Source of the DNA: Methanomicrobium sp. W14
GTDB taxonomy: Archaea; Halobacteriota; Methanomicrobia; Methanomicrobiales; Methanomicrobiaceae
Direction: 5' to 3'
Assembly: GCF_017875315.1 (NCBI RefSeq)
Contig: NZ_JAGGMM010000004.1
Span: 1 to 64,000, forward strand
DNA: 64,000 bases
A model generated the notes under the pieces. It saw nothing but the letters and a program-made list of their open reading frames with translations, did not search any database and was not told the DNA's origin. Shown here piece after piece: positions 1 through 64,000 of this stretch (positions within the stretch are counted from its first letter, which is position 1; each line of letters begins with the position of its first letter). A program made the translations under genes and the position numbers.

Positions 1-288
1 TGGCATGACAACCAGATTCGTGATTATGAGAAAAACAGTCTGTTTATACATGATGTTCTTAGTTTGTTCTCTATTAGTCTGGATTATTCTAATATCTGCT
101 ATCAACTGACAAAACCCCGGGATTACACTTCAAATAGCTATGAAGAAGATTCCAGTAGAGTGACAGGGGATATTCCGATAATGAATTCTTTAAGCAGCTC
201 CCTGGCAAGCATAATTTTTCTGTTGATATATCCGTTTGTGTTTTTTGGAATAGCCTATGTTAAATTTATGAGAACGGATTTGAGGTAA
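1..288 (+). CDS. ABC-2 type permease, C-terminal fragment (cut by window edge)
   Basis: The reading frame is open from base 1 to the TAA at 286-288, so only the C-terminal part of the gene is present. It ends with a hydrophobic segment and then the tail FFGIAYVKFMRTDLR, which is nearly identical to the C-terminus of the three complete permease genes that follow (ending at 1344, 4633 and 5675). It is therefore a fourth member of this tandem permease family, probably the membrane part of an ABC-2 (NatB-like) export complex. The next gene follows after a short gap with its ribosome binding site just after this stop, so they look co-transcribed. The substrate is unknown. Confidence 0.8.
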   Translation, partial: WHDNQIRDYEKNSLFIHDVLSLFSISLDYSNICYQLTKPRDYTSNSYEEDSSRVTGDIPIMNSLSSSLASIIFLLIYPFVFFGIAYVKFMRTDLR

Positions 289-306
289 CAAAGGGAGGTG
301 AAAAAT

Positions 307-1344
307 ATTTCAATTGAAAGGGTTTTAATCGTCGGGAAAAAAGAATTTGCAGATATTATTACAGGCAGAAGATTTTTTGCCCTTCTTTTAATGCTTTTGA
401 TAATCACCGGAACATGCGTAATTAGTGAGGCTGGAGCCTATTATGATGAACTTAAAGCTTATTCAAGTTCCGGAAGCACGGTTATGGATGAAAGCGGAGC
501 AATCCACTATGGCGAAGCAACATACAAACCTTCGGCAATAAACCTGTTTTATGGAATTGTTGATGCTCTGGCATCCTATATTTTCGGTCCTATGATTGCA
601 ATAGCAATGGGTTTTGATGCCATTACAAGAGAGAGGGAAACAGGGTCTATAAAGTCAGTCCTTTCGCATCCTCTCTACAGGGATGAACTGATAAACGGAA
701 AAGCGCTTGGAGGCATCCTGTCCATAGGAGTTGCAACGGCGGTTGTATTTATTCTCACGTTTTCAATTCTTCTGGTTATGGGAATTGTTCCTTCATTTTC
801 TGAATCGGGTTCAATAATTGTATTATTTATATTTACACTCTTTTACCTTGCAGGAGTTTACTCTATGTCTCTGATGGCGTCGGTTTTCTCAAAAAAGGGC
901 AAAACAGCACTGGTCTATTCATTGGTTTTGTTCTTGGCATTTTCATATATGGCGCCTGCACTGGGCCCGTCAGTAATAAGTACAATTGTTGGATCTGAAC
1001 CGGACAGCATTTATACTGCAAATTATTATGACAACGAGGAGCTCCTGCAGGAAGTAAACAATTATTATTCTGCTGAAACCGCTATGAAGGGGATTGTTTT
1101 ACAGTTGTCAATGAATAAAAATTATCAGTACATGGGATATGCGATAACCTTGCCTACATTATTCTGGAACATAAATACTGCCGGAGCCCATGATCAGTAC
1201 GGTATGCTGGATTACTCATATATGGGCATAGGTCTGAGTGATGTTCTTGAAAAGGTCTGGGGGAATATAATCTTTCTTTTTGTGTACCCTGTTGTCTTCT
1301 TCGGAATCGCCTATGTGAAGTTTATGAGGCTTGATCTGAGGTGA
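307..1344 (+). CDS. ABC-2 type transport system permease; probable ATT start
   Basis: Multi-spanning membrane protein of about 345 residues. An N-terminal membrane segment is followed by a roughly 75-residue outer loop, then four or five further helices and a last helix ending in FFGIAYVKFMRLDLR. The motif around residues 115-135 (ITRERETGSIKSVLSHP) is typical of ABC2-type permeases. The frame can be opened by GTG at 298, but that codon overlaps the GGAGG at 294-298. Aligning the N-terminus with the two downstream paralogues (genes starting at 3620 and 4647) puts their TTG starts exactly over ATT at 307, which lies 8 nt after GGAGG. I therefore infer an ATT start. It probably pairs with the ATPase gene at 2713. 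Confidence 0.85.
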   Translation: MSIERVLIVGKKEFADIITGRRFFALLLMLLIITGTCVISEAGAYYDELKAYSSSGSTVMDESGAIHYGEATYKPSAINLFYGIVDALASYIFGPMIAIAMGFDAITRERETGSIKSVLSHPLYRDELINGKALGGILSIGVATAVVFILTFSILLVMGIVPSFSESGSIIVLFIFTLFYLAGVYSMSLMASVFSKKGKTALVYSLVLFLAFSYMAPALGPSVISTIVGSEPDSIYTANYYDNEELLQEVNNYYSAETAMKGIVLQLSMNKNYQYMGYAITLPTLFWNINTAGAHDQYGMLDYSYMGIGLSDVLEKVWGNIIFLFVYPVVFFGIAYVKFMRLDLR

Positions 1345-1521
1345 TTTTTCAAAATATTTTTTCAGGAGAAATAACGTGTAGAGGATTGTGGCGTAAGAAG
1401 TTTTGTCTTTTAATTTAAATCATAATCTCTGGTTAAAGTGAAAAAAGACTTTCAAAAGTCATTTTTAAGTATAATCCTCTGTGTTGAAAATCAAAATAAA
1501 TTACGATAATCCGGAGTTAAA

Positions 1522-2634
1522 ATGGTTAGGTATGGACATATACTGGGCAAATCCAGTTTTATAGCAGTGATTACTTTATTAATGTTATTCTGTATTTCTT
1601 CAGGCTGTACTTCCCAGACAGATGTAGGTACAAATGTAGTTACCACTGCAACTACAGCTTTACCTGTTGAATCAGTTGTTGGTTCTGAAAATACTCTTAC
1701 AGAAACAGTAAGTCCTGAAAAAAGCACAGGAGAGTCAAAAAGCTTAAGTGAAATATTTGACGGGTATAGTGATTACATTCTTGAGTTGTTCCCTGATTTT
1801 ATACCTGAAACGGTCAAAGGTAAAATTCCATGGGAGGGGACTGATTCCAGGATCCCCGTTCACACGGTGTATACATATGATCATATAAAAACCGCGTCCT
1901 CAGCTAATACTCAATATGAAGTAGAAATAAATGCCGAAACCGGAATAATCCGTTCGGCCTCTGAGACTACAGGTTATACCGAACCTGAAGGAAAAATCAG
2001 GCTGTCTCTTAATGATGGTGAAAGTATTGCAAAAGACTTTATAACAAAGGCGCTTGGAGACGACCCTGATAACCTGTTTTCGTCAGATGTATCGTCCCGT
2101 TATTCCGGAAACCAGACCGAACTTATGCAGGAAGGAAGGGCTGCCGAGATAATGGTAGAATATACAATAACTCATGATGGTCTTCCCTGCGATGCAGGAA
2201 TGTTTGTAACAATCAATTCTATAAGCGGGAATGTAACTTCGTGCTATTTCATTATCCCTGACATTCAAAACCTCACGTTCTCATCAAAAAGTCCTTCAAT
2301 AACGTTTGACGAGGCCAAAGAGATTGTTGAATCAAAAATAAACGAAAAATATCCCGGGGAGATAAAAAATCTTGATATAACATCTGAATATGAGGACTCA
2401 GGTGCAGCTATTCCATCATGGGACACAGGAATTTCTGTATATTACGACAGTTCCACTCCTGTTCGTCTTGTCTGGGACCTGAATATTATAACAAAAAGTG
2501 ATTATGCAAAACCCGGAGATGACTTGTTTTATTCAACAGGTGCAGTTGTAGATGCTCATACGGGTGAAATTAGGTCTCTTTATTATAAGGATATAATGGT
2601 CGATTCTGATAGCAGGTATTACAATCAGGGCTAG
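1522..2634 (+). CDS. Secreted lipoprotein with PepSY/YcdB-like repeats
   Basis: A 370-residue protein with a lipoprotein signal peptide: a hydrophobic stretch from about residue 12, then the lipobox ISSGC (Cys near residue 29), then a Ser/Thr-rich linker. The mature part carries two segments of the type VEINAETGII and VVDAHTGEIRSL, resembling PepSY or YcdB/YcdC domains, which often act as inhibitors or sensors outside the membrane. GGAG lies about 7 nt upstream of the ATG. A second lipoprotein of the same design lies at 5757, and the two bracket an ATPase and two permeases. This suggests an accessory subunit of the transporter. The domain name is by visual similarity only. Confidence 0.75.
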   Translation: MVRYGHILGKSSFIAVITLLMLFCISSGCTSQTDVGTNVVTTATTALPVESVVGSENTLTETVSPEKSTGESKSLSEIFDGYSDYILELFPDFIPETVKGKIPWEGTDSRIPVHTVYTYDHIKTASSANTQYEVEINAETGIIRSASETTGYTEPEGKIRLSLNDGESIAKDFITKALGDDPDNLFSSDVSSRYSGNQTELMQEGRAAEIMVEYTITHDGLPCDAGMFVTINSISGNVTSCYFIIPDIQNLTFSSKSPSITFDEAKEIVESKINEKYPGEIKNLDITSEYEDSGAAIPSWDTGISVYYDSSTPVRLVWDLNIITKSDYAKPGDDLFYSTGAVVDAHTGEIRSLYYKDIMVDSDSRYYNQG

Positions 2635-2712
2635 TTCCTGGCCTTGAAAAGAGGGGAATAGTTAAAAAATCTTAAATTTTTTTTTAAATCCCCTTTGGAG
2701 GGGTAAATTATT

Positions 2713-3618
2713 ATGATTACAACCAAAAATCTTACAAAAATATACCGGGACAAAGCAGCTGTAAAAAACCTGAATCTTGATATTGATGAAGGTGAAGTCT
2801 TTGGTTTTTTAGGTCCGAACGGTGCTGGAAAAAGTACTACCATCCTGATGCTTACCGGAATGATTGAACCGACATCAGGAGTATGCACTGTCGACGGAAT
2901 AGATGTTGCAAGAAACCCCCTTAAGGCAAAGGAGATTATCGGTTATCTTCCTGAAGATGTCGGTTTTTATGGTAACCTTACCGGTGAACAGAACCTTGAC
3001 TATGTCGGGAAGTTCTACCCGATGAGCACTGAAGAGAGAAAAAACAGAATCAAATTCCTTCTTGAGCTTGTAAAACTGAAAAATGTGACGCAGACAGTAG
3101 GAGAATATTCCCGTGGTATGAACCAGCGCCTTGGTCTTGCACAGGCCCTTTTAAACGACCCGAAAGTTGTAATTCTCGATGAACCTACTGCAAACCTTGA
3201 CCCTGAAGGAGTTTTCCAGTTCCGTGGAATAATCCGGTCTCTGGCTGATGAAGGAAAAACAATACTCATATGCTCTCATATTTTATCCGAAGTTGAGCAG
3301 TTATGCACGACTCTTGGAATATTGTCCCAGGGGGAGCTTGTAGCAAGAGGCAGTGTTGAAGAAGTCGAAAAAAAACTTATCGAAAAAAGTCAGATTCCAT
3401 TAAAAATAGTCATTGAAACCGAGGAGCCTCTTCCTGAAATTGTACATCCTGATATCGTGAAGGCGGAAATAAAAACCAATCACGCGGAAATCTATGCAAA
3501 AAGTGATATCCGGGGATATATTTCAAATCTTCTGAACAAAAATTTTAAAATTATCGAGATGCATCTTGAAAGTCCTCCTCTGGAAGAACTGTTCCTGAAT
3601 GTTTACAGGAGGGAATAG
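2713..3618 (+). CDS. ABC transporter ATP-binding protein (ABC-2/NatA type)
   Basis: A 301-residue cytoplasmic ATPase. Walker A GPNGAGKS is at residues 34-41, the signature SRGMNQRL near 133-140, Walker B VVILDEP at 152-158 and the switch histidine (CSHI) near 189. The C-terminal 80 residues form the usual extension of drug or sodium export ATPases. GGAGGGG stands about 10 nt before the ATG. The stop codon is 1 nt before the start of the permease at 3620, so the two are translationally coupled. It is the only ATPase among four permease paralogues here, so it may serve all of them. Substrate unknown; a role in antibiotic, sodium or envelope export is inference from the family. Confidence 0.93.
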   Translation: MITTKNLTKIYRDKAAVKNLNLDIDEGEVFGFLGPNGAGKSTTILMLTGMIEPTSGVCTVDGIDVARNPLKAKEIIGYLPEDVGFYGNLTGEQNLDYVGKFYPMSTEERKNRIKFLLELVKLKNVTQTVGEYSRGMNQRLGLAQALLNDPKVVILDEPTANLDPEGVFQFRGIIRSLADEGKTILICSHILSEVEQLCTTLGILSQGELVARGSVEEVEKKLIEKSQIPLKIVIETEEPLPEIVHPDIVKAEIKTNHAEIYAKSDIRGYISNLLNKNFKIIEMHLESPPLEELFLNVYRRE

Positions 3619-3619
3619 A

Positions 3620-4633
3620 TTGGATTTCAACAGAGTATTTATTGTTGCCAAAAAGGAACTTTCCGATAATATTACAGGAAAAAAATTTCTCATGCTCCTT
3701 GTTTTGTTTTCACTTGTCGTTGGAATAGGTGCTTTCAGCGGGATAAGCGACTACTACAATGTACTGGAAGAGTACAAATCCGGAAGCAGTGATATATATC
3801 TGATTCCCCCCACTCCTGTGATTGTATTCGGAAGTATATCCGAAAATATCGGATATTATGGGTTTGGGGCCATTATTGCAATAGCTTTGGGTTTCAATCT
3901 GATATCAGGCGAAAGAGAGTCCGGGTCACTGAAATCTCTCCTGTCCCATCCCGTTTACCGTGACGAAATAATAAATGGCAAAGCTCTTGGAGGACTTATC
4001 TCACTTCTTTTTGCTGAAACCATAGTTTTTGCGATAGTAATCGCCCTGATGCTGATAAGCGGAATTGTACCGGATTTGAACTCATCCGGAAAAATATTTG
4101 TAATCTGGCTGCTTGTATTTCTGTTTCTTGCAGCGAATTTTTCTCTTGCCCTTATGGCTTCTTCTGTCTGCAAAAGCAGCAGCACCGCCCTGGTTGTTTC
4201 TTTGGTTGTTCTTTTTGTCATATCATACCTGTTCCCCGTTGCAGGGCCCGGCATATTAGGTTCGGTAATTCTAGGAGACGAGCCGAAAACCCTGTACTCA
4301 AATGACATGTCCTCAATGTCTGCTTCTGAAATTCAGCAGTACTCTGATGAAAGACAGGAATACATGGAAAAGGAAAAAGATTTGAGCAATCTGTTTTCGG
4401 TATTTTCAATGCAGAGTGTATTCTCGGATATGATAAGGCCCCTCACAAGAACTTCATCCTATCTTGTTACACTGAAGATGGAGGGAAGGGATGACACTTA
4501 CCTGCTTGATACAGAACCTTCGGTATTTGAAATATTCGGGATGATCTGGACAAAATTATTTGCACTACTGATGTTTCCTGTTATTTTTTTCGGAATTGCA
4601 TACGTGAAATTTATGAGGCTTGACCTGAGATGA
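3620..4633 (+). CDS. ABC-2 type transport system permease
   Basis: About 337 residues with an N-terminal membrane segment, an outer loop and five or more later helices. It has the family motif ISGERESGSLKSLLSHP and the C-terminal tail FFGIAYVKFMRLDLR. The frame is open from 3599, but TTG at 3620 is the best start: GGAGG at 3608-3612 is 7 nt upstream and the resulting N-terminus (MDFNRVFIVAKKEL) lines up with the paralogues. It begins 1 nt after the ATPase stop codon. Compared with its neighbours the outer loop after helix 1 is shorter and the loop before the last helix is longer and more charged. Confidence 0.9.
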   Translation: MDFNRVFIVAKKELSDNITGKKFLMLLVLFSLVVGIGAFSGISDYYNVLEEYKSGSSDIYLIPPTPVIVFGSISENIGYYGFGAIIAIALGFNLISGERESGSLKSLLSHPVYRDEIINGKALGGLISLLFAETIVFAIVIALMLISGIVPDLNSSGKIFVIWLLVFLFLAANFSLALMASSVCKSSSTALVVSLVVLFVISYLFPVAGPGILGSVILGDEPKTLYSNDMSSMSASEIQQYSDERQEYMEKEKDLSNLFSVFSMQSVFSDMIRPLTRTSSYLVTLKMEGRDDTYLLDTEPSVFEIFGMIWTKLFALLMFPVIFFGIAYVKFMRLDLR

Positions 4634-4646
4634 GGAGGTGGTTTTG

Positions 4647-5675
4647 TTGAATGCACAAAGACTGTTTATAGTTGCTGAAAAGGAGTTTTTTGATCAGATC
4701 TCAGGCAAAAAATTTCTTGCACTGTTTTTTATGATGCTAGTTCTAGCGGGGGTTTCCGTAATTTCCGAGTATAATTCATATGAAAGCGAGATGGAGGCAT
4801 ATGCAAACTCAGGAAGCAGTTACATTGATGAGTACGGAACAGCTCATTACGGCGGAGCTACATACAACCCTTCGGTAGTCAACATATATCATGGAATAGT
4901 CAGCGGACTTTCAGGTTATATATTCGGACCTTTGATTGCGATAACGGCGGGATTTGATCTGATAACAAGGGAGAGACGGTCCAATTCCATAAAATCGATT
5001 CTTTCGCACCCGGTATACAGGGATGAACTTATTAACGGCAAAGCCCTGGGTGGAATTGCAGCACTGGGGACCGCGACGGTCTGCCTGTTTTTGATTGTTA
5101 CGGCCGCTCTTCTTATAATGAGCGTTGTTCCCTCGGGAAGTGATATTTTCTCAATCATTCTGCTTTTTGCGTTTACAGTCCTTTATCTGACATGTATTTT
5201 TACGCTTGCACTTATGGTTTCCTCACTGTCAAAAAACAGCGGTTCGTCTCTGATATATTCTTTGATACTATTTATTGTATTTTCATATATTGCAACGATA
5301 GCGGCTCCGATAGTAACTGATCTGGTAGTCGGGCCTGAGCCCGGAAATTTTGATAGTGGCAGTTCTGTTTTTTCAGACTCCGGTGACCTGAGCAGTTATT
5401 ACTCAAACCGGGATACCGTTGAGAGTACTGTTGAGTATTTTTCGATAAAGAACAATTACTACTGCATTGGAACAGCCCTTACACAGCCTTCATTTTTCTG
5501 GGCATTCAAGGGAAAGGGTGACGGTGCGTCGGGTTTTTATGATTACTCTAAAATGGGCGTGGATTTCTGGGACATACTGTCAAAGCTGTGGGGTAATATA
5601 ATATTTCTTATCGCGTACCCTGTTGTCTTCTTTGGAATCGCCTACGTGAAGTTTATGAGAATGGATTTGAGGTGA
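4647..5675 (+). CDS. ABC-2 type transport system permease
   Basis: About 342 residues, closely related to the permease ending at 1344: it shares the Tyr/Ser-rich outer loop with a YGTAHYGGATYNPS-like segment, the ITRERRSNSIKSILSHP motif and the tail FFGIAYVKFMRMDLR. The frame is open from GTG at 4638, but that codon overlaps the GGAGG at 4634-4638; TTG at 4647 is 8 nt downstream and gives the N-terminus MNAQRLFIVAEKEF, matching the paralogues. Together with the ATPase at 2713 it forms an ABC-2 complex, perhaps as a heterodimer with the preceding permease. Confidence 0.9.
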   Translation: MNAQRLFIVAEKEFFDQISGKKFLALFFMMLVLAGVSVISEYNSYESEMEAYANSGSSYIDEYGTAHYGGATYNPSVVNIYHGIVSGLSGYIFGPLIAITAGFDLITRERRSNSIKSILSHPVYRDELINGKALGGIAALGTATVCLFLIVTAALLIMSVVPSGSDIFSIILLFAFTVLYLTCIFTLALMVSSLSKNSGSSLIYSLILFIVFSYIATIAAPIVTDLVVGPEPGNFDSGSSVFSDSGDLSSYYSNRDTVESTVEYFSIKNNYYCIGTALTQPSFFWAFKGKGDGASGFYDYSKMGVDFWDILSKLWGNIIFLIAYPVVFFGIAYVKFMRMDLR

Positions 5676-5756
5676 TTATTATGTTTTTTTGTCTGGATTT
5701 TGCTTTATATCACCTTTTTTTTTATTTTCCAGAGAAAATGATCCGGTGGTAAATTA

Positions 5757-6950
5757 ATGAGAAAAATTTTATTTTTATTCTTGTCCGTTTTGATAGTAAC
5801 TGTGTTCGTAATGTCATCCGGATGTACAGGCCCGGATGACAGTTCAGGCTATGAAGCAGGAGGATCGGATACGGTTACAGAAACTGCGGTTTTCTCTCCT
5901 GATGTAACTGTACCTGTGACAGAATCACCTTCAGCTGCGCAAACTGCCTTCATTCCGTTTTTTTGGCCTGATGTGAATCCTCCTTATGATGATAAAACAA
6001 AAAATGAACTCATTGAACTTGCAAAAAAGGAAATCCTTGGTATTTTTCCGTATGTAAAAGAAGAATCATTAAATGGTTCGTTTAATGATAATTTTTCATC
6101 TTACGTATCCTTTTCAACTTCGTCACATTACAGTCATCCCTGTATTTCATTTGAAAGTGCGGATGCTACAACTGACAATTTTCTTTTGGCAATGTCTGCA
6201 CGTGGTGACAGGGAGGATGAAGATCCAGTTGAAATATTAGTAGACGGAAAAACTGGTGAAATTGTTTTTTATGCTTCAGTTTCCTGGGACACACCTTCAA
6301 ATAAAGAAGTCCGGAGAGTTTCATTTGAGGAAGCTGAAAAAAAATCCATTGAATATATAAAAAAGCTGAAAGGCGAAGATTATGTAAATAAAGCAGGGCC
6401 TGATTTTTTTACAGAAAAGAAAAATCTTGATGCAGAAAACGGCTGTGGATATTCGACATTTGAAAGGATTCAGACGTATGATAACGGAGTCAGTGATTTG
6501 GATGACTCAACTTTTGTTCGGTATGACATGTATATAGACAGACTTCTTTATTATGATGATTTATCCAAAAGTGAGTCTGAGCGTGAAAATATAAGCTCTT
6601 TAATTGAATCACCGTCAGTCACTTTAGACGAGGCAAAGAATATTTTTGAGTCAAAATTAAAGGAGGAATACCCTGGTGAAGACCTTGGGATATATTATCT
6701 TGCTTATAACTCCGGGAATAATCTGGCGGTTTTTGATGACTACGGGACTTCAGCAGTAGGCTGGTACATTTATTTCAACGACAAGTCTATGCGTGAAGTA
6801 AATGGAAAGAGTATAAATCAGGTCGTGATTGATGCAAACACGGGTGAAATTCTTTCTCTGAGATACAGGGATATCGTAATACCCCCGTATACAAAAGAAG
6901 AAAAGGAAATTATGGCTCAGATTCAGGCAGATATGACCAAGAACAAATAA
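5757..6950 (+). CDS. Secreted lipoprotein with PepSY/YcdB-like segments
   Basis: A 397-residue lipoprotein. The N-terminus is a short basic and hydrophobic signal (residues 1-20) followed by the lipobox MSSGC (Cys near residue 23) and a Ser/Thr/Asp-rich linker. Two segments, ILVDGKTGEIVFYA and VVIDANTGEILSLRYRDI, resemble PepSY or YcdB repeats and match the end of the lipoprotein gene at 1522, so the two are paralogues. GGTGG precedes the ATG. It closes the ABC transporter cluster; no later gene on this strand follows for several kilobases. Function unknown, probably an extracytoplasmic partner of the transporter. Confidence 0.75.
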   Translation: MRKILFLFLSVLIVTVFVMSSGCTGPDDSSGYEAGGSDTVTETAVFSPDVTVPVTESPSAAQTAFIPFFWPDVNPPYDDKTKNELIELAKKEILGIFPYVKEESLNGSFNDNFSSYVSFSTSSHYSHPCISFESADATTDNFLLAMSARGDREDEDPVEILVDGKTGEIVFYASVSWDTPSNKEVRRVSFEEAEKKSIEYIKKLKGEDYVNKAGPDFFTEKKNLDAENGCGYSTFERIQTYDNGVSDLDDSTFVRYDMYIDRLLYYDDLSKSESERENISSLIESPSVTLDEAKNIFESKLKEEYPGEDLGIYYLAYNSGNNLAVFDDYGTSAVGWYIYFNDKSMREVNGKSINQVVIDANTGEILSLRYRDIVIPPYTKEEKEIMAQIQADMTKNK

Positions 6951-7426
6951 AAATTATCTTATTCTTTTTCTTGAAAACAAGGTGACAAAACGGGACTTTT
7001 TTTGTCCATTTAAAAAAGATAACAGATCTCCTGGAAAAACTTTAGCCGGATAAATCAGGCCGGTCATGCTTTAAAATCTGAACTGACATTTCATGTCTGG
7101 AGGGATACTTTTAAAAACAGGACAATTCGCCTGTATAAAAGCCGGATACAGGTGAAAATGCCATTTAAAACCCGTGAAGGGGGGCTTGTTTTTTTAATTT
7201 CAGCATAAACTACAAACAAAACCGCGGATGTTTATGCAGTCTGAGTGAAATCATCCGTATTTAATCTGTCCTGAAAAGCCACAGGACTATTTTAGTATTG
7301 ATTTTAATAAGATATATACTTTTTTTTTAAGATAGTCCCCTGGACAATTCAGGTAGAATATCTGAATGTCAGGTTTTAACTTATGAAGTAGTGTACACTA
7401 AAGTCAATCAGGGAAGCAAAAAAAGT
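6951..7426. other. Intergenic region rich in inverted repeats; no gene seen
   Basis: No convincing reading frame. It holds a run of short perfect inverted repeats: 7085-7097 (GACAT/ATGTC), 7130-7136 with 7146-7152 (CCTGTAT/ATACAGG), 7203-7210 with 7230-7237 (GCATAAAC/GTTTATGC), 7225-7230 with 7252-7257 (CGGATG/CATCCG), and 7268-7273 with 7282-7287 (GTCCTG/CAGGAC). The third and fourth interlock and could form a pseudoknot. GGACAATTC occurs twice, near 7119 and 7342. This may be the 3' end of the lipoprotein transcript or an independent structured RNA. Confidence 0.4.
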
Positions 7427-7999
7427 TTATTCAATGGTTATTTCGTATTTTGTAAGGAGACCTGCAACACCCGGGAAAGAAAAAAGGGCATTTTTAATGG
7501 TATTGTCTTCAGGGTCTATCGTATAGTTCTCCGCGGTCCTGAAGTCTGCTCCTGCCATATTGTTTCTTTCAAAAAAGGCGCCGAAGAGGTCACAGTTGTT
7601 TATCTTTGCGCCTGACATGTCGCATTCCGTAAATTTTGCCTCATACATGACACATCCGTCAAACAAAGACTGTTCAAGTCTGTTTTTGCGAAAAACAGAA
7701 TAACTTAGATTGCATTTCCTGAAATTGACTTCAAACAAAAAGTCATTGCAGCACCCAAAGTCAACGCCTGTCAGCTTGCACGCCTCAAAAAAAACATTTT
7801 TGAGACTGATTCCGTTAAGCCTTGCAAGGGACAGATCGCAGTTTTGGAATTTACATTCCAGAAAGCCTCCTCCCGACATGTAGCTCTCAGAAAATCTGCA
7901 GTCCTTAAACGTGCAGGAATCAAATTCGCAGTCTCTTATCTCATTCCCTGAAAAATCAGTGTTTTCAAAAATTTTGTCCGTGTATGAATCTTCTTTCAT
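7427..7999 (-). CDS. Pentapeptide-repeat protein (Qnr/MfpA-like fold)
   Basis: A 190-residue protein built almost entirely of A(D/N)LxF-type pentapeptides (CEFDS CTFKD CRFSE, CKFQN CDLSL, VNFRK CNLSY, CDMSG AKINN CDLFG), predicted to form a right-handed quadrilateral beta-helix. One break occurs around residues 90-97 (FGCCNDFLFE), where Qnr-type proteins have a loop. The C-terminus (SFPGVAGLLTKYEITIE) resembles the dimerising tail of Qnr-like proteins. The family includes DNA-gyrase-protecting proteins, but many members have no known role, so gyrase binding is only a possibility. A GGTGA ribosome binding site precedes the ATG and a TATA-like TTGTATAATG lies upstream near 8075. Confidence 0.85.
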   Translation of the reverse strand: MKEDSYTDKIFENTDFSGNEIRDCEFDSCTFKDCRFSESYMSGGGFLECKFQNCDLSLARLNGISLKNVFFEACKLTGVDFGCCNDFLFEVNFRKCNLSYSVFRKNRLEQSLFDGCVMYEAKFTECDMSGAKINNCDLFGAFFERNNMAGADFRTAENYTIDPEDNTIKNALFSFPGVAGLLTKYEITIE

Positions 8000-8444
8000 T
8001 CTTTTATCTCACCGCATAAACAATTCAATGCCTTTTAACTGCCGTGAAATGTGTTAAAACATGAAAATCAAATCATTATACAAAAAAACCAGTTTTAGGG
8101 AAAATTTTTTGCAGATGAAAAATAATCATACCGTTCAGGTTTCCTGCAGGATTTCTTTTTGCAGGGTTCACGGCAGCTGATAAAACGGCATTTTTCTTAT
8201 TTGATGATTAAGACCTTCCTCTCTGTTCGTTGTTCCCGGTATGCAGGACTTCTGGCACCAGCTAAACCGGAAATCATTCTTTCTTATGAATTTTATTCCA
8301 TAATTACTTTTGCCATAGCGCAGAAACAGGCATATAAAATAATAAGAATCTGTAAAACCGGGAACCTGGCTTTTTTTAAAGGCAAAAATAACCCTTTATC
8401 CGGAGTTTTAATGAGCATGTGCTTAAAACTGTATTCAGTTCTTC
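8000..8444. other. Intergenic region, promoter of the pentapeptide gene; nothing else seen
   Basis: About 445 bases between two minus-strand genes. The right half lies downstream of the propeller-protein gene stop and has several T and A runs that could end transcription. The left part holds the promoter of the pentapeptide-repeat gene. An open frame on the plus strand (8159-8530) has no ribosome binding site, no recognisable domain and runs into the antisense of the neighbouring gene, so I do not call it. Confidence 0.5.
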
Positions 8445-9830
8445 TCAGGCCTGGTACCAGCAGATATCATAGTCCGATTCCTTTGAGACGACGTCCCCTG
8501 AAACCGCAATGTTCCATTTTCCGTCTTTGACAAAATAGCTGCCTGATTTGACTATGGTGATTCGTATTGCATTGTCATTTTTTTCGTCATCTATGTCCGT
8601 AAAACGCCAGATATTGCCCGAAGGACTTATAACGGACATTGAAAGCTCTGTTTCATTGTCATGCCAACGAAGCTCAAAGGAGAGCTGTGAACTCTTTGAA
8701 GGCGTAAGGGAATACCATTCGGTTTCGCCCTGCAGAATTTTACTGTAATATCTGACCTTTTTTTCCGGAGTGGGGAGAGGAGTGGGTGTGGAACCGGGAA
8801 TGATTCCTTTGTCTTCACTCGAAAAATCCCTCCCTTCATCTAAAAAACTGTAAAGGTATATGTCATGTGCATCTGATCTGCTGTCAAGCCAGACTACATA
8901 GTTTCCCGAAACCTTAGGGTAGTCCTGTTTTGACATTGAGCCGGAGACTTTTTCGGTTGTATTGGTGTCGAGATTATGAAGATAGACGTCACCGCCCAAT
9001 GGCAGTTTCTGCGGGTACGGACCGAAATCAAGCCAGACTATGTGATTGCCGGAAATGTCCGGGCAGAGCTGGGCTGATTTCGTAAAGTTTACAGGACTCT
9101 TTTTTCGGGATGTCATATTGTACATGTACGTGGTATAATAGTCATCGTATTTACCGGTCCACACAATCCTGTCTCCGTTGATTACAGGAGAATAATGAAC
9201 GTCCGGGACGTCTTCTATTTCGCAGAGATAACCTGTTTCTGACATATTGTATATCAGGATATCTCTTGTATTTTCGACTATGTCCTCCTCTACGAAGACA
9301 ATCTTGTCACCCGATATCGCAGGATAATACGAGGAATAGAACAGGGATTCTCTGGTAACAGGAGTGTACTCGCCTGATGTAATGTTATACATCCTGATAA
9401 CCGATCTCTTATCGCCGATGTCCTCTACCCACACTATGATGTCACCGTCAATCACCGGAGAATTCTGCGGGTTTTTTGCGGATAAATAAGTCAGTTTTCC
9501 TTCAGTTTCATTGTACAGGTAGATTGCACGCTGGTCTGACCAGACATACCTGTCTCCCGAGAAGTCAACGCTGAACTTACCGGAGGGGTCGGCAATAACG
9601 GTTTCCTGCATCCCTGTGGAGATGTTATATTTATGAATAGAGCTTTGGAGCATATTGTTTTCATCCTTGTCGTACTCTATCCAGACGCAGACATTGTCCT
9701 TAAACGCGAATGCGTCATATCTTGCCGCATCGCCTTTCGCAATGAATTCCGCGTCTGAAATTTCCTGAGCAAGGCAGGGAATTACTATCAGGAGCAGAGC
9801 AGTCAGAAAGCAAAAGACCTGCCATTTCAT
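8445..9830 (-). CDS. Secreted seven-repeat beta-propeller protein (TolB/surface-antigen type)
   Basis: A 461-residue exported protein. Residues 1-21 form a cleavable signal peptide ending in CLAQE. Seven repeats of about 40-45 residues follow, each with the pattern sGdrIVWxD...IYLYNxTxGxxxxVT (for example FSGDRYVWSD, IDGDIIVWVE, INGDRIVWTG, VSGNYVVWLD), the hallmark of the six- or seven-bladed propellers of methanogen surface antigens. After a Thr/Pro linker comes a C-terminal beta-sandwich of about 100 residues resembling PPC-type domains. Its start codon overlaps the stop of the upstream gene (ATGA at 9827-9830), so the two are translationally coupled. Likely a surface binding or adhesion protein. 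Confidence 0.85.
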   Translation of the reverse strand: MKWQVFCFLTALLLIVIPCLAQEISDAEFIAKGDAARYDAFAFKDNVCVWIEYDKDENNMLQSSIHKYNISTGMQETVIADPSGKFSVDFSGDRYVWSDQRAIYLYNETEGKLTYLSAKNPQNSPVIDGDIIVWVEDIGDKRSVIRMYNITSGEYTPVTRESLFYSSYYPAISGDKIVFVEEDIVENTRDILIYNMSETGYLCEIEDVPDVHYSPVINGDRIVWTGKYDDYYTTYMYNMTSRKKSPVNFTKSAQLCPDISGNHIVWLDFGPYPQKLPLGGDVYLHNLDTNTTEKVSGSMSKQDYPKVSGNYVVWLDSRSDAHDIYLYSFLDEGRDFSSEDKGIIPGSTPTPLPTPEKKVRYYSKILQGETEWYSLTPSKSSQLSFELRWHDNETELSMSVISPSGNIWRFTDIDDEKNDNAIRITIVKSGSYFVKDGKWNIAVSGDVVSKESDYDICWYQA

Positions 9831-10945
9831 GGTCTTCGTCTCCTGTTCTTTATGACCGGGAAAATTTTTGCCCCCGCAATCAGTCCAAAAGCAGTTACTG
9901 CCATATTAAATGGGCTTTTTTCCGGCTCCCCCGGACCTTTAAGGGTGTATTCCGCTTCTTCTTCAGGGTTTTTGGAAATGTCTTTGGTTGTGGGATCAAC
10001 GGAATATGATTTTACAAGGAGAGAGTCATTAGAAGGCTTTTCAGAATATACCTCATTGCGAACGGTAAAGATAGTGTCCGTATAAGCGTTGTATTCGGCT
10101 GCTTCAACCGAAAGGGTGTATTCCCCGGGTCCGAACCCGTCTGTTGAAATATTTTTCTGCCATCTCTGGTATTCCACGTCTGCTTCTGCATATGTGTCTT
10201 CAATTATCTGGTCCTTAAAATAGCTGTTGTCGGTCAGGACCGGATCAACTGTAATTATAAGACGGGTTCCCTCTGCAAGATTCGTTTTCCCTGACAGATT
10301 TAAAGTCAGGGGTGTACCTGAGTCTATGTCAGGAATATTTTTCTGGTCCAGCATTATCCACGGAACTTTGGAGAGAATAACTACCTTCATATAAGGGTTT
10401 GTACTCTCTCTTTCATTAAGTCCTGACTCCAGTTTGGTATACGTATCAGGGAAGTAGCCGCTGTTTATGAATTCTTCGTCGCCTGACACAATGTAAAGGA
10501 AATATTCTCCTGAAAACAGTTTTTCTGACTGTGTGTCGTTGAGAATTATTCCATCTCCCTCTATGCAGCCGTTTTCACCTGTCCTGAATTTTACGAATAC
10601 GTTTCTGTCCTTTGGTACGAGGTCGTTTTTGTACAGCCATACACCTATTAGAGAATCAGGATCACCTTTTCCGTTCAGGGTGAGAGGCTGGCCTTTTGCA
10701 AGCGTTCCCCCTGATAACGGCACCGGTTCAAGTCCGATGTCAGCGGTAAATCCGGGTGAGATGTATTTCCCTTCTGAAAACAGTTCGGAGTTGCTGTATG
10801 ATTCTTCAGCTGATGCTGTCTGCATGAAAAGGAAGAATATCAGAATAGAGACTGTTAATAACCTCATTACTGCTTTAAAAATAGATTCTCTTTTTTCGTC
10901 TGTCAGATCTGATGCCAGGGAAAGTGCACCCGATTTCCCCCTCAT
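9827..10945 (-). CDS. Exported membrane-anchored surface protein, DUF3821-like
   Basis: A 372-residue protein with an N-terminal membrane or signal segment (LLTVSILIFFLFMQTASA, near residues 28-46) and a C-terminal anchor (MAVTAFGLIAGAKIFPVI) followed by a basic tail. The outer part has Ig-like beta segments such as LAKGQPLTLNGKGDPDSLIGVWLY, which look like the DUF3821 type of archaeal surface proteins (uncertain). The frame is open to 11029, but ATG at 10945 is preceded by a perfect GGAGGT 7 nt upstream and begins 1 nt after the stop of the preceding small gene, so I place the start there. The middle gene of a three-gene operon with the propeller protein. Confidence 0.8.
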   Translation of the reverse strand: MRGKSGALSLASDLTDEKRESIFKAVMRLLTVSILIFFLFMQTASAEESYSNSELFSEGKYISPGFTADIGLEPVPLSGGTLAKGQPLTLNGKGDPDSLIGVWLYKNDLVPKDRNVFVKFRTGENGCIEGDGIILNDTQSEKLFSGEYFLYIVSGDEEFINSGYFPDTYTKLESGLNERESTNPYMKVVILSKVPWIMLDQKNIPDIDSGTPLTLNLSGKTNLAEGTRLIITVDPVLTDNSYFKDQIIEDTYAEADVEYQRWQKNISTDGFGPGEYTLSVEAAEYNAYTDTIFTVRNEVYSEKPSNDSLLVKSYSVDPTTKDISKNPEEEAEYTLKGPGEPEKSPFNMAVTAFGLIAGAKIFPVIKNRRRRP

Positions 10946-10946
10946 T

Positions 10947-11195
10947 TTACAGACCTCCGGAAAGTTCTGGTACTGTCCGGACAAAGTTGTTTCCCGCGCC
11001 TCTAAGAGGTATTTTAACTTCGCTTTCATGATATGAAGATTTCAGGAAAATGTCAGGAGTTTCTTTCTGAAGCAGTTCGTCCGGTATAGGCCGGAACAAT
11101 ATTATTTTGTCGTCTGCTGACACTGGAATACCGCATATTATATTGCAGAATCCTGCCAGAAAAAAGCAGATTCCAATAATCGACTTTCTTTTCAT
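10947..11195 (-). CDS. Small secreted protein, first gene of surface operon
   Basis: An 82-residue protein with a clear signal peptide (MKRKSIIGICFFLAGFCNIICGIPVSA) and a mature part of only about 55 residues (beginning DDKIILFRPIPDELLQ). I recognise no domain. ATG at 11195 is preceded by GGAAGTG; an upstream in-frame GTG at 11204 lies inside that site and is less likely. It ends 1 nt before the start of the next gene. The mature segment could be the remnant or a separately encoded first domain of the following protein, because the downstream frame stays open across its 3' half. Confidence 0.65.
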   Translation of the reverse strand: MKRKSIIGICFFLAGFCNIICGIPVSADDKIILFRPIPDELLQKETPDIFLKSSYHESEVKIPLRGAGNNFVRTVPELSGGL

Positions 11196-11940
11196 ATTAA
11201 TCACTTCCTGGTATTTTGGAAAATACAGGGATTTTTTTGCTTCACTTATGTAAGTGATTTCTGTGAGACTATTCGTCGTAAATTACCCCCTGTCGTCTTC
11301 ATGACGTGTCTTCTCATTTCATTTTTCACGTTGTTGATGCCGTTGATATGTAATTTCAGTTTTATATCCGGTTAGTATAAATTTATGTCAATTATACTGG
11401 TGAAATATATTGCGATCCAAAACGTTTGTAAAAAACTTAAAAAAGCAGTGGTTTTAAGATGACAGCTAAAGTTCAAACTTTCTCACATAAATCAGATATT
11501 ATATAAGGTATCATAGCTGTAAAAAGGAGGTGAACCAGAGGTAAACCTGAAAAAAACAAAAAAAATGCCTTACTGTAAAAATCTGAATCGTCATCTTTGT
11601 ACAGTCTTTAAAATGCTTGTGCATTACGTAAGCCTTACATGGATGATTTTAAGGGTTTCTTATTCTTTTTGTGATAACGGATAAAAATCCTCTAAACTGT
11701 TTAATTTGTGTAAAAATTGAATGAAAAAGCCGGAAAAGATTCTTCATATTATTCCGTTATTCAGATTTGAGGCTTTTATTCTAAGTACAATTGTAAAAAT
11801 AAGTACACCAAAAAGAAAAGATCAGATTTAAATTTTAAACACCAGAAACGATATATTCTGTAATACATTCAGACAGGCATAACTGAAAAAAAGTTAGCCG
11901 GACCACCCAGAATAATACAATAAGACAATAATTCGGTAAA

Positions 11941-11958
11941 TCCCGGAAAAATCCGGGA
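11941..11958. terminator. Perfect 7-bp hairpin, terminator-like or RNA element
   Basis: TCCCGGA, loop AAAA, TCCGGGA: seven perfect base pairs, the strongest compact hairpin in this noncoding stretch. It is followed by an AT-rich segment but no clean T run, so its direction and function are unclear. Confidence 0.3.
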
Positions 11959-12157
11959 AACTACATATTTTAAGGCAGAATTTCCTTTAAAGCAGATTGT
12001 TTTTGATTTTTTTCTTTTTAGTTAAAGAAAATTCATTGCAGGAAACTGCCTTTTTTTCAGGTCATATGCAAAAATCTGCCGGTTTGTTTGATAATTGACT
12101 GTTTTAATAATTGACTGCTGTATTTTAACAGGTCCCGGCGTTTTAAGACCCGGACAG

Positions 12158-12243
12158 CATATAAAAGCAGACAATTCCACGTTGGTTTCTCTTCAGCCTT
12201 TCAGTAGCGTTTTCATATATTCCCGTGAATTGTCCTTTTATAA
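12158..12243. repeat. Imperfect 20-bp inverted repeat
   Basis: The left arm (12158-12181) reads CATATAAAAGCAGACAATTC then CACG; the right arm (12224-12243) is its near-complement, CGTGAATTGTCC followed by TTTTATAATG. The core GACAATTC(C)ACG pairs over 11 bp with one bulged base, and the outer TATAAAAG/CTTTTATA also pairs. The loop is 42 nt. It could be a miniature mobile-element remnant, a pair of facing TATA elements, or an RNA hairpin. Confidence 0.5.
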
Positions 12244-12307
12244 TGTTTTGTATTTTTGCCCGTTTTGAATGTTGCGGGATACCGTTTATCCGGTTTCAAA
12301 GAGAATC

Positions 12308-12322
12308 GTTTTTATAAGTCTA
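12308..12322 (+). promoter_or_regulatory. Probable TATA box of the tRNA-Val gene
   Basis: GTTTTTATAAGTC is the best TATA-like match upstream of the tRNA, centred about 45 nt before its first base, which would leave a short 5' leader for RNase P to remove. Placement is by eye. Confidence 0.4.
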
Positions 12323-12358
12323 ATTACATAACTAATAGAGCACCACAGTAGCATAAAA

Positions 12359-12432
12359 GGGCCCGTGGTCTAGCCGGTTATGACGTCGCCTTGACATGGC
12401 GGAGGTCGTGAGTTCGAATCTCACCGAGCCCA
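12359..12432 (+). tRNA. tRNA-Val (anticodon GAC)
   Basis: A 74-nt cloverleaf. Acceptor GGGCCCG pairs with CGAGCCC (one C-A mismatch at the fifth pair). The D arm contains AGCCGGTTA, the anticodon stem TCGCC/GGCGG encloses the loop TTGACAT, giving anticodon GAC for valine codons GUC/GUU, and the T arm is GTGAG-TTCGAAT-CTCAC. The discriminator is A and CCA is not encoded (the sequence continues CTTTTC). No intron is visible. A pyrimidine/T-rich segment directly after it may stop transcription. Confidence 0.95.
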
Positions 12433-12688
12433 CTTTTCTTCATTGTTTTGTAAAATAAAAACTAATTCATTGTCTGTTTTATTCCTAAGCTCATTTTGGG
12501 CAGTATCAAGAAATCGGGATGCATCTAAACCTTTATTCTTGATATACTCGTAATTTTCAGGGTTAATTGTAATATGCAATTTTTTTCTAATCCTGTGTAT
12601 TTTCGTTGTTTTCGCTTTTTCTCTCTTTCACATTTCATATTGAGAAAAATAAAAAGATGTATTTTCTTAGAATGAGATTTTTTTGTTC

Positions 12689-13171
12689 ATGGGGAAAAAA
12701 TTAATTCTTTTGGTAGTGGTGATTATAGTCATAACCTGTAGTTTTTCAGGCTGTATGAAATTAAGTAAATTAACATCTCTTTTAAAATTTGGAAAAGTTA
12801 CAGACCATGTTTTAGAATCTAGTGATTCAGAGCCATATTCTGATTCAGACACATTACGTGAGAATTACATGCAAACTTATAATTTAAACGGAGAAAAGGG
12901 AACTGTATTCAATATTCATTATGAAGGAAATGCACCTGTTGATCTAATGATTCTTGATCCTGAAAACAACAGAATATACAACCGTTTACTGGATGACCCT
13001 GATTATCATCATAGTATCAATGGTTATCTGTACTTGAATAGGAGAGAAGCAAACATCGAATTCACGCAACCAGACGATCAGCAGTATTATTTTATTATTG
13101 ACAATATAGATTTGCTTACCAACGGTGCAAATTCTGGCAGATCTGTAAAGTATACATTGACTATTTCTTAA
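12689..13171 (+). CDS. Small lipoprotein with PPC/GOLD-like domain
   Basis: About 160 residues with a lipoprotein signal: hydrophobic LILLVVVIIVITCSF and lipobox FSGC (Cys near residue 22). The mature part has beta-strands typical of small archaeal extracytoplasmic domains (FNIHYEGNAPVDLMILDP in the middle and YYFIIDNIDLLTNGANSG...YTLTIS at the end), resembling PPC or GOLD-like folds. ATG at 12689 is chosen; TTG at 12683 is possible. There is no good ribosome binding site, and a TATA-like AAAAATAAAAAG about 30-40 nt upstream suggests a leaderless or near-leaderless mRNA. T-runs follow the stop codon. Function unknown. Confidence 0.7.
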   Translation: MGKKLILLVVVIIVITCSFSGCMKLSKLTSLLKFGKVTDHVLESSDSEPYSDSDTLRENYMQTYNLNGEKGTVFNIHYEGNAPVDLMILDPENNRIYNRLLDDPDYHHSINGYLYLNRREANIEFTQPDDQQYYFIIDNIDLLTNGANSGRSVKYTLTIS

Positions 13172-13240
13172 TCTTTTTTTTATTTTTCTTTCACGCCGCA
13201 CGGACAAGACGTTTAAGATAACTGTTTAAATTTTATGTGG

Positions 13241-13355
13241 GGTTTAGCCTTTGTCTCAAATTACAGAAATTAAAAGTGCTGAAGTGTCTTGGTTTCACGG
13301 ACAAAGGCAGGCAGAAAGATTTTCTGGCCGGAAACGGAAAGTATGGAGCTAAACC
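13241..13355 (+). ncRNA. Candidate structured RNA with nested stems
   Basis: An outer stem GGTTTAGC (13241-13248) pairs with GCTAAACC (13348-13355); inside it GCCTTTGTC (13247-13255) pairs with GACAAAGGC (13300-13308). Between the two right-hand arms are a 6-bp hairpin CAGAAA/TTTCTG (13312-13326) and CCG-GAAA-CGG (13328-13337), a GNRA-tetraloop hairpin. A TATA-like GTTTAAGATAA at about 13211 lies some 27 nt before the first stem base, as expected for a transcript starting there. I recognise no known family. The strand is inferred from that promoter. Confidence 0.5.
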
Positions 13356-13580
13356 GGCACAGGATAACAGGAATGCACGAAAAAGTATTGATTATCAAAT
13401 AAAACCAGTTATGTTCTCGGATCGGTTCTTGATGAAATTAGCAGGTCTTATACAAATTTCTTGATTTTGGAAAGGAATTCTTATCTAAACTCTTCATTGT
13501 CTAAGGCCTGCCATAATGCCAGTTTAATAGACTATAAACTGAAAGGTTTCAGGAGGATTACTTGCGCTGTCAAAAGAGGA

Positions 13581-13755
13581 GTTAACAGGTTCAGGTATAG
13601 GGGAATTTAAATGGTAGTTAAATAAGAGCTATGAATGATAACAGACAGTCAAGCAGTTCATGAAAATTATATATTCTCTATGCCTGATACAGTGTTTCTC
13701 CAGGTTAAATATAAATGGTAAAATGCCGGAAAAAATCAAGATATATAATTAACAA
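13581..13755. repeat. Structured tandem element, copy 1
   Basis: Bounded by GTTAAC (13581) and ATTAACAAA. A long-range stem pairs 13591-13604 (TCAGGTATAGGGGA) with 13674-13687 (TTCTCTATGCCTGA) by 14 pairs including three G-U pairs. The 69-nt loop holds ATGAATGATAACAG and AGTTCATGA, and an ATAAATGG motif follows the stem by 24 nt. This is the most diverged of the three copies in the loop; it lacks the inner CCTGG/CCAGG hairpin of copy 2. Could be an RNA gene, a mobile-element remnant or a protein-binding array. Confidence 0.6.
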
Positions 13756-13845
13756 ATGTGGTGTATATTGTAGATGCATAGGCACATTTATGTTAATCCG
13801 GACGTATTGACACCAACGTATGAAACTTTTTGCACGGAAAAAGAA

Positions 13846-14027
13846 GTTAGCAAAGTTTCAGGTATAGGGAATTGGAACGGGGGTTTTCCTAATGATTATG
13901 AATGATGACCTGGAACCAGGCAGTTCATGAAAAATTATATGTTTTCCCTACGCCTGATACAATATCTCTCTTAATTAAACATAAAAGGTAAGGTAGGGGA
14001 AAAATAGTATAAAATAAGGTTAACAAA
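13846..14027. repeat. Structured tandem element, copy 2
   Basis: Bounded by GTTAGCAAA and GTTAACAAA. The outer stem pairs 13858-13871 (TCAGGTATAGGGAA) with 13944-13957 (TTCCCTACGCCTGA): 14 positions with one mismatch. Inside the 72-nt loop are a GGAAC...GTTTTCC hairpin, the segment TAATGATTATGAATGATGAC shared exactly with copy 3, and a CCTGG-AA-CCAGG hairpin. ATAAAAGG follows the stem by 24 nt. Confidence 0.65.
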
Positions 14028-14158
14028 ATGAGATGCAGGGAAAAGTTGTTGTACCGGAGTTTATATGAATAATTGATCTTTCAGTCAGTTGCTTTTCAGA
14101 GAAGCCGGGTCAGGAGCTGTAAATGTTCCGGTAAGATTCCGCCGGGATTGAAAAAGTG

Positions 14159-14349
14159 GTTAACAACGTTTAGGTACAGGGAATTGAAACGGGGGTTTCC
14201 TAATGATTATGAATGATGACCTGAAATCCAGGGACAGTCCATGAAAATTACTTGTTTCCCTGTACCTGCTATAATGTTTCCCGGACATTAATATAAAAGG
14301 ACGGTTTATTTGAAAGATGGTTTAAACGAAGTTGAAAGGAGTTAACAAA
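14159..14349. repeat. Structured tandem element, copy 3
   Basis: Bounded by GTTAACAAC and GTTAACAAA. The outer stem pairs 14171-14183 (TAGGTACAGGGAA) with 14256-14268 (TTCCCTGTACCTG). Relative to copies 1 and 2 one U-A pair has become C-G by changes on both sides, so pairing is conserved. The loop (72 nt) has a GAAAC...GTTTC hairpin, the shared segment around TATGAATGATGACCTG and a CCTG...CAGG hairpin. ATAAAAGG follows the stem by 25 nt. Confidence 0.65.
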
Positions 14350-14474
14350 ATTCTTCACAGGTGAAAAAGCTGCTGCTATAATGAACAAATGAAAAAGGGG
14401 GGGATTTTTTTCAGTTCAGCCAAAAAATCAGTTTTCATAATACGGATTTTTAGTATTGACTGTTAGCAGTTGCT

Positions 14475-14500
14475 GCAGTTAACCGCAGTTAACCGCAGTT
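14475..14500. repeat. Short tandem repeat GCAGTTAACC
   Basis: Two exact 10-bp units (14475-14484, 14485-14494) followed by a partial third (GCAGTT). Each full unit contains the GTTAAC hexamer that also bounds the three upstream elements. Confidence 0.7.
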
Positions 14501-14640
14501 ATTTTTTGCCGGTCAGGCAACGCGTGGTGCAGTATTTATGGCATTAAAACTATCCGGTTGAAAGTGTATTTTTCTAAAAAGACTAATGTCTGAAAAGGCT
14601 CAAAACTATACACTCAGACTGCCGGACGGGAAAATGAAAA

Positions 14641-14660
14641 TATTATATCATATATATAGT
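14641..14660 (+). promoter_or_regulatory. TATA box of the glycosyltransferase gene
   Basis: TATTATATCATATATATAG is the only strong TATA-like stretch before the gene and lies about 30-45 nt before the chosen ATG at 14689, leaving room for a short leader with GAGG at 14677-14680. Confidence 0.5.
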
Positions 14661-14688
14661 GTCTGTCAGTTCTGTTGAGGTTTTCCGG

Positions 14689-15777
14689 ATGAGAATACTA
14701 TTTGTAGTCTGCGGTGAAGGGCTTGGTCACGCGTCCCGTTCAACCAAACTGGCACGTTATCTGGAAAGATTCGGGCATACCTGCTTCTTTGCGTCATACG
14801 GAAAGGCGTATGATTTTATAAAAAAACAGGGCGCATTCCCGGTCACGCAGACCTGCCGTGAAGTGACTCTTGAAGGAGACTGCGGATATTTCAGTCTTTC
14901 AAAGACCTTATGGTCGTCGAAAGGTCTCATGGTGTCGCTTGCAAAATCCCTGAAGCATGTAAGAAATCTGATAGTGGAGAACTCGATAGACCTGCTTATA
15001 TCTGATACAATGTATGCAGCAGTATCGGCGGCGAAGCTTCAGGGCATTCCCTCGTTTTTTATAACCAACCAGAACAGGTTTGCATCCGCAGCTGACCAGA
15101 ATTCCCGGCACTGGCACATACTCAGCAATGTGGTGGAAAGGTATCTTGAGATTCCCGACAGCGTAATGATACCCGACTTCTCCCCGCCCAATACTGTAAG
15201 TGCATATAACCTTGACATAAATAATGAAGACAAGAGCAAATACCACTATATCGGCCCGATAATGGATATCGACCCCGAAGGGTATGATTCAAGGTCTGAC
15301 ACAATATTTGCAAGCTTCGGCGGAGAGCCGTTTAAGGTTCCACTGTATGAAATGCTGAAGGAAATTTCGGAGGAAAGACCTTACCAGACTTTCGAGGTAT
15401 TTTCGACAACTCCGGGCCTTCCGGAAGAGAGCCGTAATTTTAAGCCTTACGGTTTCGTTCCCGACATTCTCCAGCACATGGCCTCATCAAGGCTTACTAT
15501 AATGCACGGCGGGCTTACATCACTTCACGAGTCTCTTCTTTTCAATAAACCCTGTGTTATGATAATAGACCCGTATCACCCGGAGCAGTGGAACAACGGA
15601 CGCAAAATCGAGGAAATCGGTGCAGGAGTTATGATCCCTGGTGACAGGGTCACAAAAAAGCGGCTCAGCGGTGCAATAGACGAGGCTCTCGCGCTGAAAC
15701 CCCCGGATATGAAGCAGCTTTTCAATGAAGAAGACGGCCGGGTAAATGCACTGAAACTGATAGAGAGTATGTCCTGA
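14689..15777 (+). CDS. Glycosyltransferase, GT28/MurG-like fold (MJ1255-type family)
   Basis: About 362 residues with a GT-B fold. The N-terminal domain begins MRILFVVCGEGLGHASRS, the glycine-rich acceptor loop of MurG/UGT-like enzymes. The C-terminal domain contains IFASFGGEPFK and the nucleotide-sugar binding segment MHGGLTSLHESLLFNKPCVMIID, in which HGG and the following Glu are typical donor-site residues. No membrane segment is visible. The frame is open from 14659, but those codons lie next to the TATA box; ATG at 14689 has GAGG 8 nt upstream. Substrate unknown; a single-gene unit with long noncoding DNA upstream. Confidence 0.85.
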   Translation: MRILFVVCGEGLGHASRSTKLARYLERFGHTCFFASYGKAYDFIKKQGAFPVTQTCREVTLEGDCGYFSLSKTLWSSKGLMVSLAKSLKHVRNLIVENSIDLLISDTMYAAVSAAKLQGIPSFFITNQNRFASAADQNSRHWHILSNVVERYLEIPDSVMIPDFSPPNTVSAYNLDINNEDKSKYHYIGPIMDIDPEGYDSRSDTIFASFGGEPFKVPLYEMLKEISEERPYQTFEVFSTTPGLPEESRNFKPYGFVPDILQHMASSRLTIMHGGLTSLHESLLFNKPCVMIIDPYHPEQWNNGRKIEEIGAGVMIPGDRVTKKRLSGAIDEALALKPPDMKQLFNEEDGRVNALKLIESMS

Positions 15778-15900
15778 ACGGTTTAAATATCTCCGGCAAA
15801 AATGGAAAAAAAAAGATTTTTTCCTGTTTTGTTTTTGTATAGTAATTAATGAAAGGCTTTATAATCTGGCTGATTTAATAGGACATAGATGGTGTTATAA

Positions 15901-16572
15901 ATGCTGAGCACTTCCAAAATGCTTGTTCTTTTAACGGGCGGACTTATAGTATGCGTCGCTGCGCTGATGTTTATTGCGGGATTTTTTTATCCCGGGGGTT
16001 TTACGGCGCTTGGAATCACTCCTGAAAGTACATACAGCTATGATGTCAGTATAGACGCCTCCTCGGAAATATCCGGTGTCACATTTTTTCTGCCTCTTCC
16101 TGCATACATGGAAAGGTCGACCACAGGCGAGAACATCAAAGCTGAAGGTTATGGTTTTGGAAACGGCATAAAATCCGAACTTTTAGGTGCAAAGGATGCT
16201 TTGGCGCTGAAAGTATCTGCGGATACGCTTAAGGAGTCGCATTTTGGAAACATTGCTGAGTCAAAGACTTTGATAGACACCCTAAATCCTGCGGAAAATT
16301 CCGAAATTTTAAGGCCTGTCATGGATCTTACGGATGAACAGGGAAATACTGAATATGAGACGTATGTATATGCAAAATACGACGCTGACCCCGACTGCAC
16401 CGTTAAAATAACCATTAATTCATCAGGAAGGAACGAGTGGACATTTTTAAGTCCGCAAAGCAACAGCTTCACGAACACCGTGGAGATAACGCTCACCGGG
16501 CCGCAGGCGGGGTGGAATACCGCCAGGGCAAAGATTGATTCCGGAAACGGTGACCACATCATAACTATGTAA
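15901..16572 (+). CDS. Membrane-anchored protein of unknown function
   Basis: A 223-residue protein with one N-terminal membrane helix (MLVLLTGGLIVCVAALMFIAGFFY) and a predicted extracytoplasmic beta-rich domain of about 190 residues (SYDVSIDASSEISGVTFFLPLPAY, later TVKITINSSGRNEWTFL). I recognise no catalytic motif. GGTG precedes the ATG by about 8 nt. It stands between a glycosyltransferase gene and nreA and has its own short upstream region. It looks like a lineage-specific envelope protein. Confidence 0.7.
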   Translation: MLSTSKMLVLLTGGLIVCVAALMFIAGFFYPGGFTALGITPESTYSYDVSIDASSEISGVTFFLPLPAYMERSTTGENIKAEGYGFGNGIKSELLGAKDALALKVSADTLKESHFGNIAESKTLIDTLNPAENSEILRPVMDLTDEQGNTEYETYVYAKYDADPDCTVKITINSSGRNEWTFLSPQSNSFTNTVEITLTGPQAGWNTARAKIDSGNGDHIITM

Positions 16573-16640
16573 GACCGTAGTTATGGTCTTTTATTATTTT
16601 TTAGTTAATATCTTCAGGTAAAATTTTAGAGGTGCATGAT

Positions 16641-17804
16641 ATGGGCAGAGCCGGGATGTGTGTTATGTGCAAGGGCCGCGGGTTCTGCGGTCTTTCAAGG
16701 TGCCCTGTAATGAGCCGTTTTTATGCAAAAGCCGATACAAAACCATTTGACAGCTATATGGGCGAAAGCCCCTCTGTCTTTGTGGGAAGTTACAATTATC
16801 CCCAGATCTCAGGTGGTCCGCTGATGACTGGAGAGTCCGACAACCCCGAGTCATGGGTTTTAAAAAATTATTCCATAGATAAAATCGTATCCCTGAGGTC
16901 AAAGACTATACGCGGCTCAAAAAGTCTTGGCAGGACAAACGACAGCATCCAGGAGGTTGCCTTATCTCAAAAGCCTGTGGACGTGGAAGTGTCGTTTAAA
17001 AAACCTGTCAACTTCAGCCTTCAGTTTGACGGTACCCTTGCGCCGGTCGGCCTTTCGGGCGACATAAAAAAGATGGATGTCCTCGACAACCCAAGTGTTC
17101 CTGGAATTGTCGACAGGGTAACTTCCGATACCGACCTGAATGCATCAGAAGGTATATTCTCTCTTTACGGAAACGGAATAGACGTGCACCATATACAGAA
17201 CGTCCTTTCGGCAGGACTCATGGGAGCGGGAAAAAACAGAAAGTATGTCCCAACGAAGTGGAGCATAACCGCAGTAGACGACACGATATCAAAGATGCTG
17301 AAAAAAGAGGTGTCAAAGTATCCGCCGTTATCGGATATCATGGTCTTTTCAGGAGCACTTCATGCAAACCAGATAATCTGCATGCTTGTACCTGGAGGCT
17401 GGAAGTATGAGATGACTGAAATCTGGGAGAAGAACAGCCTCTGGGCCGGAGACTCAGAGGTAGTGTCAACCGACGGAGAAACGCTGAAGAACAAAAGCGG
17501 CTATTCTCCCATAGCAGGTGCCTATTATTCGGCAAGGCTTGCTGTACTTGAATACCTTTCAGGCATCAGGAGGTCTGCATCGGTTGTTGTCGTAAGAAGA
17601 GTGACAGGGGATTACTGGGCTCCTCTAGGTACATGGGTAATAAGGGAGGCTGCACGTCTTGCAATGAAAAATCCGCCTTATATATGCGAAAGCGTAGAAG
17701 AAGGCTCGGTGTATATAACAAAACTTATCGGGAACACCAGGTGGATTAATAGCGGAAAGCTTCTGAACGAATTAAAGACCCAGAAAACACTTTTTGACTT
17801 CTGA
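16641..17804 (+). CDS. nreA: DNA repair protein NreA
   Basis: A 387-residue archaeal Nre-family protein. An N-terminal four-cysteine zinc motif (C7-x2-C10-x5-C16-x4-C21) is followed by the family core (for example SGDIKKMDVLDNPSVPGIVDR near the middle and HANQIICMLVPGGWKYEM). The extreme C-terminus QKTLFDF is a PCNA-interacting (PIP-box-like) motif. In haloarchaea NreA acts with UvrABC-linked repair through PCNA; a repair role here is by family. GTG at 16632 opens the frame but overlaps GAGG, so ATG at 16641 (8 nt after it) is used. Convergent with the next gene, 15 nt apart. Confidence 0.92.
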   Translation: MGRAGMCVMCKGRGFCGLSRCPVMSRFYAKADTKPFDSYMGESPSVFVGSYNYPQISGGPLMTGESDNPESWVLKNYSIDKIVSLRSKTIRGSKSLGRTNDSIQEVALSQKPVDVEVSFKKPVNFSLQFDGTLAPVGLSGDIKKMDVLDNPSVPGIVDRVTSDTDLNASEGIFSLYGNGIDVHHIQNVLSAGLMGAGKNRKYVPTKWSITAVDDTISKMLKKEVSKYPPLSDIMVFSGALHANQIICMLVPGGWKYEMTEIWEKNSLWAGDSEVVSTDGETLKNKSGYSPIAGAYYSARLAVLEYLSGIRRSASVVVVRRVTGDYWAPLGTWVIREAARLAMKNPPYICESVEEGSVYITKLIGNTRWINSGKLLNELKTQKTLFDF

Positions 17805-17819
17805 AAAAATAAACTGAAT

Positions 17820-18659
17820 TTAGTGCCTTTTTGCAATAAATACTGCAAATGTGGTCATCGCACCAAAAACTGTGAAGATGCCGAAACCCGGGGACTGCGT
17901 CGCTGAAGGCGTAGTGCTTTCAGTCGGGACAGTGGTCTCATCAGAGATGCCCTTAGTGATGTGAATAACATATACGGATACTGTCTGGGGCCCTGATATC
18001 TGCTGGAATGTTGCAGTCTGGCAGGTGCTTGATAATCCTTCACCCTTTACGAATTCAACGGAAATGTCATATTCGTCAGGGTTGTGTGTATTATATATGT
18101 ATATGTCACCCGGAAGAAGACTTGTCTGCGTTATGTTTTCACTGGATTTTATAATAGTAACCGAAGCCGATGAGGCTGTGCATGTCGTTCCGGAGCATTC
18201 ATCGCAGTTTGGAACTGACATCGTTTTAAGCATATAACCTCCTTCAAGGGGCCTGAATACTGTCCTGTCCGGGTCTCCTATAATGTCAGTAACAACAGCA
18301 TCGGCCGAGATATTCGTAATCTTTGCAATACCGAGGTATGTCCCGCCGTCCCCGCCGAGGACTATAAACCTTACGGGGTCGCCGACGCTGAATGTTTCAA
18401 AAGCCGCATCATCAGGTACTGTCCCTGTTACGTTTCCTATGATTGTTGATGCTATCCATTCGCTTATTGGCATTGAGCCTGAGTATGAAGTTACAAACTG
18501 ATACTCGGAATCAATTGCGATAGTATTTTCGTCCTGGTTGACTGAAACAATTGTTCCCATGCCGTTTATTTCCTGCAAAACTGCGGATGCAGGCTGAAAC
18601 GCGAAGAGACAAACCAGAAACGCAGTTGTAAGCAGGACCAGACTTTTTTTTATAGCCAT
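17820..18659 (-). CDS. Secreted surface protein with PGF-CTERM-like anchor
   Basis: A 279-residue exported protein. Residues 1-26 form a signal peptide (ending QPASA). The mature domain has beta strands and four cysteines (CDECSGTTC and a later SSTCQ). A Thr/Ser/Pro linker precedes PGFGIFTVFGAMTTFAVFIAKRH: the PGF motif, one membrane helix and a basic tail. This is the layout recognised by archaeosortase A, which would cleave the anchor and attach the protein to lipid. GGTGG stands before the ATG. Function of the outer domain unknown. Confidence 0.82.
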   Translation of the reverse strand: MAIKKSLVLLTTAFLVCLFAFQPASAVLQEINGMGTIVSVNQDENTIAIDSEYQFVTSYSGSMPISEWIASTIIGNVTGTVPDDAAFETFSVGDPVRFIVLGGDGGTYLGIAKITNISADAVVTDIIGDPDRTVFRPLEGGYMLKTMSVPNCDECSGTTCTASSASVTIIKSSENITQTSLLPGDIYIYNTHNPDEYDISVEFVKGEGLSSTCQTATFQQISGPQTVSVYVIHITKGISDETTVPTESTTPSATQSPGFGIFTVFGAMTTFAVFIAKRH

Positions 18660-18835
18660 AATATAACCACCATTTTAGAAATGGTCGGCTATTAATATAT
18701 ATATGTTGATAACTGCCTCTTCAAAATTCAGGGGAAAACCCTTTTTACGTAAAAACAAGGTTTATAAATGTTACCCAAAATGTGAAAGGGGCAGTGGGGT
18801 CATTTCCGCCTGAATTAAAATGTTGATATTTAACG

Positions 18836-20476
18836 TTATTTTTTTGCAGACTGTACAGAAAAACGCTCTTCTATTGATGCAAGGGTTTCAATCTCATCAA
18901 TTGCCTTGTCGTCTCTGAGCCTGATAAATCTCGGGAAACGCAGCGCATAGCCGGCATCATAGTTGGGGCTTTTCTGGATTTCAGAGTATCCAACCTCAAA
19001 GACCAGTTCAGGTTCGAACCTGACGGAATTTCCTGACTCGGATATCACCGACTCCTTCAGAAGAGAGTACAGTTCAGCTAGCATATCATCAGATATTCCT
19101 GTCGCAACCTTTGATACCGGGATTAACCCGCCTCTTTCATCTCTGCACGCAAGAAGAAAAGACCCGAACATGTGTGCCCTTTTTCCTTCTCCCCATTCCG
19201 CTCCGGTTACGGCAAGGTCTATCGTATCTACGGCAGGCTTTATCTTTATCCAGTCCTTTCCCCTGATTCCCGGCGTGTAATGTGCGGAGAGCGATTTAAC
19301 CATTATTCCTTCGTGCCCGTTGTCAAGTGCGGAACGGTAGAATGATTCGATGTAATCCGTATCTCCTGAAACTATCTGGGGTGCGACAAAATCTTTCACG
19401 TTTGTATCAAGGATTTCCCTTCTTTTGGAGAAAGGAGTGTCTATCAAAGTCTCACCGTTTATATATATAATGTCAAAAACATTAGGGACAAGCTTCAGGC
19501 TTTCCATATGCCCTGCAATATCGTGTTTTCTCCTGAACCTTCTAAGTACATACTGGAAAGGAAGCGGTCGTCCGTTATCAACTGCTATAACCTCACCGTC
19601 AAGGATAACGTTTTCTTGTGTAGATGAAAGAAGCATCTTTGCAACATCGGGTATGGCTTCTGTTACGTCCTCAAGTTTTCTTGAATAGATCCTGCATTCT
19701 CCGCCTTTTTTATGGAACTGAAACCTTGTTCCGTCGTATTTGAATTCAGCCGCAACACTGCCTTCCTCTTCAACTATTTCTGAAATGGAGCCCTGTTTTG
19801 CAAGCATCATTTTTACAGGCCTGAAAAGCTCGATTTTCACCTCTGCAAGCGCTGACTCACCTTTTTTTGCAATGATTGCAACTTCTCCGAGGTCGTTTGA
19901 GGCCTGGTATGCATGCTCGACCGAATCCGGTGAGACTGAAAACGCCTTTGCAACCGCGTCCCTGACATTGCCTTCACCTATACCTATCCTTAATTCGCCG
20001 AGCATCAGCCTGGAGATATACCTGGCCTCCTTTGGTTTTGCGTTTGCAAAAAGACGCCTTAATACTTTCAGCTTCTCTTTCTGTGACCTGTTTCCGCCTA
20101 CTTCGGAGATGTAGAGAAAATCATTGTATACTTCCAGGAGGTCAAGAGACTGGGTAAAAAAAGAAGTCTGCTCCTTTTTCGAAAGAATGTTTTCTATCGC
20201 CCTTCCGGCATCCCCGCCTGTGTTGATCTTTTTTATAACGGAATTTTTGTTTTTTCCTGCAACGTATGCGACAGCCTCGTAGACCAGGTTGGGTCCGATT
20301 CCTGTTTTTTCAGGACTGTAATCCGGAAAGATTCTTCCCATCAGAAATCGTACAAAAACCGGCAGTTCTTCTTTTGAAAGCTCCCCGAGACATTCAGAAA
20401 CTATCTCTATTGAATCAAGCCTTCCGGACGTGTTTTCTATTTCTTCGCAGATTTCAGAGAATTCATTAAACAGCAT
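18836..20476 (-). CDS. lig: ATP-dependent DNA ligase
   Basis: About 546 residues in the order DNA-binding domain, adenylation domain, OB fold. The nucleotidyltransferase motif [12 protein letters not shown] places the adenylated lysine at about residue 246. Later motifs include [18 protein letters not shown] and KDWIKIKP. It seals nicks during replication and repair, using ATP. The frame opens at 20545, inside the upstream gene; ATG at 20476 ([12 protein letters not shown]) fits the family N-terminus, with ATG at 20485 as an alternative. The upstream MBL-fold gene stops 25 nt away, so the two may be co-transcribed. Confidence 0.95.
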
Positions 20477-20501
20477 ATTAACCATTACCCCGGGGAAAAT
20501 A

Positions 20502-21278
20502 TTATATTTCAAAGGTCCTGCAGACCTCGTACTGGAGCGATACATCGATTACGGTATCAGATGAGTGCAGTCCGAGAGCGCTTTTTGCCGAGTCAAGGGC
20601 TTTTTTTGGGGTATTGTTCTCCTCGCTTAGGTGTGCCAGAACAAACCTTCCGATATCACAGCAGTTTTTGCTGATAAACTCCGAAGCGGCGTCGTTTGAG
20701 AGGTGACCCCTGTTGACGTCCCTTATTCTCTCTTTCAGAAACCTTGGATACGGTCCGTTTTCAAGCATGACCGGGCAGTGGTTGCTTTCAAGTACAACAG
20801 CACTGCAGCAGCAGAGATATTCTGCCATTTTCCCGGTGATATGTCCGGTATCGGTACAAAACCCGAGTTTTGACCCGTTTTCCGATATGCAGAACCCGCA
20901 CGGGTCGCATGCGTCATGATAGGTTGAAAAAGGCGTTATGCTGAAATCATCCTTTTCAAAGCTTTCTTTCGGCCTGCATACCTGCATCTCTATATACCTG
21001 TCAGACTTCCTTTTGTCCTCAAATTCCCATAGCGTTCCCTGTGTTCCCATAACAGGCACGTCAAGTTTTCTTGCAAGAACGTCAAGGCCCTTTATATGAT
21101 CAGAGTGCTCGTGTGTAACCAGAATTCCCTTTATAAGTTCCTCTTTTCCTCCTGCAAGGCTGAGCCTTCTTAATGTCTCCTTTGCACTTAAACCTGCATC
21201 AATAAGAAGCGCACCACTTTCGCCTTCTATATATGTGCAGTTACCCTTGCTTCCGCTTGCAAGGACTGTGACTTTCAT
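20502..21278 (-). CDS. MBL-fold metallo-hydrolase (YycJ/WalJ-like)
   Basis: A 258-residue metallo-beta-lactamase-fold protein. The metal motif THEHSDH is at residues 55-61, with further ligands likely at H121 (STYHD), D142 (CTDTGH) and H167 (ESNHCP), and a late histidine in LAHLSEEN. Members of this branch are nucleases or hydrolases linked to DNA metabolism in bacteria. It precedes DNA ligase on the same strand, which agrees with a DNA or RNA processing role, but the substrate is not known. Cysteine-rich in the middle (CCCSAVV). Confidence 0.88.
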
Positions 21279-21404
21279 TGCAGTAATATTTGGTCTTATT
21301 CTCTAAATTTGTTTAGTATGAAGGATAAGCCTGAAAACCTTTTGGAGCTGAATGAATGTAACTGTCTTTAAAGTTATTTTTTCTTTTAAAAGCGGTTCTT
21401 TAAA

Positions 21405-21587
21405 TCACCCATGTTTCTCTTTTTCAAGCTCCACAAGAATCGGTGCGATAGTCCCGGAATGAATGCACCTTATCACAAATTCTGCAAGTTTTTTTGAGTA
21501 CCTTATATGAGCCGCCTGAAATCCCGCCAGAAATCCAAAGCATAATGTAACTATTGCAAGAAGTGCAATTCCGGATGCATCAGCCAT
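21405..21587 (-). CDS. Micro-membrane protein, paralogue of upstream neighbour
   Basis: A 60-residue protein with one N-terminal membrane helix (IALLAIVTLCFGFLAGFQAA) and a charged cytoplasmic tail ending PILVELEKEKHG. The upstream gene (21603-21776) encodes a protein of the same length and plan; they align without gaps at the GxxxG-type helix end, the KK dipeptide and the P(I/F)(L/I)VE(L/I)E tail. They are therefore a tandem duplication. A purine-rich GGACGGGAT precedes the ATG. Function unknown; the two may form a heteromeric membrane complex. Confidence 0.6.
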   Translation of the reverse strand: MADASGIALLAIVTLCFGFLAGFQAAHIRYSKKLAEFVIRCIHSGTIAPILVELEKEKHG

Positions 21588-21602
21588 TTCTATCCCGTCC
21601 TG

Positions 21603-21776
21603 TCATGATATATCCTCAATCTCAACAATAAACGGCTCAAATGAGCCGTCGTTCATGCATTTTTCGGCTGCGGCAAGAAATCTTTTTTTGAAATAGAAAT
21701 TCATCGCAAAATAGCCGGATACACATCCAAGGACAAAAAAGATGATTACAACTCCGATACCTATAATTATATCTAT
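21603..21776 (-). CDS. Micro-membrane protein paralogue with non-standard start
   Basis: The minus strand reads a helix IIIGIGVVIIFFVLGCVSGYFA, then FYFKKRFLAAAEKCMNDG and the tail PFIVEIEDIS before TGA at 21605-21603. It aligns along its whole length with the next gene (21405-21587), so it is probably real. The frame has no ATG, GTG or TTG at the expected N-terminus: the first ATG is in the middle of the helix. A run of eight G at 21785-21792 could be the ribosome binding site and is 8 nt before ATA at 21776, which I mark as the tentative start; ACG at 21779 is an alternative. A 5' truncation or G-run length change could also explain it. Confidence 0.45.
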   Translation of the reverse strand: MDIIIGIGVVIIFFVLGCVSGYFAMNFYFKKRFLAAAEKCMNDGSFEPFIVEIEDIS

Positions 21777-21895
21777 CGTAAATGCCCCCCCCTTTTCAGA
21801 AGAGTATGGTGTTTTTTTATAAAAAAACTTACTGTATAAAAAGGGAAATCTGCGAAGGGAAAAAATTTTTTAAAAGTAATGAATATGATTTTTTT

Positions 21896-22945
21896 TCAGC
21901 TGAAAACATGCACTGCGGCTGCCTTGAATGTGAGGTAAACACTGTCGCCCTCTTTTATTTCTATATCGTAAAAACCTCTCCTGGTAAGGACCGTCTGAAA
22001 AGAAATGCCGACATCGACCCTTACCTGCACCATCGTTCCGTTGTTGGTTATCGACTCGACCGTCCCCCGAAACGAGTTTCTTGCAGGCGTTTCAAGAGGA
22101 GCTTTTGAGATCATTATGTCTTCCGGCCTTACGGATGCATAAATTTCACCTGAAAGTCCTGTCTCGTAAGACGAGATATTAAGGCCGTCAACAGTTATGA
22201 TGGAACTGTTTTTTCCGGATGATATAACACCCCTGAATATGTTCTTGACCCCGACAAACCCTGCGATAAAACGGCAGTTGGGCTTTGAAAAGACTTCATC
22301 GGGAATTCCTGTCTGGATAATCTCACCTTTGTTCATCACACTGACGCGGTCTGCAAGGGAGAAGACCTCCTCGAAGTTGTGCGTTACATGTATGATTTTT
22401 GTGTTGTATCTCTGGTGAATTTTTTTAAGCTCTTTTCTGAGCTTTTCCCGCGTGTTTCCGTCGAGTGCACTTAGTGGTTCGTCTAAAAGAAGCACCTCGG
22501 GTTCCATTACAATAGCTCTTGCAATTGCTGTCCTCTGCTTTTCCCCGCCGCTCAGGTTTACCGGGCTTCTTTTAAGGAGGTGCGAAATACCGAGAAGGTC
22601 TGAGATATCGTCCACCTTTTTTGAGATATCTTCAGGACTTTTTTTGGCGTTTTTAAGCCCGAACGCTATATTGTCATATACAGATAAATGGGGAAAAAGA
22701 ACGAAGTCCTGGTAAACCATTGCGATTTTGCGGTCCTTAGGGTCTTCTGTTGTAATGTCCTTTCCGTTCAGGAAAATTCTGCCGCATCTTGGGATATAGA
22801 TTCCTGCAATAGTCTCAAGAAGTATGGTCTTTCCGGCACCGGTCGGCCCCAGGACTACCATGTACTCTCCTTCATTCACCTGCATGCTGACGTTTTTCAG
22901 GGAGAATTCACCAAGCTCTATTGAAATGTTTTTTACTTCAAGCAT
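21896..22945 (-). CDS. modC: Molybdate/tungstate ABC transporter ATP-binding protein
   Basis: About 349 residues: ATPase domain (Walker A GPTGAGKT at 33-40, Q-loop VYQD near 79, signature LSGGE at 131-135, Walker B VLLLDEP at 151-157, H-loop VTHN near 190) followed by a C-terminal TOBE-type beta domain (from about 280) that in this family binds oxyanion or regulates transport. The permease gene just upstream overlaps the possible TTG start at 22960; ATG at 22945 gives the standard N-terminus MLEVKNISIE. It powers import of molybdate or tungstate by ModAB. The last gene of the mod operon; could equally be named wtpC. Confidence 0.92.
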   Translation of the reverse strand: MLEVKNISIELGEFSLKNVSMQVNEGEYMVVLGPTGAGKTILLETIAGIYIPRCGRIFLNGKDITTEDPKDRKIAMVYQDFVLFPHLSVYDNIAFGLKNAKKSPEDISKKVDDISDLLGISHLLKRSPVNLSGGEKQRTAIARAIVMEPEVLLLDEPLSALDGNTREKLRKELKKIHQRYNTKIIHVTHNFEEVFSLADRVSVMNKGEIIQTGIPDEVFSKPNCRFIAGFVGVKNIFRGVISSGKNSSIITVDGLNISSYETGLSGEIYASVRPEDIMISKAPLETPARNSFRGTVESITNNGTMVQVRVDVGISFQTVLTRRGFYDIEIKEGDSVYLTFKAAAVHVFS

Positions 22946-22956
22946 ATCTAACCTGT

Positions 22957-23751
22957 TCAAATCTGGGTTGTTCCGCCGAACTTTTCAAACACATACAGTG
23001 AGATGACAGCAATCAGGATAAGTATTGCAGCAGCTGATGTTGCCATGTCAAGGTCTCCCGTTGACATGTTCAGGTATACTGCAACAGGAAGCGATTCTGT
23101 TTTCATCCTTGTCGCTCCCGCGACCATCAGTGCCGCACCGAATTCTCCTATCGCCCTTGACCATGTGATTACTGTACCGGCGATAAAACCGTCCTTTGCC
23201 ATCGGAAGGGTAACCCTGCAAAACGCACTGAATTCGCTGCACCCGAGTGTCCTTGCAACATATTCATAGCGTGGACTTATCGATGAAAAGGCTGACCGAA
23301 GAATTCTTACCATAAAGGGCAGGTTTACAAAAAACTGTGCGATAATAATACCATAAGGCGTAAATATGAATTTAATTCCGAGGGCGGTAAGCTCCTTTCC
23401 GAAAGATGTCGTCCCGAATAAAAGAAGCAGTCCCACACCGGCGACAAGCGGAGGAAGCGCAAGCGGCATGTCAATAGCCGTATTGATTATGTTTCTGCCC
23501 CTGAAATTGTACCTTGCAAGCGCATATGCCGTAGGCACTGCAAGAATTATGCAGAATATCGTTGATGTAACCGACGTAATAAGCGAAAGACCTATTGCAA
23601 AGCGAATTTCCTCTGATATGATGCTTGTAAAAAGGTTTTCGGGAGTCGGATATGTTACTATAAGTATCAGGACAATCAGGATAAACGCGGTCAGGAATAT
23701 GCCTGTTCCGATTGAGACGCGTTTTAGCCATGAATGCCTTATATCACTCAA
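22957..23751 (-). CDS. modB: Molybdate/tungstate ABC transporter permease
   Basis: A 264-residue permease with six hydrophobic segments. The conserved cytoplasmic EAA-type loop reads VARTLGCSEFSAFCRVTLPMAKDGFIAG (in two overlapping parts: AARTLG-like, then the G-x9-LP pattern), followed by the ModB/WtpB signature WSRAIGEFGAALMVAGA. It forms the membrane channel for molybdate or tungstate with ModC. Its start overlaps the end of trmO by 8 nt and its stop touches the possible start of modC, which shows tight coupling. Confidence 0.93.
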   Translation of the reverse strand: MSDIRHSWLKRVSIGTGIFLTAFILIVLILIVTYPTPENLFTSIISEEIRFAIGLSLITSVTSTIFCIILAVPTAYALARYNFRGRNIINTAIDMPLALPPLVAGVGLLLLFGTTSFGKELTALGIKFIFTPYGIIIAQFFVNLPFMVRILRSAFSSISPRYEYVARTLGCSEFSAFCRVTLPMAKDGFIAGTVITWSRAIGEFGAALMVAGATRMKTESLPVAVYLNMSTGDLDMATSAAAILILIAVISLYVFEKFGGTTQI

Positions 23752-24289
23752 TTTTTGTTCTCTCCCTGTCTCTCAAACCCTTCGGCGTCGCGTTCCATTC
23801 CTCAATGTCGTCTATGTGCTTTTCGTCGACCCACCCGCTTTTGACTTCGGTCCTGTTGTCAAACCTGTATACATAAGGTTTTATGTCAAGAAGCGGGGTT
23901 CCATCGAGAATGTCCACAGCCGAGATTTTAAGGCGGTTTTTGTTGACTTCAAGAAGGTTTACTATCGAAAATCCTATCGGGTTAGGCCTGTTGAAATGTC
24001 TTATCGCAAAAATACCTTTTGGGTTTTCCCCGTCAAGGAACGGCTCACGCACAAGTTTAAGCCCCTGTGCCCTGTCAAAGTGGTAAAGCAGAATGAGGTG
24101 GCTGAACTTTTCGATATCCTTGAGGCCGGGGGTATATTCGGGGTAAAGCTCTATCTCACCGACTGATTCATTGAATATGCCCTGTATAGGTGTGTTTTCC
24201 TGTTCAGTGTGCTCTGAATGAATAACTCCTATCGGGTGATATATAATCTCTTTTCCTTTCCATTTCTGCACTGTTTCTTCAGATGCCAT
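23744..24289 (-). CDS. trmO: TrmO-family tRNA methyltransferase (UPF0066/TsaA)
   Basis: A 181-residue single-domain protein of the TrmO/VirR family. Family segments are YHPIGVIHSEH, LILLYHFDRAQG, IFAIRHFNRPNPIGFSIVNLLEV (the RxxxRPNPIG core near residues 97-105) and ILDGTPLLDIKPYV. TrmO enzymes methylate N6-threonylcarbamoyl-adenosine 37 in tRNA using S-adenosylmethionine; several methanogen members sit in molybdate transporter operons and might have a different target. Here it lies between modA and modB and overlaps modB by 8 nt. The methyltransferase activity is inferred from family only. Confidence 0.88.
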   Translation of the reverse strand: MASEETVQKWKGKEIIYHPIGVIHSEHTEQENTPIQGIFNESVGEIELYPEYTPGLKDIEKFSHLILLYHFDRAQGLKLVREPFLDGENPKGIFAIRHFNRPNPIGFSIVNLLEVNKNRLKISAVDILDGTPLLDIKPYVYRFDNRTEVKSGWVDEKHIDDIEEWNATPKGLRDRERTKIE

Positions 24290-24399
24290 AATTTTTACCG
24301 TTCCTAAATTTTTAAGGGATAATAAGGCTTCAATGCCTTATTCATTAAAGATCAGAATATTATTCTGTCCCTTTAGATTTCTCTTAAAGAAAAAAAGAT

Positions 24400-25254
24400 T
24401 TATTGCTCATATGTGGAATTTGGATATGGAACAAATCCATACTTCTTAAGTACCGGCATTCCTCCCTTATCCGATGCCACATATTCTATGAACTCACGGG
24501 CTTCTTTGGGGTTTTCGGAGAACGTAAGTGTTCCTATTGGTATAACTCCGATTACGTTCTGGTCAACCGGTATCTCAATAAGGTCCATTTTGTCAGGGTT
24601 GTAAAGATCGGCCCATATAATACCTGCGTCGACGTTTCCGAGAGTAACATCCGTTACTATCTCGTTTACTGTCGCCCTTTCGACAACCACGTTTTTCATG
24701 ACCTTGTCAAGAATGCCGCTCTTGTTGAAGATGTTTTCAGCAACAGTCCCAAGAGCCATACTCTTTGGGTCTCCCATAGATATGTTTACTCCGGGATTTG
24801 TGAGGTCATCAAGAGATTTAATGTTCTTCGGGTTTCCTTTTGGCGTTGCTATTGCCGGGATATGGTATGTAAGGATTGTGGAATTTTCGATGAATCCTTT
24901 TTCGTTTGCCGCTTTAAACTCTTTTGATGCGCCTGGCATAAAGACATCACCTGTCTTTGTAAGCTCCATCTGTGCAAGCAGATTCCCGCACCCTGCGTAA
25001 TTGAAATTAAGCTGAATTCCGGTCTCCTTCTCAAAAGCATCGCCTATCTCCTGCATAGGTTTCTTCATACCTGCTCCGCAGTAGATCAGAAGTGAATTGT
25101 CCGATGAAGACGTTATCGTCTGCGTTACAGTTGCAGTCTGTGTTGCACCGGTATCGGGTGTAGTATTACTACTGCTCTGTGATGTACATCCGCAGAACAT
25201 TACTGCCAGAACAAACAGAGAGATCAAAAAAACATAGCCAGATCTTTTAATCAT
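24400..25254 (-). CDS. modA: Molybdate/tungstate-binding lipoprotein
   Basis: A 284-residue substrate-binding protein. The signal peptide ends in the lipobox MFCGC (Cys near residue 22), followed by a Ser/Thr linker. The two-lobed ModA-type domain begins LLIYCGAGMKKPMQEIGDAF, with oxyanion-contact regions at NYAGCGNLLAQ, GDVFMPGASKEF and VDAGIIWADL. It captures molybdate or tungstate outside the cell and delivers it to ModB. First gene of the modA-trmO-modB-modC run; a gap of 110 nt separates it from trmO. TATA-like sequence and a perfect palindrome lie upstream, so it probably has a regulated promoter. Confidence 0.93.
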   Translation of the reverse strand: MIKRSGYVFLISLFVLAVMFCGCTSQSSSNTTPDTGATQTATVTQTITSSSDNSLLIYCGAGMKKPMQEIGDAFEKETGIQLNFNYAGCGNLLAQMELTKTGDVFMPGASKEFKAANEKGFIENSTILTYHIPAIATPKGNPKNIKSLDDLTNPGVNISMGDPKSMALGTVAENIFNKSGILDKVMKNVVVERATVNEIVTDVTLGNVDAGIIWADLYNPDKMDLIEIPVDQNVIGVIPIGTLTFSENPKEAREFIEYVASDKGGMPVLKKYGFVPYPNSTYEQ

Positions 25255-25314
25255 ATAAGTATACAGTAGTGAGTAGCTATAGTAAAAATTTACGATTTAT
25301 ATTTTTATAATATC

Positions 25315-25329
25315 ACTTGTTAAACAAGT
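25315..25329. promoter_or_regulatory. Perfect 15-nt palindrome upstream of modA
   Basis: ACTTGTT-A-AACAAGT, seven perfect pairs around one base. On the modA strand it lies just upstream of the A/T-rich TATA-like stretch at about 25295-25310. This is where an archaeal activator, or an upstream repressor site, would bind. The regulator is unknown. Confidence 0.5.
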
Positions 25330-25444
25330 TCAGTTAACTAGTCTATTGCCGTTGAGGTAATAATAAAATATTTCATTATCTAATAAAAGTCCCAAAGAGT
25401 ATATGATTGTTGAACTTATAAATTAAAAAATGAATCTGTATGGA

Positions 25445-25458
25445 ATACTGTACAGTAT
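25445..25458. promoter_or_regulatory. Perfect 14-nt palindrome before the kinase gene
   Basis: ATACTGTACAGTAT is fully self-complementary and lies 35-48 nt before the ATG at 25493, downstream of an AT-rich TATA candidate near 25419. That position would cover the transcription start and suits a repressor operator. A partial match (GTATACAGTAG) occurs near the modA start at about 25260. Confidence 0.5.
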
Positions 25459-25492
25459 GCATAAAAAATAGAACTTTTCAGGGCAGGTCGGT

Positions 25493-26968
25493 ATGTTAGA
25501 ATCAGGTTCAGGCATACTTGTTGCGGAAGATGAAGAGCAGGCTGCGTCGGGCTTAAAGACTTCACTTCTAAATTTAGGATACAGTATAGCAGGAGTTGTC
25601 TTCAGCTCATCAGATGCAATAGAAGCTGCAAAAATGAAACTGCCTGATCTTCTTTTGATAGACGTTAATATAAAGGGTGTTTTGGACGGTATTGAAACAG
25701 CTTATGAAATAAGGAAAATCTGCGGTGCCTCTGTCATATTTATAGCCGGAGAAGGAGGAGATTTTCAGTTTGAAAAGAGTTTGCAGGTCAACCCTTCCGG
25801 CTATCTTTTAAAGCCTTTGAGAAACAGGGAAATCGAGTACGCGGTTAAGACTGCATTAAGCCACAGGTCTTTTTCAGCAGTAGAGGGCGGTACAGATTTA
25901 TATGACCATATGTTATCTGCAGACAATAACAGGGCTGAACTTGCGTTGAAATATGCAGGAGAGTGTACCTGGGAATGGGATATAATATCCGGGAGGGTAG
26001 CCCTTTTCTGTGGTTTTGTACCGGAAGAATTGCACACCCTAACCATGCTGGAAGATGTTCTGGACAGGATTTATCCTGATGACCTTCAAAATCTGGAAGA
26101 TGCAGTTGATAACTGCCTTAAAGGAGAAAAAGACAGCTTTAAGGCAGTATTCAGGGCAAAAAATCCCGGGAAACGGGGTTTTATGTGGCTTCACGTGTCA
26201 GGCGGTGTATCGAAAGAAAACTCCTCAGGAAAACCTGTGAGGGCTCTTGGCGTAGTCCGGGATATATCAGAATACCAGTTGGCGCGCATTGCTCTTGAGG
26301 AGACAAACAAAAAACTCAACCTTCTTTCGTCAGTTACAAGACATGACATTACAAACCAGATGGCGATGATCTTCGGGTACTGGGAGATCCTTAAAAATCT
26401 TGGAGAAATTCCTGCAGGGTCTGCGGCTTTGGTCTTCATTGACAGGATATATAACTCCTGTCTTGAAATAAAGGAAAAAATCGATTTTACAGGTGTCTAT
26501 CAGGGTCTGGGCATCAAAAAGCCGGAATGGCAGAATCTTTACAAAGTGCTTTCAAGTGCAAAAAACAGCAGCATATTCACTGAAATTTCGATTAAATGCG
26601 ATCCTGAACTGAATAAAATCGAGATCTTTGCAGACCCGATGCTTGAAAAGGTAATATATAACCTGCTGGAAAATTCGGTCAGGCACGGAAAGGCAGACAA
26701 AATTAACGTAAAATTTATTAAGAGAGAATCGGGAGAGGGAATATTGTACTTTGAAGACAACGGAACCGGTGTTTCTCCTGGCATGAAAGAGAAAATATTT
26801 CTTCAGGGATTCGGAGCAAATACAGGGTACGGCCTGTTTTTAGTAAAGGAAATTCTTGGAATCACAGGAATAAAAATACATGAGACAGGTAATGCCGGAA
26901 AAGGTGCCTGTTTTGAAGTATGTGTTCCGGAGGGACTGTTCAGGCGGACAATTCCTGATGCACGGTAG
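25493..26968 (+). CDS. Hybrid sensor histidine kinase: receiver, PAS, HATPase
   Basis: A 491-residue soluble protein. Receiver domain at 6-120, with acidic pocket E12/D13, phospho-acceptor D57 (LLIDVNI) and K107. A PAS domain follows at about 150-265 (WEWDIISGRVAL to ALGVVRDISEY). The dimerisation helix has RHDITNQ with H284 as likely phosphorylation site, and the HATPase domain carries LLENSVRHG, DNGTGV and GYGLFLVKEI (about 375-480). No membrane segment, so it senses a cytoplasmic signal or is itself driven by another kinase. The layout is common in methanogens. Partner unknown; it is divergent from the mod operon. Confidence 0.93.
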   Translation: MLESGSGILVAEDEEQAASGLKTSLLNLGYSIAGVVFSSSDAIEAAKMKLPDLLLIDVNIKGVLDGIETAYEIRKICGASVIFIAGEGGDFQFEKSLQVNPSGYLLKPLRNREIEYAVKTALSHRSFSAVEGGTDLYDHMLSADNNRAELALKYAGECTWEWDIISGRVALFCGFVPEELHTLTMLEDVLDRIYPDDLQNLEDAVDNCLKGEKDSFKAVFRAKNPGKRGFMWLHVSGGVSKENSSGKPVRALGVVRDISEYQLARIALEETNKKLNLLSSVTRHDITNQMAMIFGYWEILKNLGEIPAGSAALVFIDRIYNSCLEIKEKIDFTGVYQGLGIKKPEWQNLYKVLSSAKNSSIFTEISIKCDPELNKIEIFADPMLEKVIYNLLENSVRHGKADKINVKFIKRESGEGILYFEDNGTGVSPGMKEKIFLQGFGANTGYGLFLVKEILGITGIKIHETGNAGKGACFEVCVPEGLFRRTIPDAR

Positions 26969-27104
26969 GCAGGCGATTTATTTTTACATTCGCAATTAAT
27001 CAGAGACCTTTTTTTGGGAAAAAAGTTATTCACTTTAGCGGTTTTTCTGTTTTGCAAAACTTAAATTCCGTTCAGGCCCTAAAAGTTTAGGAGAGATTTT
27101 ATCT

Positions 27105-28352
27105 ATGTTAAAAGAGCTGGATGTCAAAGACTGGGTTTTTTGCAGGCGGAAAAGTCTTTTCGGAGTATATGACAGCGTATCTTCAATCGTTGAAAACGTC
27201 AGAAAAAACGGTGATGCAGCGCTTTATGAATATGCAAAGAAATTCGACCATGTTGAACTTGAAAACCTGATGGTTACAGAGGATGAAATTGAGGCTTCAT
27301 ATGACAGCGTCGATCCAAAACTTGTTGAGTGCCTCAGGGAGGCCGAATCGCGAATATTCAGGTTTCATGAACTCCAGAAAAAAGAGGATCTCTGGCTACG
27401 GGAAGTATGGCCGGGAATTACTCTCGGAGTTAAGACAACACCGCTTGAAAGGGTCGGATGCTATATTCCCGGGGGACGTGCATCATATCCTTCGACTGCA
27501 CTTATGACGGCCGTTCCGGCAAAGGTTGCCGGAGTACCGGAAATCTGCGCATGTACGCCTCCTCCTGTAAACCCTCTTACAATTGTTGCGTTTGATATAG
27601 CCGGAGTCTCCGAGATTTACCGCGTCGGTGGTGCCCAGGCCGTTGCCGCGATGGCTCTGGGGACGGAGTCGGTAAAAAAGGTGGACAAAATTGTAGGCCC
27701 TGGAAACGTCTTTGTTACAGCTGCAAAGATGATGCTTCGTGAAAATGCCGAAATCGATTTTCCGGCAGGACCTTCTGAGATAGGGATAATTGCGGACTCG
27801 TCTGCAAGTCCTGAATATGTCGCGGCTGATATTCTTGCGCAGGCTGAGCATGACCCGAACGCTGCGTGCGTCCTTGTTACAACGCAGAGGAGAGTAGCCG
27901 AAAAGGTATGTGCAGAGATTGAAAAGCAGTTTAAATCGGCGGAAAGAAAGGAAATAATTGAAAAAGCCCTGTCCAACTCCGGTTTTGTCATTGTGGATTC
28001 AATAGATGATGCGGTTTCGGTGATAAATGATATCGCACCCGAGCACCTTTCGGTACAGGTTTCGGATTCTCTTTATGTGTTAAATCACATCAAAAATGCC
28101 GGTTCTATATTCGTTGGGCCGTATACGCCTGTTGCCTGCGGGGACTATGCATCAGGCACGAACCATGTCCTTCCGACAGCAGGTTATTCCAAAATTTATT
28201 CGGGTCTCAATGTAAGCCATTTCTGCAAGACATCAACTGTGCAGATTATCGAAAAAGATGGTCTTGAGGGCATTGGAGATATAGTTGAGACGCTTGCAGG
28301 AGCAGAAGGGCTTTATGCGCATGCAAACTCGGTTAAAATACGAAGAAAATAG
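27105..28352 (+). CDS. hisD: Histidinol dehydrogenase
   Basis: A 415-residue enzyme catalysing the last two steps of histidine synthesis: NAD-dependent oxidation of L-histidinol to L-histidine. Recognisable segments are LERVGCYIPGGRA, GGAQAVAAMALGT, DKIVGPGNVFV, IDFPAGPSEI, ADILAQAEHDP (zinc-binding Gln/His) and IAPEHLSVQ, which holds the catalytic Glu-His pair. AGGAGAG lies before the ATG. It stands alone, although hisC and hisS are elsewhere in the window. Normal length for the family. Confidence 0.97.
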   Translation: MLKELDVKDWVFCRRKSLFGVYDSVSSIVENVRKNGDAALYEYAKKFDHVELENLMVTEDEIEASYDSVDPKLVECLREAESRIFRFHELQKKEDLWLREVWPGITLGVKTTPLERVGCYIPGGRASYPSTALMTAVPAKVAGVPEICACTPPPVNPLTIVAFDIAGVSEIYRVGGAQAVAAMALGTESVKKVDKIVGPGNVFVTAAKMMLRENAEIDFPAGPSEIGIIADSSASPEYVAADILAQAEHDPNAACVLVTTQRRVAEKVCAEIEKQFKSAERKEIIEKALSNSGFVIVDSIDDAVSVINDIAPEHLSVQVSDSLYVLNHIKNAGSIFVGPYTPVACGDYASGTNHVLPTAGYSKIYSGLNVSHFCKTSTVQIIEKDGLEGIGDIVETLAGAEGLYAHANSVKIRRK

Positions 28353-28500
28353 AAATTATACTCCTAAATATCTAAAATCGAACAAATATTTTAAAATCAA
28401 AAAGTATTAATTCAAAGAATCTCTCTTAAATCCGGAATCAATAAAAAATTTTTGATGCCAAAAAAGTATTCTGGCATTTATCAGTTCATTGTTTCTTAAA

Positions 28501-30117
<1,617 letters not shown>

Positions 30118-30126
30118 TTATTCACC

Positions 30127-30399
30127 TCACTCGATTTTTGCAAGAATGTCCTTGAACGGAACAAAAACATAGTCTTCAGAATCCCTTTCAAATTTATCCG
30201 CGCTGTACCCGCCGTATATCACATGGTCTCCGGGTTTTATCGGAAGAACTGTCCCGTCATCGCGTGTCCCGACGGATATAACTGTCCCCTCTTTCTTTTT
30301 TTCCTGGGCGGTTTCAGGAATGTATATTCCGCTTTTTGTCTGCTCTTCAGCCTTTTCCGGTTTAATTAAAACTCTTTCCCCTATGGGAGTAATGGTCAT
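30127..30399 (-). CDS. groES: Co-chaperonin GroES (Hsp10)
   Basis: A 90-residue co-chaperonin. It starts MTITPIGERVLIKPEKAEEQTKSGIYIPE, in which the mobile loop KSGIYIP contacts GroEL, and continues with EGTVISVG and PGDHVIYGGYSADKF. It caps the GroEL ring during folding. A strong GGGAGG lies about 12 nt before the ATG. First gene of the groES-groEL operon; its promoter shares the 203-nt gap with a divergent winged-helix regulator gene. Confidence 0.96.
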   Translation of the reverse strand: MTITPIGERVLIKPEKAEEQTKSGIYIPETAQEKKKEGTVISVGTRDDGTVLPIKPGDHVIYGGYSADKFERDSEDYVFVPFKDILAKIE

Positions 30400-30519
30400 T
30401 TTTGTTCTAACCTCCCTGTTTTGTTCTTCACAGTTTTACAATTCCAACTTAATTTTTGCAATATAAATTTTACACTACATCTGTTGTCCAGATAAATATT
30501 TAAAAATTATCTATAATGT

Positions 30520-30549
30520 TGAAATCATTTGAATATCTTTGAAATAATT
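30520..30549. promoter_or_regulatory. Three helically phased 10-bp direct repeats, putative operator
   Basis: TGAAATCATT, TGAATATCTT and TGAAATAATT follow one another directly, with the last running into the TATA-like TTTATATG of the regulator gene. Arms AGATAA (30490-30495) and TTATCT (30507-30512) form a further inverted repeat just upstream. The location between groES and the divergent regulator suggests an operator for autoregulation and chaperonin control. Confidence 0.45.
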
Positions 30550-30602
30550 TATATGAAAAGCGCACCAAAAATACTTGTACAGAAAAATTGCGGGTTGTCT
30601 TT

Positions 30603-31010
30603 ATGAACAGACAGATATCACTTAAACAGATCGAAAGGCCGCCTGAATCTTCAAAAGAGGATATTGAATGGTTCTGTGACAGTGTGGGTATCGGAAAGGG
30701 CCGTGACCTCGAAAATATCGCAATGAGAGTCATCATATCCCTACTTGAAAATATGCCGGAAAAAAGAGGCCTGCCTGTTGAGGAGCTGGCTGAGATTTTG
30801 AACGTATCCGGTCCCCGGGTTAATCACCATGTAAGAAATCTTATCTGCTGCGGCCTTGTTTACAGGCACAAGCAGAGAATATATATACGCGGAAGCAGTC
30901 TCCGCTCGATGGTAAGGGAAATAAGAAAGGATACCATGAGAATTCTTGACGATCTTGAAGAGGCAGCGGCGGAAATAGACGACTCTTTCGGGATAAAAAA
31001 CAGGGAATAA
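30603..31010 (+). CDS. Winged-helix DNA-binding regulator, divergent from groES
   Basis: About 135 residues. A helix-turn-helix is visible at about 60-85 (LPVEELAEILNVSGPRVNHHVRNLI), followed by a wing (GLVYRHKQRIYIRG) and a C-terminal amphipathic helix (IRKDTMRILDDLEEAAAEI) suited to dimerisation. The fold is ArsR/MarR-like. No metal-binding cysteine cluster is seen (two adjacent Cys at LICCGL only). TTG at 30588 could extend the frame, but ATG at 30603 gives a natural start and the TATA box is 50 nt upstream. Its position suggests it controls groES-groEL; this is inference. Confidence 0.8.
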   Translation: MNRQISLKQIERPPESSKEDIEWFCDSVGIGKGRDLENIAMRVIISLLENMPEKRGLPVEELAEILNVSGPRVNHHVRNLICCGLVYRHKQRIYIRGSSLRSMVREIRKDTMRILDDLEEAAAEIDDSFGIKNRE

Positions 31011-31033
31011 TTATTAAAAATATGTTAAACAAA

Positions 31034-31062
31034 ATCAAAAGAGATAGTCGTCTCTTTTTGAT
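31034..31062. terminator. Bidirectional terminator-like hairpin between convergent genes
   Basis: ATCAAAAGAGA, loop TAGTCG, TCTCTTTTTGAT: eight pairs plus three beyond a bulged T. It covers the last codons of the minus-strand gene and lies 24 nt after the stop of the regulator gene, so it could end both transcripts. Confidence 0.5.
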
Positions 31063-31814
31063 TGTTCTTCTTCCAGCTCATCGGTTTTTGAGCTGTAGTC
31101 AGGGGTATCCAGAAAATCCATTGATTCAGAGTATTCCGTTTCTTTATCGTCCTGAAACCCGGAATATTCACCGTTGTTTTTGGTGGAGTCCTCGCCCGTC
31201 TCGTATTCGTAGGTCTCTTTGTTTTCTATTTTGTTTTTTATTATTTCTGCATTCTCCTGGATGTCAAGAATAACAGAGCCCATTTCACACAGCATTTTCT
31301 GTGCTTCGCTTCCCCATTTTATGACTGTCTTTGTATCACTGAAAACCCCGCAGTTCTGGTTTTCGTTTTTTCCACGTATTATTATAACAGCATCTTTCCC
31401 TCCTGCCGCAAATGAAATGATAAATATTATAAGTCCAATCAGAGTGACAGCAGCACCCCCGTATAGGGGATTTCCAAGCTGGATGAATAAGTCGTAAAAA
31501 AAAGGCGCCGTTGGCTTGTATAAACCGTACAGACCTGCAAGGAATATCAATGTTCCAAGAATGGCAGGCAATATCATGCAGCTGCTTTTTTCATAAACTT
31601 CAAGTCCGCGGACATCCCCGGTCTTCATCTCCTGGGTAAGTGAAGGCCTGTTCATCTTTAATGCGGTCTTTGTCATAGCGTAAATAATAAGGCGTTTTGA
31701 CGTAACTGCCATGTTTAGAGTAGCTCTCTGCGGTTTTTTCATGTCAAATCCCCTGTATTCCTTTATTACCTCCTCATCCGCAGAGAGTTTGATATAATCC
31801 GAAACTGACACCAT
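31035..31814 (-). CDS. Membrane protein with PH-like domain
   Basis: About 259 residues. The first 90 residues (KLSADEEVIKEYRGF, then ATLNMAVTSKRLIIY) look like a bacterial PH-like domain; two membrane helices follow (ILPAILGTLIFLAGLYGLY and GGAAVTLIGLIIFIISFAAG), then a strand-rich segment VIIIRGKNENQN and a long acidic Glu/Asp/Ser tail that is probably disordered. A TTG at 31856 extends the frame but would overlap the TATA-like TTTATAA at 31842-31848; ATG at 31814 lies where a leaderless transcript would start, so I choose it. Function unknown. Confidence 0.7.
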   Translation of the reverse strand: MVSVSDYIKLSADEEVIKEYRGFDMKKPQRATLNMAVTSKRLIIYAMTKTALKMNRPSLTQEMKTGDVRGLEVYEKSSCMILPAILGTLIFLAGLYGLYKPTAPFFYDLFIQLGNPLYGGAAVTLIGLIIFIISFAAGGKDAVIIIRGKNENQNCGVFSDTKTVIKWGSEAQKMLCEMGSVILDIQENAEIIKNKIENKETYEYETGEDSTKNNGEYSGFQDDKETEYSESMDFLDTPDYSSKTDELEEEQSKRDDYLF

Positions 31815-31914
31815 GCTAAAAGTTTTTTTGTCCTGAACAATTATAAAATGATCCAAATATTGGGGCTTCCGGCAAAAATAAGAAAACCGGTTTTTTTGTT
31901 TCTGCCGTCCTGTC

Positions 31915-32529
31915 CTATTTCATAATAGGATAAGGTGCGGGTATAAAGAAGAGGGATATGAAAATGCACACAGATATTATATACGGAAGGATCATTGCAA
32001 TTACAGCCCTTCCAGTTGAAATTTCGTGAAGTTCTCTTATTGCAAGCGTCTCCAGTACAAGTGCCCAAATACTTGCCAGTATACCTGCGACAGGAATCCA
32101 GCCGAACAGAAAAGAAGGCGTATTTGCATATGCAACTACCTTCAGGGATTCAAAAAGGCCTTTTTTTCCTTCAACTATTATCACAAAAACGTGTATTATG
32201 GCTGAATTCAGAAAAATGCTTCCGACAGACATGAGATATATCAGGAAAATCATCCGCCACGTGCCAAAAGGCTTTAAAAATCCGTAAGCATCGATAATGT
32301 CGTATCCAATCAGTGTCATAAGACCATAGAGAACTGCATAAACTGCGGACGTTGCAAAAATATACAAAAGGACATCTGCTGCATTTCTCTTCTTAAGTTC
32401 ATTGAATTTTTTTACCGGACTTTTGATTATACCTGTTGCATCCGGCAGTACAAGCTTTAATCCCTCTGAAATATGGCCCATTTTTTTGCCTGTATCCGCT
32501 GTTGAAACATTTTTCTCACTTTTAATCAC
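31915..32529 (-). CDS. Yip1-domain membrane protein
   Basis: A 204-residue protein. A hydrophilic N-terminus with LVLPDATGIIKSPVKKFNELKKR, the typical start of Yip1-like proteins, is followed by five membrane helices (VLLYIFATSAVYAVLYGLM, MIFLIYLMSVGSIFLNSAIIHVFVII, FLFGWIPVAGILASIWALVLE, AVIAMILPYIISVCIFISLFF). It is the last gene of a four-gene minus-strand run, 17 nt after the HD-domain gene. Molecular role not known in archaea. Confidence 0.78.
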   Translation of the reverse strand: MIKSEKNVSTADTGKKMGHISEGLKLVLPDATGIIKSPVKKFNELKKRNAADVLLYIFATSAVYAVLYGLMTLIGYDIIDAYGFLKPFGTWRMIFLIYLMSVGSIFLNSAIIHVFVIIVEGKKGLFESLKVVAYANTPSFLFGWIPVAGILASIWALVLETLAIRELHEISTGRAVIAMILPYIISVCIFISLFFIPAPYPIMK

Positions 32530-32546
32530 CGGGAGAGTCTGACTTT

Positions 32547-33590
32547 TTAGTCAAAGCAGTCCGTAAAGGTCATCTGGTTTTTTGCAGCTCCAGGGGATTT
32601 TCTCTCTTCATCCGGTTGTTCTTCTTCGCAGGATTCCGTACAGAAAACCATTCCCTCAGACCTTTTTCCCCACAAAATTTCGCCTTTTTTGGCGGTTTTC
32701 AGGTCTTCGGAGACTTCGTGGAGCATTGCGCTCGTATTGTCGGCGAAATGAACAGCCCATGCTTCAGGCGTCTGTGGTCTTATCTCCCCGTATTCGCCGT
32801 GATGCGACTGTATAATGTGCAGAAGCTCCTGGTAGGTGTTGTCATCCACAAACGAGGTGTACCTTGAAAGGGTCTGCATTGCAGGTGTAATGTGACCGAT
32901 AAGGGAATATGCAGGTAAGGATGCAAAGTAAAGCCCTTTTCTCTTAAAAGACTGGCATTTGCCGATATCGTGCAGAATAGCTCCTGCAAGAGTAATATCG
33001 CGGTTAAGCCTGACCCCGCAGATACTGCTGCAGGATGACAGGGCTATCTGTGCGACCTCAAGTGAGTGCTCGGCAAGTCCCCCGTTGTAGTCGTGATGCT
33101 TTGTCCTTGCGGCGGGCTTATCAAAAAAACCGTCTGACTTTTTAATTACAGTATGAACGAGTTCTTTTAGTCCGTCATTTTTGATGGAATCAATAAGCTC
33201 AAAAATTTTTGTTTTGTTTCCGTCGATGTCAGCCGGGGAATAGATGTAATCCGATGTCGTAACCTTCTTTTCATCGACAGGTTCACTAAGGTACCGGAGA
33301 CCGTCATTTATATTTACAGTAAGTTCATCGTTGAATTTGTCGGCTTTTCCGGATATCCTGAATATGTGTCCTTCATATTCCGTAATTATTCTGCTGACAG
33401 ACTCAATATCATCCCTGCCGCACCCGTAAGGTCCCCATATTCTGCATGAGAGTTTTCCTGTTCTGTCTGATATTGTGCACGAGATGAATTTACCTTTCCT
33501 GCCGGTCTTAAGGGACGGATTTTCGATTACAAACTGTGAGTCAACAGCCATGTCCGGAATAATCGAATATATGTATATCTTTTTTACCAT
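32547..33590 (-). CDS. OB-fold plus HD-domain phosphohydrolase/nuclease (YhaM-like)
   Basis: A 347-residue protein. An N-terminal OB-type nucleic-acid-binding fold (residues 25-110: KGKFISCTISDRTGKLSCRIWG) precedes an HD domain with metal ligands H165/H166 (TKHHDYNGGLAEHSLEV) and H207-D208 (AILHDIGK), plus later H263/H264 (QSHHGEYGE). The same architecture is found in bacterial YhaM 3'-to-5' exoribonucleases, so RNA or DNA trimming is likely. AGGAG is found before the ATG, within the end of the GT2 gene. Acidic C-terminal tail. Confidence 0.85.
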   Translation of the reverse strand: MVKKIYIYSIIPDMAVDSQFVIENPSLKTGRKGKFISCTISDRTGKLSCRIWGPYGCGRDDIESVSRIITEYEGHIFRISGKADKFNDELTVNINDGLRYLSEPVDEKKVTTSDYIYSPADIDGNKTKIFELIDSIKNDGLKELVHTVIKKSDGFFDKPAARTKHHDYNGGLAEHSLEVAQIALSSCSSICGVRLNRDITLAGAILHDIGKCQSFKRKGLYFASLPAYSLIGHITPAMQTLSRYTSFVDDNTYQELLHIIQSHHGEYGEIRPQTPEAWAVHFADNTSAMLHEVSEDLKTAKKGEILWGKRSEGMVFCTESCEEEQPDEERKSPGAAKNQMTFTDCFD

Positions 33591-33608
33591 TGCAAAGCGC
33601 TTCTCCTT

Positions 33609-34310
33609 TCATCCGCACCTAAATCTTATCTTCAAAAGATTCGTAAACATCTTAAGTCCGTCTGAGCTTCCCACGTGCGATTCGTCGGTGTCCTTCCATT
33701 CAATCGGGACCTCTTTTACGCTGAAGCCGTTTTTTACCAGGAGATAAAGCACCTCGGCGTCAAATTCAAACCCTGTGGACTGAATTTTCGGGAGAATTTC
33801 ATCGAGCGCCTTTTTCCGGAACGTTTTTGCGCCGCACTGTGTGTCATGAAAGGAAAGGCCGAGGAAAAGTCTTACAAAAATATTGAACATCCTGCTCTGG
33901 ATAAGGCGTGTAAGTCTCTGCTTTTTTTCGATTTTTGCTCCGGCAAGCCATCTTGAACCAATTGTGCAGTCATATCCGGCAAGGCCTGAAAAAAGCTTTT
34001 GGACCTCGTACAGAGGCGTTGATCCGTCTGCATCGACAAAACCGGCATATTTTGTTTTGCACACTTTTATGCCCTCTAAAATTCCTCCCCCTTTCCCTAG
34101 TCTCTCTTCGAATACCATGACCAAAATATTTCTGCATTCATTTTCTTTTGCAAAAGACTGCACTATTCCGGCTGTTTTGTCGCATCCGTCGCATATGAAG
34201 ACAACAGGTCCTTTATACGGAAGAATATCGGAGAGAAATCTCTGTATTCTTTTTTCCTCGTTGTATGCAGGCACTATCAGTGTGCACTCTTCGTCCCTGA
34301 CTGTATCCAT
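33609..34310 (-). CDS. Glycosyltransferase family 2 (polyprenol-phosphate type)
   Basis: A 233-residue GT-A enzyme. The nucleotide-sugar site starts CTLIVPAYNEEKRI and the metal motif is VDADGSTP (residues 91-98). Later family segments are IGSRW, MFNIFVRLFLGLSFHDTQCGAKTFRK and FEFDAEVLYL. This resembles dolichyl-phosphate glucose or mannose synthases without membrane helices. It probably charges a lipid carrier for glycoprotein or glycolipid assembly. Gene order DJ-1, this gene, HD protein and Yip1 with gaps of 17-29 nt suggests one transcript. Confidence 0.9.
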   Translation of the reverse strand: MDTVRDEECTLIVPAYNEEKRIQRFLSDILPYKGPVVFICDGCDKTAGIVQSFAKENECRNILVMVFEERLGKGGGILEGIKVCKTKYAGFVDADGSTPLYEVQKLFSGLAGYDCTIGSRWLAGAKIEKKQRLTRLIQSRMFNIFVRLFLGLSFHDTQCGAKTFRKKALDEILPKIQSTGFEFDAEVLYLLVKNGFSVKEVPIEWKDTDESHVGSSDGLKMFTNLLKIRFRCG

Positions 34311-34339
34311 TTAAACGTAAATATCCTGAAAAATTGTCT

Positions 34340-34858
34340 TCAGCAGCCAAGTTTATCCAGGACTGCTTCTGCAAATTCTGATGCGGATATGGGGTGATCT
34401 GCCGTTATAATGTTCATATCCGATACTACGTGCACTTTTACGAAGTTTGCGCCGCCCTGTCTCAGGAGTTCCCTTGATGCAGGCGTCTCAAATACCGTTG
34501 CCTGTTTTCCCTTCAAAATTCCGGCACGTGCAAGGACTACCGGAGCAAGGCATATGGCCGCAACAACCTTCTTTTTTTCGTCAAATTGCTTTACAAGCTC
34601 AACAAGAGGCTCTTCCTTCCATAAAAAGTCGCTTGCACCAAGGCCGCCTATTATGACTATCCCGTCGTAGTTTTCCTCTTTTGCATCCGATATCAGAAGA
34701 GATGACTCCTGTGTCCCGCCCATCATGCCTTCGCATGTTCCTTTTATTGTGGAGGCAACGTCGTATTTTATTCCGGCCCTGTCAAGGGCTTTTGCGGTCT
34801 CTTCATACTCCTCTTCACGGTATCTTTTTGGTGCTATAACAACCAGAACTTTTATCAT
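34340..34858 (-). CDS. DJ-1/PfpI family protein
   Basis: About 172 residues with the class I glutamine-amidotransferase-like fold. The nucleophile elbow is VAAICLAPVVLARAG, cysteine near residue 105, and the GGLGASD loop precedes it. A late HPIS could provide the histidine. Members act as deglycases, proteases or stress proteins; the exact activity cannot be told. The frame opens at 34918, but ATG at 34858 has GAGGG 7 nt upstream and starts exactly at MIKVLVVIAPKRYREEEY. First gene of the run leading to the GT2 and HD genes. Confidence 0.88.
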   Translation of the reverse strand: MIKVLVVIAPKRYREEEYEETAKALDRAGIKYDVASTIKGTCEGMMGGTQESSLLISDAKEENYDGIVIIGGLGASDFLWKEEPLVELVKQFDEKKKVVAAICLAPVVLARAGILKGKQATVFETPASRELLRQGGANFVKVHVVSDMNIITADHPISASEFAEAVLDKLGC

Positions 34859-34935
34859 ATTTTCCCTCAATGACCATAATTTAAATTTGACTCTAAATAT
34901 TTGGATTTGTATTCGCAATAATTATTTGCAAATAT

Positions 34936-35172
34936 TTACTGGTGGTTTTCCAGGTGCTTTCTCAGTTCTGTGCCGGGTTTGTACCTGTCTGCAATATTCA
35001 TCGCAACTTCTCTCAGTTTCCTGTGCTCATCCCTGCACGTGTCCGGGATGTTTCCGTTTCTTAAAATCTGCGAGGTGTTCTCTGTTGTCTGTATAAGTTC
35101 AGTTGCTATAACCGAGTTCAGCCATAGAAGATCGCGCAGCATATCGGCGATATCATCATTTTCCGTACTCAT
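34936..35172 (-). CDS. Small helical protein of unknown function
   Basis: About 78 residues, MSTENDDIADMLRDLLWLNSVIATELIQ onwards in a largely helical, charged sequence; no cysteine pair motif or membrane segment. The frame opens with GTG at 35196, just after GGTGG; ATG at 35172 is preferred but its ribosome binding site is poor, so the start is uncertain. It is 77 nt upstream of the DJ-1 gene on the same strand. I do not recognise the family. Confidence 0.5.
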   Translation of the reverse strand: MSTENDDIADMLRDLLWLNSVIATELIQTTENTSQILRNGNIPDTCRDEHRKLREVAMNIADRYKPGTELRKHLENHQ

Positions 35173-35398
35173 AAAAGGACATATGGCAGAGACCACCAGA
35201 TAACACTTGCTGTTTTAAATATGAACAGTTCGACATGGGCTGTGTTTCACATTTTGTAAACCAAAAGTCAAACCGGCATTTGTGGGACGATAAACTTATT
35301 TGATAATGCCGGCAGGTGGCAGTTTTTGGGAGATGAAATTATAAACCGCCTTAAACAACTGTATATTTATCTGCGTGGGTTAAAAAATAATAAGCATA

Positions 35399-35806
35399 AT
35401 GACGTATCCTGAAGAATTATCCAGAAAAGGAAGAGCTGCAAACCCGTATTTTGGTCTTATGGGAATTGATCCCGAGAGTTTCGGGGACGGTTCGGCAGTC
35501 CTTAAGATGCATGTCCGTCCTGATATGTTAAATGGCGTGGGCTGGCTTCAGGGGGGAATATATGTGTCCTTAATAGACGAATCCATGGCTCTTGCCATCT
35601 TTACTGTTCTTGAGGAAGGAAAAGGTATTGCAACGGTCTCTCAGACCACAAATTTTTACAAAGGTGTCCGTGAAGGGGAAATCTGCGCAAAAGCCGTTGT
35701 TTCACGCAAGGGAAGAAAAATAATCTTTGCCGAAGGCTTCTGTTATGTCAAAGGTGATGAGGCAAAGGTTCTTGCAAGGACAACTGCTTCATTTGTAGTT
35801 GTCTGA
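35399..35806 (+). CDS. PaaI-family hotdog thioesterase
   Basis: A 135-residue hotdog-fold protein. The core helix region is MLNGVGWLQGGIYVSLIDESMALAIF, where the Gly-Gly and Asp/Glu are typical of PaaI-like acyl-CoA thioesterases, and TVSQTTNFYKGVREGEICAKAVV forms the central strands. It probably hydrolyses an acyl- or aryl-CoA ester in the cytoplasm. No ribosome binding site is evident; a TATA-like GTATATTTAT is about 30-35 nt upstream, so the mRNA is probably leaderless. Single gene. Confidence 0.88.
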   Translation: MTYPEELSRKGRAANPYFGLMGIDPESFGDGSAVLKMHVRPDMLNGVGWLQGGIYVSLIDESMALAIFTVLEEGKGIATVSQTTNFYKGVREGEICAKAVVSRKGRKIIFAEGFCYVKGDEAKVLARTTASFVVV

Positions 35807-36103
35807 AATTCGAATTTGAGAACTGAAAATGATATATATAGTTTAGTCACGGGAGTCAATTCCCCGGGGATTTTCCGCGCTTTTTAAGCATGAAGTAATA
35901 AATAACTCTAAATCTTTTATTCTGGCCTGTTTGACAGGATATGTCCTCATTTTCATTGGATCCGAATTTCAGCGGTTCTGTATTTTATGGTATTTCACAA
36001 GGTCTTTGTTCTCTTTTGATGACCCCGGGTTCGCAGGCAATCCGCCATTTTATTTTCTTTCAGGGAGAAAATGTATAGTATATTTATCTTTGGAGAGGGT
36101 GTC
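35807..36103 (+). other. Long upstream region of pyrG
   Basis: Nearly 300 nt. GATATATATAG at about 35830-35840 is a strong TATA candidate, followed by the palindrome CCCCGGGG (35862-35869) and a hairpin CCTGT-TTG-ACAGG (35926-35938). If transcription starts here pyrG has a leader of about 240 nt; a second TATA-like AGTATATTTATC lies close to the gene at about 36076. No reading frame. Confidence 0.4.
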
Positions 36104-37681
36104 TTGAAATACGTTGTTGTTACAGGCGGTGTGATGAGTGGCCTTGGAAAAGGGATAACCACTGCGTCCATCGGCAGAATCCTTAAAAACAGGGGATATA
36201 GTGTTACTGCTGTGAAAATAGATCCTTACCTGAATATAGATGCCGGGACCATGAACCCGGCGCAGCACGGTGAAGTGTTCGTTTTAAAAGACGGCGGAGA
36301 AGTTGACCTGGACCTTGGCAACTACGAGAGATTTCTGGATATCAACCTGACGTCTGACCACAATATCACTACAGGAAAGGTCTACCAGACTGTTATAGAA
36401 AAAGAGAGGCGCGGGGACTACCTCGGTGCAACAGTCCAGATAATTCCGCATATCACAGACCAGATAAAGGAATTCATACGAAAGGCCGCAGAGAACTCAA
36501 ACGGCAACGGTACAGCAGAAATCTGTCTTGTGGAAGTTGGAGGAACGGTCGGAGACATAGAAAGCATGCCGTTTCTTGAGGCCGTGCGCCAGATGGCAGG
36601 CGAACTTAATAAAAAAGATATAGTCCTTGTCCATGTGACACTCGTCCCGGAGGACAATATGGGTGATCATAAGACAAAGCCTACGCAGCACTCGGTGAAA
36701 GTTTTGCGTGAACTTGGTCTTCACCCGGATATAATTGTCGGAAGAAGCGAGACCGTTATGAACTCATCGACAAAAAGAAAGATATCGGATTTCTGTGACG
36801 TTTCACAAAAGGCGGTCATTTCGGCTGCGACTGCAAAGGATATCTATGAAGTGCCGATGGAAATGGAAAAAGAAGGGCTGGCAGATGTCATACGCGACTT
36901 CCTCGGTCTTGAGGAGAGGCCTGTGAAAAACGACTGGTACAGGATTGTCAGCCGGGAGTACACAAAAAGGGCTTCGGTTGCAATCGTAACCAAATACGGT
37001 GTGGAAGACGTTTACATCTCGATAAAGGAGGCACTGAAACACGCGGGCAGAAGTCTTTCAACGGAGGTTGACATATACTGGGTGGATGCAGAATCCTATG
37101 AAGAGAGTGAACTCCGTGACGTCGACGGAATTTTAATCCCCGGCGGCTTCGGGCCGAGAGGAATCGAAGGAAAAATCCGTGCCATAAAATATGCACGTGA
37201 AAACAACATCCCGTTCCTTGGCCTGTGTCTTGGCTTCCAGCTTGCAGTCGTGGAATTCTGCAGAAGCGTTCTCGGGTGGGAGAACGCCATCTCTGAAGAA
37301 ATGGGCGAAGGAAAGCACGTGATTGCCATACTTCCTGAACAGGAGGATGTGACCGACCTCGGCGGGACTATGAGGCTTGGTAACTGTACCGTTGATTTGA
37401 AGGATAATACGATGATAAAAAAACTTTACGGGTCTGATACGGTTGTCGAGCGTCACCGCCACAGGTATGAGGTCAACCCTGAGTATATCGGTGATATCGA
37501 AAAGTCCGGTCTTGTGTTTTCAGGCTCGTCAGGGCCCAGGATGGAGTCCTGCGAAATCCCTGAAAAGGACTTTTTCCTTGCAACGCAGTTTCATCCTGAG
37601 TTTAAGTCGACCCCGACACACCCGTCACCACCTTACATAGGTTTTGTTGAGGCGTGCGCTAACAGAAGAAAGGGCGAGTGA
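36104..37681 (+). CDS. pyrG: CTP synthase
   Basis: About 525 residues. The N-terminal synthetase domain starts [23 protein letters not shown] (P-loop) and includes [14 protein letters not shown] and GGTVGDIES. The C-terminal glutaminase domain has [13 protein letters not shown] with the nucleophile cysteine and [11 protein letters not shown] with the His-Glu pair. It makes CTP from UTP, ATP and glutamine. The frame opens with ATG at 36071, but TTG at 36104 has GGAGAGGG just upstream and begins exactly at the conserved N-terminus, so I use it. guaA subunit B follows, but with its own promoter. Confidence 0.97.
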
Positions 37682-37708
37682 GAAAAGACACCGTAAATTC
37701 GGGTTATC

Positions 37709-37725
37709 GCATCTCTTTGAGATGC
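37709..37725 (+). terminator. Hairpin after pyrG
   Basis: GCATCTC-TTT-GAGATGC, a perfect 7-bp stem 28 nt after the pyrG stop codon, followed by an A/T-rich stretch that includes the TATA-like AAAAATATAC of the next gene. It may stabilise the 3' end or help end the pyrG transcript. Confidence 0.4.
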
Positions 37726-37823
37726 CTGCAAAAATATACAGTAAAGAAGTTACAGCCAAAAAGTCCGGAAACATTATGAAGCCGGTAAAAATCCGTTAGA
37801 ACTAAATCGTGGAGTATGAATAA

Positions 37824-38741
37824 ATGGTGAATACTGAAAAATTCATTGCAAACGCAATAGAAGAAATAAAAGAAAAGTCCTGCGGCAAAAAGGTGGTCAT
37901 GGCTCTTTCTGGAGGTGTTGACTCCTCAGTATGTGCGGAAATTGCAAGACGTGCCATCGGTGACAGGTTAGTCCCCATATATGTTGACACAGGGCTTATG
38001 AGGAAGGGTGAGACTGAGAGGATAAACATGGTATTCTCGGGTATGAACCTTCTTACGATAGACGCCGGAAAGGAGTTTATGGATGCCCTCAAAGGCGTTA
38101 TCGACCCTGAAAAGAAGAGAAAGGTTATAGGTGAGAAGTTTATACGCATATTTGAGCGTGAGGCCAGGAAAACCGGGGCCTCCTATCTTCTGCAGGGGAC
38201 CATATACCCTGACATCATCGAGAGCGAGGGGGGAATAAAGAGCCATCACAATGTCGGGGGCCTCCCGTATGACATTGACTTTGAAGGCATCATCGAGCCC
38301 CTGATTGACCTTTACAAGGACGAAGTCAGGGATGTTGCAAAAGCACTCGGCCTTCCTGAGGAAATACAGCGCAGAATGCCTTTCCCGGGACCGGGTCTTG
38401 CGGTCAGGTGCATTGGTGAGGTGACCGAAGAGAAGGTTGAGGTCGCAAGAGAGGCCAACTTTATTGTCGAAGATGAGATTGTCGAAAAATACAAGCCGTG
38501 GCAGTGTTTTGCCGCTGTAATTGGACTTGGAACCGGTGTCAAAGGCGATGTCCGCCTTCTCGGGTGGATTGTAGCTGTAAGAGCGGTTTATTCCCGCGAT
38601 GCAATGACAGCTGACCCTGTTGAACTACCCTGGGACGTTCTCAACAGGATAGCGTCAAGGATAACCGCCGAAATTCCCGGCGCATCAAGGGTTGTATATG
38701 ATATAACTCCGAAACCGCCGGCGACAATAGAATACGAGTAA
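37824..38741 (+). CDS. guaAB: GMP synthase, ATP-pyrophosphatase subunit B
   Basis: A 305-residue protein with the PP-loop SGGVDSSV (residues 29-36), the XMP/ATP pocket segments [11 protein letters not shown] and [27 protein letters not shown], and the C-terminal dimerisation domain ([17 protein letters not shown] to PPATIEYE). It amidates XMP to GMP. There is no fused glutaminase domain: in many archaea subunit A is a separate gene, which is not in this window. A weak GTGGAG precedes the ATG. Convergent or downstream partner not obvious. Confidence 0.96.
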
Positions 38742-38858
38742 ACTTAAGGGGAAATTCCTTAAAGAAAAGAAAATCGAATGGAAATAAAAAAATGAAATTC
38801 CGGCATCCGCCGGGAAAATGCAGTAATCTGAAAAAAGCTAAAAAAGCAGGAAATTAAG

Positions 38859-40007
38859 ATGGAAGAAATACTCGGTTCGAAGGAGCTTGAAGACCTCTAT
38901 TTCATGAAGGCCTTCAGCCGTGATCTTAAAATTGTAAAGGGAAGCGGCAGTTACGTCTGGGACGAAAAAGGAAATAAATACCTTGATCTTGTCGCAGGAA
39001 TTGCTGTGTGCAGTACAGGTCACTGCCACCCCGATGTTGTAAAGGCAATCTGCAGCCAGGCAAAGGAGCTGATTCATATCTCAAACCTCTTCTATGTCCC
39101 GAACCAGGGAGAGCTTGCAAAAAAGATGGTTGAGATATCCTGTATTCCCGAGGGAAAGGCTTTCTTTTCCAATTCCGGTGCGGAGGCAAACGATGGTGCA
39201 ATTAAGCTTGCCAGAATCAGAACAGGAAGAAAGAATTTCGTCGCCTTTGTAAATGGATTTCACGGGCGCACTATGGGTTCCCTTGCGGTTACTCACAAAC
39301 CTGCGATAAGAGAACCCTTCGGACCTCTTGAGCCCAAGTGTACGTTCGTTGAGTACGGAAACCTTGAGGATCTCTCAGGGGCTGTTGATGAGAATACGGC
39401 CGCGGTGATTGTCGAGGGAATCCAGGGCGAGGCCGGAGTAATTCCTGCACCAGAAGGTTTTTATGAAGGCATCAGGAAAATATGCGATGAAAAAGGTGCT
39501 CTTATGATCTGCGATGAAGTCCAGACCGGAATGGGCAGGACCGGTAACTGGTTCTATTACCAGAGTACAGGTGTGAAACCTGATATCGTATCAATAGCGA
39601 AGGGAATTGCAAGCGGTCTTCCAATGGGTGCAATTGTGGCCCGTAAAGGCCTGACATTTAACCCCGGAGAGCACGGGAGCACTTTTGCAGGCGGTCCTCT
39701 TGTCTGTGCCGGAGCTCTTGCAACAATCGGCGTAATTGAAAAGAACTTAAAAGACGTCCCGAAAAAAGGCAAAATAATAATGGACGGTCTCAAAGAGTAT
39801 TCACCCCGCGGGATGGGTTTGATTATAGGCGTCCCGGCAGGAGAGGAGCGTTGCGCAAAGATTGCGTCAATATGCCGTGAAAAGGGTGTTCTGGTAAACT
39901 GTGCATCGCACGGTACAATACGTCTTGTCCCGCCTCTGACGATAACTGAGGGCGAGCTGAAAGAGGGTGTATCCGTAATCAAAGAAGCGTTTGATGCGAC
40001 TGCCTGA
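38859..40007 (+). CDS. argD: Acetylornithine aminotransferase
   Basis: A 382-residue class III PLP aminotransferase. Segments: YLDLVAGIAVCSTGHCHP, FFSNSGAEANDGAIKLAR, FHGRTMGSLAVT, VEGIQGEAGV, ICDEVQTGMGRTG and SIAKGIASGLPMGA with the PLP lysine. The length and motif set match ArgD, which transfers an amino group between N-acetylornithine and 2-oxoglutarate in arginine synthesis. AGGA before the ATG. It heads a plus-strand series with hisC, an AK6-type kinase and an archaetidyltransferase. Confidence 0.95.
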   Translation: MEEILGSKELEDLYFMKAFSRDLKIVKGSGSYVWDEKGNKYLDLVAGIAVCSTGHCHPDVVKAICSQAKELIHISNLFYVPNQGELAKKMVEISCIPEGKAFFSNSGAEANDGAIKLARIRTGRKNFVAFVNGFHGRTMGSLAVTHKPAIREPFGPLEPKCTFVEYGNLEDLSGAVDENTAAVIVEGIQGEAGVIPAPEGFYEGIRKICDEKGALMICDEVQTGMGRTGNWFYYQSTGVKPDIVSIAKGIASGLPMGAIVARKGLTFNPGEHGSTFAGGPLVCAGALATIGVIEKNLKDVPKKGKIIMDGLKEYSPRGMGLIIGVPAGEERCAKIASICREKGVLVNCASHGTIRLVPPLTITEGELKEGVSVIKEAFDATA

Positions 40008-40062
40008 AAATACGGGCAGTAAATGATACTATCCTTTTTTATTCATATCCGGGAGCCATGTT

Positions 40063-41121
40063 ATGAAGAATCTCATCAGAAAGGTATTTGAGGACGGGGG
40101 CTATGTTTTTGCAACAAACGCATTGGTTATAGCAAAAAATGCAGGGTTTGAAAACCCGGCCCGCCTTGCAAGCAATGAAAACCCAAAAAGTCCTTCAAAA
40201 TACGCTGTTGAAGAAGCGGTAAAGTCACTTGATTCCCTGAACAGGTACCCCGACGAGACTGCAGAGGCCTTTGTCGGGGCTTTGAATGACTATCACGGTC
40301 AGGGGTACAATATAGTTACTGGCGTCGGGATGGACGGCGTCATAGAGACTGTTGTCAGGACACTTGTTGACTGCAAAGACAAAGTCTGCATAAGTACACC
40401 AACATTTTCGTTTTACGGTCTTTCGGTCAGGGCGCAGGGGGGAGAGGCGGTAAATGTCAGGAGGGAAAATGACTTTACGGTCGACTGCGACAGGTTTATT
40501 GAAAGATGCAAAGGCGCAAAATTTGCTATATTATGCACGCCGAACAACCCTACAGGGACCGTGACGCCCGTAGCTGACATAGAGTATATCCTTAAAAGAA
40601 TTGACTGCATGCTCTTTCTGGACAACGCATACGTCGATTTTTGTGATACCGATTACAGACCTCTTATGGAGAAGTACGACAATCTTATAATCGGAAGGAC
40701 GATGTCAAAGGCATTCGGCCTTGCGGGAATGAGAGTCGGATACGCTTTTGTTCCGGAATGGTTCATGCCTTATTTCCTTCGTGCACAGACTCCGTTCGCG
40801 CTGAATTCGGTTGCCATCGCGGCTGCATCGGGTGCCCTGAAAGACAGGGAATATGTCAGGGATTACCTCTCCCACGTGAAAGAATGGCGCAGCCGTTTTG
40901 AAAAAGAGTCAGGCTACCCCGTGTACCCTTCAGGATCAAATTTCGTCATGATTGACGTATCTCCGATGAAGGGAGATGATGCGATGCGAAAACTTGCGGA
41001 AAAGGGAGTAATTGTTAGGTCATGCGCAAGTTTTCCGACACTAGGGGACACCTTTATCAGGGTGAGTGTCGGGGATGACTGGGAGAATGAGCTTTTCCTG
41101 AAGTCCATAAAAGAGATTTAA
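40063..41121 (+). CDS. hisC: Histidinol-phosphate aminotransferase
   Basis: A 352-residue class I/II PLP enzyme. It contains LASNENPKSPSKYAVE, the HisC-type N-terminus, CTPNNPTGTVT, FLDNAYVDF, and GRTMSKAFGLAGMRVGYAF with the PLP lysine, plus the late VIVRSCASFPTLGDTFIRVSVG. It converts imidazole-acetol phosphate and glutamate to histidinol phosphate. GGGAG is before the ATG. The next gene begins 5 nt after its stop codon. Confidence 0.95.
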   Translation: MKNLIRKVFEDGGYVFATNALVIAKNAGFENPARLASNENPKSPSKYAVEEAVKSLDSLNRYPDETAEAFVGALNDYHGQGYNIVTGVGMDGVIETVVRTLVDCKDKVCISTPTFSFYGLSVRAQGGEAVNVRRENDFTVDCDRFIERCKGAKFAILCTPNNPTGTVTPVADIEYILKRIDCMLFLDNAYVDFCDTDYRPLMEKYDNLIIGRTMSKAFGLAGMRVGYAFVPEWFMPYFLRAQTPFALNSVAIAAASGALKDREYVRDYLSHVKEWRSRFEKESGYPVYPSGSNFVMIDVSPMKGDDAMRKLAEKGVIVRSCASFPTLGDTFIRVSVGDDWENELFLKSIKEI

Positions 41122-41126
41122 GAAAA

Positions 41127-41639
41127 ATGACGGTCTGCATAACAGGAACACCAGGAACGGGAAAGTCGTCTGTCTCAAAAGTCCTGAAAAAAAGAGGCTA
41201 CAATGTAGTGTCCCAGAATGATACGGCAAAAAAATACATCATAGGAGCTGATCCTGACAGGAATACTGAAATAATTGATGAGGACAAATGGGTTGAAGAG
41301 TTTAAGCCTTTTGATGGGATAATCGAAGGGCATATAACCCATCTGCTTCCGTGCAGGCGTCTGGTAGTGCTTCGGTGCAGACCAGACGTCCTTAAAAAAC
41401 GTCTTTTAAAACGTGGCTATTCGGAAGAAAAAGCATCCGAAAATGCAATGGCAGAGGCCCTGGATGTCGTTCTGGTAGAATCTCTTGAAGTTCATCCCGG
41501 GGATATAATATTTGAGTCTGACACGACGTTTGCGGATGTTGAAAAAACCGCCGACGAAATAGAGATGTTTATTGAGGGTAAAACTTCTTTCAGGTACGGC
41601 AGTACTGACTGGTCAGAATACTTAGGTGAAAGAATATGA
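41127..41639 (+). CDS. AK6/Fap7-type adenylate kinase-like NTPase
   Basis: A 170-residue P-loop protein starting MTVCITGTPGTGKSSVSKVL (Walker A near residues 7-14), with VLRCRPDVLKKRLLKRGYSEEKASENAMAEALDVV matching the archaeal AK6 (hCINAP/Fap7) family; the eukaryotic members combine adenylate kinase activity with small-subunit ribosome assembly. The downstream gene overlaps its stop by 4 nt (ATGA). The ribosome-related role is by family only. Confidence 0.92.
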   Translation: MTVCITGTPGTGKSSVSKVLKKRGYNVVSQNDTAKKYIIGADPDRNTEIIDEDKWVEEFKPFDGIIEGHITHLLPCRRLVVLRCRPDVLKKRLLKRGYSEEKASENAMAEALDVVLVESLEVHPGDIIFESDTTFADVEKTADEIEMFIEGKTSFRYGSTDWSEYLGERI

Positions 41640-42235
41640 CACTTGACAATTACCGCCCCCATGTTGCAGGAATAGTGACCCCTGTTGCAAGGACATGCGT
41701 AAAAATAGGACTGACACCAAATGCATGCACTATACTTGCCTTTATAGCCGCAGTTATTGCCGGCGCCTTCTTTTATGAATACTGGATAATCGCGGGTGTG
41801 GTTTTTGTATTCCTGAATGCATTCTTCGATGCAATAGACGGTGCTGTTGCGCGGGAAATGAATGCTGCAAGTCTGCGCGGTGATTTTCTTGACCATGTTC
41901 TTGACCGTTATGCAGACATATTCATAATCTGCGGAATATTTGGGGGAAGCCTTGCACCCTGGCAGATTGGTGTTTTTGCGCTTACAGGTGTTTTAATGTC
42001 TTCCTATCTTGGCACGCAGGCACAGGCTGTCGGTGCAGGAAGATATTATGGCGGCGTGCTCGGCAGGGCTGACAGGCTTGTCCTTTTAATCGGGGGCGGA
42101 GTGGTAACAGTACTCATTCCGGCAGGGGTTTATGGGATGAGTATTTTAGGCTGGGTTCTTGTTATTTTCGGTTTCCTTGGTCATTTCACGGCAATTCAGC
42201 GTTTTGCCCATGTGTGGCGGGAACTTAAAAGATAA
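41636..42235 (+). CDS. CDP-alcohol phosphatidyltransferase, archaetidyl type
   Basis: A 199-residue membrane enzyme with about six helices. The family motif D-G-x2-A-R-x8-G-x3-D-x3-D reads DAIDGAVAREMNAASLRGDFLDHVLDRYADI near residues 61-92. It joins CDP-archaeol to a polar alcohol phosphate. Archaetidylinositol-phosphate synthase is the likeliest assignment for this short archaeal form, but archaetidylglycerol or serine cannot be ruled out. It overlaps the kinase gene by 4 nt and ends the argD-hisC run. Confidence 0.9.
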   Translation: MTLDNYRPHVAGIVTPVARTCVKIGLTPNACTILAFIAAVIAGAFFYEYWIIAGVVFVFLNAFFDAIDGAVAREMNAASLRGDFLDHVLDRYADIFIICGIFGGSLAPWQIGVFALTGVLMSSYLGTQAQAVGAGRYYGGVLGRADRLVLLIGGGVVTVLIPAGVYGMSILGWVLVIFGFLGHFTAIQRFAHVWRELKR

Positions 42236-42296
42236 AAAGCTATTAGATGAATACATAAAATAATATAGATTTACAAAGTTAACCGGGGGAATTGTA

Positions 42297-42821
42297 TTGA
42301 AACGGCTTGTAGTCGCAGGCATGGGGAACGGAAGTCCTGATGACAGTGTTTCGCCCGTTTTTGGGAGATGCGGGACATTCTGTGTAGTTGATCTTTCAGG
42401 GAACAAAGTAAAAACAAGTACAGTAATTTCGAATGAAGCAGTGGACAGGCCGGGAAGTGCAGGTCTTATTGCTGCTGACTCTGTTGTAAAACTCGGAGCT
42501 GATGCTGTCGTTGCAGGAGATTTTGGGAGGATGTCGACCAGAGTCTTCATGGACTCGGGTATAAAGCAGTATATTATCAGAAACGCGACAGTCAGTGAAG
42601 CTATAGAAAGAATGATTTCAGGCGGGGGCCGGTGCCTTGACAGCCAAAGTGTAATGTCTTCGGAAAGACCTGATCTGGGCAGAAGGAGTATACATTTCGG
42701 GACCGCTGTTTTCTGTGAAAAAGAGGGTTCATTTATATGCAAAAGCTGCGGGTGCACTATGCCAAGAAAAAGGGAGAGTGAAAGGGTTTACTGTCCTAAC
42801 TGCGGAAATATAATGGAATAA
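42297..42821 (+). CDS. NifX/NafY-like cofactor-binding domain with zinc ribbon
   Basis: A 174-residue protein. Residues 1-110 form a dinitrogenase iron-molybdenum cofactor (NifX/NifB C-terminal) domain: VVAGMGNGSPDDSVSPVFGRC, GSAGLIAADSVVKLGADAVVAGDFG. The C-terminus is a rubredoxin-like zinc ribbon with FICKSCGCTMPRKRESERVYCPNCG (four Cys, CxxC twice). It starts with TTG at 42297 after a GGGGG run. Its 3' end faces that of the nitrogenase-like operon, 136 nt away. It could bind or carry a metal cofactor; whether it serves that operon is not shown. Confidence 0.85.
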   Translation: MKRLVVAGMGNGSPDDSVSPVFGRCGTFCVVDLSGNKVKTSTVISNEAVDRPGSAGLIAADSVVKLGADAVVAGDFGRMSTRVFMDSGIKQYIIRNATVSEAIERMISGGGRCLDSQSVMSSERPDLGRRSIHFGTAVFCEKEGSFICKSCGCTMPRKRESERVYCPNCGNIME

Positions 42822-42957
42822 TCAATAATTCAGTCAATAGGCTTGGTTTTGATTGCATACTTGGGTTTTCATATAACAAGGCAGGGATTATTTTTCTCAT
42901 GCTGATTTTTCTGCTTTTTTTCTTTTTGTTTGTGTTTTTCAGGATAAAAATCAGTTT

Positions 42958-44094
42958 TCAGTTTCTTTTTTTGGATTCAAGAGCGTTTATTGCAGAGTCC
43001 AGGAAATAAAGGCTTCCTTCGATTCCCGCGAGAGGTCTGTGAAAAAGCATTTTTATATGTCTTATCGGGAATGTAAGACCCATAAACGGTATTTCCGGGA
43101 ACCTGGCGTATTCGTATGAAGACCCAATGAGAAGGTCGGGTTTTTCTTCTTTTATACGTGATGATACAGGACGGATGCTGTTCACATGCTCTATTTTTAC
43201 ACCTGAACACATGGACGATTCCCCGTTTCTTGCGCCGGCAAAAACTATTTCGGCATCCATGTATTCTGTAAGTATTCTGCATGCAAACTCTGTGTAGTTT
43301 TTCGTTGAAAATACCGCAACACGTGGCGGGTCGTTTTTCCTGAGGTAATTGTCTCCGGCTTTTGTAAGAATTTCCGAGGTCTCTTCTGAAAGGTTGGTTA
43401 TCTTTTCAGGGTTGGATTCCGGGAAGTAAGCCGAAATATCTTCAACTGCCTTTTCTACCTCTTCAGGAGTTCCGAGGATGGCGGGACATTTCTTTGCAGC
43501 GCCTGTGTTGTAGTCAGGGTTAACTGAAACCGAAAGGCATGACGGATTTTTTATCGCATCATAAGTGTCATGGAAAAAGACCGGCCCCGCGGGAATATCT
43601 GCAAGGCTTAAAAGTCTTTTAGCCTCATTTAAATTGCCTATATAATAGGGGTCAAGGGAGCATATTCCTTCAATGTTTACTGATTTTTCTGACTCGTTGC
43701 ATGAGAGGGCGAGTGCTTCACAGGCGCTCTTCCATCCTGAGTCAAAATCACCTTTAAATCCTCCGGCATCAACGAAAAACACGTCATAGTCTGACAGAAT
43801 ACTTTTAATGTCTTCTCCCATAATGGAAGGGACGCAGGTGTTTATGACCGCGACTTTTTTGCAGAACTGAGAGACACTCTCTACAGTTTCGGTCAGTCTT
43901 TCTGCTGTCCCGAAGATTACTTCATCTTCGACAAGAAATGTGCTGTACAATGTATCGGGAATGGCCATATCCGCGTAGTAGTAGCACCCGGATGACCCGT
44001 TTACAATGACACCCAGGTCGCTTATGCCTGCAAGAGCGGAGGCGGCTCCTGTCATTGCACACGGCCAAAGAGGATTTGAGCAGGCTTCACGCAT
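42958..44094 (-). CDS. Nitrogenase-like oxidoreductase component, NifK-like
   Basis: A 378-residue member of the NifD/NifK superfamily (component 1 type), shorter than true NifK. Three cysteines match the P-cluster ligands in position and surroundings: C12 (WPCAMTGA), C37 (NGSSGC) and C87 (INTCVPSIMGEDI); an extra C5 is also present. The middle domain holds two or three Rossmann-like segments, including VAVFSTKNYTEFA and DLLIGSSYEYARF. It overlaps the D-like gene by 8 nt. CfbD of F430 synthesis works as a single type of subunit, so this pair is probably another enzyme of this superfamily. Substrate unknown. Confidence 0.82.
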   Translation of the reverse strand: MREACSNPLWPCAMTGAASALAGISDLGVIVNGSSGCYYYADMAIPDTLYSTFLVEDEVIFGTAERLTETVESVSQFCKKVAVINTCVPSIMGEDIKSILSDYDVFFVDAGGFKGDFDSGWKSACEALALSCNESEKSVNIEGICSLDPYYIGNLNEAKRLLSLADIPAGPVFFHDTYDAIKNPSCLSVSVNPDYNTGAAKKCPAILGTPEEVEKAVEDISAYFPESNPEKITNLSEETSEILTKAGDNYLRKNDPPRVAVFSTKNYTEFACRILTEYMDAEIVFAGARNGESSMCSGVKIEHVNSIRPVSSRIKEEKPDLLIGSSYEYARFPEIPFMGLTFPIRHIKMLFHRPLAGIEGSLYFLDSAINALESKKRN

Positions 44095-45178
44095 TTATAA
44101 ACCGTCTCCACTGCATAAGAGTTCTTTTGACTCCGGTTGTGCCGACAGGCGTGTAAAAGGGAACCGGTATTACCGTTCCCTCGGGGTTGGTAACAATTCC
44201 TGCGTAATAGGCAATTTCTCCGAGGAGACTGTTTTCCGTTTTCTGGAACCCGAATGAGTCAAAGGAGATTTTTTCCCCTTTTAAGTCCTCAAACTGTGAG
44301 AACATTTCCTTCTGGTTCTCCGTTTCCTCCTCTATTGCCCGGGCCGGTGAAATTTTTAGGTACTTCCCTGCAAGTCTTAAAAATTCAGTCGTTCCCGAGA
44401 TGCCGTAAGGGTATGAGGATATCGACGGGATATTGGTAAGATTATCAAAATGGCTTTTTATCTCTCCTGTAGGGTCTTCGCGGATTACGTTTAGTGATGC
44501 GTCTGCAAATTTTTTGATATCGTCAACGTATATGTTTCTCACGAATCTGACGTTTATGTCAGCCCCAAGGAGGTTTATAAGCCTCTTTACTTCCGAGAAG
44601 TTTGATTCGGCCTCGTATTCAAGGTTTTTTTCCCCGATTATATTAACGACAGGCCTGTTATTTTCAGGCCTTTCAAAAGAGGATGATTGTCCTGCATCAG
44701 CCGGATTTATTTTGTCAGGTTCAATAAGTTTTGATGCACTTTTCAGTGCCGATATAAAACCTCTTTCAAAAGAGCCCCCGAGAAATCCTGATGTCTGAAC
44801 GGGAATTACGGGAATTTCATCGTAACTTTCGCAAACGGCATCTATATCATCGCCTATAGTGTCGCTTATGCAGGTTCCGACTACAAATATGCATTTGTAG
44901 TCGTCAGTTAATGCCTCTTCTATTGCGTCTCTGAGCATCCCTTCTCCGCCGAATATGACTCCGTTCTCGTTCAGCCCTGATGTAAAAATCTCAGGAATAT
45001 CGAAGCATTCGTTGTAGAGCATTGTCGAATGAAAAACCGATGACGACTGGTGGGTGCACCCGGCCGGACCGTGAACTATCGTTGCCGCATCCTTTATGAA
45101 TGCAGTGACCGTCAGTGCACCTGTTACAGTACACCCGTCAAGCCGTGATGTATTTTTGGGCAAGTTTTTCGAGTTCAT
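44087..45178 (-). CDS. Nitrogenase-like oxidoreductase component, NifD-like
   Basis: A 363-residue component-1-type protein. C16 (DGCTVTGA), C41 (HGPAGC) and C103 ([12 protein letters not shown]) match the three P-cluster cysteines of NifD. The region where NifD carries the cofactor cysteine shows [23 protein letters not shown], without a cysteine, so a FeMo-type cofactor is not expected. ATG at 45178 lies inside the 3' end of the H gene (41-nt overlap); a TTG at codon 6 is an alternative start. Translationally linked to both neighbours. Probably forms a heterotetramer with the NifK-like protein. Confidence 0.82.
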
Positions 45179-45962
45179 CCATCGAAAGAGGTGTCGGTTT
45201 TTTTGCAGGGTCCGGAGTATTTTTCATAATGGTCTCTGCGAGCTGCCTGTATATCCCTGCCTGCTCCGAGTCAGGAGCATATTCAAGAACCGTCTGTTTG
45301 TTAACTTCAGCTATCCTTACAATCTGGCTTCTGGGGATAAATCCCAGAAGTTTTGTGTTTATTCTTCCGGCAAATTCAGACACCAGTTCGTATTCGTCTT
45401 TTATATTCTGGGAATTGCAGATGACCCCGCCGAGAAAACAGCAGGGCTTTGCTCTTTTTGAGAGTCTTGCAATAGCCTTGCATATATTGTTTGCAGCGTA
45501 CAGTGCCATGAAATCTCCTGAAGTGACAAGGTAGACCTCACGTGCATATCCTTCCCGCATAGGCATGGCAAATCCCCCGCAGACCACGTCTCCCAGGACA
45601 TCATATACGATGACATCACCGTAAAGAGCCTCCAGTTTTTCAAGGAGCTGAAATGTAGCGATAATACCCCGTCCTGCACACCCTATACCGGGCTCAGGAC
45701 CTCCCGCCTCAACACATCTTATGCCGTTGTAACCGGTATAGATGACATCGGATACCGTAAGGTTTGCATCTCCTTTTGCTCTTACCAGGTCAAGGACCGT
45801 AGGTATCCACTCACCGTGCATAAGCATGCGCGTGCTGTCGTGTTTCGGGTCGCATCCAATCTGGAGTATATCGAGAGATTTTTCAGAAAGGGCAGCGGAG
45901 AGGTTTGCAGAAGTTGTTGATTTTCCTATACCTCCCTTTCCGTAGAGGGCGATTTGCTTCAT
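45138..45962 (-). CDS. Nitrogenase reductase-like ATPase, NifH-like
   Basis: A 274-residue MinD/NifH-type ATPase. P-loop GKGGIGKST at 8-16, switch I at DPKHDST, and the 4Fe-4S cysteines C95 (GIGCAGRG) and C128 ([14 protein letters not shown]), the latter segment identical in pattern to NifH switch II. It would dimerise around one cluster and pass electrons with ATP hydrolysis to the D/K-like proteins. First gene of the H-D-K operon. Alternatives are the CfbC subunit for F430, or a methylthio-alkane reductase type; the two unequal partners argue against CfbC. Confidence 0.88.
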
Positions 45963-46082
45963 GTTGTATGTAAGTTTTGTTCCGTAAGGAAAATAGTATT
46001 ATGGAATTATGTAAATGTTTTTTGTTGTGCAGTTGGTTAAAATATCATCAAATCCATATCTGTTTTTCAGGTTTATACTGTA

Positions 46083-47885
46083 ATGTCCGTAATAAGTGAT
46101 TCAGTAAAAATAATGAATTATCTTTTTAGTCCTTTTAAAAAGATGCTTCTGATTTACCTTTTGGGAGTTATACTTTTAAGCTTTCTTGAAGTTTTCAGAA
46201 TTTCTCTGGTATATCCTATAATAAATTATGGTCTTGGTGTTGAAAACCAGCCGAAGCTTCTTGATGCTTTTTATGATTATCTTCTTCCCTCTTCTGTAAA
46301 CCCTTTCATTGCAGCAGCTTTTCTTCTTCTTATAACGACGGTTGTTATTGCCGTGATCTATAGTGTAGTTGTATACGGAGGTTCGTATCTTTTTTCAACT
46401 GTAAGAGATTCTCTTGACAGAAGAGTTTTTGAAAGAATTCAGAGCCGGCCTTACAGTTATTTTGCAGGAAAAAAACAGGGTGATCTTTTGTACATTGGTC
46501 AGGGAGCTGTAATGGACTCCAGCCAGGCCATAAACCAGTTTGTGGAATTTATAAGGAATTCACTTATGGCTTTTTTGTATCTCCTTCTTTTGTTCTATCT
46601 GTCATTCTGGCTCACAATAGGAGTGATAATTCTTGGAATTTTTTATGCACTGGTAGTAAAAAAATACCTTTTCTCAAGAGTTTACAGGAACAGCAATGTT
46701 CTGAACGAATCTTTAAAGGACAAATCCGTTGTTTATCAGGAGTTTATCTCAGGGATAAAGACAATTCTTATCACAGGCTCTCTTAAAAGCTGGCACAAAA
46801 AATATGATTCTGCAATAAAAAGGCTGAAAAAAGCCTATACTAATGTTTATGCTTTAGGGAAAATCCCTCTAATTGCAAATGATTTTATAATGTTTTCAAT
46901 AATTGCACTGGGTGGTATTTTTCTGTACCTGTATACTGGTGGTAATTTCATATCATATATAGGTATTTTTGGAACCTTTATGCTTGGTCTGTACCGTCTT
47001 GTGCCTTCTTTAAGCTATGCCCAGACCAATATGTCTCTTTTGGTTCAGTATCTCCCTGCACTTGAAATGCTGTATAATATTCTTACAGAGGAGTCTTTTG
47101 AAGATTCTGTAGATTTTCATGAAAAATCAGACAAAAAAAGATTCTCTTTTGAAAATACAATTGAATTCAGAGATATATCTTTCAGGTTTAAGGATAACAT
47201 GTCAGATACAATCTGTAATTTGTCTTTAGATATCCAAAAAAATACGAAAATTGCAATCGTAGGAAGTTCCGGTTCGGGAAAAACCACGACAGCAAATCTT
47301 CTTGCACTTTTGTATAAGCCCTCTTCAGGTGGTATTTTTATAGACGGGGTAAATCTTAACGAAATAAATACCTCAGATTATTTGCGAAATCTGGGATATA
47401 TCGGTCAGGAAACATTTGTTTATCATGATACTGTAAAAGAGAACATTAAGTTTGGTCTTGAGTGTTCTGACGAGGAGATTGTTAATGCAGCAAAACTTGC
47501 CGATGCTCACGAGTTTATAATGAATACAAAAGACGGCTATGACACTGTTATCGGTGACCAGGGCATAAAGCTTTCAGGAGGACAGAGGCAGAGAATTGCC
47601 ATTGCACGTATTATTCTTAGAAAGCCGCAGATTCTTCTTCTGGACGAGGCAACAAGCTCTCTTGATAACCTTTCAGAGCAGAAAATCATGGAGTCCGTTG
47701 AAAAGCTGTCCAAAAATATGACTGTAATAATTATTGCGCACAGGCTTTCAACTGTGCAGAATGCTGACAGTATCTATGTTTTAAAAGGAGGAAAACTTGT
47801 TGAAAAAGGCACTCACCTGGAACTTCTTGAACAAAACGGAGAATATCGCAGGTTGTATCTCGGGCAGAAAAAAGGATATAATTAG
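46083..47885 (+). CDS. ABC exporter, fused membrane and ATPase domains (MsbA-like)
   Basis: A 600-residue half-transporter. Six membrane helices lie in residues 1-330; the ATPase domain has Walker A GSSGSGKT near 394-401, signature LSGGQRQRI near 497-505, Walker B ILLLDEAT near 518 and the H-loop IAHRLST. Proteins of this plan flip lipid-linked glycans or lipids across the membrane. It opens a sugar-related gene series, so a lipid-linked glycan is a reasonable substrate. AGGT precedes the ATG by about 11 nt. Divergent from the nitrogenase-like operon by 120 nt. Confidence 0.93.
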   Translation: MSVISDSVKIMNYLFSPFKKMLLIYLLGVILLSFLEVFRISLVYPIINYGLGVENQPKLLDAFYDYLLPSSVNPFIAAAFLLLITTVVIAVIYSVVVYGGSYLFSTVRDSLDRRVFERIQSRPYSYFAGKKQGDLLYIGQGAVMDSSQAINQFVEFIRNSLMAFLYLLLLFYLSFWLTIGVIILGIFYALVVKKYLFSRVYRNSNVLNESLKDKSVVYQEFISGIKTILITGSLKSWHKKYDSAIKRLKKAYTNVYALGKIPLIANDFIMFSIIALGGIFLYLYTGGNFISYIGIFGTFMLGLYRLVPSLSYAQTNMSLLVQYLPALEMLYNILTEESFEDSVDFHEKSDKKRFSFENTIEFRDISFRFKDNMSDTICNLSLDIQKNTKIAIVGSSGSGKTTTANLLALLYKPSSGGIFIDGVNLNEINTSDYLRNLGYIGQETFVYHDTVKENIKFGLECSDEEIVNAAKLADAHEFIMNTKDGYDTVIGDQGIKLSGGQRQRIAIARIILRKPQILLLDEATSSLDNLSEQKIMESVEKLSKNMTVIIIAHRLSTVQNADSIYVLKGGKLVEKGTHLELLEQNGEYRRLYLGQKKGYN

Positions 47886-48003
47886 TGTAATTGATACGTA
47901 GGGTAGATGAAAAGGATATAAAAAGTCATTTCTACTGGTTTGGACAATAAATAATATTATCTGTTATTAATCTGAATAAACAGAAATCTAAGGTGCTTTA
48001 TAG

Positions 48004-48948
<945 letters not shown>

Positions 48949-48966
48949 AGTTTTATTTTATTTATT

Positions 48967-50124
48967 TTAAGCTTTGCAAAGTTTTTTTATACCGTCATTA
49001 TTTCTTAGAATCCATTCCCATGTTATTTCCTTTTTATCGGTTTCCGGTACAAGATTGTTTAGTTCATTGTCAGGTAAGTTGATAATTCTTTGTAATTCTT
49101 CAGCGTAGTTTTTTTCATTCTTTGATTCTATTACGGTTCCGGAGGTATATTCAAGTAATTCCTTTGCTATTCCGGTATCTGTTGAGATTATGTAATTGTT
49201 CATGTATGCAGCTTCTGCCAGCACAAATCCGTAGCTCTCATGCCGTGAGGTAAGGATGAATATACGTGATTTATTGTAATATTCATAGAGGTCTTTCTGA
49301 CTAACGTTCCCTGTAAAAATTATTGAGTCTTTTTTAGCGGGATTTAGTGAATAAAATTCATTAATTTTATCTCTGAAAAGGGACTCAATAGGTCCTACTA
49401 TGTAAACCTTCCAGTTCTTTAAGTCTACATCTTCCAGAATTTTGAGGAGCAGTTCTGTATTCTTCTGATAAGTCCCGATTCTTCCTACAGTAATTATGAT
49501 TTTCTCTTTTTCGGAAATGTTTCTTTTCTCTACATTGTTTTCTGTAAGTATATTCGGATCAAAACCATTTGGCATCAAATATAATTTTTCACTTTTTACC
49601 AGGTCTGCATAATAAGAAGCAGATATTTCCCTATATGCCTTTTTTGTTTCTACAGTGTAAATATCAGGCATATTTTTAAAAATTCTATGAAATAACCTGC
49701 GTTTGATATCCATATTTTCCCAAAACAAGGGACTTTTCTTTGGGAATACTCCAGATGGAGACATATCTAATTTGACATATATTTTTCCTTTTCCGCCTCC
49801 AAGCCTGTAAATTATCATTCTTAATAAATTTTCAGGGCTTATATGAAGAAGGAATAAAATATCTATTGATCTTGCCATATAAAACAAATAACAATATATG
49901 CAGATATTTTTTAGTATTCTTGTATTTATGCTGTATCTGTGAAGATATACTGTTCTGAAAAAATCGTTTTTGTAGTTAGTGTCTGTAAAGTTGTCGATGA
50001 TTCCGTTGTACCCATATATTACAGATAACCAGTATGGGATTTCTCCAATTTCTTTATATAACTGAAAACTTTCTATATCCATCTCCCAGAAACTCAGAAA
50101 TATCAATTTTTTTCCATTAAGCAA
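48967..50124 (-). CDS. Glycosyltransferase family 4
   Basis: A GT-B enzyme of about 385 residues. The C-terminal donor domain carries IIITVGRIGTYQKNTELLLK, WKVYIVGP and the GT4 signature SRHESYGFVLAEAAYMNNYIISTDTG with the E-x7-E glutamates. The N-terminal half is Tyr/Ile-rich and AT-biased. GGAGG lies 7 nt before the second of two adjacent TTG codons, so TTG at 50124 is chosen. Its 3' end is 18 nt from that of the epimerase gene. It adds a sugar to a surface glycan; donor and acceptor are unknown. Confidence 0.88.
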   Translation of the reverse strand: MLNGKKLIFLSFWEMDIESFQLYKEIGEIPYWLSVIYGYNGIIDNFTDTNYKNDFFRTVYLHRYSINTRILKNICIYCYLFYMARSIDILFLLHISPENLLRMIIYRLGGGKGKIYVKLDMSPSGVFPKKSPLFWENMDIKRRLFHRIFKNMPDIYTVETKKAYREISASYYADLVKSEKLYLMPNGFDPNILTENNVEKRNISEKEKIIITVGRIGTYQKNTELLLKILEDVDLKNWKVYIVGPIESLFRDKINEFYSLNPAKKDSIIFTGNVSQKDLYEYYNKSRIFILTSRHESYGFVLAEAAYMNNYIISTDTGIAKELLEYTSGTVIESKNEKNYAEELQRIINLPDNELNNLVPETDKKEITWEWILRNNDGIKKLCKA

Positions 50125-50201
50125 CAATATTCCTCCTCATATCATTATTTTATTTACACATGTTATTTTGACTGAATTGTTATTGGTTATCTGGTTTTTA
50201 T

Positions 50202-50575
50202 ATGAATATCACGTTTTGTAAAAATAAAAGTTTATTAATTGGGCATTTTTGTTGCTCAAGAATGAATTTACAGAAAGTATTTTTTTTTAAATTAGGAAAG
50301 ATAAATCTAAAATATCATTTTTTTGAAAGAGGTTTCAATAAAATAAAGAGATATTTTATCTGGTTTGGAAGTTATGGAATGATAAATAAAGGATTGGATT
50401 TGGTATTTTAGGTTTTCAAAGGCCTGACTATAGCCTTACGGTTTGTGGAAATATAAAAAAGGAAAAGGATTTCGAATGGGCATATTCTGAAGAGTTAGAT
50501 TGTCTGCCTAATATCTGGGCAAGAGTATTTGTTGATAAAATTTTAAATCGAGTAATTTATGGAAGTATTATTTGA
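50202..50575 (+). pseudogene. Degraded family 4 glycosyltransferase
   Basis: The first frame ends with FIWFGSYGMINKGLDLVF and stops at 50409-50411. One frame over, from about 50411, the text continues GFQRPDYSLTVCGNIKKEKD and then FEWAYSEELDCLPNI until TGA at 50573. In intact GT4 proteins of this type these two pieces follow each other directly (KGLDLVLxxF...PDYSLTVCGN), so a frameshift has split one gene. Both ends are also missing: no N-terminal domain and no C-terminal E-x7-E motif. Family assignment is from the pattern seen. Confidence 0.65.
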
Positions 50576-50755
50576 TTGTCAGGTGTTTAATTTCCAGCGA
50601 TATGAAGAAATTTTAGGGGTATTTTTCCGAATTAACGAATAGATTTAAAAAATGTCCTATCTTAAATTTAAGATTGGTCTAAAATATTCAAACAATGGAA
50701 ACCTTCTGAAAAAGAGAGTTCTGGGCAGGCACTGGTCAAAGAAAAGTAATTTTTT

Positions 50756-50878
50756 ATGCAATTCCATAATCTTTCCAAATATTCAAAAAAATATCTATCA
50801 GAGTTCAAAGCTTTTTTTCTGGCAAAATCCGCTGAAAATACCAAAAAGGTTTATGAAACGGTGTTGTCGGGATTCTAA
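50756..50878 (+). pseudogene. Short fragment resembling a tyrosine-recombinase N-terminal domain
   Basis: A 40-codon frame reads MQFHNLSKYSKKYLSEFKAF then FLAKSAENTKKVYETVLSGF and stops. The pattern F-L-x-S-x-E-N-T-x-x-x-Y is like the core-binding domain of XerC/D-type integrases (SpnTxxxY). An in-frame TAA directly upstream and the missing catalytic domain mean it is at most a remnant. The similarity is short, so this could be chance. Confidence 0.3.
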
Positions 50879-50958
50879 GTTCATACCAAGTTAACATTGA
50901 TCATTCAACAATTTTTTATGCAGTAAGTTATGAATAACCAGCTGACAAATTTATAATT

Positions 50959-51828
50959 ATGTATTGTTTGGATTATTCCTGTCTGCCAAAACCCTGTAAA
51001 AATCTTCAGGGGTGGCCATGGACAGAAGATTCAGCAAAATTCTATATTGGTAATGATGAAAATACCAACTGGCCAAAAATATCAGTAATTACTCCTAGTT
51101 TTAACCAGGATTCTTTTTTGGAAGAAACAGTTCGCTCTGTTTTATTGCAGAACTACCCGAATTTGGAATATATCATTTTAGACGGCGGGTCTTCAGACAG
51201 TAGTGTTGAAATTATAAAAAAATATGACGATTTTATTGATTACTGGGTAAGTAAACCGGACAAAGGTCAGGCAGATGCGATTTACAAAGGTATTAAGATG
51301 GCAACAGGAGATATTGTGGCATATATAAATTCGGATGACTTCTATTACCCGGGAACTTTCTTTAAGGTTGCAGAGAAATTTTTAGAAGATCCTCTTTCAG
51401 GATGGCTGACTGGAAAAACTGTTTTTGTCGATGAATTTTCTGTTCCAATGAATGATCAGCCAAAATATCTCCCGATAAATATGTTTACCATGACTTATCT
51501 TGGAAATTTTATAACACAGCCCTCTACTTTCTGGAAAAAGGATTTATTTTTAAGTGTAGGTGGATTTAACAAAAATTTACGTTTTTGTTTTGATTATGAA
51601 TTGTTTATGAAATTTTTAAAGATTGAAAAACCTTTGTGGTGCAACGGCAATTTTGCAGCATTCAGGTATCATTCATTAAGTAAAACTGCTAATATTCATG
51701 ATGTATGCATCGAAGAATCAGAGGTCATTATAGATGGATATGTAAATTCAGATAATTTGCTCCGGCAGTACGTTGGAAAAATGCTAGGGAGGCTATATTC
51801 TTTATTCTTTGATATTCACCATAAATAA
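50959..51828 (+). CDS. Glycosyltransferase family 2
   Basis: A 289-residue GT-A enzyme. After a 35-residue lead (GWPWTED) the nucleotide-sugar site reads KISVITPSFNQDSFLEETVRSVLLQNYPNLEYIILDGGSSDSS, and the metal-binding motif is INSDD near residue 120. The C-terminal part has GGFNKNLRFCFDYELFMKF, common in surface-polysaccharide GT2 enzymes. No membrane helix. It follows directly after the broken GT4 gene and shares its low GC content, so it belongs to the same variable glycan locus. Confidence 0.88.
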   Translation: MYCLDYSCLPKPCKNLQGWPWTEDSAKFYIGNDENTNWPKISVITPSFNQDSFLEETVRSVLLQNYPNLEYIILDGGSSDSSVEIIKKYDDFIDYWVSKPDKGQADAIYKGIKMATGDIVAYINSDDFYYPGTFFKVAEKFLEDPLSGWLTGKTVFVDEFSVPMNDQPKYLPINMFTMTYLGNFITQPSTFWKKDLFLSVGGFNKNLRFCFDYELFMKFLKIEKPLWCNGNFAAFRYHSLSKTANIHDVCIEESEVIIDGYVNSDNLLRQYVGKMLGRLYSLFFDIHHK

Positions 51829-51860
51829 TCTGTTATATTTTATAACCTCAGGTCTGATTT

Positions 51861-52898
51861 TTAAGCCTTTCCTGCTTCTATTAATTTTTTATGGACTGAA
51901 ATAAGTTGACTGTTAAGTACTTCAGAGTCATAATTAGTCAGTATATCTTTTCTTCCTTCTTTTCCCATTTTTTCTCTCAGGTCCGGGTTATTTTTCAAAA
52001 TTTTGATTGATTTTGAAAGCTCTTCTACATTTTTTGGTGTCACCAAAAAGCCGGATTCTTTGTTTTTAACTATTTCAGGGCATCCTCCGACACTGCTTGC
52101 GATAACAGGGACTTCGCAGGCAAGACTTTCAAGAAGTACAAGACCCAGACCTTCTGAATGGCTTGGCAAAACCAAAAAGTCAGCGGCATTCATAAGTAGT
52201 GGCATATTCTCAGGATTTATGTCTCCCAGAAAAATACAGTTCTCCGGATGATTTGGTACTGGTCCGGGGCCTCCGAATATAAAAGTAACATCACTGTTTA
52301 ATTTTGCAGACTCGATAATTTCAAAAATTCCTTTCATTGGGTGGATTCTTCCTGCGTATAAACAAACACATGATTCTCCAGGAATTTTAAAATTATCCCT
52401 GCAGATTTGTTTGTTCATTGGTCTGAACCTGTTTGTATCGACTCCGTTTGCAATTGGAGTTATTTTATCAGGTTTAACACCCAGTGAAATCAAAGAGGAT
52501 TTCAGTGCTTTACTGCATGTAATGATGTGATCAGCGTGACTTACTGAATGATTAAATAATGCCCTGTTAAAATGATTTTTATATGGGTATATCAGTCCGT
52601 CATCACCGTGGAATTTGAGAACCAGAGGTTTTTTACCTTTCATTAAGGCAGGTATAATGCTGCTGTGCGGGATATACTCAGCCTGAAATATGTCTATATC
52701 TTCGTTGAACGATTTAATAACCGAATCTGTGTAAAATGAAAGATAAGCCGATGGAGATGTACTCTTTTTTACTGCTTTTATGACTCTGACACCATTTTTT
52801 TCCAGAGAATCAACCATTCTTTTAACAAATATTCCCCTGCTGTCTCCTTCATATCTGGGATAGAGGTTGGCAAAAAGCCCCAGAGTATAATCAGCCAT
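51861..52898 (-). CDS. Glycosyltransferase family 4
   Basis: A 345-residue GT-B enzyme. N-terminal LGLFANLYPRYEGDSRGIFVKRMVDSL, middle VLKFHGDDGLIYP and IITCSKALKSSLI, C-terminal CLYAGRIHPMKGIFEIIESA, FLVLPSHSEGLGLVLLESLACEVPVIASSVGGCPEIV with the E-x7-E donor-site motif. Its ATG overlaps the stop codon of top6A by one base (TGATG), so it is co-translated with the topoisomerase genes although its job belongs to the glycan locus on the other side. Confidence 0.92.
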   Translation of the reverse strand: MADYTLGLFANLYPRYEGDSRGIFVKRMVDSLEKNGVRVIKAVKKSTSPSAYLSFYTDSVIKSFNEDIDIFQAEYIPHSSIIPALMKGKKPLVLKFHGDDGLIYPYKNHFNRALFNHSVSHADHIITCSKALKSSLISLGVKPDKITPIANGVDTNRFRPMNKQICRDNFKIPGESCVCLYAGRIHPMKGIFEIIESAKLNSDVTFIFGGPGPVPNHPENCIFLGDINPENMPLLMNAADFLVLPSHSEGLGLVLLESLACEVPVIASSVGGCPEIVKNKESGFLVTPKNVEELSKSIKILKNNPDLREKMGKEGRKDILTNYDSEVLNSQLISVHKKLIEAGKA

Positions 52899-53986
52899 CA
52901 GATAATCCCCATCTCTGAAAGCCTGGCCGGTAAATATTCCCTTGTAACGAAATCAAGTCCTCTTGCAGCAAAAGCCTGCTGTTCTGATTTAAGACCGAGT
53001 TTTAACTGAAGGTTTATTTCATTTCTCCAGTACTCTGTATCAAATCTGGGATCAGACAGTTCTGCCTTCAAAGCCGCAATATCACCTTCTGTCAGGTGGT
53101 CTGACGGAAGGTTGTACCCGCTGATATCGGAGGGCTGAACGCCGATAAACTGTGCACCAGGAGTTGCAAGTGTTTCTGACATATGGGCGGATTTTATCGA
53201 GCCGTATGCGACACTTGCAAATATCCTGTAAGACCACGGGTCACCGTCGGTGAAGACTACTACGGGCAGGTTGAGCTCCTGGTTCAGGCGCTTTAAAACT
53301 CTTCTCGTAGAACGTGCGGGCTGGCCTTTGAGGTGAATGAGAACGGCGTTATACTCTTCGTCAAAACCGTTCTCCATTAACCTTGCGTACATACCGCCTG
53401 TCTCCATAGCGATTATAAACTTCGCGTCGTGATCGACGAACTCTAGGTTGTCGACATTGTTTGGAATAGGGTAGCCGGCCTCTCCTATGTCCTGCTGGCA
53501 GTGGATTTCCCGTACACCCCTTCTTGTCCTCTCGCGTATTTTAAGAGGTCCGTATATTGATGCCCCGTCCTCTTCAGGTCTCAGGTGAAACGACTCTCTC
53601 GAAAGCTCGGTTATGATTTCAAGGTCTTCAACGAGGTGGTTGCTTTCGTCCTGTGCTCCGAACTTGGCCTTTTTCCAGCCTTCGGAGATATAATACATCT
53701 CCCTTAATGTGGATGACCTGTTTTCATTAAGCTGTTTTTTTAGAAAGCTTACCACGTAAGCCATTTTTAGAATATGAAGAGCACTCTTGTACGAACCCGC
53801 TGAACGCGTTGTCTCTTTGTCTCCGTACTTCCAGACCTCCGAGCCCTCGTCGTACTCTATGTTGTGCTTTGTCCTTGTAGGAATTGAGATATAAGGTATT
53901 GTAGCGCTCTGCATCTGGTGATACCATTTTTCAGCAATCTCCAGGAGTTTGCAGTCCGCTATTTTGTCACTTTCCTCTTTTTTCAT
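52898..53986 (-). CDS. top6A: DNA topoisomerase VI subunit A
   Basis: A 362-residue Spo11-type subunit. The winged-helix domain has [13 protein letters not shown] with the DNA-linking tyrosine (Y99, second of the pair) and the Toprim domain has [14 protein letters not shown] (acidic residue) and [14 protein letters not shown] (the D-x-D pair). It cleaves both strands and, with subunit B, relaxes and decatenates DNA using ATP. It overlaps top6B by 4 nt. Normal length for archaea. Confidence 0.97.
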
Positions 53987-55782
53987 GTTATATCAACCAC
54001 GACCAGAAGTTTTTCATCAACGCCCCTGACACTGACAGAACCATGGGATGTGCCCGAATACACTGTGTTCCATGTACATTCAGGCTCGACCTCAATCTTC
54101 CAGAGTTTGTTGTATTCGTCGCCTATCCTGTCGACAAAGTCAGGCTTTACCGTTGCGTCGGATGCGCTGTCCCCTGACATGTTGTATATGGTCATTGCGG
54201 CAGGGTTTCTTGTATAGTTGTTTACGGAAATTTCAACTTTCCCGCCAGAAATTTTCTTTTTGACGACCACTTTGTGCATTATCTGTGCTTCAAGAGGCGT
54301 TATGTCAGGTGCCGGTTTTCCTACTATTTCACCGACCTTCGATGCGATGTCAGGCAGAATCGAACATACCGCACGAGCTCTTTCCTCCTGTTGTTTGTTT
54401 TTGTCGCGCCTTGACAGGTAGTTCTTAAGCTCTCTTCCAAGGTCCTGGAGCACCAGGACTATCTCCTTTTCTATTTCGGGAATTGCTGCTATAGCGTCCT
54501 TGCTTTCACTTGTAAACGGGACGTTTGTGGACGCGACATGGACAAGTATCAGAACAGGTCCTGTCGGGACTCCCTGCTGGGACAGGTTGTAAGCCTTCCA
54601 GTTTACCCCTGATACTGCGGTTGTTATGATGCATGCGCCCTGCTGGTAGAGAAGAGGTACCCTGTTTGCAAACCTCAGTATCTGTGCCTGCCCTTCTGAA
54701 TCAAGTTTGCCCCCGTAACCGATGGCTGCCTCAACGATAAAAGGATGGCCTGAGAAGACCTGACTTTTTCTGGTCCTTGACCTGACAAAATCAAGCTCAA
54801 ATTCCTTGTCAATTCCCTGGACAATCTTCTCCTCGCCTATCGGTGAGAGGCACTGCGAGGCCGGTGGAGGGGGTATCTGGACACTTTGCATCGCGTCAAG
54901 AAGTATTTTCAGGTTGTCCGATGAGAGTCCTGATGCCTTTCTTTCAGGATTTAAATTTGCAAGCCCGAGAATTTCATCAGCGCTTTTGCTTCCCACCCTT
55001 GAAAACCCCTCTATTAAAAACTCCTTAAGTTTGAGGTGGCTTGCCTCGGCCATTCTTTTTAGTGTCCCGAATTCAATGCCGTGGGGGTGGGGCGCAATAG
55101 CCTTCGGTGGGACTATCGTCTCTTCCGAAGCCCTTTCAAAGTTGTATTTTTCGCCGTCAATGTCGGTCTTTATTCGTGCATGCGGGTTTACGACCGCGGT
55201 GTACCTGAGGTAGTCCAGAAGCCTTTTTTTTGCAGAAAGTGTGCTTTTAAACTCTATTTCGACACGGGTGCCGTGCATTCTGTCCCATTCTATCTCCTCG
55301 TGCTTTAAGACCTGCGGCTCGTTGGATTCCGTTTTGATCATCAGCTCAAAGCGGTTTGCCTTTGAGTTGTGCCCGGTTCTTGAGATGACCACAGCAGGAA
55401 CACCTGTTGTAAGCTGGGCATACAAAACGGCTGCACTTATTCCTATACCCTGCTGTCCGCGGCTCTGCTTTATCTGGTGAAACCTTGACCCGTAGAGAAG
55501 CTTCCCGAAAACGAAAGGCACCTGCTTTGGGACGATTCCGGGACCGTTGTCCTCTACAATTATTCTGTAGATGTCTTTTCCCGTCCTTTTAATTCCGACG
55601 TAGATATCAGGGAGGACCTCAGCCTCCTCGCAGGCGTCAAGGGAGTTGTCTACAGCCTCTTTTACAGTAGTAATTATTCCCCTTGTAGGAGAGTCGAACC
55701 CGAGGAGGTGCTTGTTCTTTTCAAAAAATTCTGCAACGCTTATACTTCTTTGTTTTTCAGCAAGCTGTTCAGCCAACTCCAA
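53983..55782 (-). CDS. top6B: DNA topoisomerase VI subunit B
   Basis: A 599-residue GHKL ATPase subunit. N-terminal ATP-binding motifs: [47 protein letters not shown]; a helix-two-turn-helix region follows and the transducer domain has [31 protein letters not shown] at 55782 is the start: GAGGTGA lies 8 nt upstream in the end of hisS. Forms the A2B2 enzyme with top6A. The hisS-top6B-top6A-GT4 genes overlap or nearly touch. Confidence 0.97.
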
Positions 55783-55785
55783 ATT

Positions 55786-57003
55786 TTATCTCACCTCTGA
55801 TATGGCGTCTTCTGCTTTGATCTCCTTCTGTTCGCCCGATTCCATGTTCTTCAGGGTGACGGTCCCTGCTTCTGCTTCACGTTGTCCTATAACCGCGACA
55901 TAGTCTGCTGTCTTTGCCGCATGCTTCATCTGGGCTGCAATACCTTTTTTAAGGATGTTCAGTTCTGTTGTAATACCTCCCTCACGAAATTTTTTTGCGG
56001 CCGAAAATGCATACGAGGCGGTTTCGGGAGTATATACCACAGCAACGCAGGGTGCTTTTTTCGGAGTGAAATCTCCTAATGAAACCATTATGCGGTCAAA
56101 ACCTATCCCGAAACCGCACGAAGCAACGTCTTCTCCCCCGAAAAGGTGTGCAAGGCGGTATGAGCCGCCGCCTATTATCTGGTTTTCAGCGCCGAGGTTG
56201 TCTGCAAATCCTTCAAAGACCATACCGGTGTAGTAGTCAAGGCCTCTTACGATTCCAAGGTTCAGCCTGTATTCAATGTCCTGGCTGTCAAGAATTCTGA
56301 TTAAGTCCTCCATTCTCTCGCGGCCGGGCATGTCACCGCAGATTTTCAGTGCCTCATCAATCGTTTCGCATTCGATAAGAGATTTCAGTGAATCATAAAG
56401 TTCTTCTTTTTTGAGTCTTTCAAGATATATTTTAAGGTCTTCAAAGTTTTTCTTGTCTAAAAGGGCCATTACCGCTTTTTTGTCATCTTCAGGGAGGTCT
56501 GAAAGAAGGTGCTTCATCGGTGCGAGGTGACCGATATGAAGAGTGAACGTAACGCCTGTTGCTTTGAGCATTTCATAAGCAAGAAGAATAATTTCGGCTT
56601 CGCCTTCAGGAGTGTCGGCGCCAATCTGTTCTGCGCCGAACTGCCAGAACTGCCTGTACCTTCCCTTCTGCGGACGTTCATACCTGTAGCAGTCGGAAAG
56701 GTAACACCATCTCACGGGCTTTGAAAGGACTTTTGCCTCGTTTACGTACATCCTTAAAACGGCTGCCGTTCCTTCAGGCCTTAATGCAAGCATGCGTCCG
56801 CCTTTGTCCTCGAATGTGTACATCTCTTTTATAATGCCTTCACCCGAGCGGACAGTGTAAAGCTCCTGGTTTTCAAATGTAGGCGTGCATATTTCCCTGT
56901 ATCCCCATTTTCCCGAGACTTTCCTCAGACGCATCTCTATATCTCTTCTCTGTTCCATCTCTTTGGGCAGAAAATCCCTTGTTCCCCTTGGTTTCTGAAG
57001 CAT
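55786..57003 (-). CDS. hisS: Histidyl-tRNA synthetase
   Basis: A 405-residue class II aminoacyl-tRNA synthetase. Motif 1 region QKPRGTRDFLPKEM, motif 2 VRWCYLSDCYRYERPQKGRYRQFWQFGAE, the His-specific loops LGIVRGLDYYTGMVFE and GGGSYRLAHLFGG, and motif 3 ASCGFGIGFDRIMVSL. The C-terminal anticodon-binding domain contains VAVVYTPETASYAF. GGAG precedes the ATG. Upstream neighbour of top6B. Confidence 0.97.
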   Translation of the reverse strand: MLQKPRGTRDFLPKEMEQRRDIEMRLRKVSGKWGYREICTPTFENQELYTVRSGEGIIKEMYTFEDKGGRMLALRPEGTAAVLRMYVNEAKVLSKPVRWCYLSDCYRYERPQKGRYRQFWQFGAEQIGADTPEGEAEIILLAYEMLKATGVTFTLHIGHLAPMKHLLSDLPEDDKKAVMALLDKKNFEDLKIYLERLKKEELYDSLKSLIECETIDEALKICGDMPGRERMEDLIRILDSQDIEYRLNLGIVRGLDYYTGMVFEGFADNLGAENQIIGGGSYRLAHLFGGEDVASCGFGIGFDRIMVSLGDFTPKKAPCVAVVYTPETASYAFSAAKKFREGGITTELNILKKGIAAQMKHAAKTADYVAVIGQREAEAGTVTLKNMESGEQKEIKAEDAISEVR

Positions 57004-57167
57004 CCTTTTAATCTCCGTCAGATAATCCCTTAAAAATAATTTTTCGGAATAAATATTTTATTAAACGTTTTTCAGTTGTATCATGTATTTTTTTGTATCT
57101 GTTCAGGGCTTATAATTTTAAATCACAGCCTTATTCAGGCTTTAATCTGATTGCAGCTATTGTAAAC

Positions 57168-57503
57168 TCATTTTTGTCTGGTCTTCCTGACCGGCCTTTC
57201 AGCTTTTCCCAGAATTCTGTCTGCCGTCGTGGATTTCTCAGACCAGATCTGTTTTTTTTCCTTTTTAATCCCTCCCTGAAGGTACAGCGCGAGGAGTATA
57301 AGACCAAGACCTATCAGGTCCAGTCCCCGGAGTGCGAATAAAACTCCCGTAAGAGAAAGGGCAGTATAAAAAACGCCGTAATATGCAGATTTCCGGTATC
57401 CTGCAAGACCTGTCCTGTAAAAGACTCTCGCGTCCCGCAGCCACAGGTAGGCTACAGCTGCTGCACCGAAGACAGCTATATATACAAGATAGCTCATTGA
57501 CAT
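57168..57503 (-). CDS. Small membrane protein of unknown function
   Basis: About 111 residues with three membrane helices (SYLVYIAVFGAAAVAYLWL, SAYYGVFYTALSLTGVLFAL, LIGLGLILLALYLQGG) and a basic C-terminal tail (KKEKKQIWSEKS). The frame is open to GTG/ATG-type codons at 57533, but AAATAATAAGTA between them looks like promoter DNA shared with the divergent larB; ATG at 57503 is my choice, with ATG at 57497 nearly equal. Family not recognised. Confidence 0.62.
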   Translation of the reverse strand: MSMSYLVYIAVFGAAAVAYLWLRDARVFYRTGLAGYRKSAYYGVFYTALSLTGVLFALRGLDLIGLGLILLALYLQGGIKKEKKQIWSEKSTTADRILGKAERPVRKTRQK

Positions 57504-57549
57504 GACAATACTTATTATTTGACTTCTGACCATATGTTAGTTATCCGGT

Positions 57550-58326
57550 ATGAGTAAAAACAAAACTCTTAAAAGTGTACTCGAAAGCTTCAAAAACGGT
57601 GAGATATCTGTAGAGGAAGCAGAGGTAAAGATTGGAGGAATCAGGCTTGACATGATAGGGGAATGTGCAAAAATTGACACAGGAAGAAATATCCGGTGCG
57701 GCATTCCCGAAGTCGTTCTTGCCGAAAATAAGGACCTTGACCATCTTCTTGCAATTGTCGGAAAAATAACCGAAGCTTCAGGAAGATGCATTGCATCAAG
57801 GGTTCTGCCTGAACAGGCAGAATCCCTTGAAAAATTCTGTAATGAGAATTCATATTCCTATGAATACAACAGGAAAGGCAGGATGTTTGTCGTATCAAGA
57901 GTGCCTCCGCCTGAAAAGACCGGGGGTATTGTTGGTATAATTACGGCAGGCACCTCTGACATAGCCGTTGCGGAGGAGGCAAAGGTCATAGCAGAGGAGA
58001 TGGGGTGCGTCGTCAAAACCGCCTATGATGCAGGGGCCGCAGGCATACACAGGCTCTTTCCGGCTGTAAAAGACCTCCTGGATGCTCATTCTTTTGTTGT
58101 GTGTGCTGGCCGCGAAGGGACTCTTCCGACGATAATTGCAGGTCTTGTCGACAGGCCGGTAATCGGTGTCCCGGTAAGTATCGGGTACGGGTATATGGGA
58201 AGGGGTGAAGCCGCCCTTGCGAGTATGTTGCAGTCCTGCGCAGTCCTGACTGTAGTAAACATTGATGCAGGGTTCACTGCAGGGGCGTATGCCGCCCTTA
58301 TCGCGAATATGGCAGGAGGACAGTGA
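57550..58326 (+). CDS. larB: LarB-type nickel-pincer cofactor carboxylase (PurE-like)
   Basis: A 258-residue protein. The first 120 residues are the LarB-specific part ([24 protein letters not shown]); the second half is a PurE-like (AIR carboxylase) domain with [68 protein letters not shown]. LarB carboxylates and hydrolyses nicotinate adenine dinucleotide in the nickel-pincer pathway. larC and larE are not in the window. Its stop overlaps the ATG of nadM by one base, which links it to nicotinamide nucleotide metabolism. Confidence 0.92.
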
Positions 58327-58841
58327 TGAATATAGAAAGAGGCCTTTATATCGGAAGATTTCAGCCTTATCACAACGGTCACCAGTCTGTTCTTGAGAGG
58401 ATATCAAAACAGGTTGACGAGATTATTATCGGAATAGGAAGTGCGCAGTTCAGCCACGATATAAACAACCCGTTTACCGCAGGCGAGAGGATCATGATGA
58501 TAACAAGGTCTCTTGAGGGCAGGCTCCCGTGCCGGTATTATGTCATTCCCATAGAAGATTTGCAGAGAAACGCTTTGTGGGTTGCGCACGTAACGTCTAT
58601 GGCTCCCCCGTTTCAGAGGGTGTTTTCAAGCAATCCTCTTGTTGTGCAGCTGTTTCATGAGCGCAGAATAGAGGTCGAATCGCCTGATATGTACGAAAGA
58701 GACTCGCACAGCGGAACCGAGATAAGAAAGCGGATGCTTGCAGGCGGTGACTGGCAGAAACTTGTCCCCCGGCCGGTTGTAGATGTGATTGAGGAGATTC
58801 ACGGCGTTGAACGTCTCTGCAGGATCTCAGGTACCGACTGA
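58326..58841 (+). CDS. nadM: Nicotinamide-nucleotide adenylyltransferase
   Basis: A 171-residue archaeal NMN adenylyltransferase. [19 protein letters not shown] carries the H-x-G-H nucleotidyl-transfer motif, and [17 protein letters not shown] the second ATP-binding motif. It makes NAD from NMN and ATP. GGAGG lies 6 nt before the ATG at 58326, which overlaps the larB stop (TGATG). The pairing of an NAD-forming enzyme with LarB, which uses a precursor of that pathway, is probably meaningful. Confidence 0.95.
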
Positions 58842-58881
58842 AGGGTATAATAGTTAAATTTAAAAAAATGAGGGCAGAAAT

Positions 58882-60198
58882 ATGGCAGGTTTTTTGAAAA
58901 AACTATTCTCTAAAGAGGACAGCGGACCCTGTGTCGTGAAATTTGCGGAAATCTCTGGATATCTTGATGTATCCGGTGAAAAAACAGAGAAAAGCCTTAA
59001 GGAGTTCTGCGAAAAATCCAGAAGCGGAATATCCCGGGAAATCGAAGGGCTGAAAGAAAAGGTTGAAAGTCTTTCCAAGGTTAAAATTGAGGACGATGCC
59101 GATATCCCCCCGCGGGTAAGAGTAGTTGTCGAAAAATCTGTTCCGGCATTCGTATCTGCATTTGAAAAATGCCTTCCCGGCGAATTCCCCGATGACCCCG
59201 AGGAATACTACAAGGCCCTTGTGGCAGTGGTGCAGGCAGCAGGAAAATGTCTCTCCGGGCAGGGCAAGTATATCCATGCCGCTTTTCCGTCAGAGATGAA
59301 GGATATAAAAAGCTCTGTTGATCTTATCGGCCGCGAGATAAATTCCTTTAATAAAGAAATGAAGCCCGCAATGGATACTAAAAAAAAGATATCCTGCGTA
59401 AGAAATTCCTATGAAAAAACCGGGTCCCTGCACTCTGAGTATTTTGCGGTTTCCGGCGAGATTAAAAGCCTTGAAGAGAGTATTGATTCCGGAAATAAGG
59501 AAAAGTCCCTGATTTCAGAAAAGATATCTGAGTGCAAAAAAAGCAGGGAATATCTGGAGTACGAGAGGCAGATTGAAAGAATCTCATCCCTTAAAGAGGA
59601 AATATCCGAGCTGAAGGACAATTATCACCTCGCGGTTGCAACTGTTTCAAATGTTTTCAGAAAGATTATCTATGCCTCGGAAAAAGACGGGAATATAGAA
59701 TTTTCAAAGAAACTTTTCTCTCTTGACGACTACATGTTGTCGCCCGGAAAAAAGGACGCTGAAAGGATTCGCAGTGAGTACCTTTCTCTGTACCCGCAGA
59801 TTAAGAGATACATTGACGTAAACAAAGGGTTTGTAAAGAATAAATCCGAAGAGCGTTTCTTCTCATCTGAAGGGATGTTTGTCTCTCATGTTTATGATAT
59901 CTGCAACAAGTATTCTGAAATATACGGTGAAATATCATCTCTTGAAAAGTCCGTTTCCGCGTCCGGTCGTGCTGAAAAGATTTCCGGTCTTAAGGATAGG
60001 GATGAGGAGATTGGAAAAGAAATAGAACATGCCTCAGGAAGAGTCGAAAGTCTCAGGGAAAGGAAAGTTAAGATAATAGAAGAATTTTCAAAAGAAAAAG
60101 AGGTTCTTGCGGAAAAAATGTCTGATCTTAAGGGAAAAGAAACCATAATTGAGGGTACTCCTTCAATTGAAGGAAAACCCGGGGAAAATCTGCAATAA
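58882..60198 (+). CDS. Coiled-coil protein of unknown function
   Basis: A 438-residue acidic and basic, mostly helical protein. After MAGFLKKLFSKED it has heptad-rich coiled-coil segments at about 35-65, 180-250 and 345-425 (ISSLKEEISELKDNYH, SGRVESLRERKVKIIEEFSKEKEVL). No membrane helix, ATPase motif or recognisable domain. GAGGGC precedes the ATG. Many methanogens carry such proteins, but I cannot assign a role; a structural or tethering function is only a guess. Confidence 0.7.
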   Translation: MAGFLKKLFSKEDSGPCVVKFAEISGYLDVSGEKTEKSLKEFCEKSRSGISREIEGLKEKVESLSKVKIEDDADIPPRVRVVVEKSVPAFVSAFEKCLPGEFPDDPEEYYKALVAVVQAAGKCLSGQGKYIHAAFPSEMKDIKSSVDLIGREINSFNKEMKPAMDTKKKISCVRNSYEKTGSLHSEYFAVSGEIKSLEESIDSGNKEKSLISEKISECKKSREYLEYERQIERISSLKEEISELKDNYHLAVATVSNVFRKIIYASEKDGNIEFSKKLFSLDDYMLSPGKKDAERIRSEYLSLYPQIKRYIDVNKGFVKNKSEERFFSSEGMFVSHVYDICNKYSEIYGEISSLEKSVSASGRAEKISGLKDRDEEIGKEIEHASGRVESLRERKVKIIEEFSKEKEVLAEKMSDLKGKETIIEGTPSIEGKPGENLQ

Positions 60199-60336
60199 AT
60201 CTTACATTTTTTTAAATCATTATTTTAAATGGTCAAAATCCAAAATTTCAGCCTGTAATTTTTTAAAATTCCTGAAAAAAAGTAATATTATCTATTGTGG
60301 GTAATCCGGACCTAATCCTGACTGTAAGGTTTTCGT

Positions 60337-60657
60337 TCAGAGTGAGTCCAGACTTATTGAGTTAAAACTGTCAGCCATCCCTGCTATTTCTGTAACACCG
60401 AACGCCGTGCTTACGCTCTGCATATCCATTTCTATAGCACAGGTGCAGACGTAGTCTATGATGTCTATGGAAAGCTCCCTTTTTTGCTTGCTCTTGCGCA
60501 TCTGATCCATTAAATGAGTTATTTTCTCGGGAGATTCCATGCGAAGCTTTGCAAGGCTTACAACACACATATAAATCCGGGTCAGGTTCCTGTCGGTACC
60601 GGTTATCGTCTCAAAGAAATTTTTTATAACCTGTGCCTGGTAGACTTCTGCGCCCAT
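60337..60657 (-). CDS. Small helical protein of unknown function
   Basis: A 106-residue protein starting MGAEVYQAQVIKNFFETITGTD, with amphipathic helices and cysteines at CVVS and CTCAIEMD. No domain recognised. A TATA-like TTTATAAACTG about 25-30 nt upstream and no ribosome binding site suggest a leaderless mRNA. It stands alone between a coiled-coil gene and the YchF-type GTPase gene, reading on the minus strand. Confidence 0.6.
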   Translation of the reverse strand: MGAEVYQAQVIKNFFETITGTDRNLTRIYMCVVSLAKLRMESPEKITHLMDQMRKSKQKRELSIDIIDYVCTCAIEMDMQSVSTAFGVTEIAGMADSFNSISLDSL

Positions 60658-60752
60658 GGTAACAGAATAATCAGTTTATAAATATAAATAGATTTTGAGT
60701 AGGACACTTCTTTCAAACTGAAAGTTTCTCTTAAAATGTGATTATATTGTAT

Positions 60753-61925
60753 TTATTTTTTTGTCGACACTATCTTTATGACATCGCCTGACTTCAGGAT
60801 ATGGTTTTCCTTTATGCGCATTTTTGTCTTCGCGTCAACTGCGTACAAAAATCCGTCGCCTATGTCGGAGTGAATATGGTACGCAAGGTCATGCGGTGTG
60901 GACCCGCGTTTCATCAGGTATGCATCGGGGAGTATTCTGTCCTTTCCGTCACAGAACTTGTTCTCGTCTTCGACAGGGAATACTACTATCATGTCTAAAA
61001 GGTCGAAGACCATTCCGTTTATTGTCTGCTGAACCCCTGTGCCGCCAAATTCATTCATGACTTTTTTTATGGCGTCCAGGCCTGTCTTCTGCGGTTTGTT
61101 GAGCTTTTCGGGCTCGTTTATTGTGAAATCCGGGTCTCCCGGCACGTATGAGATAAGACCTGCCTCCGACGCTTTTCTCAGGGCAAGCTCTCCTGCCGCA
61201 CTTGAAAACGAGATATTCTCATTTTTAAGTTTTTCAAGGAGCTCTTTTGAAGCGCAGTCAGCCTTGTTTGCAACAACCCTGAACGGTTTTGCGATCTCAA
61301 CCAGGACACCGCAGAAATTGATTAACTCCTCCTCTGTGCAGGTTTTAAGGGAAATGTCGGTTCTTCTGACCGCTTCTGCAACGTGCTCCGGGGTCATAGA
61401 AAGCCCTGCGAGCTGATCGGCTACCGTGTTTTCTATCGAGTAGTTTTTCTGCTGTGCAGAACGCTGTATTTTATGCCAGTTTCTCTCCAGAAGACCGTAT
61501 ACCCACATTTTCATCTCCTCTTCTACGAATCCTATGTCAGAGGCAGGGTCGTGTGAGCCGTTTTCAACCGGATTTCCCTCTTCATCCGTTGAGCCGCTTC
61601 CATCGATTATGTGAATAATTGCATCGGCTTCCCTAAGGTTGTCAAGAAATTTGTTTCCAAGTCCGCGCCCTTTGTACGCTTCAGGGACAAGTCCGGCAAC
61701 GTCGATAAGGCCGACCGGGACAAACCTGACCCCGTCTTTGCAGGCAGGGCAGTTCTGTATTCCAAGTTCTTTGCATGCGCAGTTTATGCGCACATAAGCG
61801 ACACCGTTGTTTGCATCTATCGTTGTAAACGGATAATTTGCTATTTCGGCAGGAGCCATGGTTGCAGCTGAGAAAAAGGTAGACTTGCCGCAATTTGGCT
61901 TTCCTGCTATTGCTAGGTTTATCAT
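60753..61925 (-). CDS. YchF/OBG-family GTP/ATP-binding protein with TGS domain
   Basis: A 390-residue translation-type NTPase. G1 GKPNCGKST at 8-16, G2/G3 region NYPFTTIDANNGVAYV and DVAGLVPEAYKGRGLGN, G4 VANKADC and a C-terminal TGS domain (VFPVEDENKFCDGKDRILPDAYLMKRGSTPHDLAYHIHSDIG, read in parts). It has cysteines in the G2-G3 region (CACKELGIQNCPACKDG) that might bind zinc, as in archaeal forms. GGAGG precedes the ATG. Associated with ribosomes by family. Confidence 0.94.
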   Translation of the reverse strand: MINLAIAGKPNCGKSTFFSAATMAPAEIANYPFTTIDANNGVAYVRINCACKELGIQNCPACKDGVRFVPVGLIDVAGLVPEAYKGRGLGNKFLDNLREADAIIHIIDGSGSTDEEGNPVENGSHDPASDIGFVEEEMKMWVYGLLERNWHKIQRSAQQKNYSIENTVADQLAGLSMTPEHVAEAVRRTDISLKTCTEEELINFCGVLVEIAKPFRVVANKADCASKELLEKLKNENISFSSAAGELALRKASEAGLISYVPGDPDFTINEPEKLNKPQKTGLDAIKKVMNEFGGTGVQQTINGMVFDLLDMIVVFPVEDENKFCDGKDRILPDAYLMKRGSTPHDLAYHIHSDIGDGFLYAVDAKTKMRIKENHILKSGDVIKIVSTKK

Positions 61926-62090
61926 GGCAGTAATCCTCCTTTAAAGGTAAAAGATATTTCAGTTTCATATTTGGCATTTGACTCATAAATGATTTTCATT
62001 TAATGGGAGTGATCTTTTTTACTGCCCGGTGTAAAAGGGGAATCTCATTTTGGGATAAATAAATCAGACAAAAGAACATAATCTGTATTC

Positions 62091-62681
62091 ATGAGCTATA
62101 TATCGAGGAAAACATACTACTTCGAAAATCCGGGTCCTGAGAACACCGCGGACGCGGCGAAGTTTGCTGCTGAAAGAGCGGCTGAAACCGGTATAAAAAA
62201 GGTTGTCGTTGCAAGTTCAAAGGGCAGGTCGGCACTAAAGTTTCAAAAGGCGTTGTCGGGTCCTGACGTTGAACTGATTGTCGTAACTCACGTGGTCGGC
62301 TTTTCAGCTCCCGGCGTATGGGAGTTCCCGCAAGACCTTGCAAAAAAACTTGAGGGTGAGGGTGTCCGCGTTATAAAGGGGACACACGCGCTTTCAGGTC
62401 TTGAAAGGGCAATATCCGGAAACAGTAAACTTGGAGGCTCCTCAAGGACCGAGGTTGTTGCAGAGACTCTTCGCAGGACAGTTGCGGTCGGCCTCAAGGT
62501 TGCTGTCGAATGCACTCTTATAGCAGCCGACCAGGGCTTTGTGTCGCCTGACGAGGAAATAATTGCCTGCGGCGGGACGACCGGGGGCTGTGATACTGTG
62601 TGTGTTGTAAAGCCTTCGTATACCGCGTCATATTTTGATCTCCAGGTGCGCGAAATTGTTGCAATGCCGAGGAACCGCTGA
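62091..62681 (+). CDS. Stand-alone pyruvate-kinase C-terminal-like domain protein
   Basis: A 196-residue protein consisting of only the alpha/beta domain seen at the C-terminus of pyruvate kinase: YFENPGPENTADAAKFAAERAAETGIKKVVVASSKGRSA, LIVVTHVVGFSAPGVWEF and VSPDEEIIACGGTTGGCDTVCVVKP. No catalytic TIM barrel is present. Methanogens have many stand-alone copies of unknown role. No ribosome binding site: GATAAATAAATC about 35 nt upstream is a TATA candidate, so the mRNA is probably leaderless. The next gene follows after 2 nt. Confidence 0.85.
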   Translation: MSYISRKTYYFENPGPENTADAAKFAAERAAETGIKKVVVASSKGRSALKFQKALSGPDVELIVVTHVVGFSAPGVWEFPQDLAKKLEGEGVRVIKGTHALSGLERAISGNSKLGGSSRTEVVAETLRRTVAVGLKVAVECTLIAADQGFVSPDEEIIACGGTTGGCDTVCVVKPSYTASYFDLQVREIVAMPRNR

Positions 62682-62683
62682 AA

Positions 62684-63547
62684 ATGGGATTTCAGTCTCT
62701 CCATAAAGCCCTGGTCCTTCTGGGGCATCCTGTATTATGGATTCCGGGAATACTTGCCGGTCTTTTTTCTGCGGCCGGTATTCATTTTGCTTTTTCAGGC
62801 CTTGAAGGGGCATTTTATTCCGAAAGAGTTGTCATTTTCTCTCTTGTCGTGATGCCTCTTTTTATTGCAGGAGTTTACGGGGCAGTAAAAACGGACGATT
62901 ACTCTTTCCGAAATTTCGTGAAGCAGGGAATTTCCGGATATTTCCGTGTTCTTCTCCCGACTGTCCTTATTATGTCGGCGGCGTTTTTGTTCATGCTTAT
63001 AGTTACAATGCCTGTTCTTATCTCAGGTGCATCCAGTTCGCTTTTGCTGGCGTCGGTGTTCATCATATTCTTCCTGCCGCTTTTGCTGGTGGTGTTTTTT
63101 TACGACACCGCAGCAATATTCGAAGATAAAAAGGTCTTTGAGTGCATAAAAAGAAGCCTTGAGGCATCTTTTGCACGTCCTGTCCAGATCCTGGGATTTT
63201 ATGCAGTTCTAATTCTTGTAATGCTTGTCCTTTTCACAGGTATTTCCATGGTGTGGTCAGGCATCCTTGCAGACCAGTTTGAACCTCTTCTGACAATGAA
63301 TGAAACCGAATTAAACAGCCTTGCCCAGAATCCGGAAATTCTCTTTGGTATGATAGGTGATTACGGGGTATTTGTCACTTCAGTGATATCCTTCATAGGG
63401 ACACTGCTTTTTACAGCCCTGTTTCTTGTATACAAGGCCGTGTTCTACAGGGACGTTTTGATGGACGTTAAAACAGTAACCGGCCCCGGAATGACTGAAA
63501 CACAGGGTGAATACGACGAAAAGGGCAGATGGTACAAGTATTCATAA
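62684..63547 (+). CDS. Multi-spanning membrane protein of unknown function
   Basis: A 287-residue protein with six or seven hydrophobic segments (LVLLGHPVLWIPGILAGLFSAA, VVIFSLVVMPLFIAGVYGAV, VLLPTVLIMSAAFLFMLIVTM, LLASVFIIFFLPLLLVVFFY, ILGFYAVLILVMLVLFTGI, VTSVISFIGTLLFTALFLVY). The pattern KKVFECIKRSLEASFARP between helices is like DUF4013/DUF7847-type archaeal membrane proteins. It begins 2 nt after the pyruvate-kinase-like gene, so the two are co-transcribed. Substrate or role unknown. Confidence 0.8.
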   Translation: MGFQSLHKALVLLGHPVLWIPGILAGLFSAAGIHFAFSGLEGAFYSERVVIFSLVVMPLFIAGVYGAVKTDDYSFRNFVKQGISGYFRVLLPTVLIMSAAFLFMLIVTMPVLISGASSSLLLASVFIIFFLPLLLVVFFYDTAAIFEDKKVFECIKRSLEASFARPVQILGFYAVLILVMLVLFTGISMVWSGILADQFEPLLTMNETELNSLAQNPEILFGMIGDYGVFVTSVISFIGTLLFTALFLVYKAVFYRDVLMDVKTVTGPGMTETQGEYDEKGRWYKYS

Positions 63548-63761
63548 TAGTATTAAGCAGAATATCCAAAGTCCATATCTTTTTTGAATTAATCTGTTCA
63601 TTTTTGATTCTTACGTGGTTTTATCCTGATAATCTATCGGGGCATTTTCTTTAATAATAATCTGTTTTAAAAAGGTCTTATCTTTCTTATCCCGTAGATT
63701 CAGGACTTCAGTTAGTTAATCCAAAAGCTAATCCAAAAGTGAAACCGCAAAATAAACTTTT

Positions 63762-64000
63762 TCATAACAGGAACAGGTAAAGCACAGCCGCGGTTATTCC
63801 GCCGGATAATGTACATATGAAGTTTGTGCCTGTATTTTTCAGGATTCCGCGTCTTTCAAGAGTAGCCCCCACGAGACTGTCGACGTTTGTTCCTACAAAA
63901 CCTGCGGCTATGCCTGCAATAGCAATACCTAATGTTGCAACGTTTAGGAAATATGAGATAGCACAAAGGATAACTGATGCTGTGACCGCTGCAATTTCAC
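63762..64000 (-). CDS. DUF92-family membrane protein, C-terminal part (cut by window edge)
   Basis: The minus strand reads EIAAVTASVILCAISYFLNV, further hydrophobic residues, then GTNVDSLVGATLERRGILKNTGTNF and CTLSGGITAAVLYLFLL before TGA at 63764-63762. The G-x-x-x-D-S-L-x-G-A-T-x-x-R motif with the following N and GG is the signature of the DUF92 (TIGR00297) family, whose plant member VTE6 is a phytyl-phosphate kinase; the archaeal substrate could be a prenyl phosphate. The start lies beyond the window. Confidence 0.82.
   Translation of the reverse strand, partial: EIAAVTASVILCAISYFLNVATLGIAIAGIAAGFVGTNVDSLVGATLERRGILKNTGTNFICTLSGGITAAVLYLFLL

Follow-up and report, generated by a model that had tools for sequence, protein, structure and literature searches.

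Results

The DNA analysed here (the window) consists of the first 64,000 nt of contig NZ_JAGGMM010000004.1 of Methanomicrobium sp. W14. Downstream of a tRNA-Val(GAC) gene (12359-12433) it contains an array of three diverged units, c1 to c3, in each of which a closing stem of 13-14 bp encloses a 70-nt loop. The stem arms lie at 13592-13605 and 13674-13686 in c1, at 13859-13871 and 13944-13956 in c2, and at 14171-14183 and 14256-14268 in c3. An earlier note, made from the sequence alone, had described three tandem diverged copies with an outer stem of 13 or 14 bp and a loop of about 70 nt, and all of this was found where the note had placed it. When copies were compared with each other by blastn, c2 and c3 were 80% identical over 155 nt (E 1e-29) and c1 and c2 71% over 168 nt (E 6e-15), so the units are clear homologues. 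On the plus strand the motif ATAAA(A/T)GG, previously given as 24-25 nt after the stem, follows it at 24 nt in c1, c2, and c3. The GTTAAC-like unit bounds of the note form a real cluster, as 6 of the 11 GTTAAC sites in the window fall within 13500-14500. At 14470-14505 (plus strand), upstream of a glycosyltransferase gene, a direct repeat (CGCAGTTAACCGCAGTTAAC...) contains two more GTTAAC sites and has a T-run behind it.

Read on the minus strand, the shared motif becomes CC(A/T)TTTAT(A/G)T, which is the form of an archaeal TATA box, and it stands exactly 21 nt ahead of the stem in all three copies. The boxes, all on the minus strand, are CCATTTATAT at 13709-13718 (c1), CCTTTTATGT at 13979-13988 (c2), and CCTTTTATAT at 14291-14300 (c3). 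The pattern CCWTTTATR occurs just six times on the two strands of the window, and three of these sites are the boxes of c1 to c3. Archaeal TATA boxes are located about 25 nt upstream of the transcription start, and an oligo-T run is the usual archaeal transcription stop. For Methanolobus psychrophilus, the reported distance between promoter elements and start sites is about 19-22 nt (PMC5378194). The spacing between box and stem matches this promoter-start distance, so the first bases of the stem are the predicted transcript start; each unit thus appears to have its own TATA promoter at the distance usual for an archaeal intergenic small RNA (sRNA) gene. At the other end, the alignment places GTTAAC and the terminator-like CTCCTCTTTT at 13570-13586 in c1, GCTAAC and TTCTTTTTCC at 13836-13852 in c2, and GTTAAC and CACTTTTTC at 14150-14164 in c3, all on the minus strand. 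The predicted sRNAs extend on this strand over 13572-13686 (copy 1, start at about 13686 and end in the T-run at about 13572-13575; cmsearch, 136.5 bits), 13839-13956 (copy 2, 150 bits), and 14151-14268 (copy 3, 144 bits). A further edge is found upstream of each promoter: ATTAAC at 13748-13753 (c1) and GTTAAC at 14019-14024 (c2), both 36 nt before the CC of the TATA box, and GTTAAC at 14341-14346 (c3), 46 nt before it. On inspection, the plus strand had neither a TATA box ahead of c2 and c3 nor a T-run past the stems of c1 to c3. The RNA gene family that the earlier note had offered as one possibility remains the best reading, but the strand as drawn there has to be reversed: the TATA box precedes the stem on the minus strand, and a putative terminator lies at the former 5' boundary.

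A fourth, divergent member is present in the same genome (G000:C1:834243-834439). With covariance model R1, which represents the transcribed part and leaves the TATA box out, G000:C1:834268-834439 was the sole extra locus in the genome at E <1 (28.8 bits, E 0.02). A TATA box, CCTTTTATA, stands at the expected place even though the model excluded it, and since CCWTTTATR is so rare in the window, a chance match at this position is very unlikely. The sequence CCTTTTATAC lies 22 nt ahead of the stem, which reads GCGGTATAGGGA/TTCCTTATACCGC and is followed by TTTGTTAACTCCTTTTC with GTTAAC and a T-run. All four members therefore have (G/C)TTAAC and then a T-run at the 3' edge of the minus strand (of the CTTTT type in c1 to c3), a putative oligo-T stop past the RNA as expected of an archaeal intergenic sRNA gene. 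With the four members aligned at the TATA box, identity is 85% across the 10-nt box CC[A/T]TTTATR, 25-40% (background) in the 90 nt upstream, and 33% directly past the box, climbing to 72% in a block close before the stem. Such a profile, with a conserved box, a poorly conserved spacer, and a conserved stretch before the stem, is that of a TATA box with its start region. The stem of the fourth copy is retained with compensatory changes. Its loop is longer and unrelated to those of c1 to c3; no other feature of the family is as unusual as this exchange. Opposite the loop, the other strand carries a fragment, FKPESIPVLIAFGVGMFVGYS, that resembles a small membrane peptide and is similar to a neighbouring 50-amino-acid membrane-peptide ORF; the fragment has no in-frame start codon. 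Model R3 recovered the fourth copy within its own locus (28.4 bits) and missed it in a whole-genome run.

In Markov shuffles, an equally good 13-bp stem was obtained in 0 of 150 cases for c1, 17 of 150 for c2, and 1 of 150 for c3. The change from U-A to C-G that had been reported between copies is present, but it is a single double change, and the covariation among the three copies was equalled in 170 of 500 shuffles and is not significant. For all four members, 92% of the stem cells are paired and three pairs show double changes, which was matched in 10 of 500 shuffles; slid-register controls gave 28-47% paired. Covariation in the four members is suggestive, and it hangs on one divergent sequence. 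Selection for structure, as claimed from the three copies, is accordingly weak in c1 to c3 and becomes suggestive only when the fourth copy is included. In model R2, a few stem pairs were one column out of register, which was corrected in R3, and to align the fourth copy one T was dropped from a T-run outside its stem. Folding of the minus strand gave z values of -0.9 (c1), -3.2 (c2), and -2.4 (c3), with c1 and c3 folding relatively better on the plus strand; the RNA of the fourth copy (z -0.4) folds no better than shuffles. In the minimum-energy folds of c2 and c3, the closing stem leads into an open bubble that carries a small hairpin on its 3' side, and an end hairpin completes the structure. 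Summed over the four members, the minus strand has three G-U pairs and the plus strand four, so the alternation of G-U and G-C, which had been taken as a structural signal, favours neither. As these counts are nearly equal and the folding differences small, pairing alone leaves the strand undecided. Archaeal bulge-helix-bulge splicing was considered and rejected, as the stem has no bulges.

The loop sequence is CAUUCAUAAUCAUUAGGAAA(A)CCCCCG in c2 and c3 and CAUAACAUAACUCCUUAAAUCACCUC in the fourth member. In these three loops, immediately ahead of the 3' stem arm, CAU anti-start stretches adjoin an anti-Shine-Dalgarno stretch that is C-rich or reads CACCUC, a combination that suggests masking of a ribosome-binding site (RBS). 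The genome contains no further site with three or fewer mismatches to the anti-start region of the loop, and duplex prediction against the 58 genes of the window gave weak, unspecific RBS pairing and no specific target, so RBS masking is a mechanism that we infer. ORFs of 10-13 codons occur in the loops on both strands, and the copies differ in them almost only by non-synonymous substitutions; in the plus-strand mini-ORF all codon changes between copies are non-synonymous. Since the P2 hairpin forms an ATGAA/TTCAT palindrome, the minus strand has mini-ORFs of the same length. Judged from these substitutions, the loop ORFs have no visible coding constraint on either strand, as would be expected of an sRNA gene.

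The array and the fourth member both belong to islands next to tRNA-Val genes, the latter to an island adjoining tRNA-Val(TAC), and a third island of the genome adjoins tRNA-Val(CAC). By sequence comparison, each island opens with the tRNA and a conserved block of about 200 downstream bases (plus strand 12359-12640 in the window; L073:9183-9456; L081:6252-6529). The block includes a small basic gene that points toward the tRNA, looks ribbon-helix-helix-like by eye, and matched no Pfam family; its copy in the window (12433-12640, minus strand) is apparently frameshifted near the start. Also common to all three islands is repeat A, a noncoding sequence of about 200 nt at 13170-13387 (plus strand; also delimited as 13190-13395), which is 88-92% identical among the islands of this genome and 71% identical to that of the sister genus, where it lies beside tRNA-Val(TAC) in two genomes. 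Its other loci are L073:7442-7627, L081:7917-8132, L095, and L096. Repeat A has a TTTAAATTT box about 25 nt ahead of a nearly invariant GCCTTTGTC...GACAAAGGC hairpin and no match in Rfam, and its sequence would possibly fit another unrecognised RNA gene. Block 2, at the island edge (13514-13589, plus strand), ends in GTTAACAGG and matches L081:6582-6654 in the tRNA-Val(CAC) island (blastn, 76%, E 2e-8); GTTAAC edges occur at this island edge in L081 and L098 as well. The order differs in the window, where repeat A precedes the edge block and the array directly follows that block. The sister genus has the same island plan (L097 and L098), and no integrase is visible near the ends. The cargo varies and includes a Hypoth_Ymh protein (PF09509, E 3e-32; L098:9726-10451, minus strand) and toxin-antitoxin-like pairs; RelE/YafQ-like and VapB-like pairs adjoin repeat A in L073, L097, and L098. 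With such content, the tRNA-Val islands may serve as hot spots for defence or toxin-antitoxin systems. A search of viral contigs for an island protein gave no match. The element itself is absent from the third island (L081) and from the islands of the sister genus. A 62-amino-acid ORF of L081 was rejected as a relative of the units; it encodes a small protein of other gene contexts.

Outside this genome, covariance models gave no convincing member in the other 27 of 28 genomes of the family or in the other 231 of 232 genomes of the order. Filtering was stricter in the order-wide search, which failed to return even the known fourth copy and may therefore have overlooked distant members. Weak covariance matches in the family and order were rejected, as they lack the stem or the T-run. 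Among the 4227 Rfam families, only tRNA was found in the window at the gathering threshold and nothing credible at relaxed E values up to 10, which bears out, as far as Rfam is concerned, the statement that no known family fits. No member was found in phages and plasmids, sequence patterns gave no match in viral contigs, and a search of 85,000 genomes with a degenerate DNA pattern gave 56 scattered matches, which were in unrelated taxa and were set aside as chance. The GTTAAC edge pattern is about as frequent in relatives as its reversed control. In 60 relatives, blastn gave two matches only, each covering no more than a single hairpin piece of copy 2 (L009:1501-1540 and L010:1501-1527; 27-39 nt, 85-89%), both antisense to apparently the same protein-coding gene; these are post hoc and may be chance. 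The earlier note had proposed a covariance search of the order and had held that a lack of homologues elsewhere would count against it: a divergent copy was found in the same genome and none in the 231 others, so the lack is nearly complete outside this genome but not within it. The sRNA162 of Methanosarcina mazei has homologues in two close relatives only (PMC3510493), and by this analogy a narrow distribution would be normal for archaeal sRNAs.

Discussion

The units are probably tandem archaeal sRNA genes that lie on the minus strand and form a small, lineage-specific family, new but of a known kind. The fuller reading, in which c1 to c3 are such genes with their own promoters and terminators, an RBS-masking loop, and a place among the cargo of a tRNA-Val island, has in our judgement an even chance of being correct. 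Each unit would be transcribed leftward from its own TATA promoter to the oligo-T terminator. The RNA produced would be about 115-120 nt long, its 5' and 3' ends paired as the 13-14 bp stem; the loop so enclosed would contain a second hairpin (AUGAA...UUCAU), accompanied in two copies by a small hairpin with a C-rich loop. The stem may shield the RNA ends, and the loop may pair with the RBS of a target mRNA through its anti-Shine-Dalgarno (C-rich or CACCUC) and anti-start (CAU) stretches and block translation. Sibling copies could raise the dose or vary the target. As island cargo, the fourth copy would have retained the frame and acquired another loop.

It is also conceivable, although we consider it unlikely, that the units act, or once acted, as DNA in the tRNA-Val islands, as modules of their boundary or cargo that are edged by GTTAAC and were duplicated by recombination; the hairpin would then be used in this process or left over from it, and any RNA would be incidental. 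Such modules would explain why GTTAAC edges are found both at the two unit ends and at the island edge, why every member sits in an island with shared repeats, and why loops are exchangeable; they would not be expected to keep a TATA box and start region around an unconserved spacer, and no integrase, transposase, or target duplications were seen. The descent from a mobile element that the earlier note had considered gains only indirect support, from the islands. A MITE or small transposon was rejected, as the TATA box, GTTAAC, and T-run are conserved between copies outside the stem and there is no duplication at the stem ends. Rather improbable is a plus-strand RNA or mRNA leader with short ORFs (MNDDLEPGSS etc.) behind a G-rich Shine-Dalgarno-like run. 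An ORF of 10-13 codons does follow GGGGG or GGTAG in each unit, G-U pairs and energies lean slightly to the plus strand in c1 and c3, and L081 has a real 62-amino-acid gene at the matching place past block 2. However, the missing plus-strand TATA boxes of c2 and c3, the missing T-runs, the purely non-synonymous changes, and the equally long mini-ORFs of the minus strand argue against it.

The tandem arrangement of units in which a predicted RNA faces a short ORF also recalls type I toxin-antitoxin pairs such as Sib/ibs of E. coli, in which case the minus-strand RNA would be the antisense antitoxin to a plus-strand short peptide gene. The membrane-peptide-like fragment opposite the fourth copy and its resemblance to the adjoining ORF would fit, but this fragment lacks a start codon in frame and the peptides of c1 to c3 are hydrophilic, 10-13 amino acids long, and unconserved, which makes such pairs distinctly improbable. 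We give still less weight to a protein-binding structural RNA, for example a 6S-like RNA polymerase decoy. The folds of c2 and c3 have the appropriate stem, bubble, and end hairpin, yet the RNA is multicopy in a single genome, its loop is not conserved in the fourth member, and Rfam gave no match at all.

Returning to the sRNA genes, it would be a rather improbable extension that the family is a stem-framed RNA cassette carried by the tRNA-Val islands, with promoter, stem, and terminator fixed and the loop swapped, including a stretch antisense to neighbouring gene-like sequence. If true, the cassette would be a natural re-targetable antisense-RNA scaffold in archaea. To our knowledge, targets are known for few archaeal sRNAs, and tandem sibling sRNAs have hardly been reported from methanogens. 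Being compact, with clear promoters, one exchanged loop, and a location in tRNA-Val islands, the family would make it possible to test directly whether archaeal islands bring regulatory RNAs of their own.

Among bacteria, Qrr, LhrC, and OmrA/B are sibling sRNAs that are often arranged in tandem; every copy has its own promoter and terminator as well as conserved unpaired segments that bind an RBS. The present units are similar in being several near-copies with a promoter and terminator each, and differ in the archaeal promoter, the oligo-T stop, the one replaced loop, and in having no known link to Hfq. Sib/ibs of E. coli consists of tandem units of about 140 nt in which a short ORF lies opposite an RNA gene, an arrangement like that found here; our short ORFs are hydrophilic and unconserved, whereas a conserved hydrophobic peptide characterizes that system. 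With 6S RNA the units share the outline of closing stem, bubble, and end hairpin, but they have no covariance match to the 6S family and occur as several copies in one genome. A close parallel in description is M. mazei sRNA162, which masks an RBS by a single-stranded linker and has a homologous sibling, sRNA171 (PMC3510493); the two represent trans- and cis-acting sRNAs of archaea. Like the predicted RNAs, it is an intergenic methanogen sRNA with its own TATA/BRE promoter and terminator, with stem-loops around an unpaired target region and with homologues in near relatives only (PMC3510493); it differs in having three stem-loops and a linker (about 191 nt), where the present family has one closing stem.
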